A stretch of DNA of 64,000 bases from Thozetella sp. PMI_491 (taxonomy: Eukaryota; Ascomycota; Sordariomycetes; Chaetosphaeriales; Chaetosphaeriaceae). The translations under genes and the position numbers were made by a program. The notes beneath the pieces were generated by a model, which was given only the letters and a program-made list of their open reading frames with translations, did not search any database and was not told where the DNA came from. The DNA lies in contig MU270020.1 of assembly GCA_021432635.1 (NCBI GenBank), forward strand, positions 124,001 to 188,000, read 5' to 3'. This document shows, piece by piece, positions 1 through 64,000 of this stretch. Position 1 is the stretch's first letter. Each line of letters opens with the position of its first letter.

Positions 1-937
1 AGACTTGCGATGAGGGCCTCCTGGTCGATGATCTGGCCTCGTGCCACGTTGATGATTAGAGTTCCCGGCCGCGTGCCGTCGCGACGAGCCTGGCCTAGAA
101 CTGATAACTCCTCCGGCCCGATGAGATGGTGCGAAGCTTTCGTTAGAGGGAGACATACGACCACGACATCGAGATCTTGTTTTAAGAAATGCTGTAGGGA
201 GTGCTTGTCGAGGCCATGGTACCACTCGACCGGTAGGCGGCCCTCTGGGTCGCCGGTTCCGGGGAGACAGAAGCCGTGGTCAACCCTACTCTCCGGTGTT
301 GTGCGTGGGGACGCGGTGAATGCGACAATCTCGGAGCCCATGCTGTGGCACACGCGCGCGATCTGGCGCCCTATGCTTCCGTACCCGAGGATGCCGACCC
401 GGGCACTGGTCATGTCTCTCACAAGACCCTGCGATTCTAGGAGCTCTGCATGCGCTACCCACCGCGCCTCGTGCTGCCTGGCGTCCAAGTAGCGGAAGTG
501 GTGGTAGGCCACCAGGATCTGCATAACTACCCACTCGGCAATCTGGGGTGCGTGTATGCCCGAGGTGGTGGCGATCTGGACACCCTCCTTTTGAAATATG
601 GGTTCACTCAGGATGTGGTCCACGCCGGCCGGTAGCAGTTGTATGAACTTGAGGTTGGGCGCCTGTTCTGGCTTCGGGATCGCCGACAAGGTGGTGAGGA
701 GTGTGGCATCCTTGTATAGTCCTGAGGAGGCGAATAAGTGACTTGGAGCTGGCATTCAGCAGCAAGGTCCGACTTACCCTCATCTAATGTAGTACTTGAA
801 TCCCAATGTGTGATGCCGTAGGACTGCTGCACCCACGTAACCTCCAGCCAAGGATGCTTCACCCGTAGCCGGGCGACGAACTCGGTCGGCTCCGGGAACT
901 GCAGTACAGCCAGGAGCTTTTCCTTCTGAGGAGCCAT
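1..937 (-). CDS. D-isomer-specific 2-hydroxyacid dehydrogenase (3' end cut by window)
   Basis: NAD(P)-dependent oxidoreductase that would interconvert a D-2-hydroxyacid and its 2-keto acid. The start is the ATG at 937 (MAPQKEKLL). Exon 1 is 937-778, followed by a 56-nt intron (722-777, GTAAGT...CTCAG), and exon 2 runs open from 721 to the window edge. Seen in exon 2: the substrate-domain stretch ATTSGIHAPQIAEWV, then the Rossmann motif GILGYGSIGRQIA (GxGxxG), and near the window edge NVARGQIID, which carries the catalytic Arg of the family. The catalytic Glu and His and the C-terminal helix lie outside the window, so completeness cannot be judged. It is divergent from the FMN-dependent 2-hydroxyacid oxidase at 1458. 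The family assignment is firm; the substrate (glyoxylate, hydroxypyruvate, others) is unknown. Confidence 0.9.
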
Positions 938-1457
938 GGATGGTTGGGGCGAGAAAGATCAAGGTACCGTGGTGCGCTGGATCCAAAGGAGCGAGCTGCG
1001 AGAGCGCCTCTTACTAGCAATTTAGTATTCAATGGAATTAAAGGAGATGCCATGGGCACCGAACGCGGAGACCGCGGTGCCACACGGCCGTTCCCCACGA
1101 GCCGTCACGAGTCACCAATCGTCGGAAAAGGGATCAGGTAACGGCCCATGTTAGTTTCTCTAGGTCCGCAAAGCAGCGCTAGGCGAGAGGCTGCTGCTTG
1201 AGGTGGATGGCTTTCCTGTGTCCGGGTCATTTTTACACCGGCAATCCTGCAGTCGGCCGTGTGGGACTCGGAGGCGACTACCGCGAACCCCGACGAGGGG
1301 TCCATTGCCGCGTGCCGAGTACGCGGTAGCGCGGTAGTTTATAGAGAAAACATGAGAACCAAATATGGCGAAAGCTCAGCTGTGCCAACCCCTGCAGCAA
1401 CATCTTTTGTGGGTATCCAGTCCCCTCCTCGAGACTTAGCGTATCCCTGCCGTCACG
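938..1457. other. Divergent intergenic region between two 2-hydroxyacid enzymes
   Basis: About 520 bp between two start codons pointing away from each other, so it must hold both promoters. A TATA-like TTTATAGAG lies near 1338, about 120 bp before the plus-strand ATG. I see no further gene here. Confidence 0.6.
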
Positions 1458-2735
1458 ATGGCAGCATCAGCCCTCTCAGATCTCCTCTGCATCCGGGACA
1501 TTGAAGAGGCAGCACGAGCGAAGCTCAATAAGTCGACGCTCGGTGGGTGCCCAACCACGTGGGACTGGCGTACTAGTATGGAAGAACGCTAATAGGTCCA
1601 GGTAGACTACTTCAATGACGGTGCAGAAGATGGCCTGGCCGTTGCCGAGAACATCTCGGCGTTCGAGAGGTACAAGATCCGGCCGCGTGTGCTCCGAGAC
1701 GTATCCACAGTAGACACGAGGCAGCCGCTTCTAGACGCAACACTGTCCTTCCCACTCGTCGTCGCACCCTCGGGTATGCAGTGCATGGCGCATCACGACG
1801 GTGAGAAGGCGACCGCGCGGGCTGCCGCGCGGGCGGGGGTGGCCATGGGCGTCTCCACATACGCGACAACGAGCCTCGAGGACATCAAGAGTGCCGGGGA
1901 CGAGGTGCGGGAGAACAACTACATGCTCCAGCTCTACATCTTCAAGAGCCGCAAGACGACGGAGGCTCTGGTCCGGCGGGCGGAGCGCGCCGGCTACAAG
2001 GCCGTGCTGCTGACCTGCGACACGCCGAGGCTGGGGAACCGGTACAGCATGGCGCGGAACGACTTCAAGATGCCGGCCCACTTAACCCTTCCCAATTTCG
2101 AAGGCCAGAAGGTCGGGCCGCTCATGTCTAATGTCGTGAAGAACGAGGGATCCACCCAAAAAGACCCTAATGTGGCGGGTAAGAGTGGACTCGGTCCGGC
2201 TAGATGAGACAAGGGTCGCTGACGATGCTTAGACGACGCGATCACCTGGCACGAGTCGTTACTATGGCTGCGGTCCATCACCAAGCTAGAGATCTGGCTC
2301 AAAGGGATCACCACCGCGGAGGATGCTGAGCTCGCGGTGCAGTCCCCGGCTGGCATCTCCGGCATCATCGTATCGAACCACGGCGGGCGGCAGCTAGAGT
2401 CGGCGATGGGCACACTCGACTCACTGGCCGAGTGCGTTGCGGCAGCGAAGGGTGGGCTTGGAGGCAGGAGCATCCAGGTATGGCTGGACGGCGGTATCCG
2501 CAAGGGGAGCGATATCTTCAAGGCGGTGGCCCTGGGGGCCGATGGTGTTATGATCGGCAGGGTGCCGCTGTGGGGGCTGGCCGTGGGTGGCGAGGCAGGT
2601 GTCAGCAAAGCGCTCGACATCTTGCGGGCGGAGCTCGAGCACACGATGATACTAGCGGGCTGCCGGACGCTTGGGGACATCACCCCCGCGTCTCTGGCAA
2701 GGAGGACTAGAGACGGCTTCTATGCTAGGCTGTGA
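1458..2735 (+). CDS. FMN-dependent alpha-hydroxyacid oxidase/dehydrogenase
   Basis: Member of the glycolate oxidase / L-lactate dehydrogenase family, which oxidises L-2-hydroxyacids using FMN in a TIM barrel. Three exons: 1458-1542, 1606-2178 and 2233-2735, with introns of 63 and 54 nt; the spliced frame gives 386 aa. Visible landmarks: DYFNDGAEDG near the N-terminus, the FMN-site stretch PLVVAPSGMQ, QLYIFKSR with the active-site Tyr region, WLKGI with the FMN-contacting Lys, SNHGGRQL with the catalytic His and substrate Arg, and the phosphate-binding DGGIRKGSD and GADGVMIGR. No cytochrome b5 domain precedes the barrel, so this is the short, glycolate-oxidase-like form rather than cytochrome b2. 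The start ATG at 1458 gives MAASALSDLL with no obvious targeting peptide. Substrate specificity is not readable. Confidence 0.92.
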
Positions 2736-3062
2736 GTTTATAATAGCGAGTGAAGGACGAGCAGAATCCAAGGCACAGATCACCATTGCCATTATTTCGG
2801 GACCCCAGAGTCTTTAGTTATCATGTTCATTGAAGTCAAACTGAGCTGAAATGGTATCGTGTACTACCTAATATATCCGAAGGGAGATTCATGCATCGTC
2901 AGATCTACAAGTTGGGGGGCAATCCTATACATCAGCTCGCAACCGGGGATCGCATCCAAGGATCTAATCTCTCGCTATCTTCGCGATGCAAGCAAGCAAT
3001 GCATTCTAGCGGTCTTGGGCAGGGTCGTCTTGCGTCGTCTTCGTGTCTCGTGCGCTAGGCGC
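2736..3062. other. Convergent 3' spacer
   Basis: About 330 bp between the stop codons of two converging genes. It presumably holds both 3' UTRs and polyadenylation signals. I see no gene or structured element. Confidence 0.5.
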
Positions 3063-6000
3063 TCATTGGTTCTCTTTCTTGTCGTCTTTAGTCTCTACGG
3101 CGCTCTCGTATTCACTTTCCCCCTCGCCCTTCTGGACGATGGTGGGGTATGTCGCCATGCCGTCCTCCTCTTTTTCGGTGTCGTCACTGCCGCTGCCGCT
3201 ACCGGTCTTGTTCTTCTTCTTTTTCTTCTTCTTATCGACCTCGCTGTCGCCTTCGTATGCCGCGTCCTCGGTCTTCTCGTCGGCCTTCTTGCGCGCGCCA
3301 CCGGCGTTGGCCTGGGCGTTATCGAGATCGGGGCCTCCCTTCTCACCCATGCCCCCCTCTTCAAGCTCACCCCCCTCCATGACAACGCGCAACTCCAAGT
3401 TCTCATCCTTAGAGTAGACGCGGAGGCCAATGACGCAGATTGCGTTCCATGGGTCGGGGTCGTTCTCATCATCCGTCTCGTCGGCATACTTGCTGGCGAC
3501 CGCGCCAGCTGGCGGCGGTGGCGCCGCCATGCGTGGCTTGCGTGTCATGTCATCGCTGCTGTAAAGCTCCTCCCATTCCTCGATGGGGGAGGCAGATGAT
3601 TCGCCCTCAGAAGTGACATAGTAGGTCGGTGGCTTCTTGGGCGGCTTGCTTAGCGAAATGGACGACGAGCTGGCACTCGAGGATGTGCTTGAGGTCTTCG
3701 CCGGCGGGGGCGGTGGAGGAGGCCCTCCAGGGACGGTCTTGGCATCAACAGGAGGCACGGGAACTTTCTCCTCCTTGTCGTCCGCGGGGGTGGAGTCCTC
3801 AGTCTTGGGCGTGTACTTGGGGCTCCCGGAGGTGTCTGAGCTCGAGGCAGAGGCGAGCTCCTTCTCGGTGGTCTTGTTCTCGGCCTCCTCTATTTTATCG
3901 CTTGCCTTCTCTTCCGACTTGGTGTCTTTAGTCTCAGTCTTGTCGGTCTTATCGTCTGACTCAGCCGTCTCCTCCTTATCACTGACCTTTTCTTCTGATT
4001 CAGTGTCCTTAGTCTCGGCCGCGTCAGTCTTATCTTCAGTTTTAGTATCCTGGGACTCAGTGCCGTCGGTCTTCTCTTCTGGCTGAGTCTCCTTCATCTC
4101 CGTAGCAAAACCATCTGTGGTCGCCTGCTCTTCGGTCTTTTCGAGCGCTGGCGTTTCCGCTGGCGTCGGCACTGGTGTCGCGTCCGGCGACTCATCATTG
4201 TTGTCCTTGGCTTCAACCGAGGCGCTCTCCTCCACAGGTTCCGAGGCCTTCTCGTCCTTCTCTGGCGAGTCAGCTGGCTTTTCTTCCTTGGGAGAGCCCT
4301 CAGAAGTCTCGCCAGGCTTGTCGGAGGTCTCGGCCGCCTTTTCAGACGTTTCAGTCGGCTTCTCTTCGCTGTTGGCAGAATCGGCCTTGTCGTTGGACTT
4401 GTCATCAGCCTTGGAGTCGCTCTCTTTCTCCTCGGTCTGTACGGCCTTGTCCTTGGGCTTGTTCTCCTCCTCCAGTCGCTTTCGCTCTTTTTCTTCCTCC
4501 TCCTTCTGCTTGAGCTCCTGGATCTTGGCCTCGACCTTGATGTTGTTCTTGCGCGCCTGCTGCTTGGTGACCTCGCGGTTCAGGTGTCGCTTCTCCCACA
4601 GGCGCTTGCGCTCCGTCTTACGCGCCTCGCTCGCCTTCTTCTGGTCGCACTTCTTCCGCAGCTTCCGGACAGCGTCCAGATGCGCGGCGGCCTTGCTGTG
4701 GGCAAGGTCGTAAGCAGAGCCGACTTGAGCGAGCTTCTCGTTCTCCTTGCGCTTCTTGGTCTCGCGCTTGACAACGTCTTCCAGCGTGGGGTAGCCGAGG
4801 TGGCGGGTACCAACGACGCTGATGAAGACGCTGTAGGTGCCCGGCAGCATGGATGGCAGCTCGACCGAGACAGACCGCTCCATTAGGTAGTTGCCGTGGC
4901 TGCGGACGATGTAGTCTTCCGGGTCCGGGCGGTCCTGCTCGTGCAGGCGGAAGTGAAGGCGGAAAGAGTACTGGCCGTCCAGTCCCTTGAAGTAGCGGTC
5001 GTCGAGCTGCGACAGGAGTAGAACGAGGGGGCCTTCCTTGGTCAACTTGATATGGAACTTCTCGTGGAAGTGGGCCTTCCACGGCACCTCAACGCCGATC
5101 CAGCGCTGGCAGCACCGCCAGTCGGGGTCACGGAACAAGCGGGTGCGGTCGAAATGCTGATACTTGTGGATTAGATCATCGTACGAGATCCAGAAGACCG
5201 AGTCGTTGCCGAACTGGTGGCCCAGTTCTTCCTGTGCTTCGGTCGTCCACTCCTTGGAGCCGTCCGACCAGGCACCTTCCCAGATGCCCTTTTTAGTCTT
5301 GCCCCAAGGGTTCCTATTAGGTGGTCAGCCATGAATGGACATTCCAAGAAACATGCTATGTGAGGCAAGCAGGACACGTACCTTAGCTTCACCAACCGCG
5401 TGCCGTTCTTCAAGGTGCGCGCCTCCATCACGACGTAGGCGTGCCCTTCCGAGATGCCATTGCGGTCTCCGTATCCTCCATCGAGCAGCCCGGTGCTGCA
5501 GCCAAAGAGGAACTCCTCATTGACCCGGCTAAGCTCAGTCTCCCAGAAGCCGTCCAGGTCGAGGATGTCGGACGCTAACAGCTCGGTAGTGACACCACCC
5601 GTAAGATCTTCCAAGCCTTCGCCGATCCACCCGCCCGTCAGCGACCCGTAGTCGCCATGGGCCTTGGCGTAGGCTTTTTCCATCAGGGGCACCCAGGTCT
5701 CATTCTGGTCCTTGCACTGGGCGAAGAACAGAGCCTTGGAGCCAGTCTGGTACGTCTTTCGGTAGACACGCTCCACGTCTTCGCGATCAATCTGCTGCAG
5801 CAAGTCGCGCTGCATACTGGGAGAGTCCCAGCACGGCGACTTGAGATATAGCTTGTCGTCGATGATGGAGTAGATCCACTCGCCGTCGCGGTAGAAGACG
5901 AAGCCGTAAATGCCGATCCGAGTGTCGTACTCGACGCAGATACGCTTCAGGCCGTCCTCAACATTGGCAAGTCCAGAAAAGCTGGCCACCAACCAGCAGT

Positions 6001-6559
6001 CACCAAGACCGCCCTGCTTGACATCGGAGCCGCTCAAATTCTTCATGAAGGTGGGCTTCTCGAAGATCTCGTGCACGCGTTTGACAGCCTTGGGTACAAT
6101 GGAGCTAGGATTGAGTAGAGTGGACATGCTCAGGTCGAACCGCGTCTTGTCGAGGCTGTTCAAGCAGTAACCCCGCTCATACTTGAGGTCCCAGTCCAGG
6201 TCGAAGCCCGGGTCCCGATACCGCATGTTAACACGGCGGCATTCTTGTATGATCTTGCGCACCTTGCGCCGGCACTCCTCGGCCGCCCGTTCGTAGCCGG
6301 CTTGTAGCAATTCGTTCGAGCGGTCAGAGATGGTCGGCGGGAGCACAGGGTCAAAGGGCAGCACGGCGAGGGCGCGGCTGAAGCGCTTATTGCTGAAACG
6401 CTTCCATATGCGGTTGATGGACTGCTGGGGAGGAAGCTTGGGCTTCTTCTTCTTCTTGTTGGCATCGGCGGGGGCCGGCGCGACGGGCACCGCAGTCTTT
6501 CTGCGCCTGCGGCGCGTGTATTCATCGTCCGTCTCGGACGAGGACGAGTAGCCGTGCAT
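3063..6559 (-). CDS. Calpain-like cysteine protease with long acidic C-terminal tail
   Basis: Papain-fold intracellular protease of the calpain (C2) family. Two exons, 6559-5382 and 5313-3063, separated by a 68-nt intron (GTACGT...AATAG), give 1142 aa. The catalytic triad is complete: Cys188 in GGLGDCWLVASF, His373 in ISEGHAYVV and Asn394 in NPWGKTKKG, the last created across the splice junction. The N-terminus is basic (RRRRRK, KKKKKPK). After the protease core there is a beta-sandwich, C2-like region (RRCWIG/FHIKL to GTYSVFISVVGTR), then a Lys/Glu-rich coiled coil, then about 350 residues of Glu/Lys/Thr/Ser low complexity with repeated SEEKxSDKxE-type blocks (roughly 3700-4450), a proline run and a short conserved-looking segment DPWNAICVIGLRVYSKD near the end. 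No MIT domain is seen, so it is not an obvious PalB/Rim13 orthologue. Substrates are unknown. Confidence 0.93.
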
Positions 6560-9500
6560 GGCGGGCGCCGTCGAGGTTCCGATGTATCCAAACTACGGGA
6601 GAGAGGGTGAAGGGGCGGACAGACAGGGCAGTCAATTCGAAGGTCTGACTGTTACTCGCAGACAAGCCAAAGGGCGCAGGCTGGCACGCGTTCGGAGAGG
6701 TTCAAAGCAGACCGCGGGGTGGGCTGCTGCGCGTACTAGAGGGGGGGGGGGGCCGCCGGTGAATAAGAGCGGTTCACCTAGCCGGTAGCGGAGTCCGCTA
6801 GGGCCTAGAAGTGATCGACAACAGATAAGGGTCCGGGTGACGATGGCACCACAGGGGTCAGGACGGCAGCGGCACGCAGACGCCAACTGGCCAAGTACCG
6901 CACACCACCTCGGAAAATCGCACGGCAAAGAGACCACGCGACAAGAAAGAGCAATTCCCGAGAGGGCGCCAGGGGCGGCGACGGCGCCGGGCTTACGTAT
7001 ATAGGCCGGCAGCCTCGCGCAACTCCCAGACAACGACCACCGGCGGCCGGTAGCCACTCGTGAAGGGCAAGGCAGCGAACCCGCAACAGAGCCGCCCCGT
7101 AAGCCAGTGGCACACGGCTGCCCACCTTCGCATCTCGGTGATTGGCCAGGATACCCTCTGCAAGGCGCATTTTCAGGGGTCCAGCTCAGCCAAGGAGGAA
7201 CCCAGGAGAGGATTAGCGGGGGAAAGCTCGCCTAGAAGCCGCTAGCGCTTGGCCTAGAAGAGGGAGCCAGTCAAGCCGGCGGCCTAGACAAAGGACCCTG
7301 GCGGCTGATGGAGGGACCCCTATCTCCAGCGGCGGAGCGGAGTCGCGCGGTTCTTCGACAGATAGCCCGGGTTTGCCTGGAGCTCTGAAGAGCTAGCTCG
7401 GATAGCTCCCTTGGATCGACTGGACCCGGCCATCCAGGAAACGTTGGAAGGGTCCGTCGGGGAGGCGAGAGTTGGTGGGTACAGAGTAAGTGGGCAAAGC
7501 AGGCAGGCAAAGTGGGCAAGTGGGCAAGTGGGCTTTCGGAGCGACATGCGTCGGGTGGATCCCCCTTCTTCCCACACGACCCCTCCTTCCCCCATCTTGC
7601 ATGTCCTCAAAATCCCACCTTTTCATGCTCGACAAAGAAGGGGGCGGAACTGTTATCGGCGCCTGATTGACCACCGAAAACTGGGAAAAATGGGGGCATG
7701 AAGGAAGCCCCCCTCGCCTCGGGCTCATGTCTTAGTCCAAGTCGGCTCAGTCGGGTTCTACATCGGGCGAAATTCGTTCTGCTCGTCTTCTAGCGCACAG
7801 CCCGGCGACCACGTCCCGAGACAGGGAGCGCAGGGAGCGTGACGGCGAGCCTCGACGCCGCCGTTTTACTCCTTACTCGCTTCCTTTTTTCCTTTAGTGG
7901 TCGGTGCCACGCCTTCGCCTTCTCCCGACGGCTTGGTCAGTTGGGAACGCCTCTTCGTTATTTTTTTTTCTTCTGCGCCCTAGCGCTCGCTCACTGCATT
8001 GCCCACCACCTGCGGCCAGCCCGGTTTAGTAATGGGCAATGTCAAAATGGCATTTTCGGAGCCTCTTCGACACTTTGGCCCGCTCCACGCCCTCCTCTTG
8101 CACCATCGTGAGACCATGTGATGGGGGCCGGGATCAGCCCACACAGGTCTTTACGCCCGCTGACTCGGATGGGTGGTTGATCGCCAGCCAAGACCCGGAC
8201 AACTGCCTCGAGACGCCCTCACCGCCCCAGTCTCTGCCATCGTCGTCCCCCACCATTATTACTAGGGTGGTAGGCCTGGCTGGCTGGCCAAAGCACCTGC
8301 TAACCCCAGGTTGCCTTGCAGGCCGAGGCAAGGTAGCTAGTAGATAGTCGATGCCTAGCCCCTTGTGAGTAGCTGGATATATATGATGCCCTCGTGATCC
8401 CTGAGCTGTTTCTTTCCTCTGGTCTTCCGGGTCTGTCAGCCTGCAAGCGGTATATATTGGCTCTCCCGTGGGGCCGCTCGTGTCGACTCACCGATCTAGC
8501 GTGGCGGAAACCCCGCGCACCCCTCATCCTCGCACAAGCACTGTTGGTCGCGGCACGGTGCTGCCGTCTGAAGAACCGCGCGGCATACGAGGCTCTGCTC
8601 TGCCAGGCTCCCAGCCGTATGTACTCAGCTTGTCAGCTTCCGCGCGACGAACATCATGGCACATCCGCTGCTCGCCACTGCTTGCCACTATCATTCGTGA
8701 TGGTTCCCGTATTTGTTTTCTCCGCTAGCCGTGACGCCTTTTACACCGACACTTGGCCACTGCATGATCCGAGCCACGCGCCGTCAACGGCCTGATTGTT
8801 GGTGCGCTAGCGAATGGGCGGGCTTGGGATCGACACACGACTCGAAAATCAGGGTCCCCTCCCTCCATCCTCTAGAAGGCCTCCCTCTGGCTTAGCCCGT
8901 CGTGTTATTTAAGGCAGTCGTACAACTACCCGCGCTACCCCTTGTACCCTTTCACACCCTCTTGTCGCCCTTGGATGACCAACCCGCATGCTCTCCCGCC
9001 CTCCGGCTGGACACTGTCAGCCGCCCATTTTCTGGACCGCCTCGTTCGGAGGCTCTTCGCATCAGTCAAGCTCGGGCACAGCACCCGCGTGTCCTAGGTA
9101 GGATCAATCGCGGCAAGGACCCGGTGGTCCACGTCGTCTTCCGGGAGACGCCGGCATGGTTACCCGTCGCACTACGTCCTAGGCCATTGGCCTCCAGTAG
9201 AGTCAAACCGTGTGCATGACGCAGGATGCACCCGGACGAATCTGAGCCGGCCAACTGGTCGTCTAGCAGACATGGACCACTGAGTTTCTGCATCCAATCT
9301 TGAATATTGCGCATTCTGGGCTGCAGCCGGGGAGGGGGATGACCAGGCCACCTGGTCCCAATCCTCCCCCAGTCTGAGGAGCTCAGGCGCGCCGGCCAAA
9401 CCGGAGCCGTGTCTTTTGCTGACACAATTGCCTCCTCCATCGAGTCATTCGAGCCGAGGGCCCATTGTTTTTTTTTCCTGTCTCAGACGCACCGCCGACG

Positions 9501-10028
9501 CCTTCGCATGTCGGGCAAGACTAGTCTTACTTGCCATGGCGATCCACCACGGCAGCTTTGCCCGTGCCCCCGGCAGAGACTTAGCGTGTCTTCGAAATGA
9601 GCTCCGCATTTTGCCGGCCGCCATTCCGGGTCCCTCACTCGGTATCGGCTTTCCGGTCACGAATTGGCGCTCTACGGCAGCCTCCTGTGGGTCCCTGCCA
9701 AGGCTGCCTCCTTAATGGGAAATAGGCCTAATCTAGATTACAGAGCCACGCGATCAGCATGGCTTAGTCGACCTGCACAGCAAGCAAGAATAAGGCATAG
9801 ATTTGCTATATGCTGCCTAGAAGGCGTGTATGCTCAGCCCGGCAATGCATTGGGAATATCCTCCCCTTTTCTTCCGCCTCCAGGTAGGCGGGAAGCTATC
9901 ATTAATCGTAATAATACATCGTAGAACGAGGTAGCCGGCGGGCGGACGCGTCCGGCAGGTCACGGCCCAGACCTCTGTTTTCCAGTCGACGAGATCGTAC
10001 AGTCAGTACAATCGGGGTATTTCATAAA
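6560..10028. other. Long gene-poor GC-rich spacer
   Basis: Nearly 3.5 kb upstream of the calpain gene. The open frames here are short, start mostly at non-ATG codons, show compositional bias (Arg/Pro/Ser) and have no recognisable domain or consistent splice pattern, so I call no gene. It holds a 12-nt G run (6741-6752), a small tandem repeat (7510-7533) and scattered pyrimidine-rich tracts. It may carry a long 5' UTR, a non-coding RNA or eroded sequence; none can be shown from sequence alone. Confidence 0.5.
7510..7533. repeat. Short tandem repeat, AAGTGGGC x3
   Basis: Three perfect head-to-tail copies of the octamer AAGTGGGC, preceded by diverged GTGGGCAAAG and GGCAGGCAAA units. It is a simple microsatellite-like repeat in non-coding DNA. 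Confidence 0.85.
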
Positions 10029-11547
10029 TCAGTACGCCGTCCCCCTCCGCTCACCTCGGTGAGGCCCGAAATTACTGCGCCGGTCCCGCTCCCCAGGAGC
10101 AAGGTTTTGCATCTGCATGGTAGTGTGGCCGCCGCCCTCTTCGATATCCAGTCCCCGCAGCATTACCCCCTGGAGCGGTAGCAGGATCTTCTCGCTGTCG
10201 CTCTCGTGGCTGTCGAGACGCTCGAAACGCCCTTCATTCGCGTCGACAGCCGAGATGACCGGGGATTTGTAGCTGAAGTTCTTGGTTGAGCCGACGGCGG
10301 TCGTCGTCCGGCTGATCCTGCTGCCACTCGTGGTGCTCTCGCTGTGGGTCCACTTCTTCCAGAAGGACGGCGCCGAGGACCACGTGCTGAACCGGCGCGG
10401 CCGGCCGTCGTTGGACCTCATGTGCACCTCCCGGACGAGAGCTCTGAGCACAGGGATGCAAGCTGCCATGATGGTGGTGCCTATCTCCGCCGCGGCCCAG
10501 AGGAGAAGCTGGGTGCCGTCATCTGCGCATCTAATGTTAGAACAAGACCCGGTCCTAGTCAGGGAGGGACCTTACAAGTGAAGTTGTCAGACCCCAGAGT
10601 CAGGATCTTCGACGATTTGATGAAGGCGGTGGCGCCGGCACTGCTCTGTATATTAGCAAGGTGGCCATTGAGACTCATGAAGCCAACTCACAATAAGCCC
10701 ATGCTCATGCCGACGGCGACACCGAGCTTCTCCTTTTTCTTCATCTGTAGGTTCCAGATAACCTTCCACGGCAGGAGGGCCAGGGTGATGTCCATGACGC
10801 CGGAGTAGACGCCCGAGAAGACGCCATAGCCATTCGATACGGCGCTGCTCCAGCATGTGCCCTGGACGCTATGATCCCACGTCTTCGAGATAGGGTTGCA
10901 CTGGATCCAGGTGAACAAAGCTAGGAGGCCCATAGCGATATTCATGGACACGATGATGAACCAGACAAGCGCCTTGGTCTTACCATCCGTGATACGCAGC
11001 AGCGTGAGGGCGAAACTCGTCTTGGACCACACCACGCCGAGAACGCCGTAGGTCGTACCGATGTTGCCCATCAGTCCGATCGTAGCAAAGTTGCGCGGGT
11101 CAATGTCGCAAGGGTACTTTCCGAATCCTAGGTTGACGACGGTCTGGCTCATGGTGGCATCGACCACGAAGCATATCTAACGAAAGCAACCATTGTGTTA
11201 GCCGTACTTCTGTCTCACCGGCCGCGTTGTCTATATTGTGTCTGCTGGGAGAGGGAGAAGAAGAGCATTATAGGCATGCAGGAGACACATACCCAGCTTA
11301 TGATCAGCACCCAGTCATCCCACCAAAGGGAGCGGGAGCGTGTCTGTTTTATGGTCAACCTCGCAATGAGGAAGACAGTTGAGAGCCCTAGCAGCACCCA
11401 GATGGCGGCTACCGTAGAAGGGCCCAGGTTCGGAACCGGCGCTCCAGGGGTAGTCTGGTAGATGCCGTTGCACCCGCCATAGGGGTTATGTCCGCCATCT
11501 GCATTGCTAGGTCCGGTAGCAGTGTCTTTGATGGGCACAACGTCCAT
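10029..11547 (-). CDS. PTH11-like fungal rhodopsin-domain integral membrane protein
   Basis: Multi-pass membrane protein of the large fungal 'rhodopsin_fungal' (PTH11/SAT4-like) family, thought to act as surface receptors. Four exons (11547-11293, 11176-10692, 10643-10576, 10522-10029) with introns of 116, about 48 and 53 nt give 433 aa. Seen: an extracellular N-terminus, a first helix AAIWVLLGLSTVFLIARL, the family hallmark WWDDWVLIISW, a helix with YGVLGVVWSKTSFALTLLRIT, FIIVSMNIAMGLLALFTWIQC, a TCWSS Cys loop, GVMDITLALLPWKVIWNLQ and a last helix LLLWAAAEIGTTIMAACIPVL. The 150-residue cytoplasmic tail is Ser/Arg-rich and hydrophilic. There is no N-terminal CFEM domain. The acceptor of intron 2 is ambiguous by 2 nt (CAG or CAGAG); CAGAG keeps the frame. 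Ligand and role are unknown. Confidence 0.88.
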
Positions 11548-14500
11548 TGCCTATGGACTCTCGGTGATCTCGGGTAGAAGCAAGCTGCTAGAGTTTGGTA
11601 GGGTGGGGACGAGAGGGCACGAAGGACCTTCACTTCGGCACCGAAGTGGGGACGGCTTAAGGATTGCACTTCAGCGGAGGGGGGTATCGGGCATTTGGGG
11701 GGGGTGTCCTGTGGCCGAATGCAAGGGCGAGGAGAGGCGGGAAAGACTTATATAAAAGACAGACGGCAAAGTCAAGCGAGTGCATCGCCCCTGGTTTCCG
11801 CTGCACCGATAGCGTGGCTTGCCCGCACGTCACTGCCACGGACCCCTCGGCCCTTTTCTCGCCTTCTCCTTAGCAGCCTCAACTCACCGCTGGGCACGCC
11901 AAGTGTCAATATCCCCCCTTATCTTGGGAAGGTTCCCATGGTTGAGAACAGGGGCAACGGCTAGCAGGCGTGGACGGACGGGCACGCGGACATGCGGGCT
12001 ATGCGGCCACCACTAAGATGTTTGCAATCGCTAGGTGCGCCGGTGTTGGTGGTTGGAGACTCCCGGTCAAGGAGGCGGCCAAGGGCCGGACGCAGGACGC
12101 TATTACTCTGTCCACGCCACACCGAGACATGCTGCAACAGTCTGGATGGCACCTTAGGCGGAGGGTGTACACGTGGGGGAGAGGGGTTCTTGCTCGCTCC
12201 TCGACGGTGGCACAGCTTGTATCATTTCCGGATGTTGGTCGTCCGGAGAGCTTCACGCGGTCCAGAATCGAACGACTACTCTATCCGCTCTCAGCGCACT
12301 AGGATCGTGGCCATCATGACTACGCGCGCCACTACAGCGGAGAAGATACTGTTCACCACGTGTCGGGCACGGCCTCACCAAGAACAGAGGGAGCTCCATT
12401 TCTCGGCAAGATCGCTAGATCATATTTACGCTAACAGTAGCTTAGGGCGATCGATAACATGGTCCAAGGTCCCAACGTGGCAGCTAGGGTACGGGGCTGG
12501 GAGAAAGGGGGGAGGTTTCAAACCACTTCCTTCTCCTGGCGTAGAAGGTAAGCAGCGCTCGTTCTTCCAGAAGTTGTGAACTTTGGGTGAGCTAGAGCAT
12601 GCAGGCCGACAAGCCATTCCATAAACAGGGGCAGTCTAGCTGGGCTTGCCACGCAGCTTGCAGGGGGCCAAGGCATCGAGACCGAAAAAGGTGATTAAAA
12701 AAAAGGGCTACATACTGCACAGAGACAAGCATGGGCTTCCAGCCCGACGCTTTTCGTCAGAAGATAGCTGATTCGCGTATGTAAAGCACCAACCTGCGTT
12801 GGCTGCCCGTAGCCGAGCCGTTCGTCTCCTGCCGTGTTTACCTGCCGTCGTGGGACACTGCAAGACCCAGGTAGCCGGGTATCCCGTGTCCGTTGTGCGA
12901 CACGGTAAAGCAGTACGAAACGACCATCTCGATTAGCTAGATTCGCGAGCCCGCCAGTCGACACGGCTGCAATATGAGAGCGGCTGACGCAAGCAGGTCG
13001 GCCCGCTGTCCCTCTCACCCTTCGTGGACCCCTGCCGGAGCCTTGCCAAACACACCCGGTACTTGTATGCGTTTCTGCGGACAATGCAGCGGAAGGTCTG
13101 CTGAACATCACGCGCCACATAGCTGCTGCAAATATTGCCCGGCCAAATCTGGCTCAAAAAAGTACCATATTCCTGTTCGGGTCAACGCCAGCGAGGCACA
13201 ACCCCCCCGTGTAACGCTCCTGGAGTATAGGTGTAGAACCTAGCAGGCCTAGGGCAGCCACCCAGTCAGGTCGAAGGGGTCAAAACACCCGTGCCCGCAG
13301 GTCGCCACGTTGAGCCCTGGCAAGCTCAGCAGGGAGATTCCGACATGTGCGCAATTTGCAGTCCTGGGCGATAGTACATGCAAGTGCCTATATTTCCGAG
13401 TGGAGGGCGGGGAAGGTAGCGGGAAGGGAGGGGGAGTAGCAAGGCTCACCGTGGTCAACCATGGTGACATGCTCGCTCTCGCGCAGCTGCAGCAAGATCG
13501 ACGCGCGCATGTCGAAACCGGCAGCTTGCCTACTGATATCGGCGTCCAAGCACCCAGCGCACATGGTCACATCGCTGCCATATGGTCGCGAACGCCTCCC
13601 AATACGACCTATGCTGAAACCTAGCGGGGAGCTGTCAAACAGCGCTGCCCGGCGCGCCATATTCCATGCCGCCGCCGCGCCGCCATGCTTACCTCTACAC
13701 GACCTTCTATCCTGGATGGAAGGCCAGCGGGCAAGGTAAGAAGACCTAAGGGCAGCTGTCATCCATCGGTCGCCGCGCAGCCACGAGCAGAACCCGGTAG
13801 TCGCGCTGCTCTGCCGTGCCGCCGCATGGCGTCCACGTGCAGACGGCTAGCCGTCAACTTCAAACAAGACGGAAGCAATGTTTCCACGGGTGCGATACCC
13901 TCCACGCCGAAGCTTCTGCCAATGGCTAGCCCGGAGCGCCACCTGTTGGTTGACAGACACACATAGCCTAGCAACAGCTTCCGTCCGCACGAAACAAAGA
14001 GCTGAGCCGCCGCACGACCGCCCTCTGAGATATGACAGGGAGGTGTATTCGTGGCACAAGGCGAATAGGGCAGGCTCCATGGGCCGAACAGACGCTGCAT
14101 AGAACATGCCAGGAACAACGAGAGAACAGTCGTCAGCCACGGCTGACCAGCAAGCGCAATGCTGGGGGTAGGCTAGGGGTTGAGATCAGTCTCCCGGTGA
14201 GCATTACGAGGTGGTTAGTGAGATGAGCGGCCCAGCCAGCTTCCCCGCCTGCCTCGCCGTCCCCTTGCATCGAAGACCACGTATCGGATACATCCGCACT
14301 CGCGGAGGGGTTGCAGGAGGTCGCAGATTGAAGGGAAGCAGTGCGCCTTGCAGGGAGATAGGCCTAGAGATCATTGGGCGGGAGCCAAACGAGCCCACCA
14401 ACTGGCCACGGGAACCAGTTGCTCCGGTGAGCGTCGAGAGTTCTTAGAGGGGAACCAAATATTGGCGGCCGCAGCCTGGCTTGGTCTCTTCACTGCATTC

Positions 14501-14971
14501 CTATACCATCTTTGACAGACCGACGGTGCGTGCCTGCCGACTCGACTATTACTCTTCTGCTCCCGGACAAGAGCGCGCAAGGGCTGTTGGCATTGCAAGT
14601 AATGTGAAGGTAAAAAGATCCGGAAATAAAATGAGACATGCACTGCATCGACAAAGAATATGTTGTGACTTTCGCCGATCTAAGTTACAAAACGACTAGA
14701 CATGGTTGGTATCTCGCGCCCGCTAAAAGGCCTTCGCTTCCTAACAGCCATGGGTATTCCTCAGCCACGCGTGCAATTCCAAGCAAGCCAACCCCCGTCC
14801 CGTCCCCTCCTCCTCTGCTCGTATGTAACCTATGCATACTCCTTCATATCATGTCACGGCCCAGCCCCCTCTCGCCCTCCTGCTCCTGCCCAACGCGTCA
14901 AGCCGCCTTGCATATTATGCATAGTGCATATGTGCTTCCACCCGTCCGCATCGTCTTCGCTTCGCCGAGGC
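11548..14971. other. Long gene-poor spacer
   Basis: About 3.4 kb between the PTH11-like gene and the small membrane protein. I find no frame with a recognisable domain, no convincing ATG plus splice-consistent extension and no complete tRNA. The sequence is GC-rich and unbiased between strands, as expected for spacer or long UTR. Confidence 0.45.
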
Positions 14972-15364
14972 TCAGGTCGTCTTCTTCATGGCGGTGGCGG
15001 GCTTGACGCTCCGTCCCTGCTGCTGTTGGTTGTTGACGTAAAAGTAGATGCCAGCCGACACAACGCCGAGCATGACAACATTTCCTGTGCGAGTAGTAGT
15101 CAGGTCTCTGGTCTCTCTCTTCGCCCGGGGGTTTTGTGCAGCGCCGTTGGCGGTAAGCCACTTACCGAGGACGAACTTGCCGACTCCTCCGGCCACTTCG
15201 ATCACGCCTCCTAGCACGCTTGTGATCAGGTTGACGAAGTCCTGGAAGAAGTGGATGATGGCCAAGAAGAACGAGCTGATGAGGTTGTAGATGGTCCCAA
15301 AGATGGTGAGGAACATCTCGTAGACCGAGTGAAAGAGGTCGCCGATTGCAGTGGTGATAGCCAT
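14972..15364 (-). CDS. Small conserved hydrophobic membrane protein
   Basis: Tiny protein starting MAITTAIGDLFHSV with a long run of amphipathic/hydrophobic segments (FLTIFGTIYNLISSFFLAIIHFF, LITSVLGGVIEVAGGVGKFV) and a final helix VVMLGVVSAGIYFYV, then a polar tail QQQQGRSVKP. An 81-nt stretch (15085-15165) begins GTAAGT, has a CTGAC branch-like site and ends CACAG, so it is almost certainly an intron. It is a multiple of three and stop-free, so unspliced mRNA also stays open (130 aa versus 103 aa spliced). Splicing joins KFVLG directly to NVVMLG, removing a polar Arg/Thr-rich insert unlike the rest. From memory, similar short proteins occur in many moulds without known function. It is probably in an internal membrane. 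Confidence 0.75.
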   Translation of the reverse strand: MAITTAIGDLFHSVYEMFLTIFGTIYNLISSFFLAIIHFFQDFVNLITSVLGGVIEVAGGVGKFVLGKWLTANGAAQNPRAKRETRDLTTTRTGNVVMLGVVSAGIYFYVNNQQQQGRSVKPATAMKKTT

Positions 15365-16083
15365 CTTGGCGGTGGTATTTCAGGTCACTTCTTGGCGTGT
15401 GACGCTCCTTAGACGTGCTTTCTAGCGGGAAAGAGGCTGTGGATGTAGCCTGTAGTGGGGTGTTTGTGTTTGTGTCTGTGAAGTTGAGATGCGATGCGCT
15501 TAAGTGGGATGGTCAGACCGGTCTAATCTTTCGCGAGGAGATTGCATTCGAGATAAAAAGCGGATTTGTGTCATCTTCGGTTGCGGGAACTGCTTTTCTT
15601 TAAAGAGCTGCCTCGAACAAGAGCCTTGGTGGTTGTATGGCATCACCACTAGTTCATGACGTCACTGATGGTCACTTGAGGCGCGGTCTAGCAGTGTCGC
15701 ACAAAAGGGCGGGACGGTACAGCGTCCTAGTCGCGTCGTCCCGGGGCTTTCTTTCCGTAAGCGGCAGCATACGGGCGCCGGTTGGCTGGAATGCCTTCCG
15801 TTGACCTCAGCGAAGCCGCTAATCGAGATGGCGTGCCCTGCCGTCCAGGGCGGAGGTACATTCTCCAAGCACGAACTGCAGTGCAGGCCACGTCAACGTC
15901 ATGGAAATTGCGCAGAGGTGGTCATAGTCCTTTGCCATTAAGCTTCAGTCTAGATGCTGCTAACTGTCTGGGATACGCCCGAAATCCAACGCTGTGAAAA
16001 TGCCAAGCTACGCACAAGGGTATCTCATTACCATTAATCCCAATTACGCTATATTAAGCCCGGAGATCTGGGTTTCGGCCTAA
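15365..16083. other. Spacer upstream of the small membrane protein gene
   Basis: About 720 bp. It holds the promoter of the minus-strand small gene and the 3' UTR of the protease-like gene beyond it. I see no further coding or repeat feature. Confidence 0.5.
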
Positions 16084-17961
16084 TTATACCACGGGCTCCT
16101 TGCCCTTTCCTTTGGAGGAGGCATCGGTTGGTGGTGACGGAGGACGTGCCGTAGGCTCCTCGGGGACGGCAGCGAGAGACCGAGGCGTTGTGGTCTCCCC
16201 AACGTCAGAGAGAGGGCTCGGCTGTCGGGGAGGGAGGGGCGGGAGCGACGCCTCGTTGATGGGTGGAAGATAACTCTCGGTTCCCGGTGCAAGAGTGCCT
16301 CGGGCACCCGTCATCTCGGGCTGCGGCGCCGTTCCCGGCGCACTTTCCTCATCCACTTCCTTCGACTGGGCGGCGGCGTTCTTCTTTGCCAAAGCACGGC
16401 GCCACAAGATAATACCGGCGACGATGGCAATCAGGCCAATAATTCCAAAGGTAATACCGACACCGAGGGCAGTCTGCAACCAGGGGCCCGAAAGGTACGT
16501 GTCGTCATCATCGTTTCCGCTACCGCTAGAGGTGCCGGTGGAAGTGTATCGTGAGCTCGATCCTGTGCCGGTGGGGTTACAGTTCGCGGTACACGTTTCG
16601 CGGCAGTAGTATGAGCTGGTGTCGCCGCAGTACATGGTGGCGGATGGTGCAGCGGCCCCGAGACCGGAAAAGGCCACGACGTTTGAGGTTCCCGGGTTGG
16701 ACGCGGCGAACTTGACAGGCGCGATCGCTACCTCCAGATTCGACGTGTCGAATACGAGATACGACCGGCGAAGGAGGCTGGCACCGATGTTGTAGTAGTC
16801 ATATGAGCTAGACGAAGATCCGTTCTGGATACCGAAGACGCACATGTCGGGGGTCGACTTCATGTAGTAGGCATACGTCGGGCTGAGCACCGAGGGGCTC
16901 AAGATGAGGTCCTTGAGCTCCACATCCAGCACCGGGCCGTCAGCACCAGCAAGCTGCAGGTTGAATCGAGCGCTACCCGAAGCGTTGCACGGAATTGTCG
17001 CCTTCCGCACCGTGCGGTTGTACGATGCCCCCGCTGCGGTCCAGATCTTGCTGGTCAGGCTGGAAGGGAAGGTCGACAGAGCCTCGCCGGCACTGATGGC
17101 CACCGGGAGCGGGAAGTCGTTGCCGGTCAGGGGTGTCATGGGGTTCGAGGACTTGTCGGTGGCATTGATGCCGTAGATCTCGATGCCGAAGTTGTAGCTC
17201 ATGACGTAGCTTGTCGACTGGTATCCGGACAACCGGGTCAGGGTGCCTTCGAACCGGGATGTATCAATGGCGCCGAGCAACAGGCTGCCGGAGGTCCCCT
17301 CGGCATCGTCGAGCCACATGCTGTAGGCCGCGGTGGGGATCTTGCCTGTCTGGACCAGCTTGTCCAGAAAGTGGACGTAACCGTAGCGGCTGCTCGACGA
17401 CGACGAGTAGGAAGAGTAGGACCGGTTCTGCCCGAGGCCAAGAGCACCGATGTAGGCCGGCGCATCAGAGACCAAACCCATAGGATAGTTGTCCAGCGTG
17501 AGATCCCCGACCTTGAGCGTATCGGTGAAGTTCGACCCGCTCACATAGTCCCCGTCTGCAGTATAGGCACTGAAGCTCGAGTACTTGACGTTCGCATCCG
17601 CGTAGGTCGAGGATTTCGTCTGGTTGAAGGAGCCCCATTTGCAGAAGCCAGTGTAGCGAGAGTAGTAGTCATCGTCTGTGTCGTAGCTCGAGTAATAGTT
17701 GGTATCGCAGTACGAGCTTTGGGCGTCCGGGACCCAGGTATCACCCATGGACTGCGTCAGGACCACCTGCATCGACTGCGGCGGGGTTCCGACCGAGATG
17801 TTGGCGACATAGACGAAGTCCCCGGAGCGAAGTCCGAGCTGTTGGCTGTCGCGTTGTGTTATCCCTTCCAAGTTCCCTTCGAGGCGCGAAAATGGCAGAT
17901 GGACCTGGGCGTTTGCGACACCCAGGCCCAGCGAAATGAGGTAGCGAGTGGAAGTCTTCAT
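16084..17961 (-). CDS. Membrane-anchored pepsin-fold protein lacking both catalytic aspartates (pseudo-aspartic protease)
   Basis: Single-exon 625-aa protein with the overall plan of fungal yapsin/OpsB-like aspartic proteases: signal peptide (MKTSTRYLISLGLGVANAQ), pepsin-fold lectodomain, Ser/Thr-rich stalk, one transmembrane helix (about 498-520, ALGVGITFGIIGLIAIVAGIIL) and a 100-residue Pro/Ser/Glu-rich cytoplasmic tail. The fold is evident from YVANISVGTPPQ, TSGSLLLGAIDTSRFEG and LVFDTSNLEVAIAP. However, the first catalytic motif, normally DTGSSDLW, reads TQSMGDTW (residues 69-76), and the second, normally DSGTSLTYLP, reads SAGEALSTFP (290-299). Thus both catalytic Asp are replaced (Thr69, Ser290). 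The frame is intact and codon use is ordinary, so it is probably a functional non-protease rather than a decaying gene. Its role, perhaps binding or wall sensing, is inference. Confidence 0.9.
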   Translation of the reverse strand: MKTSTRYLISLGLGVANAQVHLPFSRLEGNLEGITQRDSQQLGLRSGDFVYVANISVGTPPQSMQVVLTQSMGDTWVPDAQSSYCDTNYYSSYDTDDDYYSRYTGFCKWGSFNQTKSSTYADANVKYSSFSAYTADGDYVSGSNFTDTLKVGDLTLDNYPMGLVSDAPAYIGALGLGQNRSYSSYSSSSSSRYGYVHFLDKLVQTGKIPTAAYSMWLDDAEGTSGSLLLGAIDTSRFEGTLTRLSGYQSTSYVMSYNFGIEIYGINATDKSSNPMTPLTGNDFPLPVAISAGEALSTFPSSLTSKIWTAAGASYNRTVRKATIPCNASGSARFNLQLAGADGPVLDVELKDLILSPSVLSPTYAYYMKSTPDMCVFGIQNGSSSSSYDYYNIGASLLRRSYLVFDTSNLEVAIAPVKFAASNPGTSNVVAFSGLGAAAPSATMYCGDTSSYYCRETCTANCNPTGTGSSSRYTSTGTSSGSGNDDDDTYLSGPWLQTALGVGITFGIIGLIAIVAGIILWRRALAKKNAAAQSKEVDEESAPGTAPQPEMTGARGTLAPGTESYLPPINEASLPPLPPRQPSPLSDVGETTTPRSLAAVPEEPTARPPSPPTDASSKGKGKEPVV

Positions 17962-19002
17962 AGCGAAGACGAAATAAAAATTAAGGTGAGGATAAGGAAA
18001 CTACGCCGCGATCATAGCCCTACTACGTGTGCGAGGAAGCGGCCGAAGACGATGCGAAACGAAAGAACGAGCGTGATGCCGACAGGCAGCTAGAGGGGTG
18101 ATGAAGGAAAAGAAGCAGAGGCGAATCTCGAAGAAAAATCCAGCAGTTGGCTACCCAGGCAAGCCAAGCTAGTCGGCGCTGCCGTGGTGCCTGGCCGTTG
18201 ACTCTTTGGTGGAACACGAGCCATCGCCAAGCAGCGCTACTGCGCTCGGCCGGGCGCCGTGATTGGCGGCTGGCGGCGCGGGAGATGAGCTGCGCCGCAC
18301 AACCAAGGGGCCTGGCCTTGCCTAGGTCTGCGCGCCAGTTGGCAACCTTCCCCTTTCCGGGTGCGTCTGGGCAAAAATAAAGTGAATAGGGTGTTTGGCC
18401 CCCTCAGTCGGGGCCGTAGTCTTGCTGTTGCGACGGCCTGCCTGTCCTTGCACCAATCTCGGCCCGGTCTGTTGGTTCCCAAGCCGAAATTTCCATTTAT
18501 ATATATGGAGTAAGGGGACCCTAAGAACTTGGCAGCAGATAGCAGAGGAGCGGCAGGAAATGGTCTGTAGAGGCTGTATGCTAAGCAGTACCGTAGCTCT
18601 GGGACTGGATATATCGGGTGTACCGTAAAGGTGTATAGTAAAGGGAGCGCTGTCGCGTGTTCGGTGTGCCTCGTATTTTAGGAGTATTTTAGGGTGTAGT
18701 TGTTCGCCCCTTCAGATGGGCAGCCTTATCCGGCTCGTGTTCGCCGCAAAGAATGGGACCTAGTCGGGAGGCACCTTCCGCCGTGCTTCTGCCGTGGTAT
18801 GCAGCCACCCGTACCTAGCTTCAGCCACAGCTGTCATGTCCCGCCTGGCCCCGCATCCGGGGACGCCTCACCCAATTGCTCAGCTCCTCAGCTCGGATGC
18901 TTCATGTCGACGTCACTTGCTCTACCTGCAGGCCTGCATGAGAGCGCCAGCAATGCACAGAAGCAAGGGCGAACATTTTGGAACACCCACCAGACAAGAA
19001 CC
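17962..19002. other. Divergent promoter region
   Basis: About 1 kb between the starts of the protease-like gene (minus) and the glycosidase-like gene (plus). A TATA-like TTTATATATATGG lies at 18496-18508. An open frame upstream of 19003 extends the glycosidase reading frame to 18700 but begins at a non-ATG codon and is compositionally poor, so I treat it as 5' UTR. Confidence 0.5.
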
Positions 19003-22000
19003 ATGGAGTCATCGCCTAGCCAGCCGGTCTCGCTAGCGCACCGCAGCCGGGCCAAAGCCCCGCAGCAATTGGTCGCCGGCGCCAAGAGCAGTCCGAACCC
19101 ACTCAGCTTCCCGAAGAGCTCGGAGCCGTTCAGCGAGCGGCTCTTCCAGAACCCAACGTCCGAGTATCGCGGCTGCCCATTCTGGGCCTGGAACGCGAAG
19201 CTGGACCAGGCGCAGCTGCGCCGGGAAATCGATGCCTTCAAGCAAATGGGCCTTGGCGGTTTCCATATGCATGTCCGTGTCGGGCTCGACACCGAATATA
19301 TGAGCGACGAATTTATGGATGCTATTAAGTCTTGTGTTGATTATGCTGAGGAGAAGGACCTCCTGGCTTGTCTATATGATGAAGACCGTTGGCCCTCTGG
19401 CGTGGTGGGTGGGAGGCTAATCCAGGATTACCCGGAGCACAAGGGCAAGCACATCCTCTTCACCACCGTTCCCTATGGTGTCATTGGCCCTGCCCCCGGA
19501 TGCGATACCAGCTCCGCCGGGGGATGTCGAAGTGAGAATGGCTACCTGCTATCCAAATACTCCATAACCCTCGACGAAGGCGGCAACCTGGTGAAAGCAG
19601 AGCAGATTGGAGAAGACGAACCGGCAGACGGCGATGTTTGGTATGCCTATGTCGAGTCGAACCTGTCATCGCCCTGGTTCAATGGACAAACCTATGTCGA
19701 CACGCTGAGCAAGGAGGCTATTGCTAGGTTTGTCGACCTGACGCATGAGGCGTACAAGAAGAAGGTCGGAGACCGATTCGGATCGACTGTGCCCTGCATC
19801 TTCACGGACGAGCCTCAGTTTGCCACCAAGACTCGGCTCCCGAGCCCGCAGGCCAAGCATGATACCTTTCTCCCTTGGACGGACGACTTGCCAGCCACAT
19901 TCAAGGCCAAATATGGACCCAAGGCCGAGTTGGTGGGCCGCTTGCCGGAGCTCATCTGGAACCTCGCCGGCCGGCGGCCCAGTCTCACCCGCTACCAGTA
20001 CCATGATCACGTCTGCGAGAGATTCGTGTCGGCCTACATGGATCAGCTCGGCGAGTGGTGTAAAAAGAACAACATCATGCTGAACGGACACCTGATGGAG
20101 GAGCCGACCTTGTACTCGCAAACAACGGCTCTCGGCGAAGCCATGCGCTGCTACCGGAACATGCAAATCCCGGGCATAGACCTGCTCAACGATTCTGTCG
20201 AGTACAACACAGCGAAGCAGGCTTCCAGTGTTGCTAGACAGAATGGTATCAAGGCATGCGGGTCGGAGACGTACGGATGCACGCACTGGACCTTCACGTT
20301 TGAAGGCCACAAGGGATGTAGCGACTGGCAGGCAGCGCTGGGAATCACCTTTAGGGTGCAGCATCTGTCGTGGATGAGCATGGCTGGCGAAGGCAAGCGA
20401 GACTATCCTGCCTCGATCGGCTATCAAAGCCCTTGGTACAAGGAGTACGGCTATATCGAGGATCACTTCGCACGGGTCAACCTCGCTCTGACGCGGGGCC
20501 GTCCGGTCACACGTGTGGCTGTCATCCATCCTATCGAGAGCTACTGGCTGTGTTTCGGCCCCGAGGGTGCTGGGGACGAGATGCGGTGGCGAGACCAGGT
20601 CTTTGCTGAGCTTACAAACTGGCTACTACACGGACTCGTCGATTTTGACTTCATCAGCGAAAGTCTCCTTCCCGAACAGTTCGGCGGTTATGAGGATGGG
20701 AAGCTGAAGGTCGGTGCATGCGCTTATGACGTCGTGATTCTGCCCAACCTACGCACCATTCGGTCGACGACGTTTGAGATCATTGTGCAAGATTTCGCTC
20801 GCCATGGTGGTGACGTGGTCGTCGCTGGACAGATTCCCACCTTGATCGACGGCAAGCCTCCGCTCGATAGCTTCCACGCCGCGTTCCGTGGAGGGAACAT
20901 CATCTCGTGGGATAGGGACCTTGTGCTATCCTATCTCGAGCCCTACAAGGAGCTGAAGGTCGCGTCCTCGACCACGCCAGCTACCAGTCAGAAATTACTG
21001 TATCAGATGCGGGAGGATACTGGCGAACGCTATGTGTTCATCTGCAACACAGACCGGAATGAGGCATTCGAGGGGACGATCCTCATCAAGGGCTCGTGGC
21101 AGGTCTACGTCCTCGACACCCTGTCAGGCTCTCAGGAGTGGACCAAATCGTGGCGCAATCGCGACTGGACCGTCTTTCCACGTAAGCTCGACGGCTGCGA
21201 GAGTCTCCTCCTGAGACTACTACCTGCAGAGGGGCAATTGGCGGAACGTATTTGCGAGACAGGCTTGGACGTTGCCTCGCCAGTCATGTCGACTGGAATT
21301 GTCATCAAGGAACACGGCGTCTCGCTCTCCGAGCTCAACGTCCTGCTCCTTGACCAGGCGCTATATCGGGTGGACGACGCCGGTTGGACTGGTCCGCAGG
21401 AGATCCTTCAGGTGGACAACGACATTCGGGTTAAGCTTAAGCTGCCACGCAAAGGCTCGGCATGGAAGCAGCCCTGGTCCATCACTCGCAAGGAGAGGGC
21501 CCCTAAAGCACATGTATCCCTGAAGCTTGCATTCTCGTCTGAAGTGGACTTGGAGACCCCCACGTATCTAGCAATGGAGTTGATCGATGATGTCAAGATC
21601 ACGCTGAACTCCAAGGCTGTGGAGGTTAGCACAGCATCTGGTGCGCAAGGGTGGTGGGTCGACGAGGCAATATCTCTGATCAAACTCGACACCGGCCTCG
21701 TGAAGAAAGGCACAAACACCCTAGTGCTGGACTTTCCGTTTGGAATACTGACTAATATCGAGAGAATATACCTCTTGGGGAATTTTGCTGTCGCCATAGA
21801 TGGGCCGAAAGCCACGATCCAGCCTTCACGCAGCGCCGTCACCTGGGGCGATATCACGACGCAAGGGCTGCCATTTTATGTCGGGAACGTGGAATACCAA
21901 TTCGAGTTCAGCCTCGAAAACCCAGCGCGCGCGGTCCTATCCGTCCCGCACTTCTCCAGCCCCGTGCTGAGAGTGGATAAGCTCTCGTCGGCTTCTGGAG

Positions 22001-22307
22001 CGTGGGAGAAGATTGGCAATATCGCGATCCAGCCGCGGACGCTCAGCCTCGGGCGCCTCCCTGCAGGGACTCATGTCTACCGTCTGACTGCCTTTGGGAA
22101 CCGATTCAACTCATTTGGACACGTTCATCTGCCGGACTGGGTGGGCGGATGTTGGCCTGATATTTGGAGAAGTGAGTTTCCTGCTTTTTCTTGCCATCGG
22201 ATGGCGGCTAACACCCGGGCGTAGCTAAGGAGTGGGCGTGGGTTGACGGGTATAATCTCAAGCCCATTGGAGTCTTAGCAGCCCCCACGATTCTGATCAC
22301 TTCCTGA
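19003..22307 (+). CDS. GH106-like (alpha-L-rhamnosidase-related) large glycoside hydrolase, cytosolic
   Basis: Large protein of about 1083 aa in two exons (19003-22171 and 22225-22307; the 53-nt intron is GTGAGT...GCGTAG). Splicing replaces an unlikely tail with TKEWAWVDGYNLKPIGVLAAP, which reads like a true C-terminus. The N-terminal half has the pattern of the bacterial and fungal 'alpha-L-rhamnosidase-related' TIM-barrel proteins: YRGCPFWAWN, an MGLGGFHMHVRVGL strand-turn, LLACLYDEDRWPSG, FTDEPQF and GSETYGCTHW. The C-terminal half is beta-rich, with a jelly-roll-like segment FYVGNVEYQFEF. The start at 19003 (MESSPSQPVS) has no signal peptide, suggesting intracellular action on imported oligosaccharides. 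Subfamily and substrate are uncertain; GH106 relatedness is my best recall, not a computed match. Confidence 0.75.
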
Positions 22308-22491
22308 TTTTCAGGACTGATCAGCAGAGAATATGGCGTCGAGGACTGTAAACTGAAATATTGAAGTGACTTGGGCATGTACAATTCGCAGGCCTCTCAC
22401 AAAAGGAACGGAACGGGGGCTTCTTGTCCTCTTTATGGCATTTTTTTTCCTATTGATGATTATGATACAGACGTATTCCACGGCCTAGGTA

Positions 22492-23735
22492 TCACTCTTG
22501 GGGTGAGTGAGCTTGCAGTTGCTCTTGGTCTGAAGGAATCACTGCACTGCTGCTATGCCTTCTGTCCATTCGTCTCCTCCATGGGCTGTATAAGATGACT
22601 GATCCAATACCGACAACGAGAAAGAGACCACAAATGGAGCCGCCAATGATGTCAAAGTTGTCGCCGATGGCACTCACGCCGTCCCAGAAGCTGCCTTCGG
22701 GCTCTGCCACATTTTGGACCAGAGAGAGCACTTGAATGATGCCGATGAATGCGGCCACGAAGACTGTAATGCCGGTGAGAACAATCGAGTAATACAAGAT
22801 AGCAACGACGTCCCGAGCGAAAGCCTTGGAAGTGTAGAGAGCCATCATCAGGGCGCCATCGGTGGTATCTAAGAGGCACATGCCGGCTTCGGTGCGTGGC
22901 CTAGTCAGTCGCACATTCCAATGGTAATCGATAGGGCGTTAGCTAGATACAACTCACCAGTAAAAAGAAGAGGAAAGATCATGATAATCCAGAGGCTTGT
23001 GCCCGAGGCACCCTCGATACTAGCTATCCCGAGCAGTGCGACTTCCGAGCTGGTATCAAATCCTAGCCCGAACATGATGCCCAAGGGGAACATCTTCCAG
23101 GGTCGGTCCACGACTTTGAACAGCCCCCGGAACACATTGGCCAGGAAGCCTCCGCCTTCGAGCTGCAAGCCGGCCGCGGCCGCAGCACCGCCGTCGTCCG
23201 CCTCGGTGGCGTCCTCCGCCCTGGCCGCACGCTCTCGCTGCTCGGCCAGCGCCGCCCGCAGGCGCTTGACGAGACCCACCATCACCCAGCTGTTGCCGGC
23301 GCAAAGGATCAGGAGGAAGGCGGCCGACACGCTAGTGCCGATGATGCCGCCGACACGCTGGAAGTCGCCGAAGTGGTTCTCTAGGGCGCCCGACGTGGCA
23401 GCTACCACGATGCACGTGATGACGACGATGGTGGAGTGGCCTAGGCTGAAGAAGGTGCCTACAGCCACCGGGCGCTGGCCTGACGCGATCAGGCGCCGGG
23501 TCATCAGGTCGATGGCGCTGATGTGGTCGGCGTCCAGGGCATGGCGCAGGCCGAGCGTGTACGACAGCACGGCCGTGCCGATCAGCTTAGGGAAGTAGTG
23601 CAGCGCGATGCCCACGGCCGCCCACACGATGGCGTTCACAAGGACCAAACAGCCGATGAGTGCCGCGGCCGGGGTCGGGATCGCGCTGAGTGGGCCCGGC
23701 AGCGGAGGAAGGCTTGAGAGGCGTGGGAAGCGCAT
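22492..23735 (-). CDS. NicO/NiCoT-family nickel-cobalt transporter
   Basis: High-affinity Ni2+/Co2+ permease of the HoxN/NixA type, in the plasma or an internal membrane, likely feeding nickel to urease. Two exons, 23735-22958 and 22886-22492, with a 71-nt intron, give 390 aa. The family signature in helix 2, H-X4-D-H, is present as HALDADH (residues 65-71), followed by the second motif FFSLGHSTIVV. GIMFGLGFDTSSEVALL and, across the splice, LLFTAGMCLLDTTDGALM match the other conserved helices. A long Ala/Asp/Glu-rich cytoplasmic loop separates the two halves. The splice acceptor chosen (CCGAAG) restores the TAGM motif exactly. It converges on the glycosidase-like gene, leaving only about 180 bp between stops. 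Confidence 0.93.
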
Positions 23736-24673
23736 GGCGACAGCGGTACGGGCGTGAAGCCTCCCACCAGGATAGAGAAGCGAGGGTCAGTATATGCACC
23801 TAGAGGCGCCTTGAAGGAAACAATGTTTGATGCTTTTTTTTTATATTCCTAGTTTGGACCTGTGGCCTGAAGGCACAATCTCTACCTTTGTGTCTTTGTT
23901 CGGCCCCGCTCCGTGAATAAGTAGTACCCTGCTTCGAAGAAGCTACCCCTCTTCTGTACCTAGATAAGGTTACCTTATCTTGTCGAGACACGGGGGTTGA
24001 CTCGATTGCTACATGTAAAATAGCGGCCGAAAGCGGAAGCGTGGGGCGCTTACTGGAGCCGCAGAGTTGGCGCTGGGGGCTGCGGCCAATAGCTATAGCC
24101 CTGAAGTGAATGGTGTGATATTTGAATCATCTAATGCCTGTGTTTGTATTGCTATCGAGCATGCCGTTTGCTGAGTCGGTGGGCCTCCTCCGCCAGGCCA
24201 CCACCCTCTTCGGCAATAAGAACCTCTTGCAGCATGCTCAAGCCCCAGAGCAGCTAACTACCGCTAATTGAAACTCGGGGAGAGTTGTCAAGTTTGTTCT
24301 TTTATGGTATATCAGAGTTGGATAAAGATAATAGATGGTGTTCTCATACCCCACATAGAGCATAGTGGCTTGCAAATGCCTTGGCAGCGTGTTGCCGTTA
24401 CTCCGGAACCATGTCGCTGAACCTTTCAGTTTGCGTGCTGATCCGTTATTCAGCACGACACATCACATAGTTGATGTTTAATCACGGGACATGCTAACTA
24501 GATCACGACCCCCAAGGGTTTACATCAGCTGTAGAATAGCTGTTTGACCACGGGAATAGCGCTTCCTGGAAGTATCAGGCTCCCCGCAATGTCAGCCATG
24601 CGACCCGTGAGCTCGTAATATTCACAAGAGCCTCTTCTTCCTACCCTATCAGAGAGTTTGTAGGCGGTACGAC
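23736..24673. other. Spacer between transporter and HET gene
   Basis: About 940 bp with a T run near 23833 and moderate AT content. It should hold the transporter promoter and the HET gene 3' UTR. No additional gene is seen. Confidence 0.5.
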
Positions 24674-27109
24674 TTAACCGAACCAGAACCTTTTCCTTTT
24701 CGGCATCGCCTTTGCAACCTCCGCCAACTGAGCCGCTGGAACACTGATCTCGACATGATCCACCCGATATGCCACTCCATTCTTCCATTCCAGTAAAAGG
24801 AGTTCCCATAGCACCTGTTCAAGGTACTCGGCCCGATACAGCAGCAGATACTCGCTCGGCTGTTCCCCACACTTCTCCCAGATCTCCTCCGCATGCGCTG
24901 CCGTCGTAGTATGCATGAAGTATTCTCCATCTCCCATCATGACCTTAAGCGCCTCGTCTCCGCCCAGGCCCTTCAGCCTTAATGTAAGCACAATGCCCTC
25001 TATCACTAACAGCTCTGGGCCATGAATCCCATCTCTCACCTCTTGCAAACTTACCGCCCCGGTCACATCCTCGAACTCGAGGTCCCGCACCTTCAACGTC
25101 TCTATATCCCCCGACATGCCCTTCCACGGGTCTCTGTATCCGTCTTCCTGTTGCCACTCACCCAACACAACAAATTCTCCTTCGTCTCCACTTGCCATCT
25201 CCTCAACCTTTAGCCACGGCACCCAAAACGGCCTCCCATCCTCCTCCACCTGCCAGTCGGGGTAGCCGGGCGGTGTTGCTGCACCCCTTTCCAACACCCC
25301 ATCATAACCAGCCCACGACCAGCTGGGAAAATCTGGGTCTCTCGCTACTGGCTCTGCAACCCTCCACGCGAGCGCGAACAGGAAGTCGCACAGCGGTAGG
25401 CCAGACCGGAACTCCGTCCCGAACCCAGCCGAAAGCAACGAGACAATAGCGTGGAATCCATTGAGCGAGTCGGAGAAGAAGCTGAGGTGGCGGGACTTGT
25501 ACTCTTCGAGAAGGGAACGGTATATGGCGACGCGCCGTGAAGGAAGGCGCATTGGCCCGTCAGAGGCTAGAGTGGAAAAGTCAATCCGAAACTCTCCCTG
25601 GGGCATTTCCGGATCGATTAGGAGATTGGGAAGCTTGTCTGGATCCTCAGGAACTGGCCTAGTAGGGAGATGGGCACGGAGGACTTCAGAAGTCTGATAT
25701 TCCGCACACTCGAAGTAGACCTGGGACTGCGTGAAGAACAGCTTCCGGCGGGAGAGGAGAGCCTCTTGGAGCACCCAGGCGCGGCTGCTCCAGGGTGACT
25801 GGCGGGTGTAGGCTGCAAGGGCAGGGAGGGTGGAAACGAGGATGGTCGATTCATCGAGAGTACAGCGGAACTGTGAGATAGAGCGATCGATACTGACGCC
25901 TGAGAGGCCAGAGAGCGCGGAAGTACCGGAGAGGTTGATGATGGTGACGTATGCGGAGCGATAGATCGATGCCATGATGTTTATCTGGCTGGCCTTATGC
26001 TCTTCGGACTCTTGATCGATGCAAAGAGAATCAACCCAAAGGTAGCGAAAGCCAAGAGTGCGGACGACGGTCATGGCGTCTTCGATAGTGGCTGGTAGAG
26101 GCGGAAGTGGGCTCCAGAGGGCGACGCTCGCTTGGCGGACGCGGCCCCAGACGTAGCTCAAGGCGACGTAGTGAGAAGATATATTTGGATCGTAAGGGAC
26201 AACCATACGGTCTTGGACATCAACTAGCCGGATCCGGGAGAGTGTCTCCATATCGTGCTCAGGGGTGCATGATGGGTGGTTGGAGACACAACCGCGAATC
26301 CAGGAGCCAATTAGCGCATAGTCTGGTCTCGCAGTGACAAGAGAGCAGGAAAACTCGTTTGCTTGTGCTTCTCCGTCAGGTGCTTGCTGATAGCTGGAGA
26401 TTCCCATACGAATTCCCAGATTGTGCACCTGCACATGGTCTGCACTCCCGGTCAAGAACAGACTCCGCTTGTAGCCTGACAGATCGCCCATTTCATGCAT
26501 CATCAAACTGACGGCATCCATCCTATTTGGCATTTTGACGGTTGTGATAAACGGGGTGATCACTCTCAAGATGTACAGCTCCCGCCAGCTCCCCGGCCGA
26601 AAACGGAGAGCCGAGGCCAGCAACATCTTGCACACGGGACAGTTGCTCAGAAACTGGACACCGTCTCCGCGGCCGAGCCAGGCCGCGATATCGATGGCTT
26701 CGCCATACAATGGAGGAGCTCGCATGGACTCAGGCATATGTGGCTGGAGAGTTTGGTAGGGCCTGTTGAGAAGATTGGGAATGTAAAGATCGCGGCACCG
26801 CTTGCAAGTTTGATCGCGATGTTTGTCCCTGGCAAACTGTGCATGTAGGGAGTGGAGGAAGTCGTCAAGGGAGGGATCATCTGTGATTATGTCGAGTCCG
26901 AAACCCAGGTCGAGCCCTGGTGTAGGGCAGTCTTTTATCAGATGCGAGAAAGTCCTACACTGGAAGCACCATGGCAGGGGCGGCCCTTCGATGGCCGCAA
27001 GACTCTCTTCGGAAGATGGAGTCGGCACAGAAGTTGGTTTATGGCCAAGCAACTTGGGGTTGCGTCTTGGCAGCTCCTTGATTGAACCGTGGAATGGACG
27101 TATCTCCAT
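24674..27109 (-). CDS. HET-domain (heterokaryon incompatibility) protein with N-terminal CCHC zinc-knuckle-like motif
   Basis: Single-exon gene; the first in-frame ATG is at 27109 (MEIRPFHGS), giving 811 aa. The HET domain begins at about residue 313 with HYVALSYVWG, followed by IEDAMTVVRTLGFRYLWVDSLCIDQ and SIYRSAYVTIINLSG, ending with SPWSSRAWVLQEALLSRRKLFF at about 465. HET domains act as death effectors, probably TIR-like, in non-self recognition in moulds. Upstream there are three Cys clusters: C48-X2-C51-X4-H56-X4-C61, an exact CCHC knuckle spacing, C102/C105 and C157/C160 (NCPVCKMLL). The C-terminal third is unannotated and Trp/Glu-rich. The gene is divergent from the NLR at 28075, the arrangement expected for a sensor/effector pair, though pairing is inference. 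Confidence 0.92.
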   Translation of the reverse strand: MEIRPFHGSIKELPRRNPKLLGHKPTSVPTPSSEESLAAIEGPPLPWCFQCRTFSHLIKDCPTPGLDLGFGLDIITDDPSLDDFLHSLHAQFARDKHRDQTCKRCRDLYIPNLLNRPYQTLQPHMPESMRAPPLYGEAIDIAAWLGRGDGVQFLSNCPVCKMLLASALRFRPGSWRELYILRVITPFITTVKMPNRMDAVSLMMHEMGDLSGYKRSLFLTGSADHVQVHNLGIRMGISSYQQAPDGEAQANEFSCSLVTARPDYALIGSWIRGCVSNHPSCTPEHDMETLSRIRLVDVQDRMVVPYDPNISSHYVALSYVWGRVRQASVALWSPLPPLPATIEDAMTVVRTLGFRYLWVDSLCIDQESEEHKASQINIMASIYRSAYVTIINLSGTSALSGLSGVSIDRSISQFRCTLDESTILVSTLPALAAYTRQSPWSSRAWVLQEALLSRRKLFFTQSQVYFECAEYQTSEVLRAHLPTRPVPEDPDKLPNLLIDPEMPQGEFRIDFSTLASDGPMRLPSRRVAIYRSLLEEYKSRHLSFFSDSLNGFHAIVSLLSAGFGTEFRSGLPLCDFLFALAWRVAEPVARDPDFPSWSWAGYDGVLERGAATPPGYPDWQVEEDGRPFWVPWLKVEEMASGDEGEFVVLGEWQQEDGYRDPWKGMSGDIETLKVRDLEFEDVTGAVSLQEVRDGIHGPELLVIEGIVLTLRLKGLGGDEALKVMMGDGEYFMHTTTAAHAEEIWEKCGEQPSEYLLLYRAEYLEQVLWELLLLEWKNGVAYRVDHVEISVPAAQLAEVAKAMPKRKRFWFG

Positions 27110-28074
27110 GGTTGGTGATGACTGCAATAGTCACAATCTTCGTTGCTGTAAGTTGACCTACAGGCCCTGCGCTCTCAGGCGGAATGCCGCTAAGAACGCC
27201 CGGCTGTTGGGTTCTTATGTACCCCGCGAAGGTTCCCACGTGACTTCGAAGTGCTCTCCAAGTTCTCTCGTTACTGTGGCAGTGTGCAGAGCTGAACATG
27301 CAAATATCACGGGACCTACACAACTCCAGGCAGTGCTAACCACATAGGGACCTAGGACTTAGGCATCAGGCAATCTGGGAACAGGGCGGAAGAACAAGGG
27401 GAGCGCAACTATATTTACGTCAACCCCGCCGCTTCGCCTTTCGTGGATGCACCCCTTCCTCCTAAATTGAGACGTGTTCTTGCTGACCCTTTCAGCAGGT
27501 GTAGTAGGTACTAGCTCGAAGGTTCACGAAATTTCACAACATCTAGCAGTTCCACATAGAAATCCGCCTTCGGTCAGTTTATAACCACATCTCGAGGGAC
27601 TGCTAGATTAGCCATCCGCTGAGAGAAATCATTTTGCGTGCAACTTACTCGCCATTTCCTGTTGTGTTTCCACCAAGTCGCACGGTTCAACTTTCTCCCA
27701 ACGCTTTCCCATCGCCTGATTCCCATGATATTGTTGTATGTATACCTAAAACTAGATGTAGAGCACTGAAGTCGCGCAACGGCGGATGCGAAACCCGGAT
27801 CGCAAGCGATAGGCTGGATCTTGCTGAAAGCCTTCATGGTTTGTGATTCGTTACATGCAGCACGGTGGTAGATTCGAAATGGTTGGCTACAGCATGACAA
27901 GGCGTCAGTTAGGTTTCAGCCTGCTTGCAGGCTGCCTCTCCCCTCTCGATTTCAATTCGTGAAAATTTCGTTCTTCTACCAGACCTAGCATTTACGCTCT
28001 CCGAAATATATTGGCTCGATTGCCCCCGTATCGTTCTCAACTTGCACCTGCAGCTGATTCAATCCCCCGAGGCG
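27110..28074. other. Divergent promoter region between HET and NLR genes
   Basis: About 965 bp between the two start codons. It contains short open frames on both strands without recognisable domains. I see no gene. Confidence 0.5.
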
Positions 28075-31000
28075 ATGCGCAAACTATTTTCGCGAAAGAA
28101 ACGGCATCCAGTGGTCGACGTGCCCCAACGAAGCACGGATTCGGGTTCAGTCAATCTGCCACCACAAGCCGAATCGGATCCCGGCTCGTCCGAGGTCCTC
28201 CCCGTCTCTTCTTTCCCGGAAGGAGTGAAATTACTCCACAACTGCCCGGACGCTGTCGTGGACATCTGCTTTGTCCACGGTCTGACTGGGAACCGCGACA
28301 ACACATGGACAGCTGACGGGCAGACCGCGCCGTGGCCAAAGACCCTCCTCCCGTCGAAGCTCGGCAACGCGCGTATACTGACTTTCGGATACAACGCATA
28401 TCTCATAAATAACGCAGCTCAGGATCGTCTCATCAATCATGCTAGCAATCTTCTAAAGGATTTAGCAGATGATAGAACTGAGTGCGATGCGTCATCTCGT
28501 CCTATCATTTTTGTGGCCCACAGCTTGGGCGGGATTGTATGCAAAAAGGCCCTCCTGCTCTCCCGCACTAGCCGCCAGAACCACCTTCGGAGCATATTTG
28601 AGAACACAAAAGGCATCGTTTTCATGGGAACTCCCCACAGGGGTGCTTGGATTGCGAACTGGGCCCAGATACCGATTTCAGCACTCGGTTTTATGAAAGC
28701 GACAAATCCAGCACTCTTAAACATCCTAAAGCCAGACGACGACCTGCTCAGGGACATTCGGGACCAGTTTGCTGAAATGATCCTAGAAGGAACTCACTCC
28801 ATGAGAGTCGCTTGTTTCTGTGAAGGGCTTCCGCTGTACAAAAGGCTCATGGTTGTTCCTCGAGACTCGGCCGCTCTCGACGGCCACGAACGATACACAA
28901 TCTCTGCCAACCACAGGGATATGGTCAGATTTGCCTCTGCGGAAGAGGCGGGATTCAAGCGATTAGTCGGAGAACTGAGCAGATGGATATCAGAATTAGG
29001 TGAAGAGGATCAAATCAATTTTCTAAGCCGGTTCAACTAACCATTCAAACATAGAGCCGCTAGAGCCGCCAGAGCCGTCGGACCCATCTGAAGCAGTACA
29101 GTTGTCGAAAGACTGCTTAGACTGCCTAAAATCTCTGGCTTATCCACAAATGTATAGTCGTTACCACGACATCGATCGCCCCGCTAATGGGACGTGCGAG
29201 TGGTTGCTTCAACACGAGACGTATAGACGCTGGGCCGCTGGCGATCGAGGCCTGCTCTGGATCAAAGGGAAACCCGGATCTGGAAAATCAACATTGATCA
29301 AAAGTGCCCTTGAAAATAACAAGGCAATGCGTGATGATCTCGTATTGTCTTTCTTCTTCCATGGCCGTGGCGATGAACTTCAGAGGACTCCCCTTGGCCT
29401 CATCCGCGCACTTCTTCATCAGGTCCTCGCAAAGGCTCCTTGGACACTGTCAGATCTCGTCGGTATCTTTAAGAGAAAGTGTAGCGAGATCGGTGAGCCC
29501 GGGGAAAAGTGGCAATGGGACCCTCAAGAGCTCATGGGCTTCTTTGAACTCTCTCTACCAAAGATCTTGGAGGCTTACTCGGTCTGGCTATTTATTGATG
29601 CATTAGACGAGTGTGGCGAAAGCAATGCAACCAGTCTTGTCAGAAGCTTCACTTCATTGCTCAGGGACCGATTGCCCCTTTCTAGCAGCTTAAAGCGGTT
29701 TCATATCTGCTTCGCATGTCGCCCTTACCCGATTTTATCTATTGATGATCATTTCGAGATCGCCCCTGAAAACGAAAACGATGAAGATATCTCGACCTTT
29801 GTGGAGACCTGCCTTTCTCAGGCCAACGTCCCTACGACATCGAAAATCTCATCTATGATCATCACCAGGGCTTCAGGAGTTTTCCTGTGGGCACGTCTTG
29901 TCGTGGACATAGCCACCCGTCTCCACTGCGAGGGCCGATCACTTGCTATAATTGCAACCCAAATACAGCGGATTCCTAAAGAGTTATACAGACTATATCA
30001 ACAACTTCTCAATACGATGGAAGAAGAGCGTCCAACCTCTCTAAAGCTAATTCAATGGATCTGCTTTGCCATGCGACCGTTATCGTTAGATGAAATGCGG
30101 TGGGCGATGGTTCTCGAGACAGGTTGCTCGTTTGGGTCATTGAAGGAATACGAAAACATCGATGAATGGATACCTGATAATGACAGGATGAAGAGGCGAG
30201 TTCAAACGCTGAGCTGCGGTCTTGCTGAGGTCACTCTATCATCCGATAGGCTGGTTGTCCAGTTTATCCACCAATCTGTTAAAGACTATTTCCTCAGCGA
30301 GGGCCTATTCTTGCTAAACAGGAGTCCAGCCTCAACCGACACAGTACCTGAAATGGCACACTTTCAAATATTCAGGATTTGCGTCGCCTATATAGCGATG
30401 GAGGAAATTTGTCGGTCGAAAAGCTACACAGACAACAAATTTCCATTCTTGCGTTACGCTACGACTTCATGGGTATCACACTTGAAAGCGAGCAATACCG
30501 AGAATATCCCGCACGAGCATCTGTTGGATTTGGTTGCTAAGCTATCTCCTACTTTTATGGAACATTGGGCGGCGGCCTACCATCAACTCGATCGTTGGTC
30601 CAGCAACTGTCCACGCCGAATAATAAAATTAGTTCACGTTATATCGAGATATGGAATTACTGGGTTGTTACTACCACTAATAAGTCAAGAAGAAAAACAC
30701 ATGGGTATTAATGTCAGGGATGGCGCTGGCTGGACGCCGCTGTCATATGCTGCCGAGAAGGGGCACGAGGGGTTTGCGGATCTCCTCATTACAAGCGGCG
30801 CTGAGGTTGATTCGAAATGTGGTGCCGGCCNNNNNNNNNNNNNNNNNNNNNNNNNNNNNNNNNNNNNNNNNNNNNNNNNNNNNNNNNNNNNNNNNNNNNN
30901 NNNNNNNNNNNNNNNNNNNNNNNNNNNNNNNNNNNNNNNNNNNNNNNNNNNNNNNNNNNNNNNNNNNNNNNNNNNNNNNNNNNNNNNNNNNNNNNNNNNN

Positions 31001-31693
31001 NNNNNNNNNNNNNNNNNNNNNNNNNNNNNNNNNNNNNNNNNNNNNNNNNNNNNNNNNNNNNNNNNNNNNNNNNNNNNNNNNNNNNNNNNNNNNNNNNNNN
31101 NNNNNNNNNNNNNNNNNNNNNNNNNNNNNNNNNNNNNNNNNNNNNNNNNNNNNNNNNNNNNNNNNNNNNNNNNNNNNNNNNNNNNNNNNNNNNNNNNNNN
31201 NNNNNNNNNNNNNNNNNNNNNNNNNNNNNNNNNNNNNNNNNNNNNNNNNNNNNNNNNNNNNNNNNNNNNNNNNNNNNNNNNNNNNNNNNNNNNNNNNNGT
31301 GGTGCCGGCCGGACGCCGCTGTCGTATGCTGCTTGGGCCGGGCACGAGGCGGTTGCCAAGCTCCTAATTACAAGCAGCGCTGAGGTTGATTCGAAATGTG
31401 GTGCCAGCCGGACGCCGCTGTCGTATGCTGCTGATTATGGGCACGGGGCGGTTGCCAAGCTTCTAATTACAAGCGGCGCTGAAGTTGATTCGAAATGTGG
31501 TGTCGGCCGGACGCCGCTGTCGTATGCTGCTGAGGAGGGGCACGAGGCGGCTGCGAAGCTCCTAATTACAAGCGGCGCTGAGGTTGATTCGAAATGTGGT
31601 GCCGGCCAGACGCCGTTGTCGTATGCTGCTAATGACGAGCACGAGGCGGTGATGAAGTTGCTTCAGTCGTCAAAGTCTCTAGCTCCGTATTGA
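28075..31693 (+). CDS. NLR-like STAND protein: serine esterase-like + NACHT + ankyrin repeats
   Basis: Fungal NOD-like receptor. The first in-frame ATG is 28075 (MRKLFSRKKR). Exon 1 (28075-28999) joins exon 2 (29055-31693) across a 55-nt intron with GTGAAG donor, perfect ACTAAC branch and CATAG acceptor; the frame is kept, giving about 1187 aa including an assembly gap. Domains: an alpha/beta-hydrolase (DUF676/PGAP1-like) with CFVHGLTGNRDNTW, nucleophile elbow VAHSLGG (Ser150) and GTPHRG; a Pro/Glu linker EPLEPPEPS; a NACHT NTPase with P-loop GKPGSGKST (about 380-388) and Walker B LFIDALDECG (about 487); a helical region; then 33-residue ankyrin repeats from about residue 860. Such proteins oligomerise on ligand binding and trigger death or defence. 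The intron lies between esterase and NACHT, so unspliced reading would split it into two proteins. Confidence 0.93.
30722..31691 (+). repeat. Near-identical 99-bp ankyrin repeat array (coding)
   Basis: Units begin at 30722, 30821, then after the gap at 31301, 31400, 31499 and 31598, exactly 99 bp apart. Each encodes one 33-aa ankyrin repeat of the form GAGxTPLSYAAxxGHEAVAKLL. The post-gap units differ at only a handful of bases, far more alike than normal ankyrin repeats, which implies recent duplication or gene conversion. Confidence 0.93.
30831..31298. other. Assembly gap (468 N)
   Basis: A run of 468 undetermined bases inside the ankyrin array. The flanking repeat phase (30821 to 31301) is 480 bp, which is not a multiple of the 99-bp unit, so the N count is probably an estimate rather than the real length. 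Confidence 0.98.
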
Positions 31694-32309
31694 TTCTATC
31701 TAGCATTCTTATTTTATCATAGCATTAACAGAAAGGAGTCTGGGGGCTGGGGAAGCTATATAGTTGCCAATTCTCTTCTAGAGCCTTCGAATCAGGTGAT
31801 TGAAATGGAGACATATCTTTCTGCACACCTGCCAGGCACAATTGATCTGCATACTCACTGCTCACAATTGTCGCCGAGTGGGGATACGAAACTGGTCTGG
31901 TAGTGTAGAAGACTTTATTTTCGAGCTAGTTGACTTCAATTACTACAAAACCCTCAGATGTGCCTTTCTTTATGCTCACAAGTGCGCGGCGTGGTACAGC
32001 TGGCTTCCTAGCGGGCGGTAATTTCCTACTGGCTAGAATACAGAGTGTGACGGGAAAGGAATGCAAGCAGCAGAGATGAAGAGACTAGAGGTTTAGCAAA
32101 GCGTCAACTTTGACATCCCACAGCAGGCAGTGCGAACTACGAGCTTAGTGAAGAGCACCTAGGAAGAGGTGTCGTGGAGGAACCCCCTGATTGGAGGTGG
32201 ACGTAGGTCACGTGTGGCGAAGGGGATCCAAAAACAATGCAGGCTGTCGGTTGACCGTCGCTCGACACAATAGAGCCTGACCCCCTGACAAGAGATTTAC
32301 CCAAAAAAT
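31694..32309. other. Spacer between NLR and ubiquitin hydrolase genes
   Basis: About 615 bp holding the NLR 3' UTR and the promoter of the next gene. No coding or structured element is seen. Confidence 0.5.
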
Positions 32310-33068
32310 ATGGACAAGGCGTTTATCCCGCTCGAGTCTAATCCGGACGTGTTCAACGAACTCGCGGATGTCCTAGGTGCCCCGCCAGAGCTGACGTTTG
32401 AAGATGTCTTGACGCTAGACGAACCTGACTTCCTGCCACGCCCGGCACTTGCTTTGATCCTAGTCTTCCCTGGCTCCAGAAACTTCGGATCTAGGACGAG
32501 CGGCCTTGAGGTATCTCGCCTCGAGTACTCCGGCAGCGGCGAAAGCGAGCCGGTTGTCTGGTTCAAGCAGACCATCCACAACGCTTGTGGGCTCTATGCG
32601 ATGCTCCATGCGCTAAGCAACGGCGAAGCACGAGGGCTGCTGAGTAAGTTTTAGCCAACTCAAGAGGCGCCCCGCGCAATGCTCACCTTGGCACCAGAAC
32701 CGGGCAGTCTACTACACCGTCTCCTAGAAACATGCATCCCTCTAGCCCCACAGCCACGTGCCCAGGCGCTCGAGGACTCAGCTGAGCTGGAGCAAGCCCA
32801 TGCCAGTGTCGCATCGAAAGGAGACTCGGCGGTGCCGGAGAGTGCTGAAGTGGAGGTTGAGTTTCACTACATCTGCTTCGTGAAGTCGGAGAAGGACGGC
32901 CATGTGTATGAGCTGGATGGCGACTGGAGGGGACCTATTGACACGGGAGTGGTTTTGGAACCAGGAGAGGATTTGCTGAGTCCCAAAGCAGCGCGGCTGG
33001 CCCAGGATCTGATTGCCCATACTGACGGGAACATCAACTTCAACATCCTTGCCCTGGTTAGGCGGTAG
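32310..33068 (+). CDS. Ubiquitin C-terminal hydrolase (UCH, peptidase C12)
   Basis: Small deubiquitinating enzyme of the UCH-L3/Yuh1 type that releases ubiquitin from small C-terminal adducts. Two exons, 32310-32643 and 32698-33068, with a 54-nt intron (GTAAGT...CACCAG), give 234 aa, the normal family length. The N-terminus WxxLE-like segment FIPLESNPDVFNELADVLG is typical. The oxyanion Gln87 and catalytic Cys93 lie in FKQTIHNACGLYAMLHAL; the catalytic His is in FHYICFV and the Asp in YELDGDWRGP. After the intron the crossover-loop region PGSLLHRLLE...LEDSAELEQAH is conserved-looking. No C-terminal ULD extension as in UCH37. I consider it a functional housekeeping gene. Confidence 0.95.
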
Positions 33069-34327
33069 GCAGATATAAACGACATTTCGACAGAGCAGGC
33101 GGGAAGGGGGGTGTCTTCGGACAGGAGACGCCTGAAAGAACCGTTAGCCTAAATGATTTCTCATAAACTCCATTACTCTCGTGAAAGGGTGAGCTGCTGA
33201 GGCTTTCTATCTAGATGATCCCAAGACCATTAAAATCCGGCATCTTCTAGACCATTCTTTCACTTGGTTATTTTGCTATTTTGTTCAAAGATTACTCTAG
33301 TCCCCTCGACAGAAACTGCTTGCCTGTGTTAAAGGATGATGAATGCATATATAAGTTCCACCAGGGAGGAGCATCAGTCCGAAGCTTGGGGAGCTCTCAA
33401 GCAGGGGGTACTTGTGGTTCTCTTAGCCCAAGTTTGCAGTGATTGAAATGCCAGCTCCGGGTTATCAAAGTGATCCGAACCGATGGGCGGACGGAACCAG
33501 TACCAGTGGAAAGACCCGGGAGCGTTGAGAGCGGAAATAAGACCCTTGTTCCGGGTCTAGGTGTATCCAGCCTTTCTTTATCTGCCTAAGGGGCTGTGGG
33601 CCTAGCAGGTAAAATAGTAGATATTTCGATAAGAATCAGGACAATGGCGTTTAGCGTCATTACCACCGGAGGCTGGTTCACTCCCCGTGAAGCAACTGCT
33701 ACAGTTGACGACCCAAGATATGTAGTGACCAGGGTGGGGGGACGATCCAGCCCCATCGCAAATTTGCGGGGTATTGTTGCGTGAACAGTACAGCACTACC
33801 CTGGATAACCTAACTCAGCCATGCCAAGGGACGCGTGCTGTGGGATAAAGTGGGAAGGGGGGGCGCCTCGCGGGAAGATGGCTGAGCTAGCGCGCATCCG
33901 TCGGGAGGAAGCGCGGATACGTCTCGAACGAGGTACCGCGCTCTTAAGCTACTGATACTATGTAGGAGGGGATGTAACGCATTATAACGGGACATTTCTG
34001 TTTATTATCAAAATTACCATCGGGGCCTTTTTGAGAGATATCGTTTCTGAATCTCGGCATACGGATCACAAATGGAGGTTGTTTATACCCACGATCCGAA
34101 ATACCGCGAGGTGAAGGCGCCTCCGTCCACTGCCGCGACCTCAGTAGCAGACTTATTCCGCCTTGATAGTAGGACAGTAGTTGGTGAGATGCTCTGATTA
34201 CCGCTGCCACTTGCCTTTTACTGACCGTATTCCTAGTGAGCGGTACGCCGTTGCTTCCTGGCACCAAAAGCTCGCCCCGGGGCCGGTGTATTGCAATATG
34301 CAGATGCTGACAGGGATTGACGAATAG
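33069..34327. other. Spacer upstream of truncated-looking SDR gene
   Basis: About 1.26 kb. The missing first exon of the SDR at 34328 should be here but I cannot identify it with confidence. A candidate (33644-33672, MAFSVITTG) is discussed in the findings. Otherwise no gene is seen. Confidence 0.4.
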
Positions 34328-35219
34328 GCGGTACGGGCGCTTTGGGGACGGGCCTGACGGCCGCCGTCCTAGAGGGTGGCGCCGATGTAGTCTGCCTCGA
34401 CATATTCGACACTCCCAAGGAGGCCGACTGGGGTATACAGCTACCTTTCCTCGACCGTTTCTCGTGAGCTGTGAACTGACACAAGCCTGCAGCTCCTGTC
34501 AAAGCTGTCGCTGAGAAATTCGGCACGGTGCTCTCGTACTACAAGTGCAATGTGGTTGACGCGCAAGAGGTCGCCGACACGTTCGCCAAGTTTGTCCCGA
34601 CACTGCGGCACCCGATCCGCGGCCTGGTGACGTGCGTCGGCATATCCATCAACGGTCCCGCCACTGACCTCTTGGCCGAGAGCTACCGGAAAGTGATGGA
34701 TGTCAATGTTACCGGGACGTTTCTGATCGCGCAGGCTGTTGCCAAGGAGGTTATCAAACACGGCCAGTCGGCGAGCATGGTGCTGGTAGCGAGCATAAGT
34801 GGGCAGATCGCAAACAAGGTGAGTCTCGGGGCTGCAAGTTTGTCACCGGTTCTCCGTCCTCCGCATCCGCGAGCTAACCGGCTCCGCCTGGCGCACAGGG
34901 AACTGATAACTCCGCATACAATCCGTCCAAGGCTGCGGTGATCCAGCTAGCTCGATCCCTGGCCTCCGAGTGGGGATCGCGGATCGGAATTCCTCTTATT
35001 CGCGTCAATACGTTGTCGCCCGGATTTATCCGCACAGCCGCCCTCCAGGTGGCCCTAGACCGGCCTGGGCTGGAGGAGGCGGTTACAGGTGACAGCATGC
35101 TGTACCGGCTGAGTAACGTAGATGAATACCGCGCTCCTGTCCTGTTTATGCTGAGTGACGGGAGCAGCTACATGACGGGTGCTGATCTGCGGGTCGATGG
35201 AGGCATGTGCGCTTGGTAG
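34328..35219 (+). CDS. Short-chain dehydrogenase/reductase, 5' exon not found (possibly broken)
   Basis: Classical SDR, NAD(P)-dependent alcohol/ketone oxidoreductase of the sorbitol/mannitol-dehydrogenase-like group. Three exons are clear: 34328-34432, 34493-34818 and 34899-35219, with introns of 60 and 80 nt. Seen: the nucleotide-binding GGTGALGTGL, acidic residue VVCLDIFD after beta-2, a NAG-equivalent VTCVGIS, catalytic Ser in VASISG, catalytic YNPSK and SPGFIRTAAL, ending DGGMCAW, the normal SDR C-terminus. The reading frame just upstream of 34328 hits a stop within 10 nt, so an intron must precede it (acceptor GAATAG), but the exon carrying the start codon and beta-1 strand is not evident in the kilobase upstream. 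The gene may have a distant first exon or be a 5'-truncated copy. Confidence 0.75.
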
Positions 35220-36054
35220 ATTTATTAATATCATTCGTACTGTTACCAACCATGCCTGGAACGTATCGCAAGTGAATTGTGCGACCTACAAGGCGGCCTT
35301 CTAATACAGCGTAACTTGAGGGGTATCAGAGGCATAGCCTAACTACAGGCTGTGTGACATCGTAAGTGAAATGAGAAAGGTTAAGTCACGCTCTTGTGCG
35401 TAATCTCGTGGCCGATGTATCCCTGACACATTTGGTCGGGGTTCTCATCACCACATGATAAAGTCGACTAGCCCCTTGTTTCTGCAACCTGTGGCTCCTA
35501 CCGTCGCAATCCTGCATATTGGTATTCCTTTTGCCCGAGAGCCTGGACTCTTGTGAAGCCTAGAAGCATCTTGGGATCGGGATGTCCGTCGGGAAGGAGA
35601 AAGCGCCTGCGAAACGGTGCTATCTAAGGGACTGTTCAGCTGCCACCGTTACAGTACCTCGCTGCACTTGGCAGTCCAACCTGTGGCTGGGGTACTGCAC
35701 CTCCACATGAGTATCCCCCACCGGTTACCCCCTCGCTCTCTCAAGCGGAGGAAGGGTATGGGCAGGACGGTTCCAGACTATGCTAATTTGCTAGCTGGGG
35801 TGATGGGTCGGCTACTGATAAGAGCGGAGTCTCCATCAGCCACTAGTTACTTGACTGTGTTACTAGCCACTGGGCCGATAGCACCGGAACCGGCACAAGC
35901 CCGCCTCAAGACTTTATTGGGGAATAACCGATTGATGATACTCCGAAAAATGTCCAGTGAGTTAAACGTATTGCGAGTAACACATTGCCGTTGTCTTGGT
36001 CGCCTTAGACCCTATTTCCCGCACAGGCGACATAGGGTTAACCATCCCCCCCTC

Positions 36055-36061
<7 letters not shown>

Positions 36062-36086
<25 letters not shown>
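36062..36086. repeat. Poly-A tract (25 A)
   Basis: Uninterrupted run of 25 A preceded by CTCTTTATAT. It could be a simple homopolymer or the tail of an old retroposed sequence; I see no recognisable body attached to it. Confidence 0.9.
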
Positions 36087-36087
<1 letters not shown>

Positions 36088-37142
36088 AAACTGGGGACGA
36101 GCGTGGGGACTGACTAAGGTACGTACGCGGGCGAGGTGACAAATAAAGGCAAATAGCACTTGATGATAACACAGAATAGTGGCGATCAGAGTGACGAAGA
36201 ATCCGCTATATTTATCGTATTCACACTCAGGGGTACTATCGCGTAGAGAACACGACTTTCTGTCGCTTATACTAGATACTTCCAGGGTTACTGTGCACTC
36301 TGGCCATGGCCCGTATAGATACCCCACGTGACGCTCGAGGAACTACAGCCGCCCACTTCCCGTTAAGAAGATGCAGTATAATAGGGATATTGTATCTAGA
36401 TAGTAACTGGTCATTCTCTTGCGGCTCTTACGACCATGCTCAGTAGATAGAACCAGATCAGCGCTAACGCACCTAGTTCTGTCTTCCCGGTACGTCGGGG
36501 CTCGGAGTACACATAGTAGGATTCCTTCCCTAATTTGGATGTGACAGGGGTCTGCATTACCTAGTCGGCCCATGGTCGGTATCGGGCGGGCGGCAGCCGT
36601 GGCCGTCGGCGCTCCTGTTTGTTACTGTCATCGGGGTATGCTATGTCGAGAGATGGGATGTACAAGCGGATACGTCGCCATTCGTGATTCCTTGGTAAGC
36701 TGCTTTATAGTACTAGGAGATAGAGTCAAAGCCACTTTTGTCACGCTTCGTCCTTCGTCATCGGGGCAAAGTTAGGGGCTTCTCTAACCCGGTTGTGCTG
36801 GGGTGATGAGGTTTGATCATACTGGCAACAGGTACTACAGGGCTTCAGCAACATGCTTAGTGCTCGTATCAACAACTCCTGCAGCGCGTGTATCTCGCGT
36901 ACCATACCATGTATGAATCGTTCCATTCATTACTTTACGTGACCTACTTAAGATACTCGGGTCTCGTAGGATCTTTTCCGAATGAAGAGAAGCATGCCTT
37001 CTCAATAGAGCGACATAGAGACACCTAAATTACACCAGAAAATATCATAGTTCAGGCAGTACGGTTACTAAACGAAAAAGTATCGTGTGTCATGGTAAAA
37101 GGGATATTTGACCGCTAAACTGCATTGCTATGCTTAATCCGA

Positions 37143-37188
37143 CATGAATCGTAACCTATTGTGAACATGAATCGTAACCCATTGTAAA
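37143..37188. repeat. 23-bp tandem duplication
   Basis: Two head-to-tail copies of CATGAATCGTAACCYATTGT plus RAA, differing at two positions (both C/T or G/A transitions). They lie 26 bp beyond the monooxygenase stop codon, in its 3' flank. Confidence 0.9.
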
Positions 37189-37213
37189 CACTGACGCCCG
37201 AGAAACCCACTTC

Positions 37214-39372
37214 TTAGTCAATATTCCATTCATGGTCTGAGTTTCGCACATATGCGCTCAAACCCAGGATATCTCCCGTCAGGTTCGCCTTAACTTCACC
37301 ATTTCCGAGGAAGGCAAACCGGTTGCCGTATCTGTACGTGATCTTGTAGTCCTCGAACCGAGGCTCCTTGATGCTCTTGATGTGGTGAATCGTCTAGGTA
37401 TACATGTCAGCTACATTCGTCTCGCCCATGAGCCTCGCGAGAGTGGGGGAATACTTACGCCTCCAGGCCAGTTGTAGACGCGGTTCTTCAGCTTACCGTC
37501 CTTGTACCAACTCCGGCAGTCGTCACTGAACACAGTGGCCTTGTGGAACTCGTCAAAGTGCTCATAGAGGTCATCGGTGGCATCCTGCGTGACCTCGATG
37601 GCCTTGATGTTCTCGTGCTGAATCTTCTTTATCACCTTGACGCTGTACTCAATTCCGGCCTCAATAGACGGGAGCAAGCTGCCGGACGCCCAGGTAGAAC
37701 CCGGGCCAGCAATGGTGAAGAAGTTGGGGAAGCGAGGCGCCGAGACGCCGAGGTACATGTTGGCGTGCTCGCCCCAGTCCTCATTCAGGCTCGTACCCTT
37801 CGCATTGTAGAGCTGGAAGGCCGGACGGAAAGCGGGCTTGAACCCTGTGGCGCAGACAAGGATATCAAACTTGTGATGCTCGCCGTCCGCGGTGATAAGC
37901 CCGTCCGCGGTAACATGATCCAGATCGCCAAGCACGGGGCGAACATTTTCCATGCCAAGGCACTCGAGATAGTTGTCTCCAGGCGAAACCCTTCGGCAGC
38001 CGGGAGCCCTGTCAAAGTTTATTAGTACCGGTGTTCGTATTTGAGCATGCATGCGCCGGAGAGATTGCTTACCACTTCGGGATGAGGAACCTTTTCAAGG
38101 CTTCGTTTCCGGGTCCTATCCTCCGCTCCATTTCGCGGGTCATCGTCTCGCGTACGCCATCCGAGTCCTGGGAGCCCTGAATGTAAGTTCCGTAGATGTC
38201 GTTGAACTCGGCCTCCAGTTTTCTCCGGAACATTAAGTAGTACTCGGGGTCATCCCGGAACTTGGTCTTCTCCTCCTCGGTGAACTCGTGCTGACCGCTG
38301 CTTGCGTCTGACTTCTCACCCTTCCTCAGGCCCTCTAGCGCACTCGACCCAAATGGTGATGAGACCCATGTGGGCGACCGCATGAAAACGGTGAGGTGCT
38401 TGGCCACCTTCTGTAGGGCAGGGGTCAGCTGGATGCCGGTGCTGCCGTTGCCGATCAGCCCCACGGTTTTGCCCTCGAAATCGATCGATGAGTCCCAAGT
38501 AGCGGAGTGCATCTTGGGCCCCGCAAAGTCATGCAGGCCCGGAACGTCCGGCCACTGCCAGTTGTTGAGGATACCAGCGGCGTTGATAAGCACGTGGCAC
38601 CAATCCTCCGAGATCTCCTTTGTCATTTGGTCCTGGGTCTTGACGTTCCAGATACCTTTCGCGGCGTCCCAGCGGCCCTCAACAAGCTTGGTGTTGAACT
38701 TAACGTACTTCTTACAGTCATTCTTCTCGGCAAAGTTCTCAAAATACTGGCGAATCTCCGGCCCGTACGCATAATAATGTGTCCAATCCCATTTCTGGTC
38801 CCATGAGTAGGTGTAAAGGCAGGACGGGGTATCGCAGGCCACACCAGGGTAACTTTAAAGTTCTTATGTCAGATCCCTAAATCCGGCCTTGATTGTTGAC
38901 ATGGGAAAAGGGGCATGGCCATGATGTCTTACGTATTCTCGAACCAGGTACCTCCAACGCCGCCATTCTTTTCAAAAATGGTAAGCTCCCAGCTGCCGGG
39001 CTCCAGCATCTTGTTCTGTACTCTAGTCAGGCTTCCGCTTCCTATTCTACGGCTGGGCGAACGGCCGATGCGTACCATCTTGTAGCTCACACATAACCCT
39101 GCGGCGCCGGCGCCGACGCAGGCTACCCTCAACTTGGTCGGCTTGGAATGGTACTGATCCAGGACCCGATAGGGGGTCGACAATACGGGATAATCAAAGT
39201 TGGTAGTGACGCCGTTGACCTGGGCTTCGGCAGCCTTCTGCCTCTCCCTGTAGGCGCCGTACGCGCTCTGGCCGGTCGGCCCGCCTTTGCCGCCGAGCGC
39301 ATTGCCGCTCAGTGTAGGACCCCTGATGGGGCCATTGACTGGGACGTCCAGTCCAGCTGCAGTGTGTACCAT
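37214..39372 (-). CDS. Flavin-dependent Baeyer-Villiger monooxygenase
   Basis: Type I BVMO, FAD- and NADPH-dependent, inserting one oxygen next to a ketone carbonyl. Five exons (39372-39076, 39015-38933, 38852-38073, 38008-37459, 37393-37214) separated by introns of 60, 80, 64 and 65 nt give 629 aa. First FAD motif VACVGAGAAGLCVSYKM, then EKNGGVGGTWFENTYPGVACD; the BVMO fingerprint FxGxxxHxxxW is exact as FAGPKMHSATWD; the NADPH motif VGLIGNGSTGIQ follows; ATGFKPAF is the second conserved ATG loop. The N-terminus (MVHTAAGLDVPVNG) resembles the extended cyclohexanone/cyclododecanone-type enzymes of moulds with no signal peptide. Intron 1 is 60 nt, in phase and stop-free, so it can be wrongly read as 20 extra residues. 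Substrate unknown; a role in secondary metabolism or ketone breakdown is inference. Confidence 0.93.
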
Positions 39373-40645
39373 GGTGACAGGGAAGTAGACGGAGCTTAAA
39401 GATAGGGTTGTCACTTAGGGGTATCGGCACGTAGCGAAGATGACAGATGGGCACGGGAGCATCCAGTAGTCCTGCAGAAACAAGTTGTCCTTGGAGACTT
39501 TAAAAGAGACTTGAGGAGTCAACTGGAGTCCGCTACATCGCGTCCCCATCACGCCACCTGACGGGACGCGAATGAGCGACATTGGATCCGACGGCATGGA
39601 TACGGAGCGTGGCGGTCCCCCGTCCAGTTGACCGTTATCGAACACTGCAGACCACGATTCCCCCGCTGTAGTGGTATTTCCGGCCCAGTCCCGCACCCAA
39701 CTTCCTCCCATACTGTCCTAGCGCTGTGCGCGTCATACCCACACCACATCTGGCATCCCGTCGGCATTGCGGAGCCTCCATAGGTTGGCCGGCTGCCAAG
39801 GGCAAGATAAGCGATCTCTCTGATATGGATTAGGCTCCGCCAACTAGGAGGCGGGGGTTATCCTAGTGCAAGCCTCCTTAGCCGCGTTGCTGCCACTAGT
39901 GTGATGTTCCCCGGACGTGCGCGGGTTTAGCGGGCCATGGCTGTTTCGTCGGAAGACGCCAATCTATCCGATCGATTCGGACCCGGGATCTGAGGTCGGC
40001 CCCAATATGCCAGAGCAAGCCACGTCTCCCTTGACACGATATTTGGAGCGATGGATGTCTGCAAATAAAGTAGACAGTGGAGCAAGCTACGAAGTTAATC
40101 AAGGTCCTGTGAAGCCGGTTGCATGGGGCAAGCACCGAGACTTGCAGCATGACCATATTGGTGCCACGCTTCACGCGTCTACAAAGCCAGCTTCGACCTA
40201 ATTGGAAGATAAAGATATCCTGTGTTCCAAAGGAGCCCCCAACTCATCTAAGAAATATTGTGTTTGGTTTGGGAAAATGTGACTGCATCATTATACTGAG
40301 AATATAGAAATATGCCCAGACTATCTTGTTGTTCCTGACAAGGCGTGGTTGTTAGGCAATTTGCGCTATAGCAATCGCAGCTATAGCTTTACTTTCACTA
40401 ACTATAGCAAATTTGATGGGAACAGAAGGTAAGAGCCAAGCAGCTGATCTTGGCAATGCTTTCATTCGATGTCTAAGCGGGGTTGGGAAGGGCGGGACGT
40501 AACGTAGGATTGCAGATAACTGAGTAATACGAGAGTGCAAAGCCAGCACCGAGAGGAATTGTCTTTAACTGCCTGTCCGGTATGCAGGAGACTAGAAACA
40601 TCGCCAACAAGACGTATCGCCTAACCATCATACGGAGTGACTGCG
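39373..40645. other. Divergent promoter region
   Basis: About 1.27 kb between the monooxygenase and hexosaminidase start codons. It holds short biased frames only; no further gene is seen. Confidence 0.5.
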
Positions 40646-42841
40646 ATGAGACTTAGCGGCTGGATGGTGCATCTGTCTTGGGGTGCGTGTGTGACCTACG
40701 CACTCCAACTGCTCCCGCCACCCACCGAATCCCTGGCCCAGACCGCCTTAAACCTAAGCAGTCAACCTTGGAGCTCGGGAACTACAGGTCGTTCTGTTGA
40801 TTTGGCTACGCGCTCCCGAACAATCTGTATCGACAAAGGTCTAGCCTTCCGAAGAGATACGGGGGGTCTGACGCTCATCCCGCCCACCGGATTGGAGTTC
40901 GCCCAGCTCTTTGCCAATGACTTGACTGCGCTCTCGGGCACCACGTGGACAGTCCAGCTCCAGACCGACGAATCCAACTCGGCATGCCGTCGGGGGATTG
41001 TGCTAGGCACGAGCTCGATAAATGCGACCTATGAAAACGGCACCCCGACTGAGGAGGGGTACGAGCTCCGTGTATCCGATGAAGGAATCTTCATCGGCGG
41101 GACAGGGGCTAGAGGTATCTGGTGGGGAACCCGGACCCTGCTCCAGATGCTGCTCATCCACCGTGGTACGCTCCCCATTGGCCAGCATATCGACTACCCA
41201 GCCTATGCCACCAGGGGCTACATGCTTGACGCCGGGCGAAAGTGGTACTCGCCGTCGTTCCTCAAGGAAGTCTGCGTCTACGCTTCCTTCTTCAAGATCT
41301 CCGAGTTTCATTACCACCTGAGCGACAATTACCCCCTGAACCGGGGCCACAACGAGACATGGCAGAAGGTGTATTCGCAGTTCGCGCTACGGCCCGAGGA
41401 TCCGGCTCTCGCATGGATCACCGAGCGAGAGAACGAGACGCTGTCGCGCAGAGACTTTGAAGACCTGCAGAGCCACTGCGCAGCGCGGGGCGTAACCGTG
41501 ATCCCCGAGATCGAGGCGCCCGGCCATTCTTTGTACATCACCAAGCACAAGCCCGAACTAGCACTGACCAAGAAGGACTTGCTGAACCTAACACACCCGG
41601 ACACCATCCCCACTGTACAGAGCATCTGGGCTGAGTTTCTGCCCTGGTTCCAGACCAAGGAGGTGCACATCGGTGCAGATGAGTACGACGCAACACTTTC
41701 CGATGTGTACATTTCCTTCGTGAACGAGATGGCAGCCTTTGTCAACCAGACTGCAGGGAAGCGTGTGCGGATCTGGGGCACCGAAGAGCCGTCGCAGGAC
41801 CGTGAGATCGCGAAGGAGGTGATCATCCAGCACTGGCAGCTGGGGCAGTCCGACCCCGTCGCCCTGGCAGAAGCCGGCTACGACATCATCAACTCTGAAG
41901 ACTGGTGGGCATACATGTCGCTGAAAAACGACCACATGCCCATACTCCCCGCGCCGTACGCCCAGTTCTTTAACGAGAGCCGCATCTTCCGCTTCGCCAA
42001 CCAGGAGGGCTGGCAGTGGAGCCCGAATGACATTGACGCGTACAACCCGCAGCGCCAAATGCCAGTGGGGGCGGCAAGAAACAAGGGCGCTATCTTGGCA
42101 GCTTGGAACGACAACGGTCCGGATGCCTCAACGCAGCTCGAGGCGTACTATGCCATGCGCCGGGGCATCCCCCTCGTCGCATCGAGGGCATGGTCCGGTG
42201 TGCGTGGACCGCTGCTGGTCGAGACCGAGCTGGACCCTAGCGTCGACTTCTTTTCGCCGCACGCCCCAGCGCAGAACCTTGACCGGGTAGTGCCATCGAA
42301 AGCTGGCTCAGAGCCACTGCTGACGTGGGAACGTGATGGGGGCATAGGTAGCGAGAACAGCACCGTGTCACTTGGGTACGGGAGCAAAGGGCTCAACTAT
42401 ACACTTACGCTCGATATCACGGGGCCATTCGAGCTCGTCGGCCCAGACAATGCTCTCTTTTTAGATTCATCAGGCAGTCTTGTCTTTACATCTGATGGCT
42501 GGCCGTACCCTCTACGGTCGGTGTCTAGCCACGATGCTCTTCATCTCGATCCCGGAATGCCTGGCCGAATTTGGACTAATGTGACGTCCTCGGCGCACGT
42601 TCCGGTCATAGTTTCGACGCCAGCCCGCATTGTAATCGTGACGGAAGCCACAGGCGGTAGCCGAGTATGGTTGAATGGGAAGTTCGCGGGGAGGTTCGAA
42701 GTGTTTGTGTTTGGTGGGAGAAACACGCTCTTCAGCTGGAGTCAGATGGCATTCGTTGCGCCATTAGATACTCTTAGGGGTGGAATTCAGAGACTTGTCT
42801 TAGAAGACGCCGTGAAACTGCCATGTCGGGCCAGAGACTAG
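40646..42841 (+). CDS. Secreted GH20 beta-N-acetylhexosaminidase-like enzyme
   Basis: Single-exon 731-aa secreted hydrolase. The ATG at 40646 gives a signal peptide (MRLSGWMVHLSWGACVTYALQ); an in-frame GTG three codons earlier is not used. The N-terminal non-catalytic GH20b-like domain includes YELRVSDEGIFIGGTGARGIWWGTRTLLQ, then the TIM barrel: RGYMLDAGRKWYS, FHYHLSDNYPL, VTVIPEIEAPGHS and the catalytic Asp345-Glu346 pair in HIGADEYD, followed by the substrate Trp regions IWGTEEPS, EDWWAYMS and LAAWNDNG. The C-terminal 200 residues are beta-rich and N-glycosylation sites (NxS/T) are common. It differs from the classic fungal chitin-degrading NagA-type by its length and HIGADEYD (rather than HxGGDE), so the substrate could be another hexosaminide. 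Family confident. Confidence 0.9.
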   Translation: MRLSGWMVHLSWGACVTYALQLLPPPTESLAQTALNLSSQPWSSGTTGRSVDLATRSRTICIDKGLAFRRDTGGLTLIPPTGLEFAQLFANDLTALSGTTWTVQLQTDESNSACRRGIVLGTSSINATYENGTPTEEGYELRVSDEGIFIGGTGARGIWWGTRTLLQMLLIHRGTLPIGQHIDYPAYATRGYMLDAGRKWYSPSFLKEVCVYASFFKISEFHYHLSDNYPLNRGHNETWQKVYSQFALRPEDPALAWITERENETLSRRDFEDLQSHCAARGVTVIPEIEAPGHSLYITKHKPELALTKKDLLNLTHPDTIPTVQSIWAEFLPWFQTKEVHIGADEYDATLSDVYISFVNEMAAFVNQTAGKRVRIWGTEEPSQDREIAKEVIIQHWQLGQSDPVALAEAGYDIINSEDWWAYMSLKNDHMPILPAPYAQFFNESRIFRFANQEGWQWSPNDIDAYNPQRQMPVGAARNKGAILAAWNDNGPDASTQLEAYYAMRRGIPLVASRAWSGVRGPLLVETELDPSVDFFSPHAPAQNLDRVVPSKAGSEPLLTWERDGGIGSENSTVSLGYGSKGLNYTLTLDITGPFELVGPDNALFLDSSGSLVFTSDGWPYPLRSVSSHDALHLDPGMPGRIWTNVTSSAHVPVIVSTPARIVIVTEATGGSRVWLNGKFAGRFEVFVFGGRNTLFSWSQMAFVAPLDTLRGGIQRLVLEDAVKLPCRARD

Positions 42842-43208
42842 ATTGAGGGCGTACAAAGGGGTAGGGTACCTCTCTGATTGGAAGTGTTTATAATGCTTCC
42901 TAGGCCTTGCCGACCAGACAAGAACATGGGCCATCTACCTTAAAGATGTGATCTAGAGACTCTATGCCTGGGTTACCATGGACCCGCTGGCGGGCAATAC
43001 AGGCAGTCTGATCATATATATAACGGCCACTCACCACACTAGGTTCACGAAGTCTGAATTGTGTACTGGTGCCACCGGCACCACATTGAAGCTTCAAAGA
43101 GGACTGGCCTTGCTTTACGCGATAAATACGCCGGCGTGACGAACTAACATAAATCTATGTCTATAGGACTAGAAACAGCATTTAGAAAGGCCCTCGCACG
43201 TTCGAGAA
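42842..43208. other. Convergent 3' spacer
   Basis: About 370 bp between the stop codons of the hexosaminidase and GMC genes. Nothing further is seen. Confidence 0.5.
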
Positions 43209-45482
43209 CTACCGCCCTCTGGCTCTTTGTAGAATTAAATCCGCTGCCTGTTTGGAGTCAATTTCTTTTGGGATCGGCCTAGGATTATGCTGATTAACTT
43301 GCCTTTTCTCCGATCGCATACGCGGTAGAGCTGGTGTGGGCGCCTGGAATTAGCGTGATGATAGAGTTGTCGGCGATGCTGAGTTTCAGTGTCCCGTAGA
43401 CGGCAAGGTCCGATCCGACAACACCACCAAGCTCGAGCGGAGCCAGTGCTGCTGTGCCTGATAGATGCCCGTTGCTCGAGGTGGTGTTCCGTCTAATAAA
43501 CGCCTCTAGCTCGGCATCACTAGCATTCAAAGCCGGCTGGATCCATTCGGGGCTGAGTGTTGCCTGCATTGCTGTGCACCGGGGCCGATTAGCAAATACT
43601 CTAGTTTGGCACGATTCTGGTTCACCAGCCTTCGCTTCCGTAGAATTTCCTCTCAAATCGGATGAGCTCTGTCATTATTGCGAGGTCGACCGGGTTACTC
43701 AGAGTCCGGTAGTTAACGATCGGCTCTTTATCCCCACGGCCGCTGATATCGACTCCGTCATCGTCTGGCCTGATGAGGATGGTACCCCGGCTGAATGGCT
43801 TCAAGAAGATGGGAGTCACATAGGCACCACCGGTGAAGAGGAGCTCGAAGACCGCGGAGCCCAGGGATTCGAGCTGCTGAAGCCGCGCCTTGGTCTGCTC
43901 AACATACCCGGCAACAACGGTGGGATGAACTCCGACAGGGAGATGCGCTGCAGGATCCTGAGAGCGGATCGATGCGCGAATAGTTGCGGCTCGCTCGGAC
44001 ATAACAGAGAGGGGCACCCATGCTCCGCTGTTGACGTTGGAAGTATAAGGACCTCCAAGAGTCATGTTAGTTTACCATCTCGAACGCTAGCAAGCATGAG
44101 ACCGCACGGCGCAGACTCACCAGTCTGATTTGCGTCCCAAAGAACCAGCGCTTTCGCCTGAAATGCTGGGTCCATTGCCAGCGTGGTCGCGTTCGGGACC
44201 ACAGGGTTGCGATCTAAAAGTGCTTAGCAAGCGAAAGCGCAAGTTAGGATAGGAGCTGGGGAAGTGCTGACAATTAAAGGTGAGCATAAACCACGCGTGA
44301 TCTTGCAAGTTGTAGCCAACTCCGGGTAGCTCAATCTTGACGTGGACGCCGGCATTCTCCAGAGTGTCTCTTGGACCAATACCGGAACGCTGGAGAATCT
44401 GGGGTGTGTGGACGGCTCCAGCCGAGAGAATCACCTCCATCTTCGCGCGAATAGAGCGCGGGGTGCTGGGCAGCGGCCCATCTCGCGGGACAACCACTAC
44501 GCCTTGGGCCTCCCAAGCGCGCTTCGGTGATGGTCGGTCGAACAGAACCTGAAGCACTCGGTGGGCCGGAAGGATATGGAAGTTGGCGCGTGTAGCCGCG
44601 CCGCCTGGGTTGTCGTAGTGCCCTGTCCTCGAATATGACCGAGTCCGATTCGCTGGGTCGATCGAATTTGGGGTATAGAATACGCCTGTCGCGTTCCCGC
44701 TGGCTCCTTCGACTGGGAACGTGATGCCCGGCATGGTCTTCCAAGCATCCCATATAATCTCTGTTACTGATTAGCTCCACTGAGCCCTGACGAACCCTTG
44801 CGCACTTACTCTGGGCAGGCCACTGGAATGGGGGGTAGCTAGCATGAATCGGAGTAGTGCCGCCGTAGGCAGCCTCTACATCGTAGGTCATCTCGTATTG
44901 CGCTGCGACCTCCGGCGTAGGCGGGTGGAAGACGACGCTCTTTTTGAACCAAGGCAGGAGGTTCTTCCAACCCCACTCCTTTTCATACTCTGCTTGGCGC
45001 GCTCGCCCAGTTGACCACACCCAGGCATCGTAGTCTTCAGCCGACCCTCGTCCGAAAAACATTCCGTTAACGGCAGAATCCCCGCCGATGACGCAGCCGG
45101 CCGCGACGTTCATTGTCCGGTTGTTCAGTTCCGGGATGGGTTCCGACGTAATGTTGTAGAAGCGGGTGGCCGCAGTATAGAACTCGGGGCCGGCAGAGCG
45201 ACGGGCTGGTGGGCCAGCAACTGCCGTAATCGAGTTCGAGAGGTCATAATACCCATACTCCACCACAAGGACCGAGTAGACGCCTCTCTCACTAAGCCGG
45301 TCCCCAACAGTCAGACCTGCAGTGCCCGCTCCCGCTATAATGAAATCGTATTCGCTCTGTAGGTCACTGGGAGCGACAATGCGTGCGTGATCTACGTACG
45401 AAGAGCTGCATCGTGCCTTCCCGAGCAGAAAGAGTAGCGAAAGGAACCTAACTAGAATGATAGCATTCATCTCTTCTTGCAT
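43209..45482 (-). CDS. GMC oxidoreductase (paralogue A), secreted, with two GC-AG introns
   Basis: FAD-dependent glucose-methanol-choline oxidoreductase, here secreted (signal peptide NAIILVRFLSLLFLLGKARC). I reconstruct six exons: 45482-44810, 44760-44272, 44213-44121, 44052-43630, 43571-43303 and 43247-43209, giving 661 aa. Landmarks: FAD motif DFIIAGAGTAGLTVGDRLS, GGDSAVNGMFFGRGS, signature SAGAVHTPQILQRSGIGP, first catalytic His in GHLSGTAAL, second in PGAHTSSTAYAIGEKA. Introns 4 (GAAG|GCTGGT to CACAG) and 5 (AAG|GCAAGT to AACAG) use GC donors. Intron 5 restores the usual tail AADLILQRARGR, matching the paralogue at 46445, and intron 4 gives a gapless match (SEAMQ against TPTMQ). Without them the frame stops early and the gene looks broken. 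It is divergent from paralogue B. Substrate unknown (aryl alcohol, sugar or pyranose types possible). Confidence 0.88.
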
Positions 45483-46444
45483 AAATGAAGTGTACTAGCG
45501 ATAGTCATGTCTTCCTCCCGATCGAGGGAGGTCTCTTTATTCTGTAATTTTGCGGCATAGCCAACGTGATGTCTTGTAACCAGTGGTTTCTGCAGGCCTA
45601 GCCGTAGATTTTACCAACAGGTGTGTTACATGCATATTCTGGAAATGATTCCACCACGGCCAGGGGTTCGCTGACGTGAGATATCATCTAGGTTGCAACG
45701 ATATCCCTTCTCAGCGGTATACGCCTATGATGTGACTACCTATATTATACGGCCTCGCGGTCGTGGCACATCCAAGTCCGAACACCAGCAGTGCACTTCG
45801 GACTTTTGCACCAATAAAGTGCCTAAAAAAGTTTGCCGGCAGCTGTTGATGATTACTGACCTGCAAAGCAATGGCCTGGTTGAGACGGGTAGCAGGTTGA
45901 AAGAATATTGGGTAGGCTTGCATAATATTTATTAGATATTAACTGAGAAGTAACGTTTGGATTAATATTGGGAGGTTTATCTTCATCCCATGCATTATTA
46001 CTTGTAGAGGGAGACGTCTTGGTCCATTTTAAACAATTCGTTATTCACGTTAAGCACATCGATAGTTCATCCACCCATTTACCTTTGTCCCCTTCGGGGA
46101 AACTGAAGCGTTATTTGGTCTGAGATGACCGAAATAGCTAACTGATGTCTTTCGGCTGACTTTCGATTAGTTTCATTATCACTGTCATTCACAGAAATAA
46201 AATTGGGGGCACTGAAGTCAATGCTAGAAATATCCCGCAACAAGCTCTTTGGCCCTCGTATGCGATTTCCAATAATGTGCACGCGCGTAGGACTATGGTG
46301 TCGGGCAGTTCAGCCTGATGTTACATCGAATCTGCAATAGGACATGACGTGACAACCGGCAGCCATATCAAGGAGGGGTAACGACCTGGCAGAATGGTTG
46401 CCACACAACACTATGCTTCACCAAATGTGGGCGAGCGATTGAGG
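45483..46444. other. Divergent promoter region between GMC paralogues
   Basis: About 960 bp, AT-richer than its neighbours, between two diverging start codons. An alternative upstream ATG of paralogue B lies at 46394. No other gene is seen. Confidence 0.5.
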
Positions 46445-48588
46445 ATGAAACCTCTTCTCTTGAGTCTGTTCACCTTCCTGGTGGGCGCTGCTCCCCGCAG
46501 CACAGTTCGTCGTCAGGTCTCTCAGCTTCGCGAAAGTTATGACTTCATCATCGCCGGCGCCGGCACGGCCGGTCTTACCATAGCCGACCGTCTGAGCGAG
46601 GCGTTCACGAACAGTAAGCGACTTTATTGGGCCAATCAACCGGCCGTTTTCTACGCGATGCTAAGACTCCGCCGTAGAGACCGTCCTCGTGATCGAGTAC
46701 GGCGTGATTGAGGAGACTCCAGGAACCTTTGACCCGCCTCAGCGCATCTTTGGCGCCACTGGGGGGCTTGCGAGCTCGTTTCGGTTCAACTCCCTCCCTA
46801 TAGCCGATTTCGGGAATAAGACTGCCCTCGTGCTTGCCGGCAAAGTCGTCGGTGGAAGTAGCGCGGTGAACGGCATGTTCTTCGACCGTGGCTCACGCTT
46901 CGACTACGATGCATGGGCTCAAGTGGGTAGTCCCGAATTCAACTCCCATGACGAACGTTGGGATTGGGACGGACTATTCCGTTACTTCAAGAAGGCATGA
47001 AATTTATATATTATGTGAGTATTGCGGAGCTAACAGCACCGTGAAGAGTGTTACATTCACCGAGCCTTCGGCTACGAGTGTCCATAAGTACGGATATACC
47101 TGGGACGAGCGCGCCTTTGGGGGGTCAACACCGATCTTCTCCAGCTATCCCCCTTTCTTATGGGGAGATCACCTTGTTGTGAGGGATGCTTGGAGGGAGA
47201 TGGGAATTCTGGAACGCAAAGAATGTGCTGGGGGTTACAAGGATGGGCTCTGCTGGATCCCAATTTCGGAACACCCGGTGACGTCAAAACGCTCTCATTC
47301 CGGGGTGGGACATTACGCTGTCGTCAATGCCACCCGTAAAAATTACGACCTTTTCGTCAAGCATCAAGTAATCAGGGTCGTTTACCCAAATGGTTTGGCA
47401 TCAGGGCCGCCTCTAGTGGAGGTTCGGAGCCTCGACGACGGCCGGGTTTTCAATGTATCGTCCAAGGGAGAAGTAATTATCTCGGCAGGAGCGCTCCACA
47501 CGCCAACTATCCTGCAGAGAAGCGGCATTGGGCCAGCATCATTCCTGCGCACCGCCAACATCCCTGTAATTCTTGACCTTCCTGGCGTTGGCTCAAATTT
47601 CCAGGACCACGGCGGTCCAGGCATTACTTGGAATTGTACAAGCCTAGTTTCCCACTCTTATGTTAACATAACAAAGACATGCTAACGAAGGCCATCTCAA
47701 CAGATACCGAACCTGGTAATTTCTCACCATTACCATCAGACATGCTGACCGATACATTTGCTGCCGAAGCCGTGGAACAGTTTAACCAACGGCCAGCGCA
47801 GGGGCCATATACCCTAGCCATGTCCAACACTGGTATATTCATCCCTCTGGCTAACATGACCAACAAGTACGAAGAAGTAATTAAAAGCATACGTACGATG
47901 GTCATAGACGGCTCTGCAGCATCATATCTGCCCGCAGACTACAGATCGGACCCGACAATGGTTGCTGGATACAAGCACCAGCTTGCAACTATTGCTGACC
48001 TGTTAGAGAACAAAGAAGCTCCAAGCCTAGAGAGCGCCTTTACCACAGGGGGCTCTGTTCGAGCCGTTCTTCTCCATCCCCTCAGCCGTGGCACCGTGCG
48101 CCTCAATCTGTCCGATCCTCTCGAGCAACCCATCCTCGACTATCGCACTGCTTCTAATCCAATAGACTCCGACATCAATCTCGTCCATACAAAATACCTC
48201 CGTGGGATGATCGACACACCAACCATGCAAAGCTACGGGGCATATGAGATCACTCCTGGAGCCTCAGTCCAAAGCGACGAGGACCTTCGCCAGTTCATCA
48301 AGGATGACATGATATTTTCTTACATGCATCCCTGCTGCACTGCGGCGATGATCCCGAGAGAGAAAGGAGGAGTGGTGGGACCTGACCTGAGAGTCCATGG
48401 CGCAAACGGTCTTCGGGTCGTGGATATAAGTATCCTCCCGTTGCTTCCGAGCTCGCATCTCTCGGCGACGGCATACGCAGTTGGTGAGAAGGTACTGGTT
48501 ATCCCACTTATATCTGCATTGATTCCTCTTCTAATGTTGCTAGGCCGCGGAAATTATTATCCAGCACTGGGCGAAGCGAATGGTCTAG
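46445..48588 (+). CDS. GMC oxidoreductase (paralogue B), secreted, with one GC-AG intron
   Basis: Second FAD-dependent GMC oxidoreductase. The start at 46445 gives a signal peptide MKPLLLSLFTFLVGAAP; an in-frame ATG at 46394 would add 17 residues in front. Five exons: 46445-46613, 46666-46994, 47047-47635, 47704-48491, 48544-48588, totalling 639 aa. Landmarks: YDFIIAGAGTAGLTIADRLS, GGSSAVNGMFFDRGS, SAGALHTPTILQRSGIGP, MHPCCTAAMIPR with the first catalytic His, PSSHLSATAYAVGEK with the second, tail AAEIIIQHWAKRMV. Intron 2 has a GC donor (AAG|GCATGA) with a GCTAAC branch and GTGAAG acceptor; it joins YFKK to SVTFTEP, matching WFKKSVVFHPP of paralogue A. The intron after TWN (GT...AACAG) sits at the same site as in paralogue A. 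No frame break is needed, so the gene looks functional. Confidence 0.87.
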
Positions 48589-48860
48589 TTAGATGGCATT
48601 TATCACAACGAGCAGTTGGCAAGACGTAGAGAAGTAAGGCCTAGGTTATTCTATGGTGTGCTTCGATGGTAGAACTTGGCTCTAGAGTGCATAGATTGTA
48701 AAAGACTCGATGAAGGAATCTCATTTCATGTGTTAGGGAACCGGGTTAGTCTCAACTCGCCTCCTATTGCCTGAGACAAAATCTATGTTTGCTGCTCCGT
48801 GGCTTTGACATAGAGCTACAAGTTGCCGAGAAAGGAATATAGTAAGCAATATGTGAGAAT

Positions 48861-51022
48861 TTAGAGCTGAAGGATGCTATTCATATCATCTATCAGCGCA
48901 GTTTCATACGCATAGTCAAAGCCATCAAAGAGCGCTTGTTGACTAGAGGTAATTGCAGCAGCCCCTTCATCCGACCACGCGATGGCGCTGGAAGCACCTG
49001 TTAGATTTGTACCAAAATATGACACGTCGCCATCAGAGCTAAGCTGAGGTTTGAACGGCGGGTCAAATTGCTTCCTTGAAAGGCGGTCCCAGTCTATGTC
49101 GGCCATTGCGGGATGGTCCTTGAGCTCTTTGCAGCCGTGGTCGGCACCGAGACGGACTTTAGGGTTTCTGTGCAACAGCACTTTGATAAACGACTTGAAC
49201 TCGGCTGATACCCGGTTTCGGGGAAATCGGACCTTCTCCATGCATATCTTCTTGCAGATCTCCTGCGCGTCCTCGCCGTAGAAGGGATTCCAGCCGCAAG
49301 AGAGTTCGAATGCGACCACCCCAAGGGACCAAAAGTCCACAACTGGCGTATATCCCCCGGAGTCGAGGTAAAGTTCTGGTGCTATGAATTCGTTGACTTC
49401 TGAAAGTCCCACGCCTCCCCCCAACCCGCGGATATTATCAATAGCGAGGCCAAAATCTACAAGAACAATGTGTCCATCCGCGCCCAGAAGGATATCCTCG
49501 GGTCTCAGGCTGCAGTGGATGATGCCGTGCTCATGTAAGTTTTGTAGGGCGAGAATCACTTCCGCGATGTAAAATTTAGCAGTCGCTTCGTCGAAGAATC
49601 CCTTTTCTTGCCGCAGCTGGTGAGAACTCAAATCGCCGCCCGCGTGGAAGTCCATAACTAAGTGCAACGTAGTCGTGGTTTGGAAGGCAAACTTCAGATT
49701 TGTTACGAATGAACAGCCCGATACTGTGGCAAGGATTGTCCGTTCGCGTAGTGCATCGTGCTTGTTGAGGATTTTCTCTTTACGAAAGACTTTCATGGCA
49801 TATAGCCGTTTGGTGTCCCTCTTTCGAACCTGGTACACTCGCCCGCGACTCCCCTTTCCGATAAGATGCAAGATCTCGAAATCCTCCGGCCGATACATAA
49901 CTTCCGTCGAGGAACGACAGATGTATTGTACAAAGATTTCGCCAACGAGTGGCATCTTGCGCTTTGATGTATTGGAGGCATCCATTAGCCGTAACCAGCC
50001 GTGAAAAGGTTTGTCTAATGATGGGCGAATTCTGGCAGTTCCTATTGCCTGTTGATTTTGATCATAGACGGCGAGGTTGATATCAGGTTCTAAGGTGGTT
50101 GCATTGCTATGCGATATCAGCAATGTACGTAGACAATACAACGGGCGTCGGCATAAATACACTCACAAAACTGCTTCGAGATTCCAACTCACAGCGGCCG
50201 TAGGGTTCTCATCTTCGCCGGGGAGACTCATGTCTCTGGAAAGCTGGCTAGGCGTGGTGACGATAGTTCCTGGACCAACAATACTGCTGGTGTGCTCCTC
50301 GGTGACACTAGAATCGTCGGAAATATGGTTTGATACTGTGATATCTCTCGAATCGAATACTTGGCCTTCCAACGTGGCCAGCAGGAATGGCTGGAGGAAC
50401 GACTCCAAGCCCTTGGTTTTGTTGACCTTGACTAGAACCGTCCATCCCTTGTTCCCGAAGCAAGCATCTAGGCTGAGTCTATAGGACGCTAGCTTCTTTC
50501 GAAATTCATCGTAAACCGGCTCTTTGCTAGAATTTTCGGCACCGCGTGCCTCTGAAGAAAATTGCTTGAAGCTTTCTTCCAGTTCACCGTGAAGCCGAAC
50601 AAGAGGCATATAGTGGTCAACTAGGCTTTAGTTAGTTATATATTCCAAGCCGTATATGGGAAGACATTAATCCTACCGCTATCCTTTCCTGTATGGTCAG
50701 CGCGCTCATAATGCCGAACCCTGCTGAGGAAGGCGTTTAAAGCCTCCTCGCAGTGCTTCGTAGCAATTCCAGCATCGGCCTTCCGCCGAAGCATAAACGA
50801 AGGCTGTTTGAACAAGTCATCTGGTAGATACTTCGTGGCGAGGGCGAGTATTTCTTGCAGGGCTTGTTCTATTGTTGCCTCGTCTGATATTTGCGAGCTA
50901 GCCGAGCCAGGTGAGCCGGCCCGTGAGCCAGACCCGCGTCTGGAGCGGAGAGAGTCGCGAATGAACCGACTAAGGCGCGACCCTTCCTGCGAAGTCGATG
51001 AAGAAGCCTTTTTAGGACCCAT
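48861..51022 (-). CDS. C2-domain AGC-type pseudokinase (Sch9-like architecture)
   Basis: Three exons (51022-50677, 50620-50167, 50106-48861; introns 56 and 60 nt) give 681 aa. The N-terminal 150 residues are Ser/Arg-rich then helical. A C2-like domain follows (GWTVLVKVNKTKGLESFLQPF, then WNLEAVFNATTLEPDINLAVYD, formed across the second splice), as in Sch9 kinases. The kinase domain starts at about 342: Gly loop GKGSRGRV (350-357), Lys372 in LYAMKVF, DFG 484-486, APE in FIAPEL. The catalytic loop, normally HRDLKPEN, reads HCSLRPED (464-471): the catalytic Asp is Ser466, the Lys is Arg and the Asn is Asp. The activation-loop Thr/GTPEY region is replaced by LSEVNEFIAPE. ATP binding may persist but phosphotransfer is unlikely. 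A C-terminal hydrophobic tail LGADHGCKELKDHPAM resembles AGC extensions. Confidence 0.88.
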
Positions 51023-51731
51023 TGCAGTGTGCCCTCTATCAAGCTGCCGCTTCGTTTGCTACCGGCGTCCCGAAAACAATACCCGGAGATAATATTTCTG
51101 ATACTGTGCGGGGGGAGAGCAGGAGACCGAACGCCACGTGCGGCTGGCCACTTCCTAACGGGTACTCTAGCCAACTTAGCTTGGTGGATTTTGAATGGCT
51201 CTGCACAGCCTCAACGCCAGCTGAGATAGCCCTCGCGAACTTGCCAAATCGCTCAATGTGCTGGTCGTCTGGGAATACAGTGTAATTATGGCAGCATTAA
51301 GCCCAGGGGTAGAATTTAAATGATACCGATATGTCAACATGGGTCTCAATAGGTGGATTTGGACGACTGGTGTGACAGATTCCGGTAATAAATCGTTTAC
51401 GGCGTATGTTGGAAAGGCACCTGTGCCTGTCTTCTCTGCTTTTTGTGGCTAGTTACTTCCACTAACTATGAATCAGTCCGCTGTGGCGCATGCAGCTCGC
51501 AATCGCGTGACCGGGGAGCATCCTCAGCTGGCCAGGCTTTTATCTCACCGCAAATGCTGAGCGTGCAGTTTATATCCCAATCTCATAATTCTGTCCTCTA
51601 TACAGCAGCGAGAGATCCCAATTTGATCTGCCTCGGGTAATCACGTCGCGAGCGCCTGAGAAGTGAAGTTATCAAGTCTCGCCACGGCGTTTCGCTTCGC
51701 ATATATTTGCGTGCTCCGTTTACTCTCAGCT
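51023..51731. other. Divergent spacer between pseudokinase and DUF6594 genes
   Basis: About 710 bp holding two promoters. Short unlikely frames only; no gene is seen. Confidence 0.5.
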
Positions 51732-52560
51732 ATGCGAACAACCAGATTGGAAAGCGACGGGCAAAATCTTATCGGCTATGTCAACAGCTCCCTGGAAAAT
51801 GAAGAAGAGTTCCACTTTCTTCGGTTTGAGTTCCTCAACCGATTGAACATCGTTAATCTAGAAATCGATCTGGTTCGAATGAAAAGCCAATTCCAGAAGG
51901 TCGGCACAGCTTCAGACGAGGAGCTCGAAATCCTTCAGAAGACAATGCACGACTACGGTAAAGCATTATACTACCTTATATGGGCGTGTTCTAGCTGAAG
52001 ATTGCTAACATCAGAAAGCGGATGCAATCCGAGACTACCAATATTTGAGGAGTAAAAAGAGCATTGACGCGACCGATATGGCTAGCCGGAAACTCCGCCT
52101 CCAGAGATTCTTTATGTCCAAGAACGACTTTAAAGATCCATTCCAGTCTCACTACTCTTACTTCAAAGAGAGCGGAAAGCGCATCGATCCGCTTCGCAAG
52201 AGTTTGATGCGCAGGTTACCCTCTTGGCTGTCCTTTTCGGCCGAGGAGCGCCGGCAACGCCAAAAGGAATATCATGAGGGAGCGCCGCCCAATGAAGTCT
52301 CCAGATTTGTCGACGGGCTGGTCCGCTTTGGCATCGCTTTCACCGGAGGAGCATTCCTGGTAGTCCCGATGATCATCATGGTGCTGGACCCATCCCAGAC
52401 GAAGAGTCTCGTAACCGTCTCGGCTTTCGTTGTTCTCTTCTCCCTCCTGCTGTCTTTGGTGGTACGAGTATCCAATGTGGAGACACTCGTGTCCACTGCA
52501 ACGTACGCTGCTGTTCTTGTTGTATTCGTGGGAACTAGTACAAATAATCAGTCTACTTGA
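51732..52560 (+). CDS. DUF6594-type membrane protein
   Basis: Fungal protein of about 255 aa in two exons (51732-51957 and 52019-52560; 61-nt intron with GTAAAG donor, GCTAAC branch and an AAAG acceptor that keeps the frame). The N-terminal half is helical and charged, matching the DUF6594 helical stalk (FHFLRFEFLNRLNIVNLEIDLVRM, then HDYADAIRDYQYL). The last 90 residues hold three closely packed transmembrane helices: FGIAFTGGAFLVVPMIIMVL, SLVTVSAFVVLFSLLLSLVV and LVSTATYAAVLVVFVG, with the P/S-Q-T-K loop between them typical of the family. DUF6594 proteins are widespread in moulds without a settled function; several lie in variable, non-self-related regions (from memory). The gene is divergent from the pseudokinase. 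Confidence 0.85.
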
Positions 52561-53069
52561 ATCTCCCCCTTCCTTCATTATAATAGCTCTTATTTGAGCG
52601 ACTCTCCCGTTTGTCATTTCTAGTGGAAGGTGTTGCTTCAATTCCCATTTTCAGTACATTTCCAAATATTGGTGATGGATAAACTTACTAAGAAAGCACC
52701 GCAAAAGGAGACTAAGCTCGAGTGTTGCTTCAATAGGAGGAGAAAGAAGAGGGTTTCCCACTCAAACAGGTCTATTTGAAAGGAGCAAGAGTCCTTTTTA
52801 TTTAGGTATTGTTATCTGTGTGCCTGATACTTGTGGGTGTCAGCTGAGAATCTTGTCACTTTCCACATAATCTTCTCCGTAGAAAAGGTAGAAAAAGTAA
52901 AGAAAATAGAAAAAATAGAAAAAAGAGCGCTCATGCTTAAACCAATGGGGTACTACGAGATAAGATCACTTTTTTTAAGATAAATAGATACACGGTACAG
53001 GTTTGGTGGTCACCTGACCTCGGCGTTCCATCACCCAGCAACAGTGATAAAAGGGAGTTCATGGGTTTG
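52561..53069. other. Spacer upstream of SINE
   Basis: About 510 bp, A-rich in places (repeated GAAAAxx near 52880-52930). No gene is seen. Confidence 0.5.
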
Positions 53070-53321
53070 TTTTAGTATAGAGAGGTGCAGGTGATCTTGG
53101 CGCAGTCGTATAGTGAAAACTGTACGGCGGTCGAGTAACCCGCCTACCTCCCAGCTCGGAGGGTTCGAGCCCATGGGTTCGATCCCCGCGATGAGTGGTA
53201 TTAAAAACACCGGTGCCTACGGGCATTAGGGTTCTGTAGGGCCTCTCTCGCCCGGTTGGTTGCTGGGAAGTGGCGAGGGGTTGAGGATTACAGTTTTGCC
53301 AGTCTGGCAATATTTTTTTTT
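53070..53321 (+). mobile_element. tRNA-derived SINE-like retroposon
   Basis: Non-coding unit with the marks of an RNA polymerase III promoter: an A-box-like TGGCGCAGTCGTA at 53098-53110 and two B-box motifs, GGGTTCGAGCC at 53161-53171 and GGGTTCGATCC at 53175-53185. An unrelated body follows, ending in a hairpin (TTGCCAG T CTGGCAA, 53296-53310) and a T run (53313-53321) that would stop pol III. This is the layout of fungal SINEs such as Mg-SINE. A minus-strand frame across it (GDRTHGLEPSELGG) is a shadow. Boundaries are approximate and I see no clear target-site duplication. Single copy in this window. Confidence 0.75.
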
Positions 53322-53785
53322 CCCTTCTCAACTCACCTCAGTTGCGCCAAATCTTGGAGTTTTTATTTTCCTACGACCACTAACTGACTAATAATGTACG
53401 TGGTCATCTTGATTGCGATTGACTTTTAGTCTTTCCATCACACCGCGGCACTGCCGGCATCAAAATGGTTCCGAGACACTGCCCTCGCTCTCGCGCTCAA
53501 CAAAAAGCCGAAAGATTATTAACCTAAACTTCACTGATCGTTCGTTACCCCCTGTCATCCTTTCGTCATCTTTTTTTACAAAGCCGCTGAATAATTGGTC
53601 CTCTGTCGAGTTATCCCCGAACCTGTGTTACTATTCAATACATATAAGTCAGGATAACATGAACACCCTGTGTATCTGAATTCGAGCAGAAGCAGCTACC
53701 AACAAAGCGAACACTAAAGTTCTTTCCTCTCTCCATACTTGGCTTACAAATAGTTTTAACGCCGATATCTCAGCAAACCCCCACA
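53322..53785. other. Spacer between SINE and SDR gene
   Basis: About 460 bp containing the SDR promoter. No gene is seen. Confidence 0.5.
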
Positions 53786-54542
53786 ATGTCGTCAAAGCCA
53801 GTAGCCCTGATCTTCGGGGTCGGAGCCAACATAGGAACTGCCTTGGTCAACAAGTTTGTGGGAGCCGGTAACCGAGTCGCCGCTGTTTCTCGAAGTGCTG
53901 CCGACCCAGCGGCTCCCTCTAACGACGGTACCACTCTGCCGATCCGCGCCGACCTCTCGCAGGCCTCCGAAGTTGCCCCGGTGTTTGAGACAATCCGCAA
54001 GACCTGGGGCGTGTCTCCTCGTATTGTTATCTGGAACGCGGCGCGCCTAGCAAGTAGTCCAGGCGGAGGCATGTTCAGCATCCCTGTGAACGAATTTGAT
54101 GCTGACCTGGCTGTCAACACGACGAGCCCTTGGGTGGCTGCTGGCGAGGCTGTTAAAGGGTGGAAGACCGGCGACAAAGGAGTGTTCATCTACACGGGCA
54201 ACATCATGGCCAAGGCAATCGTTCCCTATCCTGGGTTTTCTACCCTGGGGTCGAGCAAGAGGGCAACAACATACTGGGTGACCGAGGCAGATAAGGTCTT
54301 CGAGGCTGAGGGATGGCGGTGAGTTTCTTTGTTTTTTTCTTTTTATCTCATTCGCTGAAAATCGGGTTGCTAATTTTGATGATAGGTTCTTCTACGCAGA
54401 CGAGCGGACTGCGCAAGGACTCGGCACTGGCCATCATCCCGGGGCAGAATCACACGCGGAGATGTACATCCAACTCGCAGAGTCTAACAAGGGGCTCCCT
54501 TCCTACGTCACTTTTGTGAACGGGAAGCCTCACGAATTTTAA
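53786..54542 (+). CDS. Atypical short-chain dehydrogenase lacking the catalytic Tyr
   Basis: Rossmann-fold SDR of 229 aa in two exons (53786-54318 and 54386-54542; 67-nt intron, GTGAGT...GATAG). The start is ATG 53786. The cofactor motif is FGVGANIGTALVNKF, followed by VAAVSRS and an IWNAAR segment in the place of NAG. The usual YxxxK is absent: the Lys of the motif is Lys158 in STLGSSKRATTYW and the position four residues before is Leu154. A conserved-looking C-terminus continues as GWRFFYADERTAQGLGTG, ending FVNGKPHEF. This group of small fungal SDRs may bind NAD(P) without classical catalysis, or use another acid. It converges on the zinc-ribbon SDR gene with only 122 bp between stops. Confidence 0.82.
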
Positions 54543-54664
54543 AAGACATATCCTGTGAGCCTTCATGGCTCACTAAATATTAGCAGCTCTGAGAGGAGCT
54601 GGGAGATGTCTTTAGTAAACAGTCTATCTAAATGAGTCGTTCCAATGTTATTCAAACGTAGGTT

Positions 54665-56515
54665 TCAGCCTCTATCCAGAGTAGAGTCTACATCTGTAGC
54701 ACCATAATGTTTCAAGAACCTACCCCATACGCCCTTGCCGTCAACCTCACCAATGGCCACTGGCCACAGCAGGCGGCCGGCTCCATCTTCCCAGCCGATA
54801 GGCAATTCCCCGCCAATCATGGCATCTATCTCGGGGGCTGCAGACATGAACCCCGGATCGACCGAGTTCATTGCCACCCGACGGGTCTTCCACGCGCTGG
54901 CGGCTTCCGTCTGAGTGATCATGTTGAGGGCAGCTTTAGACATGTTGGTGTGGACATGCTTTCCCCTCTTAGCCGAGTGGTTTGGATTGAGCTCAAAGAG
55001 GCCTTCCCGTGACGAAACGTTGATGATGTACCCAAGAGGTTGCCCTGAGCCGGATTCCTTGTTGTCTGACTGTAAAGCTCCCATTAGAGGCAGAAGTTCA
55101 CGACAGAGAATCAGCGGCACGAACGTGTTGACCGCATGGGCCGAGATAACGTCTTCGTACGGAATCTCTGACAGGATCTGTACCCAAGAAGATTTGAAGT
55201 CGGATTCCATCTCGGTCCTTCCATCATCTTTAACCCCGTCTGGAAGCACCAGGGTATCCTCTGGTTCTTCCCCGAAGCTGAGCGCCTTGGTCTCGGGTGC
55301 AGCCTCCAGGGTCAGTGGCGTCACTCCACCACGTATCCGAGGCTGATACGACGTAGGCCCTTCCGGATAGAAAAGCAAGCCGGTGCCTGTCGCCTGTTCC
55401 TGGCCCTGCTGCTCCAAGAAAATAGCTCGTTGTTCTTTCTTCAAACTGTCCGTCAACGTCTGTGCCGCGTTATTGACGAGGATATCGAGTGCCTCAACGT
55501 TCCATTCTGCTAGCGCCAACCGCGCGGCTCGAACGAGGGCGAATGCGTCCCGCGCTGTCCGAAAGTCTGCACCGACGATCTTCAGTCTGTCCTGCCATGA
55601 AAGGAAGTCTGTTTCTTTTGAGTACCGGATGGCGGCATCGTTGGGGTATCTCGTAGATACGATCACCCTCGCGCCGCACCGGAGCAGACGCAGCGCCGTG
55701 TAGTAGCCAAGATTTACGCGCGCCCCGGTCACGAGGGCTGTCCGGCCCGGGAGTTTCAGAGAATCCGGAAGTGAAAGACGAAGTCCAGCCAGGTTGAAGT
55801 CTCCGCAGGGCCGGCACATTGATTTGTATACTGGGTGCTTATATTTGATGACATAGCGGCATATGTAGCAAAACCGCTGCTGGAAAAAGATGCGTTTGCC
55901 TCGGTACTGTGAGACATGTCTATCCCATTCACTTTCTTCCTGCTTGGTTGTAGCCTCTGAGGTCTCAGGTAATCCGTCTTCAGGCCAAGACTGGTCGCGC
56001 TGCTGGTCGTCGAGTTGCATGCCATTGGGAGACAGATTGAAGCGGTCATGGATGAGAGTCACGACATGGTCAAGGCTGGTTGACGAGCTTTGTGTTTCTT
56101 CTTGGAGAAACCGGAGAACTTTTAAAGTCGTTCCTATTTCAGTCTCTGTTGGTTGCGGTGTATATTTGCTTTCTTTCCGTCGTTGCCCTGGCGTCAATGG
56201 CTCGTCCAATTCGGCCGCCAGCTGGTATCCGTCGTCATGTCGGGTCGTGCTCCCTCTCCCCACGTCACCGATAGCCTCGACGATCTGCGAGCGCGCATTT
56301 TCATACAGCAGTCGGCCAATGGAAGGATGGAGATTTTGCGCGGGTGGTGCAAGGAACGCTCCGATCTCCGCTGCTTGCTGCGATGAGGCCTTGGGGAGGT
56401 AGAGTGCAAGAAGGCTAGGTGCCTTGCCACGTCGTATGCGGTCTTTATCCTGAAGTACTCGTTTGGCGATATCCTCCGGCTTTCCGGAAGCCACGAGGTC
56501 CTCGAAGGAGGACAT
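54665..56515 (-). CDS. SDR-family protein with N-terminal zinc-ribbon extension
   Basis: Single-exon 616-aa protein. Residues 1-210 are helical and low-complexity; then a zinc-ribbon pattern C216-X2-C219-X14-C234-X2-C237 (FCYICR...MCRPCGDFN); then an SDR domain from about 257: TALVTGARVNLGYYTAL with TGxxxxxG, STRYP, LDILVNNAAQ with the NNA motif, INVSSREG with the catalytic Ser, and TNMSKAALN where the YxxxK Tyr is Thr523 with Lys527. A 120-residue insert (GTGLLFYPEG to DDGRTEMESDF) breaks the core between beta-4 and the active site, unlike classical SDRs. The zinc ribbon fusion is found in eukaryotic homologues as far as I recall, but function is unknown. Loss of the Tyr suggests non-classical chemistry. 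Confidence 0.82.
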   Translation of the reverse strand: MSSFEDLVASGKPEDIAKRVLQDKDRIRRGKAPSLLALYLPKASSQQAAEIGAFLAPPAQNLHPSIGRLLYENARSQIVEAIGDVGRGSTTRHDDGYQLAAELDEPLTPGQRRKESKYTPQPTETEIGTTLKVLRFLQEETQSSSTSLDHVVTLIHDRFNLSPNGMQLDDQQRDQSWPEDGLPETSEATTKQEESEWDRHVSQYRGKRIFFQQRFCYICRYVIKYKHPVYKSMCRPCGDFNLAGLRLSLPDSLKLPGRTALVTGARVNLGYYTALRLLRCGARVIVSTRYPNDAAIRYSKETDFLSWQDRLKIVGADFRTARDAFALVRAARLALAEWNVEALDILVNNAAQTLTDSLKKEQRAIFLEQQGQEQATGTGLLFYPEGPTSYQPRIRGGVTPLTLEAAPETKALSFGEEPEDTLVLPDGVKDDGRTEMESDFKSSWVQILSEIPYEDVISAHAVNTFVPLILCRELLPLMGALQSDNKESGSGQPLGYIINVSSREGLFELNPNHSAKRGKHVHTNMSKAALNMITQTEAASAWKTRRVAMNSVDPGFMSAAPEIDAMIGGELPIGWEDGAGRLLWPVAIGEVDGKGVWGRFLKHYGATDVDSTLDRG

Positions 56516-56993
56516 GTCGGTTGTTGTAAATCGGGCTTAGGCTAGGTGCTGTCGGTGTGGCTCGAGAAGATGGGTTAGCCGATTGTGGGTTATCGCACTG
56601 CTTCATGTAGACGATCCTTGGTTGGCAGCTAGTCACCACATCCACGACGCAGAATATTCTATATGCTTCTTTCCTGGTCAATTATGTCAAAATGATGTCG
56701 ATATTGCGCCCTGCGGTTGACTTCCACTTTAGTTTAAGCGGCCTTTTAGGCATCCGTTGACTCACGGACTCCCCTTTTACACCGCCACCGTCGGTAGCAC
56801 AGGGCTCTCCAATGTCAAAACTCAGGATCGAAATAATTGGTCGCCGCACCGACATGCTCTTGGCAGCCAAAGTGCACCGGGCGGTTGATTTAAAGGAACC
56901 ACTCAATCCCCGTCGGCATCGAATTCTCGGCGCTCAAACGAGCACCTTCTATGAGAGCAGGTACCTTGGCTATCCACATCCTCCCCGCTCGAA
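56516..56993. other. Divergent promoter region
   Basis: About 480 bp between the zinc-ribbon SDR and F-box-like gene starts. Nothing further is seen. Confidence 0.5.
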
Positions 56994-58510
56994 ATGACGA
57001 GGCTGCGGGTCGTCGCGGGGCAGCTGGAGCAGCTGCCCTTGGAACTCATCGAGCCCATCTTGGTCCAATTGCGCCTCAAAGACATGATGGATCTTGAGGG
57101 CTACGCCGGCCCAATTCTGAAAGCAGCGATCCAGGGAAGCCCAGCATGGAAAGGCATTTATCCGCTGCCCGACAGCGAGCAGCAGGCGCTGCTGACCACG
57201 CTGTATTTTGACATCGTGAAGCCGCATTCTCAGGCCTTTCAATATGCCCGCCGGGTGCTCTACTGGAAGCCGACCTCGAACTCGTTCGAAGGGCCAGACC
57301 TGCTCAAAGCTACAATCTCCGAAGTCCGGCATATATCTGCTGACGACCGCATGCGACGCATCGTAGAGACCGTCGGCGTGCTCTTCTTCCGCTTGATCGA
57401 TCACACCACGACGTTACCTACGCTCCAGCAGTATAGCGACCAAGTGCCGCCAATCTGGAAGCTCTTGAACCTCACTGATCGCTCCAAAATACACCTGACT
57501 GAATCCACTGAGATCCGTGTAGATCAGATGAAGGAGTTCCTCGACTGTGAGTCTCTCCACGTTCCTCTGTCTGGGTGAGCCCGGGATCATGAAGCTAATA
57601 CAGGTCCGCAGGCTATGTCCCAGCGCAAGTGTTGTTGAATAAAGCTAGGTCAGAAGAGCTTAAGGGGCTCGCCGAACTCTACGAAGCCAATCCAAGCAGA
57701 CTAAAATCCGCCTTGGGGCCGCAGTCGCGGCGGATCAATTCGGCGCACATAGCCCAAATTCTTCGGCGCGCGTCCAAGAGGACAAGCACTTGCGTGGACT
57801 TCGGCCACATGTCTCGTGATGCTGCCTTCAGCCGCTACCTCTTCCGATTCAAACATTGCTACCTGATTCCGTACAACTGGTGTTTGACCTTGTGGCTCAA
57901 AGTACTCCATCTTTGCCCAGCCCTCGTCGACGATTCTGGCAACGACGAGGTGCTCGCCTCTGCAATCAAGCGTGTCTCACCATCCGCGTCGCCGCCGTCG
58001 GAAGAGATCCGGCAGTGCATCCGGGTCGCCAGGCTAGGCTTGTTCTGGTGCTACCGCAAATGCCCAGCCAAGGAATGTAACGAGAGAACAGGCGGCAGTA
58101 ACGCAGATCCGTTCGCCGAGTTTCGCCAGTGCGCCCATTACACCTGGGCCTCGGCCGCGGGGAGACCAACGAGGCGGATCCAGTATAACACCGATGGTTC
58201 AGCAGCCTTTCTAGCCGACCGGGAATTCAATCCTGAGGCGGTTCCATGCGACCCGCGGGAACTACAGTGGCTCTCTTCATTCACCAAGGCAGTATCATGG
58301 ATGGAAGAAGCATTTCCGGATGACGCACGTGAGGTGGTCGACGCATGGGCACTAAAGGTGAAGGAAACCGAAGAGAAAGAAGCACGGCAAAGAGAGGTGC
58401 GAGCAGATGGCCGTCATGCCAGGAGGATAGAGGCAAAAGCGAGAAGGAAGCATCGATATAATCGTACCCCGGGGAGACGCCCTAACAGACCTTGGACTTT
58501 CATTCCCTAA
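56994..58510 (+). CDS. F-box-like protein with basic C-terminus
   Basis: Two exons, 56994-57546 and 57612-58510, with a 65-nt intron (GTGAGT...CCGCAG), give 483 aa. Near the N-terminus LEQLPLELIEPILVQLRLKDMMDLE has the LP-E-L--I---L pattern of an F-box, which would recruit Skp1 in a ubiquitin ligase. The rest has no repeats I recognise. It ends with a strongly basic Arg/Lys-rich tail (EKEARQREVRADGRHARRIEAKARRKHRYNR), which could be nuclear-targeting or nucleic-acid-binding. The ATG at 56994 follows a short leader. The F-box call is moderate and the rest is an uncharacterised fungal protein. Confidence 0.75.
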
Positions 58511-58961
58511 GACTAGAAGGCAGGGAGACGGGTCATACCGAAGCTGCAACGACTAGCAATTCGGCCACCCGTTATACGTGCCTTACGAGGCTACCGATCA
58601 AAGGCATTCCTAGCGTCAGTAATACTCCTACAGTATTTCCAAGTGTCACAAATATACAGCCATATAACTAGTTATAGGACAATCTGTGTAATGTGGGGTC
58701 TACAAGGGGAACGAACGCGAGCGAGCTGCTCAGCAGCTATATATATACATAAGAGATCCCCCTTGTTCGTTATCCCCTGTCCTTAAAGTGGGTATCCTTT
58801 GTGACACAAGGTGATCTAGGGCGATATCTAGAAAGATGGAATTGAGTAAAGACAGTAGAATGTCGTAGACTATTTTCTGCCAAGGCAAGGATGACTTGCC
58901 ATCGCTAGCCCGCAGGATTTGTGATTCTTTTCGAATTTCAATACTATTGGCTCCAGGCCAC
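58511..58961. other. Convergent 3' spacer
   Basis: About 450 bp between the F-box-like gene stop and the sulfate permease stop. No gene is seen. Confidence 0.5.
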
Positions 58962-61114
58962 TTAGATATAATTCTTGTTATCGGCTGCTTCGGCACCGTA
59001 AAAGTCGTCCTGGTCCCAGATAGCATCGCTCGGCGACGCATAGACCACATCCGCGTCCGCCTGGCGGAATCTAGCATCTCCGTCATCAACAAGCTTCCAC
59101 CCAGCTCGCTCAAACCGCGCGCGAACGCCATTGACCAAATTCGTAAACCGAATATCTATTTCTTTCCCGGCATACTTCTTGATCTCCTCTTTCAGCTCCC
59201 CCAGAGCTGTCACGCCAGTAACATCCACGAATGGAACATGGCCGAGATCCCAAACTATGACTCTCAGGGGTGTTTCGGCCACACGGATGCCCTTCGTCCT
59301 GCGAAGCATCTCAATCCTCTTTTCAGAGGCCACACTCCATGATCTCTCTTCTGGCGCAGCTGCCAAGTCCGTAGAGCCGCTCGAGGGGTACATCACCTGG
59401 ACGGCCTCGAGTACACAACTCTTGACTCTGTTGGCATTCGGGAAGAAGATGGCGTTGTCGAACTGCACAACCATTGTTCCGATGGGCACAATACTCTCGA
59501 ACTTTTCATCGAAAGTGCTAGACCTTTGCGTAGGCTTGCTCGGCCGGGGTTGGAGGTTCGTATAGATCTCGGCCTTCGCAAAAGCCGACCTCAGCATGAT
59601 GTATCCAACGCTGAATGCCACAGCCACAGCAATACCCGTCTCAGTACCCACGAAAAGCGTGATCCAGAAGGATAGCATCGAAGCTACGAAGTCGGCAAAT
59701 GATTGGCGCCAGAACTTATAGAATAGCGATACCGGGCCGATGACGTGGATGACAGCCATGATCTAATCCCATCACATTAGTCACACGTGAGTTCCTTGTG
59801 AGGAAGAATGCCTCGCTAGTTACTTACAATGATTGCAGACAAAGTTGCCTTGGGGATCCAGAAAAGCGCTCCGGCAAGCTTGTAGAGGGTAAGAAGAACG
59901 AAACCAGCGGTGAATAAACCGTTTAGAGGACTCTTCACCCCACACTCGGAGTTGACTGCAGTCCTAGACATTGCGCCACCAACAGACATGGCACCAAAGA
60001 GACTGTTGATGGTGTTTGTCACTCCCAGATAGCAGAGTTCTTGGCTAGTGTCGATCGAGTACCCATTCTTTCGGCCGAAGGCGCGGCCAATGGCGAGATG
60101 CTCGAGAGCCGCGGCGACCAGCGGAGCGACGCTCTTGGTTGCGACTTTTTGGATCAAATCCATAGACGGTACCTTGGGAGCAATCAAACCATTGGCGGTG
60201 ACCTTGCTCAGCTCCCAGAGCGGGGTGGCAGGACGGTCTTTGTTGAGAACATAGCTGATGCTCGTGAAGATAAGAAGGACTATAACGGCCCTACTGCTGG
60301 ATGCGAACTTGATCGCAGCGTTCTTCTTTCCCCATCGCTTGCCGACGAACTCCAGGGCGTACAAAACGACGATGCCTCCAAACCCAATGGCTAAGGTCAA
60401 GGGCTTGAACTCTGGTATCCGAGAGAGGACGTTGCTAATAATCGGGGCTGTTCCCGAAGGGACATTGCTGAGCCCTACTAATGAGCCGACTTGACCAAGT
60501 AGGATAGTGAGCGCCGCCGCGGACAGAAAGCCCGAGAGGACAGGAACCGATATGTATTCAAGCAAAAATCCGAGTTTCAGAAGTCCGATTAGGAGCGAAT
60601 ATACCCCAACCACAAAGGCCATGGCAGATGCAATGTCCTGCGGGGCAAATCCTTCCTTTGACAAGTCAAGCACGGCTTCAGCGGTCAACAGTCCAAGGAT
60701 AGAAGTTGGCCCGGTCGAGAGATCTGTACCAAGCTAGTATTAGCATGTATTCAATACCATATTTTAAGAAGCTTCTCGCAGCGTAAACACACCCTTCGAA
60801 GTTCCCATGAAGACGTATAGAGCAGCAGGCAGCCAGCTGGAATAGAGCCCAAACTCCCCCGGGATAGTAGCAATTTTGGCGTAGGCCAGCGCCTGTGGGA
60901 TCATCATAACTCCAATCGTCATACCAGCAATCAAATCGGAGAGAATCCAGCGGGGGTCGTAGGAAGGAAGCCACTGTACAATCGGCACCTTCTCTACTGC
61001 ATATTGAACAGTGGCGCTGGGGAGCTTCTTGAGGCTTGAGCGGAACGTGGCTGCCGTCCGAGATATGGTCTCGTCCGTTCTCACGTGCTCCTTGACTTTC
61101 TCGGTGAATTTCAT
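58962..61114 (-). CDS. SulP-family sulfate permease with STAS domain
   Basis: SLC26/SulP anion transporter of 672 aa in three exons (61114-60793, 60723-59828, 59762-58962; introns 69 and 65 nt). The first ATG is 61114 (MKFTEKVKEH). Helices include LSDLIAGMTIGVMMIPQALAYAKIA (the SulP signature region), GLYSSWLPAALYVFMGTSKDLSTGPT across the first splice, GFLSAAALTILLGQVGSL and IKFASSSRAVIVLLIFTSISYVL. The C-terminus carries a STAS domain, VIVWDLGHVPFVDVTGVTALGEL, followed by a short acidic tail. It is shorter than yeast Sul1/Sul2 (about 850 aa), so a vacuolar or alternative plasma-membrane SulP is possible. Function as sulfate transporter is family-level inference. Confidence 0.93.
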
Positions 61115-63428
61115 CGTAGTTGCGGTGATATGGTGATTTGGCAAGAACTTTTGAATGAAGCCGTCGTCTGGAGTACACAAGTTCGCCCGGCCACTGGGTT
61201 TATATATCTATTTAAGCTGAATTCTCCCAGCTGCCAACACTTCCCGCAGCAGGGAGCCCATCAGCTGAATTGAAACCCCACATGGCAAAGAGTGTGCCTC
61301 TATTCGGAACGACTTTCCACATTCCGGGCTCATAAGACGCCATGAATATTCGAGCACGGTAGCAAATAGGGAAGTCATAGCGATCCATCCCGTATGCCGA
61401 CAGGCCGGAAGCAAGTTCTCCTGCTTCTACTCTACAGCCAATCGGACCGCACGGCCATTATTCGGCGTTCAGCTTGATACACGGGTCTTTTGCTTGACTT
61501 CTGCCGAATGCCACCACACCTGCGGTAGTCATCTAAGAGACACCTACAGGTTTCACCGAGGAGAGATGCCAAGGTATCCAATGCACGTCATTGGAGTGTC
61601 TGAATCGTACACGCTCTAGAACCAGTAAAATGTTTCACTAGTACTAATTGCCAGTTCCCCTCACGGGCGCCCTAAAATTGGCTGCGTTTAAGCCAAGCAA
61701 AGATCAGGCGAAACAGCGATTTAGGGCTGAGCCACCCACGACTAAGTACCTAGATGGAGGCACGGCAGGATATACAGGGTGTTCGCTTCATCTTATAATA
61801 GAAATGAGAATCGAATGAAATATGCAATGAAAGTACTCGGATCAGTCACAGATAGCACCATTGTGCTGGCAGTCGCCTAAGGGGCTCGTTAAGGACGGCC
61901 TTGTAGTTCGAATGCTTGCAGCTTGCAGCCCTGAGCCATCTGATAAGCGGAAACACCCTAGACCAAACCTTAATACTTAACGGGACTGAACTCCGAATGG
62001 CGCTAGAACACTCTGGGCCATGCTCCCTATATGCGCATGGGCTTTGGATGATGCGCGGGGGCTTCCTTTTGCAGTTAGCTATTGTACCTAGGTACCTTCA
62101 TAGCGACTCGGAGATATATGACAAGCTTGGAATGGTGGGAGCTGATCAGAAGAATGGAACCTGGGGTATACCCTAGCCGAGTATGACTTGGCAAAGCGAT
62201 AAGTCTGTGCTAAACTCTTGATGGTGTAGTTCCAGGTTTAGAAAGGGTGGGCTGTAGGTGTTGTAAACGGGCAGTAGGCAGTTTTATTTTTGATCTACCC
62301 CGTGCTAGCTCACTTCTTGATTCTAATCCTAGATACCACATGTATGTATATAATAGGGGTGCAGCGGGACGTCATCGGCCGGTTTGAGGTACTTAGTGAC
62401 GAAGCAATTTGGATGCGTTGTGTGGCTCTAGCCGTCCGAAGTAGGGGCCGCTAGCTACGAGCTGTGAGGAGAAGTATGAAATGACCAAGGGTATTGCTTA
62501 ATCGGTCGAGCTTGGTTACATACCTGCCCGATGCGATCACCGACTCTACGCTCGATGTTGACGACGTCCTATCGGAAGACTGGTCCGCTGTAGGGAGAGT
62601 AAAGACGTAAGAGCGCAGCGTGCGCATAGTAGCTAGCTGAACCACGGGTTCGCAACCAGCAAACTTAATTCGGCCCTTCTCCTTATTCTATAGTGGGCCT
62701 GATAATTTTAGACAAAGCTTTCCATTCGTCCGCCATGGAAAAAGAGACGTCAGATGAGCCTCGCCGGTATCATCAACCCCCACTTCACATACCTGCTAGT
62801 CGCCTTGTGCGAATACCTCCCGCGCTCGGGGACAACAGTCTTCCCTACGGACTTTCCCGCCACTTCCGCGCGATATCCTGCTATCAGGGTAGTTAGAAAC
62901 TCGGGCCAAGCCGGCAGTGAGGTCTCGTTCTGCTACAACCCCTCGCGATGATGTCTTTGGCTGGTTTGAGACGGTGGTTGATTCCAACCTTCTATATGAA
63001 ACTCCTGAGAAACTGGGGATGGAAGATAGATGCTTGTAGCACCTACCATAGTATCGAGGTAGGCACTTGACCGATTAGGAGTGGGAGCAGACGTGACTTC
63101 TAGGCTAGAAGATGTGAACAACGTGAGCTGCCTCTGCACCGATAGACTTCCTGGCCATCCAGACGCTCATTTTCCTCTGCATGTAACCGCTTCCTAGAAG
63201 CATCATGTAGTATGACCTATTGCCCATATGCTCAAAGCTGCGGTGCTGTTGGCCCTACAGTGTGGTATTCCTATTTCACTAGGAAACACGCCTTCGCAAG
63301 GCCGGTACCCTTCGCAACATTGGCAGATATATCCGGCAAGTTACTCATGTTCCTCAAACTAGATTTTTATTTAACTATTATAATCATCTCGCGGTACAAT
63401 ATCAGCTTCAATAGGACTGACCAAGTCT
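61115..63428. other. Long spacer upstream of sulfate permease
   Basis: About 2.3 kb with the sulfate permease promoter. It contains a 12-bp perfect palindrome GTACCTAGGTAC (62084-62095), of the CCTAGG type common as a short repeat in some moulds. Frames are short and unconvincing; no gene is seen. Confidence 0.5.
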
Positions 63429-64000
63429 TCAGGCTCCTTTAGCAAAAGAACTTCCTCCTGCCGCAACGTCGAACTGGATACACTCCTTCAAGCCCAGCAG
63501 GTTGAAGTGATGCCGAACTCCACCAACGCGCCCCGCCTCAGTAACTTGTGCCCGCCGCTCTTGCTTCAGACCCTTCATCGCCTTCGCAACGCTCTCGAAG
63601 ACGGGTGCCAGGGAAGTGGCTGGGAATATCACGATCTTGAAGCCCATGCGGCTCGCCTCATCAACGGAGAGGTCAGGAGTGATACCACCGGCCACCATGT
63701 TTAACAAGACTGGAGTTGGGGCAAGATCCTCGCAGACCTGGCTACACTGTGCTAAAGTTGTCATTCCTTCCAGAAAGGCAACATCAGCACCGATAGAAAT
63801 GGCCTTCCGTAGACGTGATATCGCCGCCTCGTATCCAAGCGACTCGAGGCTGTCTGTTCGCGCAATGATCACAATGTCAGACGCCCCTCCAGAAAGCTGC
63901 CGCATCTCCTCTCGCGCCATGACAGCTGCCCTGATTCGGCTCAGGTAGACGTCCTCTTCGACCAGCTCCTTGTGTGCAAGATGTCCGCAGCGTTTAGACA
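63429..64000 (-). CDS. Isocitrate lyase/PEP mutase family protein (5' end beyond window)
   Basis: 3' part of a phosphoenolpyruvate mutase/isocitrate lyase superfamily enzyme, which make or break C-C or C-P bonds next to a carboxylate. Visible: KRCGHL at the window edge, matching the catalytic-Cys loop (KKCGH of isocitrate lyase, KRCGH of methylisocitrate lyase); then EEDVYLSRIRAAV, IVIIARTDSLESLGYEAAISRL with the conserved RTD, GADVAFLEG and LLNMVAGGITP, all superfamily landmarks. The remaining stretch to the stop at 63429 is uninterrupted. This resembles fungal oxaloacetate hydrolase/2,3-dimethylmalate lyase-like paralogues; specific reaction not determined. Confidence 0.9.
   Translation of the reverse strand, partial: SKRCGHLAHKELVEEDVYLSRIRAAVMAREEMRQLSGGASDIVIIARTDSLESLGYEAAISRLRKAISIGADVAFLEGMTTLAQCSQVCEDLAPTPVLLNMVAGGITPDLSVDEASRMGFKIVIFPATSLAPVFESVAKAMKGLKQERRAQVTEAGRVGGVRHHFNLLGLKECIQFDVAAGGSSFAKGA

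Follow-up and report, generated by a model that had tools for sequence, protein, structure and literature searches.

A candidate surface pseudoprotease with a membrane-anchored A1 aspartic-protease fold in Thozetella sp. PMI_491

The window analysed here, a stretch of 64,000 nucleotides from the genome of Thozetella sp. PMI_491, encodes a protein in which a pepsin-like A1 fold without either catalytic Asp is followed by a single transmembrane (TM) helix and a long tail. Judging from these sequence features, we put at about even the chance that this window protein is a retained pseudoprotease that works at the cell surface as a type I binding protein or receptor. The build recurs in the host genome: all seven A1-like proteins found to carry a TM helix and a long tail lack the first catalytic Asp, and the build was seen in none of the 58 loci that keep both.

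Fold, active site and membrane build

The reading frame (Table 1) runs from an ATG at 17961 to a stop codon at 16084-16086. The earlier note on this DNA, which gave no strand, had described an uninterrupted frame of 1.9 kb, and 625 open codons are indeed found on the minus strand; in first-order Markov sequences matched for composition, a stop-free frame of this length would arise with a probability of about 4e-8. The aspartic-protease fold proposed in that note is borne out by PF00026, which spans the whole two-lobed domain (127.2 bits for a cut-off of 19.9, profile positions 2-315 of 315). The nearest solved structures are candidapepsin-5 (2qzx, E 1.8e-14) and the candidapepsin-type 1j71 (E 6.3e-14).

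Table 1. Features of the window protein gene, in positions of the window
Feature	Position	Strand	Evidence or remark
Whole reading frame, 625 aa, uninterrupted	16084..17961	-	
Signal peptide, about aa 1-19	17905..17961	-	judged by eye
Short pro-like segment lacking a dibasic (Kex2-type) site, about aa 20-49	17815..17904	-	borders by eye
Pepsin-like A1 fold, aa 51-416	16714..17811	-	PF00026 E 1.2e-36; best PDB 2qzx
Degenerate first catalytic motif TQSMGDTW, aa 69-76 (Asp32 to Thr69)	17734..17757	-	paralogue alignment
Flap segment AYTADG; Tyr75 column is Thr	17551..17568	-	paralogue alignment
Degenerate second catalytic motif SAGEALSTFP, aa 290-299 (Asp215 to Ser290)	17065..17094	-	paralogue alignment
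Cys-rich juxtamembrane piece, four Cys, within Ser/Thr/Gly linker	16579..16629	-	
Single TM helix, about aa 498-520	16402..16470	-	19-residue Kyte-Doolittle maximum 2.72
Predicted cytosolic tail of 105 residues, including 20 Pro and 19 Ser/Thr	16087..16401	-	
PPLPPR in tail	16225..16242	-	SH3-ligand-like PxxPx[KR], may be chance

In an alignment with 12 paralogues, among them L015 which itself lacks the Asp, the two motifs align in every column with DTGSSDxW and D[ST]G[TS][TS]LxxLP respectively, so that Thr69 and Ser290 occupy the Asp columns and the loss of both catalytic residues, already read by the earlier note, is confirmed. The glycine of the first DTG has become Ser; Trp39 (in GDTW) and the second glycine are kept. 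The flap Tyr75 column holds Thr, with a Tyr one place earlier that makes a one-residue shift conceivable. Active A1 peptidases have both Asp in D[TS]G and the flap Tyr75, and neither trait is present here. Given the established A1 mechanism, these residues indicate that the window protein cannot cut by the known route. Sequencing error was rejected as the cause of the Asp losses, both motifs being several codons away from the common forms.

The first pair of basic residues does not occur before residue 319; RR, RRR or KR are found upstream of the fold in the four nearest paralogues (L004, L008, L017 and L063), in L004 within a separate upstream segment. Everything outside the two motifs had been described as intact, which does not hold for the flap Tyr75, the glycine of the first DTG and the dibasic site. 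Cys 85, 107, 325 and 374 occupy the positions of the two disulphides that are usual in A1 proteins, where they presumably pair, and the protein has eight NxS/T sequons.

Behind the fold follow a Ser/Thr/Gly linker that contains four Cys, a run of acidic residues, the TM helix, the string WRRALAKK and the tail, in agreement with the TM helix and tail of about 100 residues first noticed. The signal peptide and the topology were assigned by visual inspection and from Kyte-Doolittle values; the acidic residues before the helix and WRRALAKK after it suggest by their charges an orientation in which the tail is predicted to be cytosolic. With 105 residues after the TM helix, the C-end is not the tail-less hydrophobic one of the GPI type found in yapsins. 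PPLPPR in the tail is an SH3-ligand-like string that may have arisen by chance. No Pfam family scored above its cut-off in the part from linker to tail. Structure prediction of aa 40-425 without an alignment was unusable (mean pLDDT 28.3, pTM 0.18), and an open cleft is therefore assumed in what follows.

Retention or decay of the gene

Residue loss was compared over columns conserved in at least 80% of the 58 both-Asp rows, out of 67 A1 rows from this one genome; the window row was itself one of the 13 used to make the profile. The window protein keeps three of nine such residues in the active site, a count as low as in 0 of the 58 rows, and 17 of 19 elsewhere, as low in 26 of them. At 70% the figures are 4/11 in the active site (as low in 1/58) and 24/31 elsewhere (as low in 16/58), and at 60% they are 5/16 (1/58) and 27/42 (7/58). 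By this comparison, the loss does not extend beyond the active site.

GC3 is 0.74 over the whole gene and 0.81 over both lobes of the fold, compared with 0.61 for the L015 frame and 0.43-0.79 for seven other frames of the window. It amounts to 0.58 in the TM helix and 0.63 in the tail, where GC12 is 0.50 and 0.66; next to a flanking GC of about 0.56 (0.556 at 14001-16000, which contains a 170-aa ORF, and 0.559 at 17962-18700), this codon bias makes no constraint visible on the tail. The branch of the window gene is the longest of its five-row set, with 1.98 substitutions per column in a 26-row tree and 1.45 in a quick tree, a length that would also fit relaxed constraint. No close copy of the protein exists in the genome, the best match having 33% identity.

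Since the frame is open, GC3 in the fold is that of coding sequence and the landmarks are kept, the fold appears maintained and decay of the gene is unlikely. The earlier proposal of a retained inactive protease stands as regards catalytic loss on a kept fold, the TM helix, the predicted cytosolic tail and the lack of clear decay in the fold, but constraint on the tail was not seen.

Aspartic-protease loci across the genome

A PF00026 search of the host genome (72.3 Mb in 157 contigs) gave 111 matches, which were reduced to 67 loci with duplicates and the non-A1 locus L035 set aside; L068 and L073, in which a motif or half the fold is missing, were dropped to leave 65 scorable A1 loci. Both Asp are present in 58 of these, only the second is lost in four (L041, L047, L051 and L072), only the first in one (L074), and both in two, the window protein and L015. 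As to their C-ends, 44 loci have no TM helix, introns behind the fold possibly concealing one in some of these, 17 have a hydrophobic GPI-like end, three have a TM helix plus a tail of at least 30 residues, and one (L072) has an unseen end, its extension showing no TM helix in frame. For L074, the C-end was set manually, using the exon that follows its intron.

Loss of the first Asp and the TM-plus-tail build fall on the same three of the 64 loci with a visible C-end, and neither occurs in the other 61 (Fisher p 2.4e-5 for 3/0/0/61, a test that counts paralogues as independent). This coincidence, seen in lineages that cannot all be joined in a single clade, strengthens the interpretation given in the earlier note. 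Catalytic loss alone does not entail such a build, because the four loci that lost only the second Asp have no visible TM helix (absent in three, end unseen in one). Two of these four, the close paralogues L041 and L047, look like TM-less pseudo-A1 proteins with DIS as first motif, a second Asp changed to Glu (ETG) and no Tyr75; L051 groups with them.

The Pfam-derived list is incomplete in that it missed four divergent kin of L074, namely L075 (C50), L076 (C18), L077 (C15) and L078 (C8); a sixth match to L074, at C8:512563, is the both-Asp locus L007. All four have, by eye, a TM helix and a tail, and all four lack the first Asp. The motifs of L074-L076 read STASP and DSTDP, those of L077 VSTTLSETW and DTSTP, and L078, though only weakly aligned, shows neither Asp. 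As they were found through similarity to L074, L075-L078 add members and not independent events; searches of the genome with L077 and L078 as queries gave no further members at E 0.01.

Between L075 and L076, rough values of Nei-Gojobori dN/dS are 0.11 (132 codons) in one lobe and 0.035 (172 codons) in the other, the latter at a dS of 2.6; of four comparisons with L074, three were saturated at synonymous sites and one nearly so. These low ratios, with STASP kept, indicate that the sister group L074-L076 is under purifying selection while the first Asp is absent in all three. Short EL-strings recur in the tails of L074-L077 (HELAGS, YELSGSD, FELPGS and HELYELP) and are possibly a docking motif.

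Origins and relatives

In the main tree of 26 rows, from which the catalytic-motif columns were excluded, the window protein groups with L004, L008, L017 and L063 (support 97/93) and L015 with L007, L009, L010, L012, L038 and L043 (85/81). All ten of these relatives keep both Asp and have hydrophobic C-ends. The window protein thereby falls within the yapsin/GPI-type grouping, a label given to its four relatives from their hydrophobic C-ends alone, after which at most seven residues follow. An alignment of close homologues had been proposed in the earlier note as a check on the two substitutions; among paralogues of the same genome, the nearest keep both residues.

A single clade of the window protein and L015 was rejected (p-AU 0.00039), as was one of the window protein, L015, L074 and L077 (p-AU 0.0016). 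Placing the window protein with L074/L077 was not rejected (p-AU 0.142), nor was placing L015 with L074/L077 (p-AU 0.142); all four values presume that the groups were chosen in advance of the tree, and they suffer from long branches, such as those of the window row and L077. In the quick 67-row tree, label changes were as few in 96 of 500 shuffles. Because a clade of the window protein and L015 was rejected, two independent losses of the Asp are supported by these trees and three only suggested, in both cases subject to the long branches.

Outside the A1 loci, L035 (G000:C83:55734-56195) was rejected as a relative since it matches the window protein in the linker/TM/tail part only. Its Ser-rich linker, TM helix and tail resemble those of the window protein (E 1e-7) and its ectodomain seems different; the likeness could be one of shared composition or of a swapped module. 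Of 59 matches obtained with the L015 protein, twelve likewise cover only its linker/TM/tail part (residues 338-559) and lie outside the listed A1 loci; the L015-like TM module, or at least a similar composition, is frequent in this genome. Among viral contigs, eight stretches matched a pattern and none of them encoded a relative.

Genomic neighbourhood

About 740 bp (17962-18699) separate the start of the window protein gene from a divergent ORF at 18700-22224, whose start is a mechanical ORF call and which matches GH106 alpha-L-rhamnosidases (E 1.5e-9); a shared promoter is possible. Further on, a HET-domain (heterokaryon incompatibility) frame at 24674-27127 (PF06985, E 9.3e-34) lies near a NACHT/NPHP3_N plus ankyrin frame at 29102-31693, which resembles a fungal NLR whose repeat end has been homogenised. 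HET and NACHT-ankyrin genes are pointers to a filamentous ascomycete. The repeat end of the NACHT-ankyrin frame consists of 3.6 alike units of 99 bp (88% matches, 31299-31650) and lies partly in the lowest-GC stretch of the window (0.379, 30001-32000). Neither Rfam, at gathering scores, nor ARAGORN gave any hit in the 64-kb window.

Relation to known systems

The closest parallel is PxAP9 of Phytophthora, described in the available text of PMC3116508 as a predicted inactive A1 protein with a signal peptide, no pro-part, one TM helix and, inside the cell, a long extension in which no Pfam domain is recognised; for this protein a role as peptide-binding surface receptor is suggested. The window protein has in common with it an A1 ectodomain without catalytic residues, one TM helix and a long tail, cytosolic by prediction from charges. 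PxAP9 is BACE-like, carries W39A and is called inactive through Y75F (PMC3116508); unlike it, the window protein keeps Trp39, the residue replaced in BACE-like proteins, has Thr in the Tyr75 column and has lost both Asp. The nearest kin found for it are GPI-type fungal A1 loci from its own genome, as opposed to the BACE ancestry that the text gives for PxAP9.

Among fungi, the Aspergillus niger proteins An11g09240 and An11g10270 share with the window protein an A1 assignment without conserved active sites and are described, in the part of PMC7804941 at hand, as possibly inactive. Yapsins and candidapepsins have the same fold and provide its nearest solved relatives, and yapsins are GPI-anchored as its nearest paralogues appear to be; the window protein differs from them by having no catalytic Asp, no Kex2-type site and a TM helix plus tail in place of a GPI-type end. 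Pregnancy-associated glycoproteins and Bla g 2, which the available text of PMC3116508 contrasts with the likely membrane-bound PxAP9, are A1 folds with substituted active-site motifs and are suggested there to bind peptides uncut. By analogy, an A1 fold without the dyad, such as that of the window protein, may still be able to bind peptides. FgAsp of Fusarium, an A1 protein regarded as a protease and reported to have TM domains (PMC11679831, as far as available), could be a counter-example or another case of a TM-build pseudoprotease. Pseudopeptidases in the accessible part of PMC11241649 belong to other families. In titles and abstract starts of the open-licence literature, a coincidence of first-Asp loss with TM plus tail in fungi was not found, which is weak evidence that its occurrence in separate lineages of one fungal genome is novel.

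Proposed function and alternatives

As a retained surface pseudoprotease, the window protein would descend from a secreted A1 aspartic protease of the GPI-type, yapsin/candidapepsin-like branch. Both catalytic Asp, the flap Tyr and the pro-peptide processing site would then have been lost, and the GPI-type end would have been replaced by, or turned into, a TM helix with a Pro-rich cytosolic tail. Placed in the plasma membrane with a type I topology, both of which are deduced, the two-lobed cleft would hold a peptide or an extracellular protein and leave it uncut; the tail would relay cleft occupancy by recruiting cytosolic partners, for which PPLPPR is a possible docking site. Both ligand binding by the cleft and a signalling role of the tail are proposals. 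A broader suggestion, which we hold tentatively and consider rather doubtful, is that A1 proteases, secreted or GPI-anchored, have been turned into type I TM peptide-sensing receptors several times independently in filamentous fungi.

The same nearest relatives, both-Asp GPI-type loci of the same genome, would also suit a membrane-anchored decoy or regulator of active GPI-type A1 proteases, which would bind their substrates, inhibitors or pro-segments, or pair with them, and would use its tail for trafficking only. Decoy and regulatory roles are common among pseudoenzymes. Such a role would leave unexplained why separate lineages combine a TM helix and long tail with loss of the first Asp, unless all these proteins are decoys, and we regard it as unlikely. 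A slightly smaller probability is given to a structural or adhesive cell-wall protein with the A1 fold as a mere stable glycosylated scaffold. The eight sequons, the Ser/Gly/Thr-rich linker, the likeness of linker, TM helix and tail to the C83 protein and the little codon bias in the tail are in keeping with it, but it offers no reason for a 105-residue tail, and the C83 likeness is possibly compositional.

A decaying gene that is by chance still open would account for the long branch, for a best genome match of just 33% identity and for the weak codon bias in TM helix and tail; set against 625 open codons, the GC3 of the fold and a loss limited to the active site with 17 of 19 other landmarks kept, this is improbable. 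Very improbable indeed is that the window protein still acts as a protease through other residues. Asp74 and Glu293 lie near the lost positions in the sequence, and an active variant with one Asp, the plasmepsin HAP, reportedly exists; here, however, both Asp, Tyr75 and the glycine of the first DTG are lost together, and the Asp74 column is also Asp in near paralogues that keep both catalytic residues.

To our knowledge, few extracellular peptide or protein sensors have been described in filamentous fungi. If protease folds have repeatedly been disarmed and given cytosolic tails, they would form a concrete and testable set of candidate surface receptors, and a proposal so far made for one oomycete protein would be extended to fungi. 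The annotation "aspartic protease" in fungal secretomes may also cover proteins that are unable to cut.
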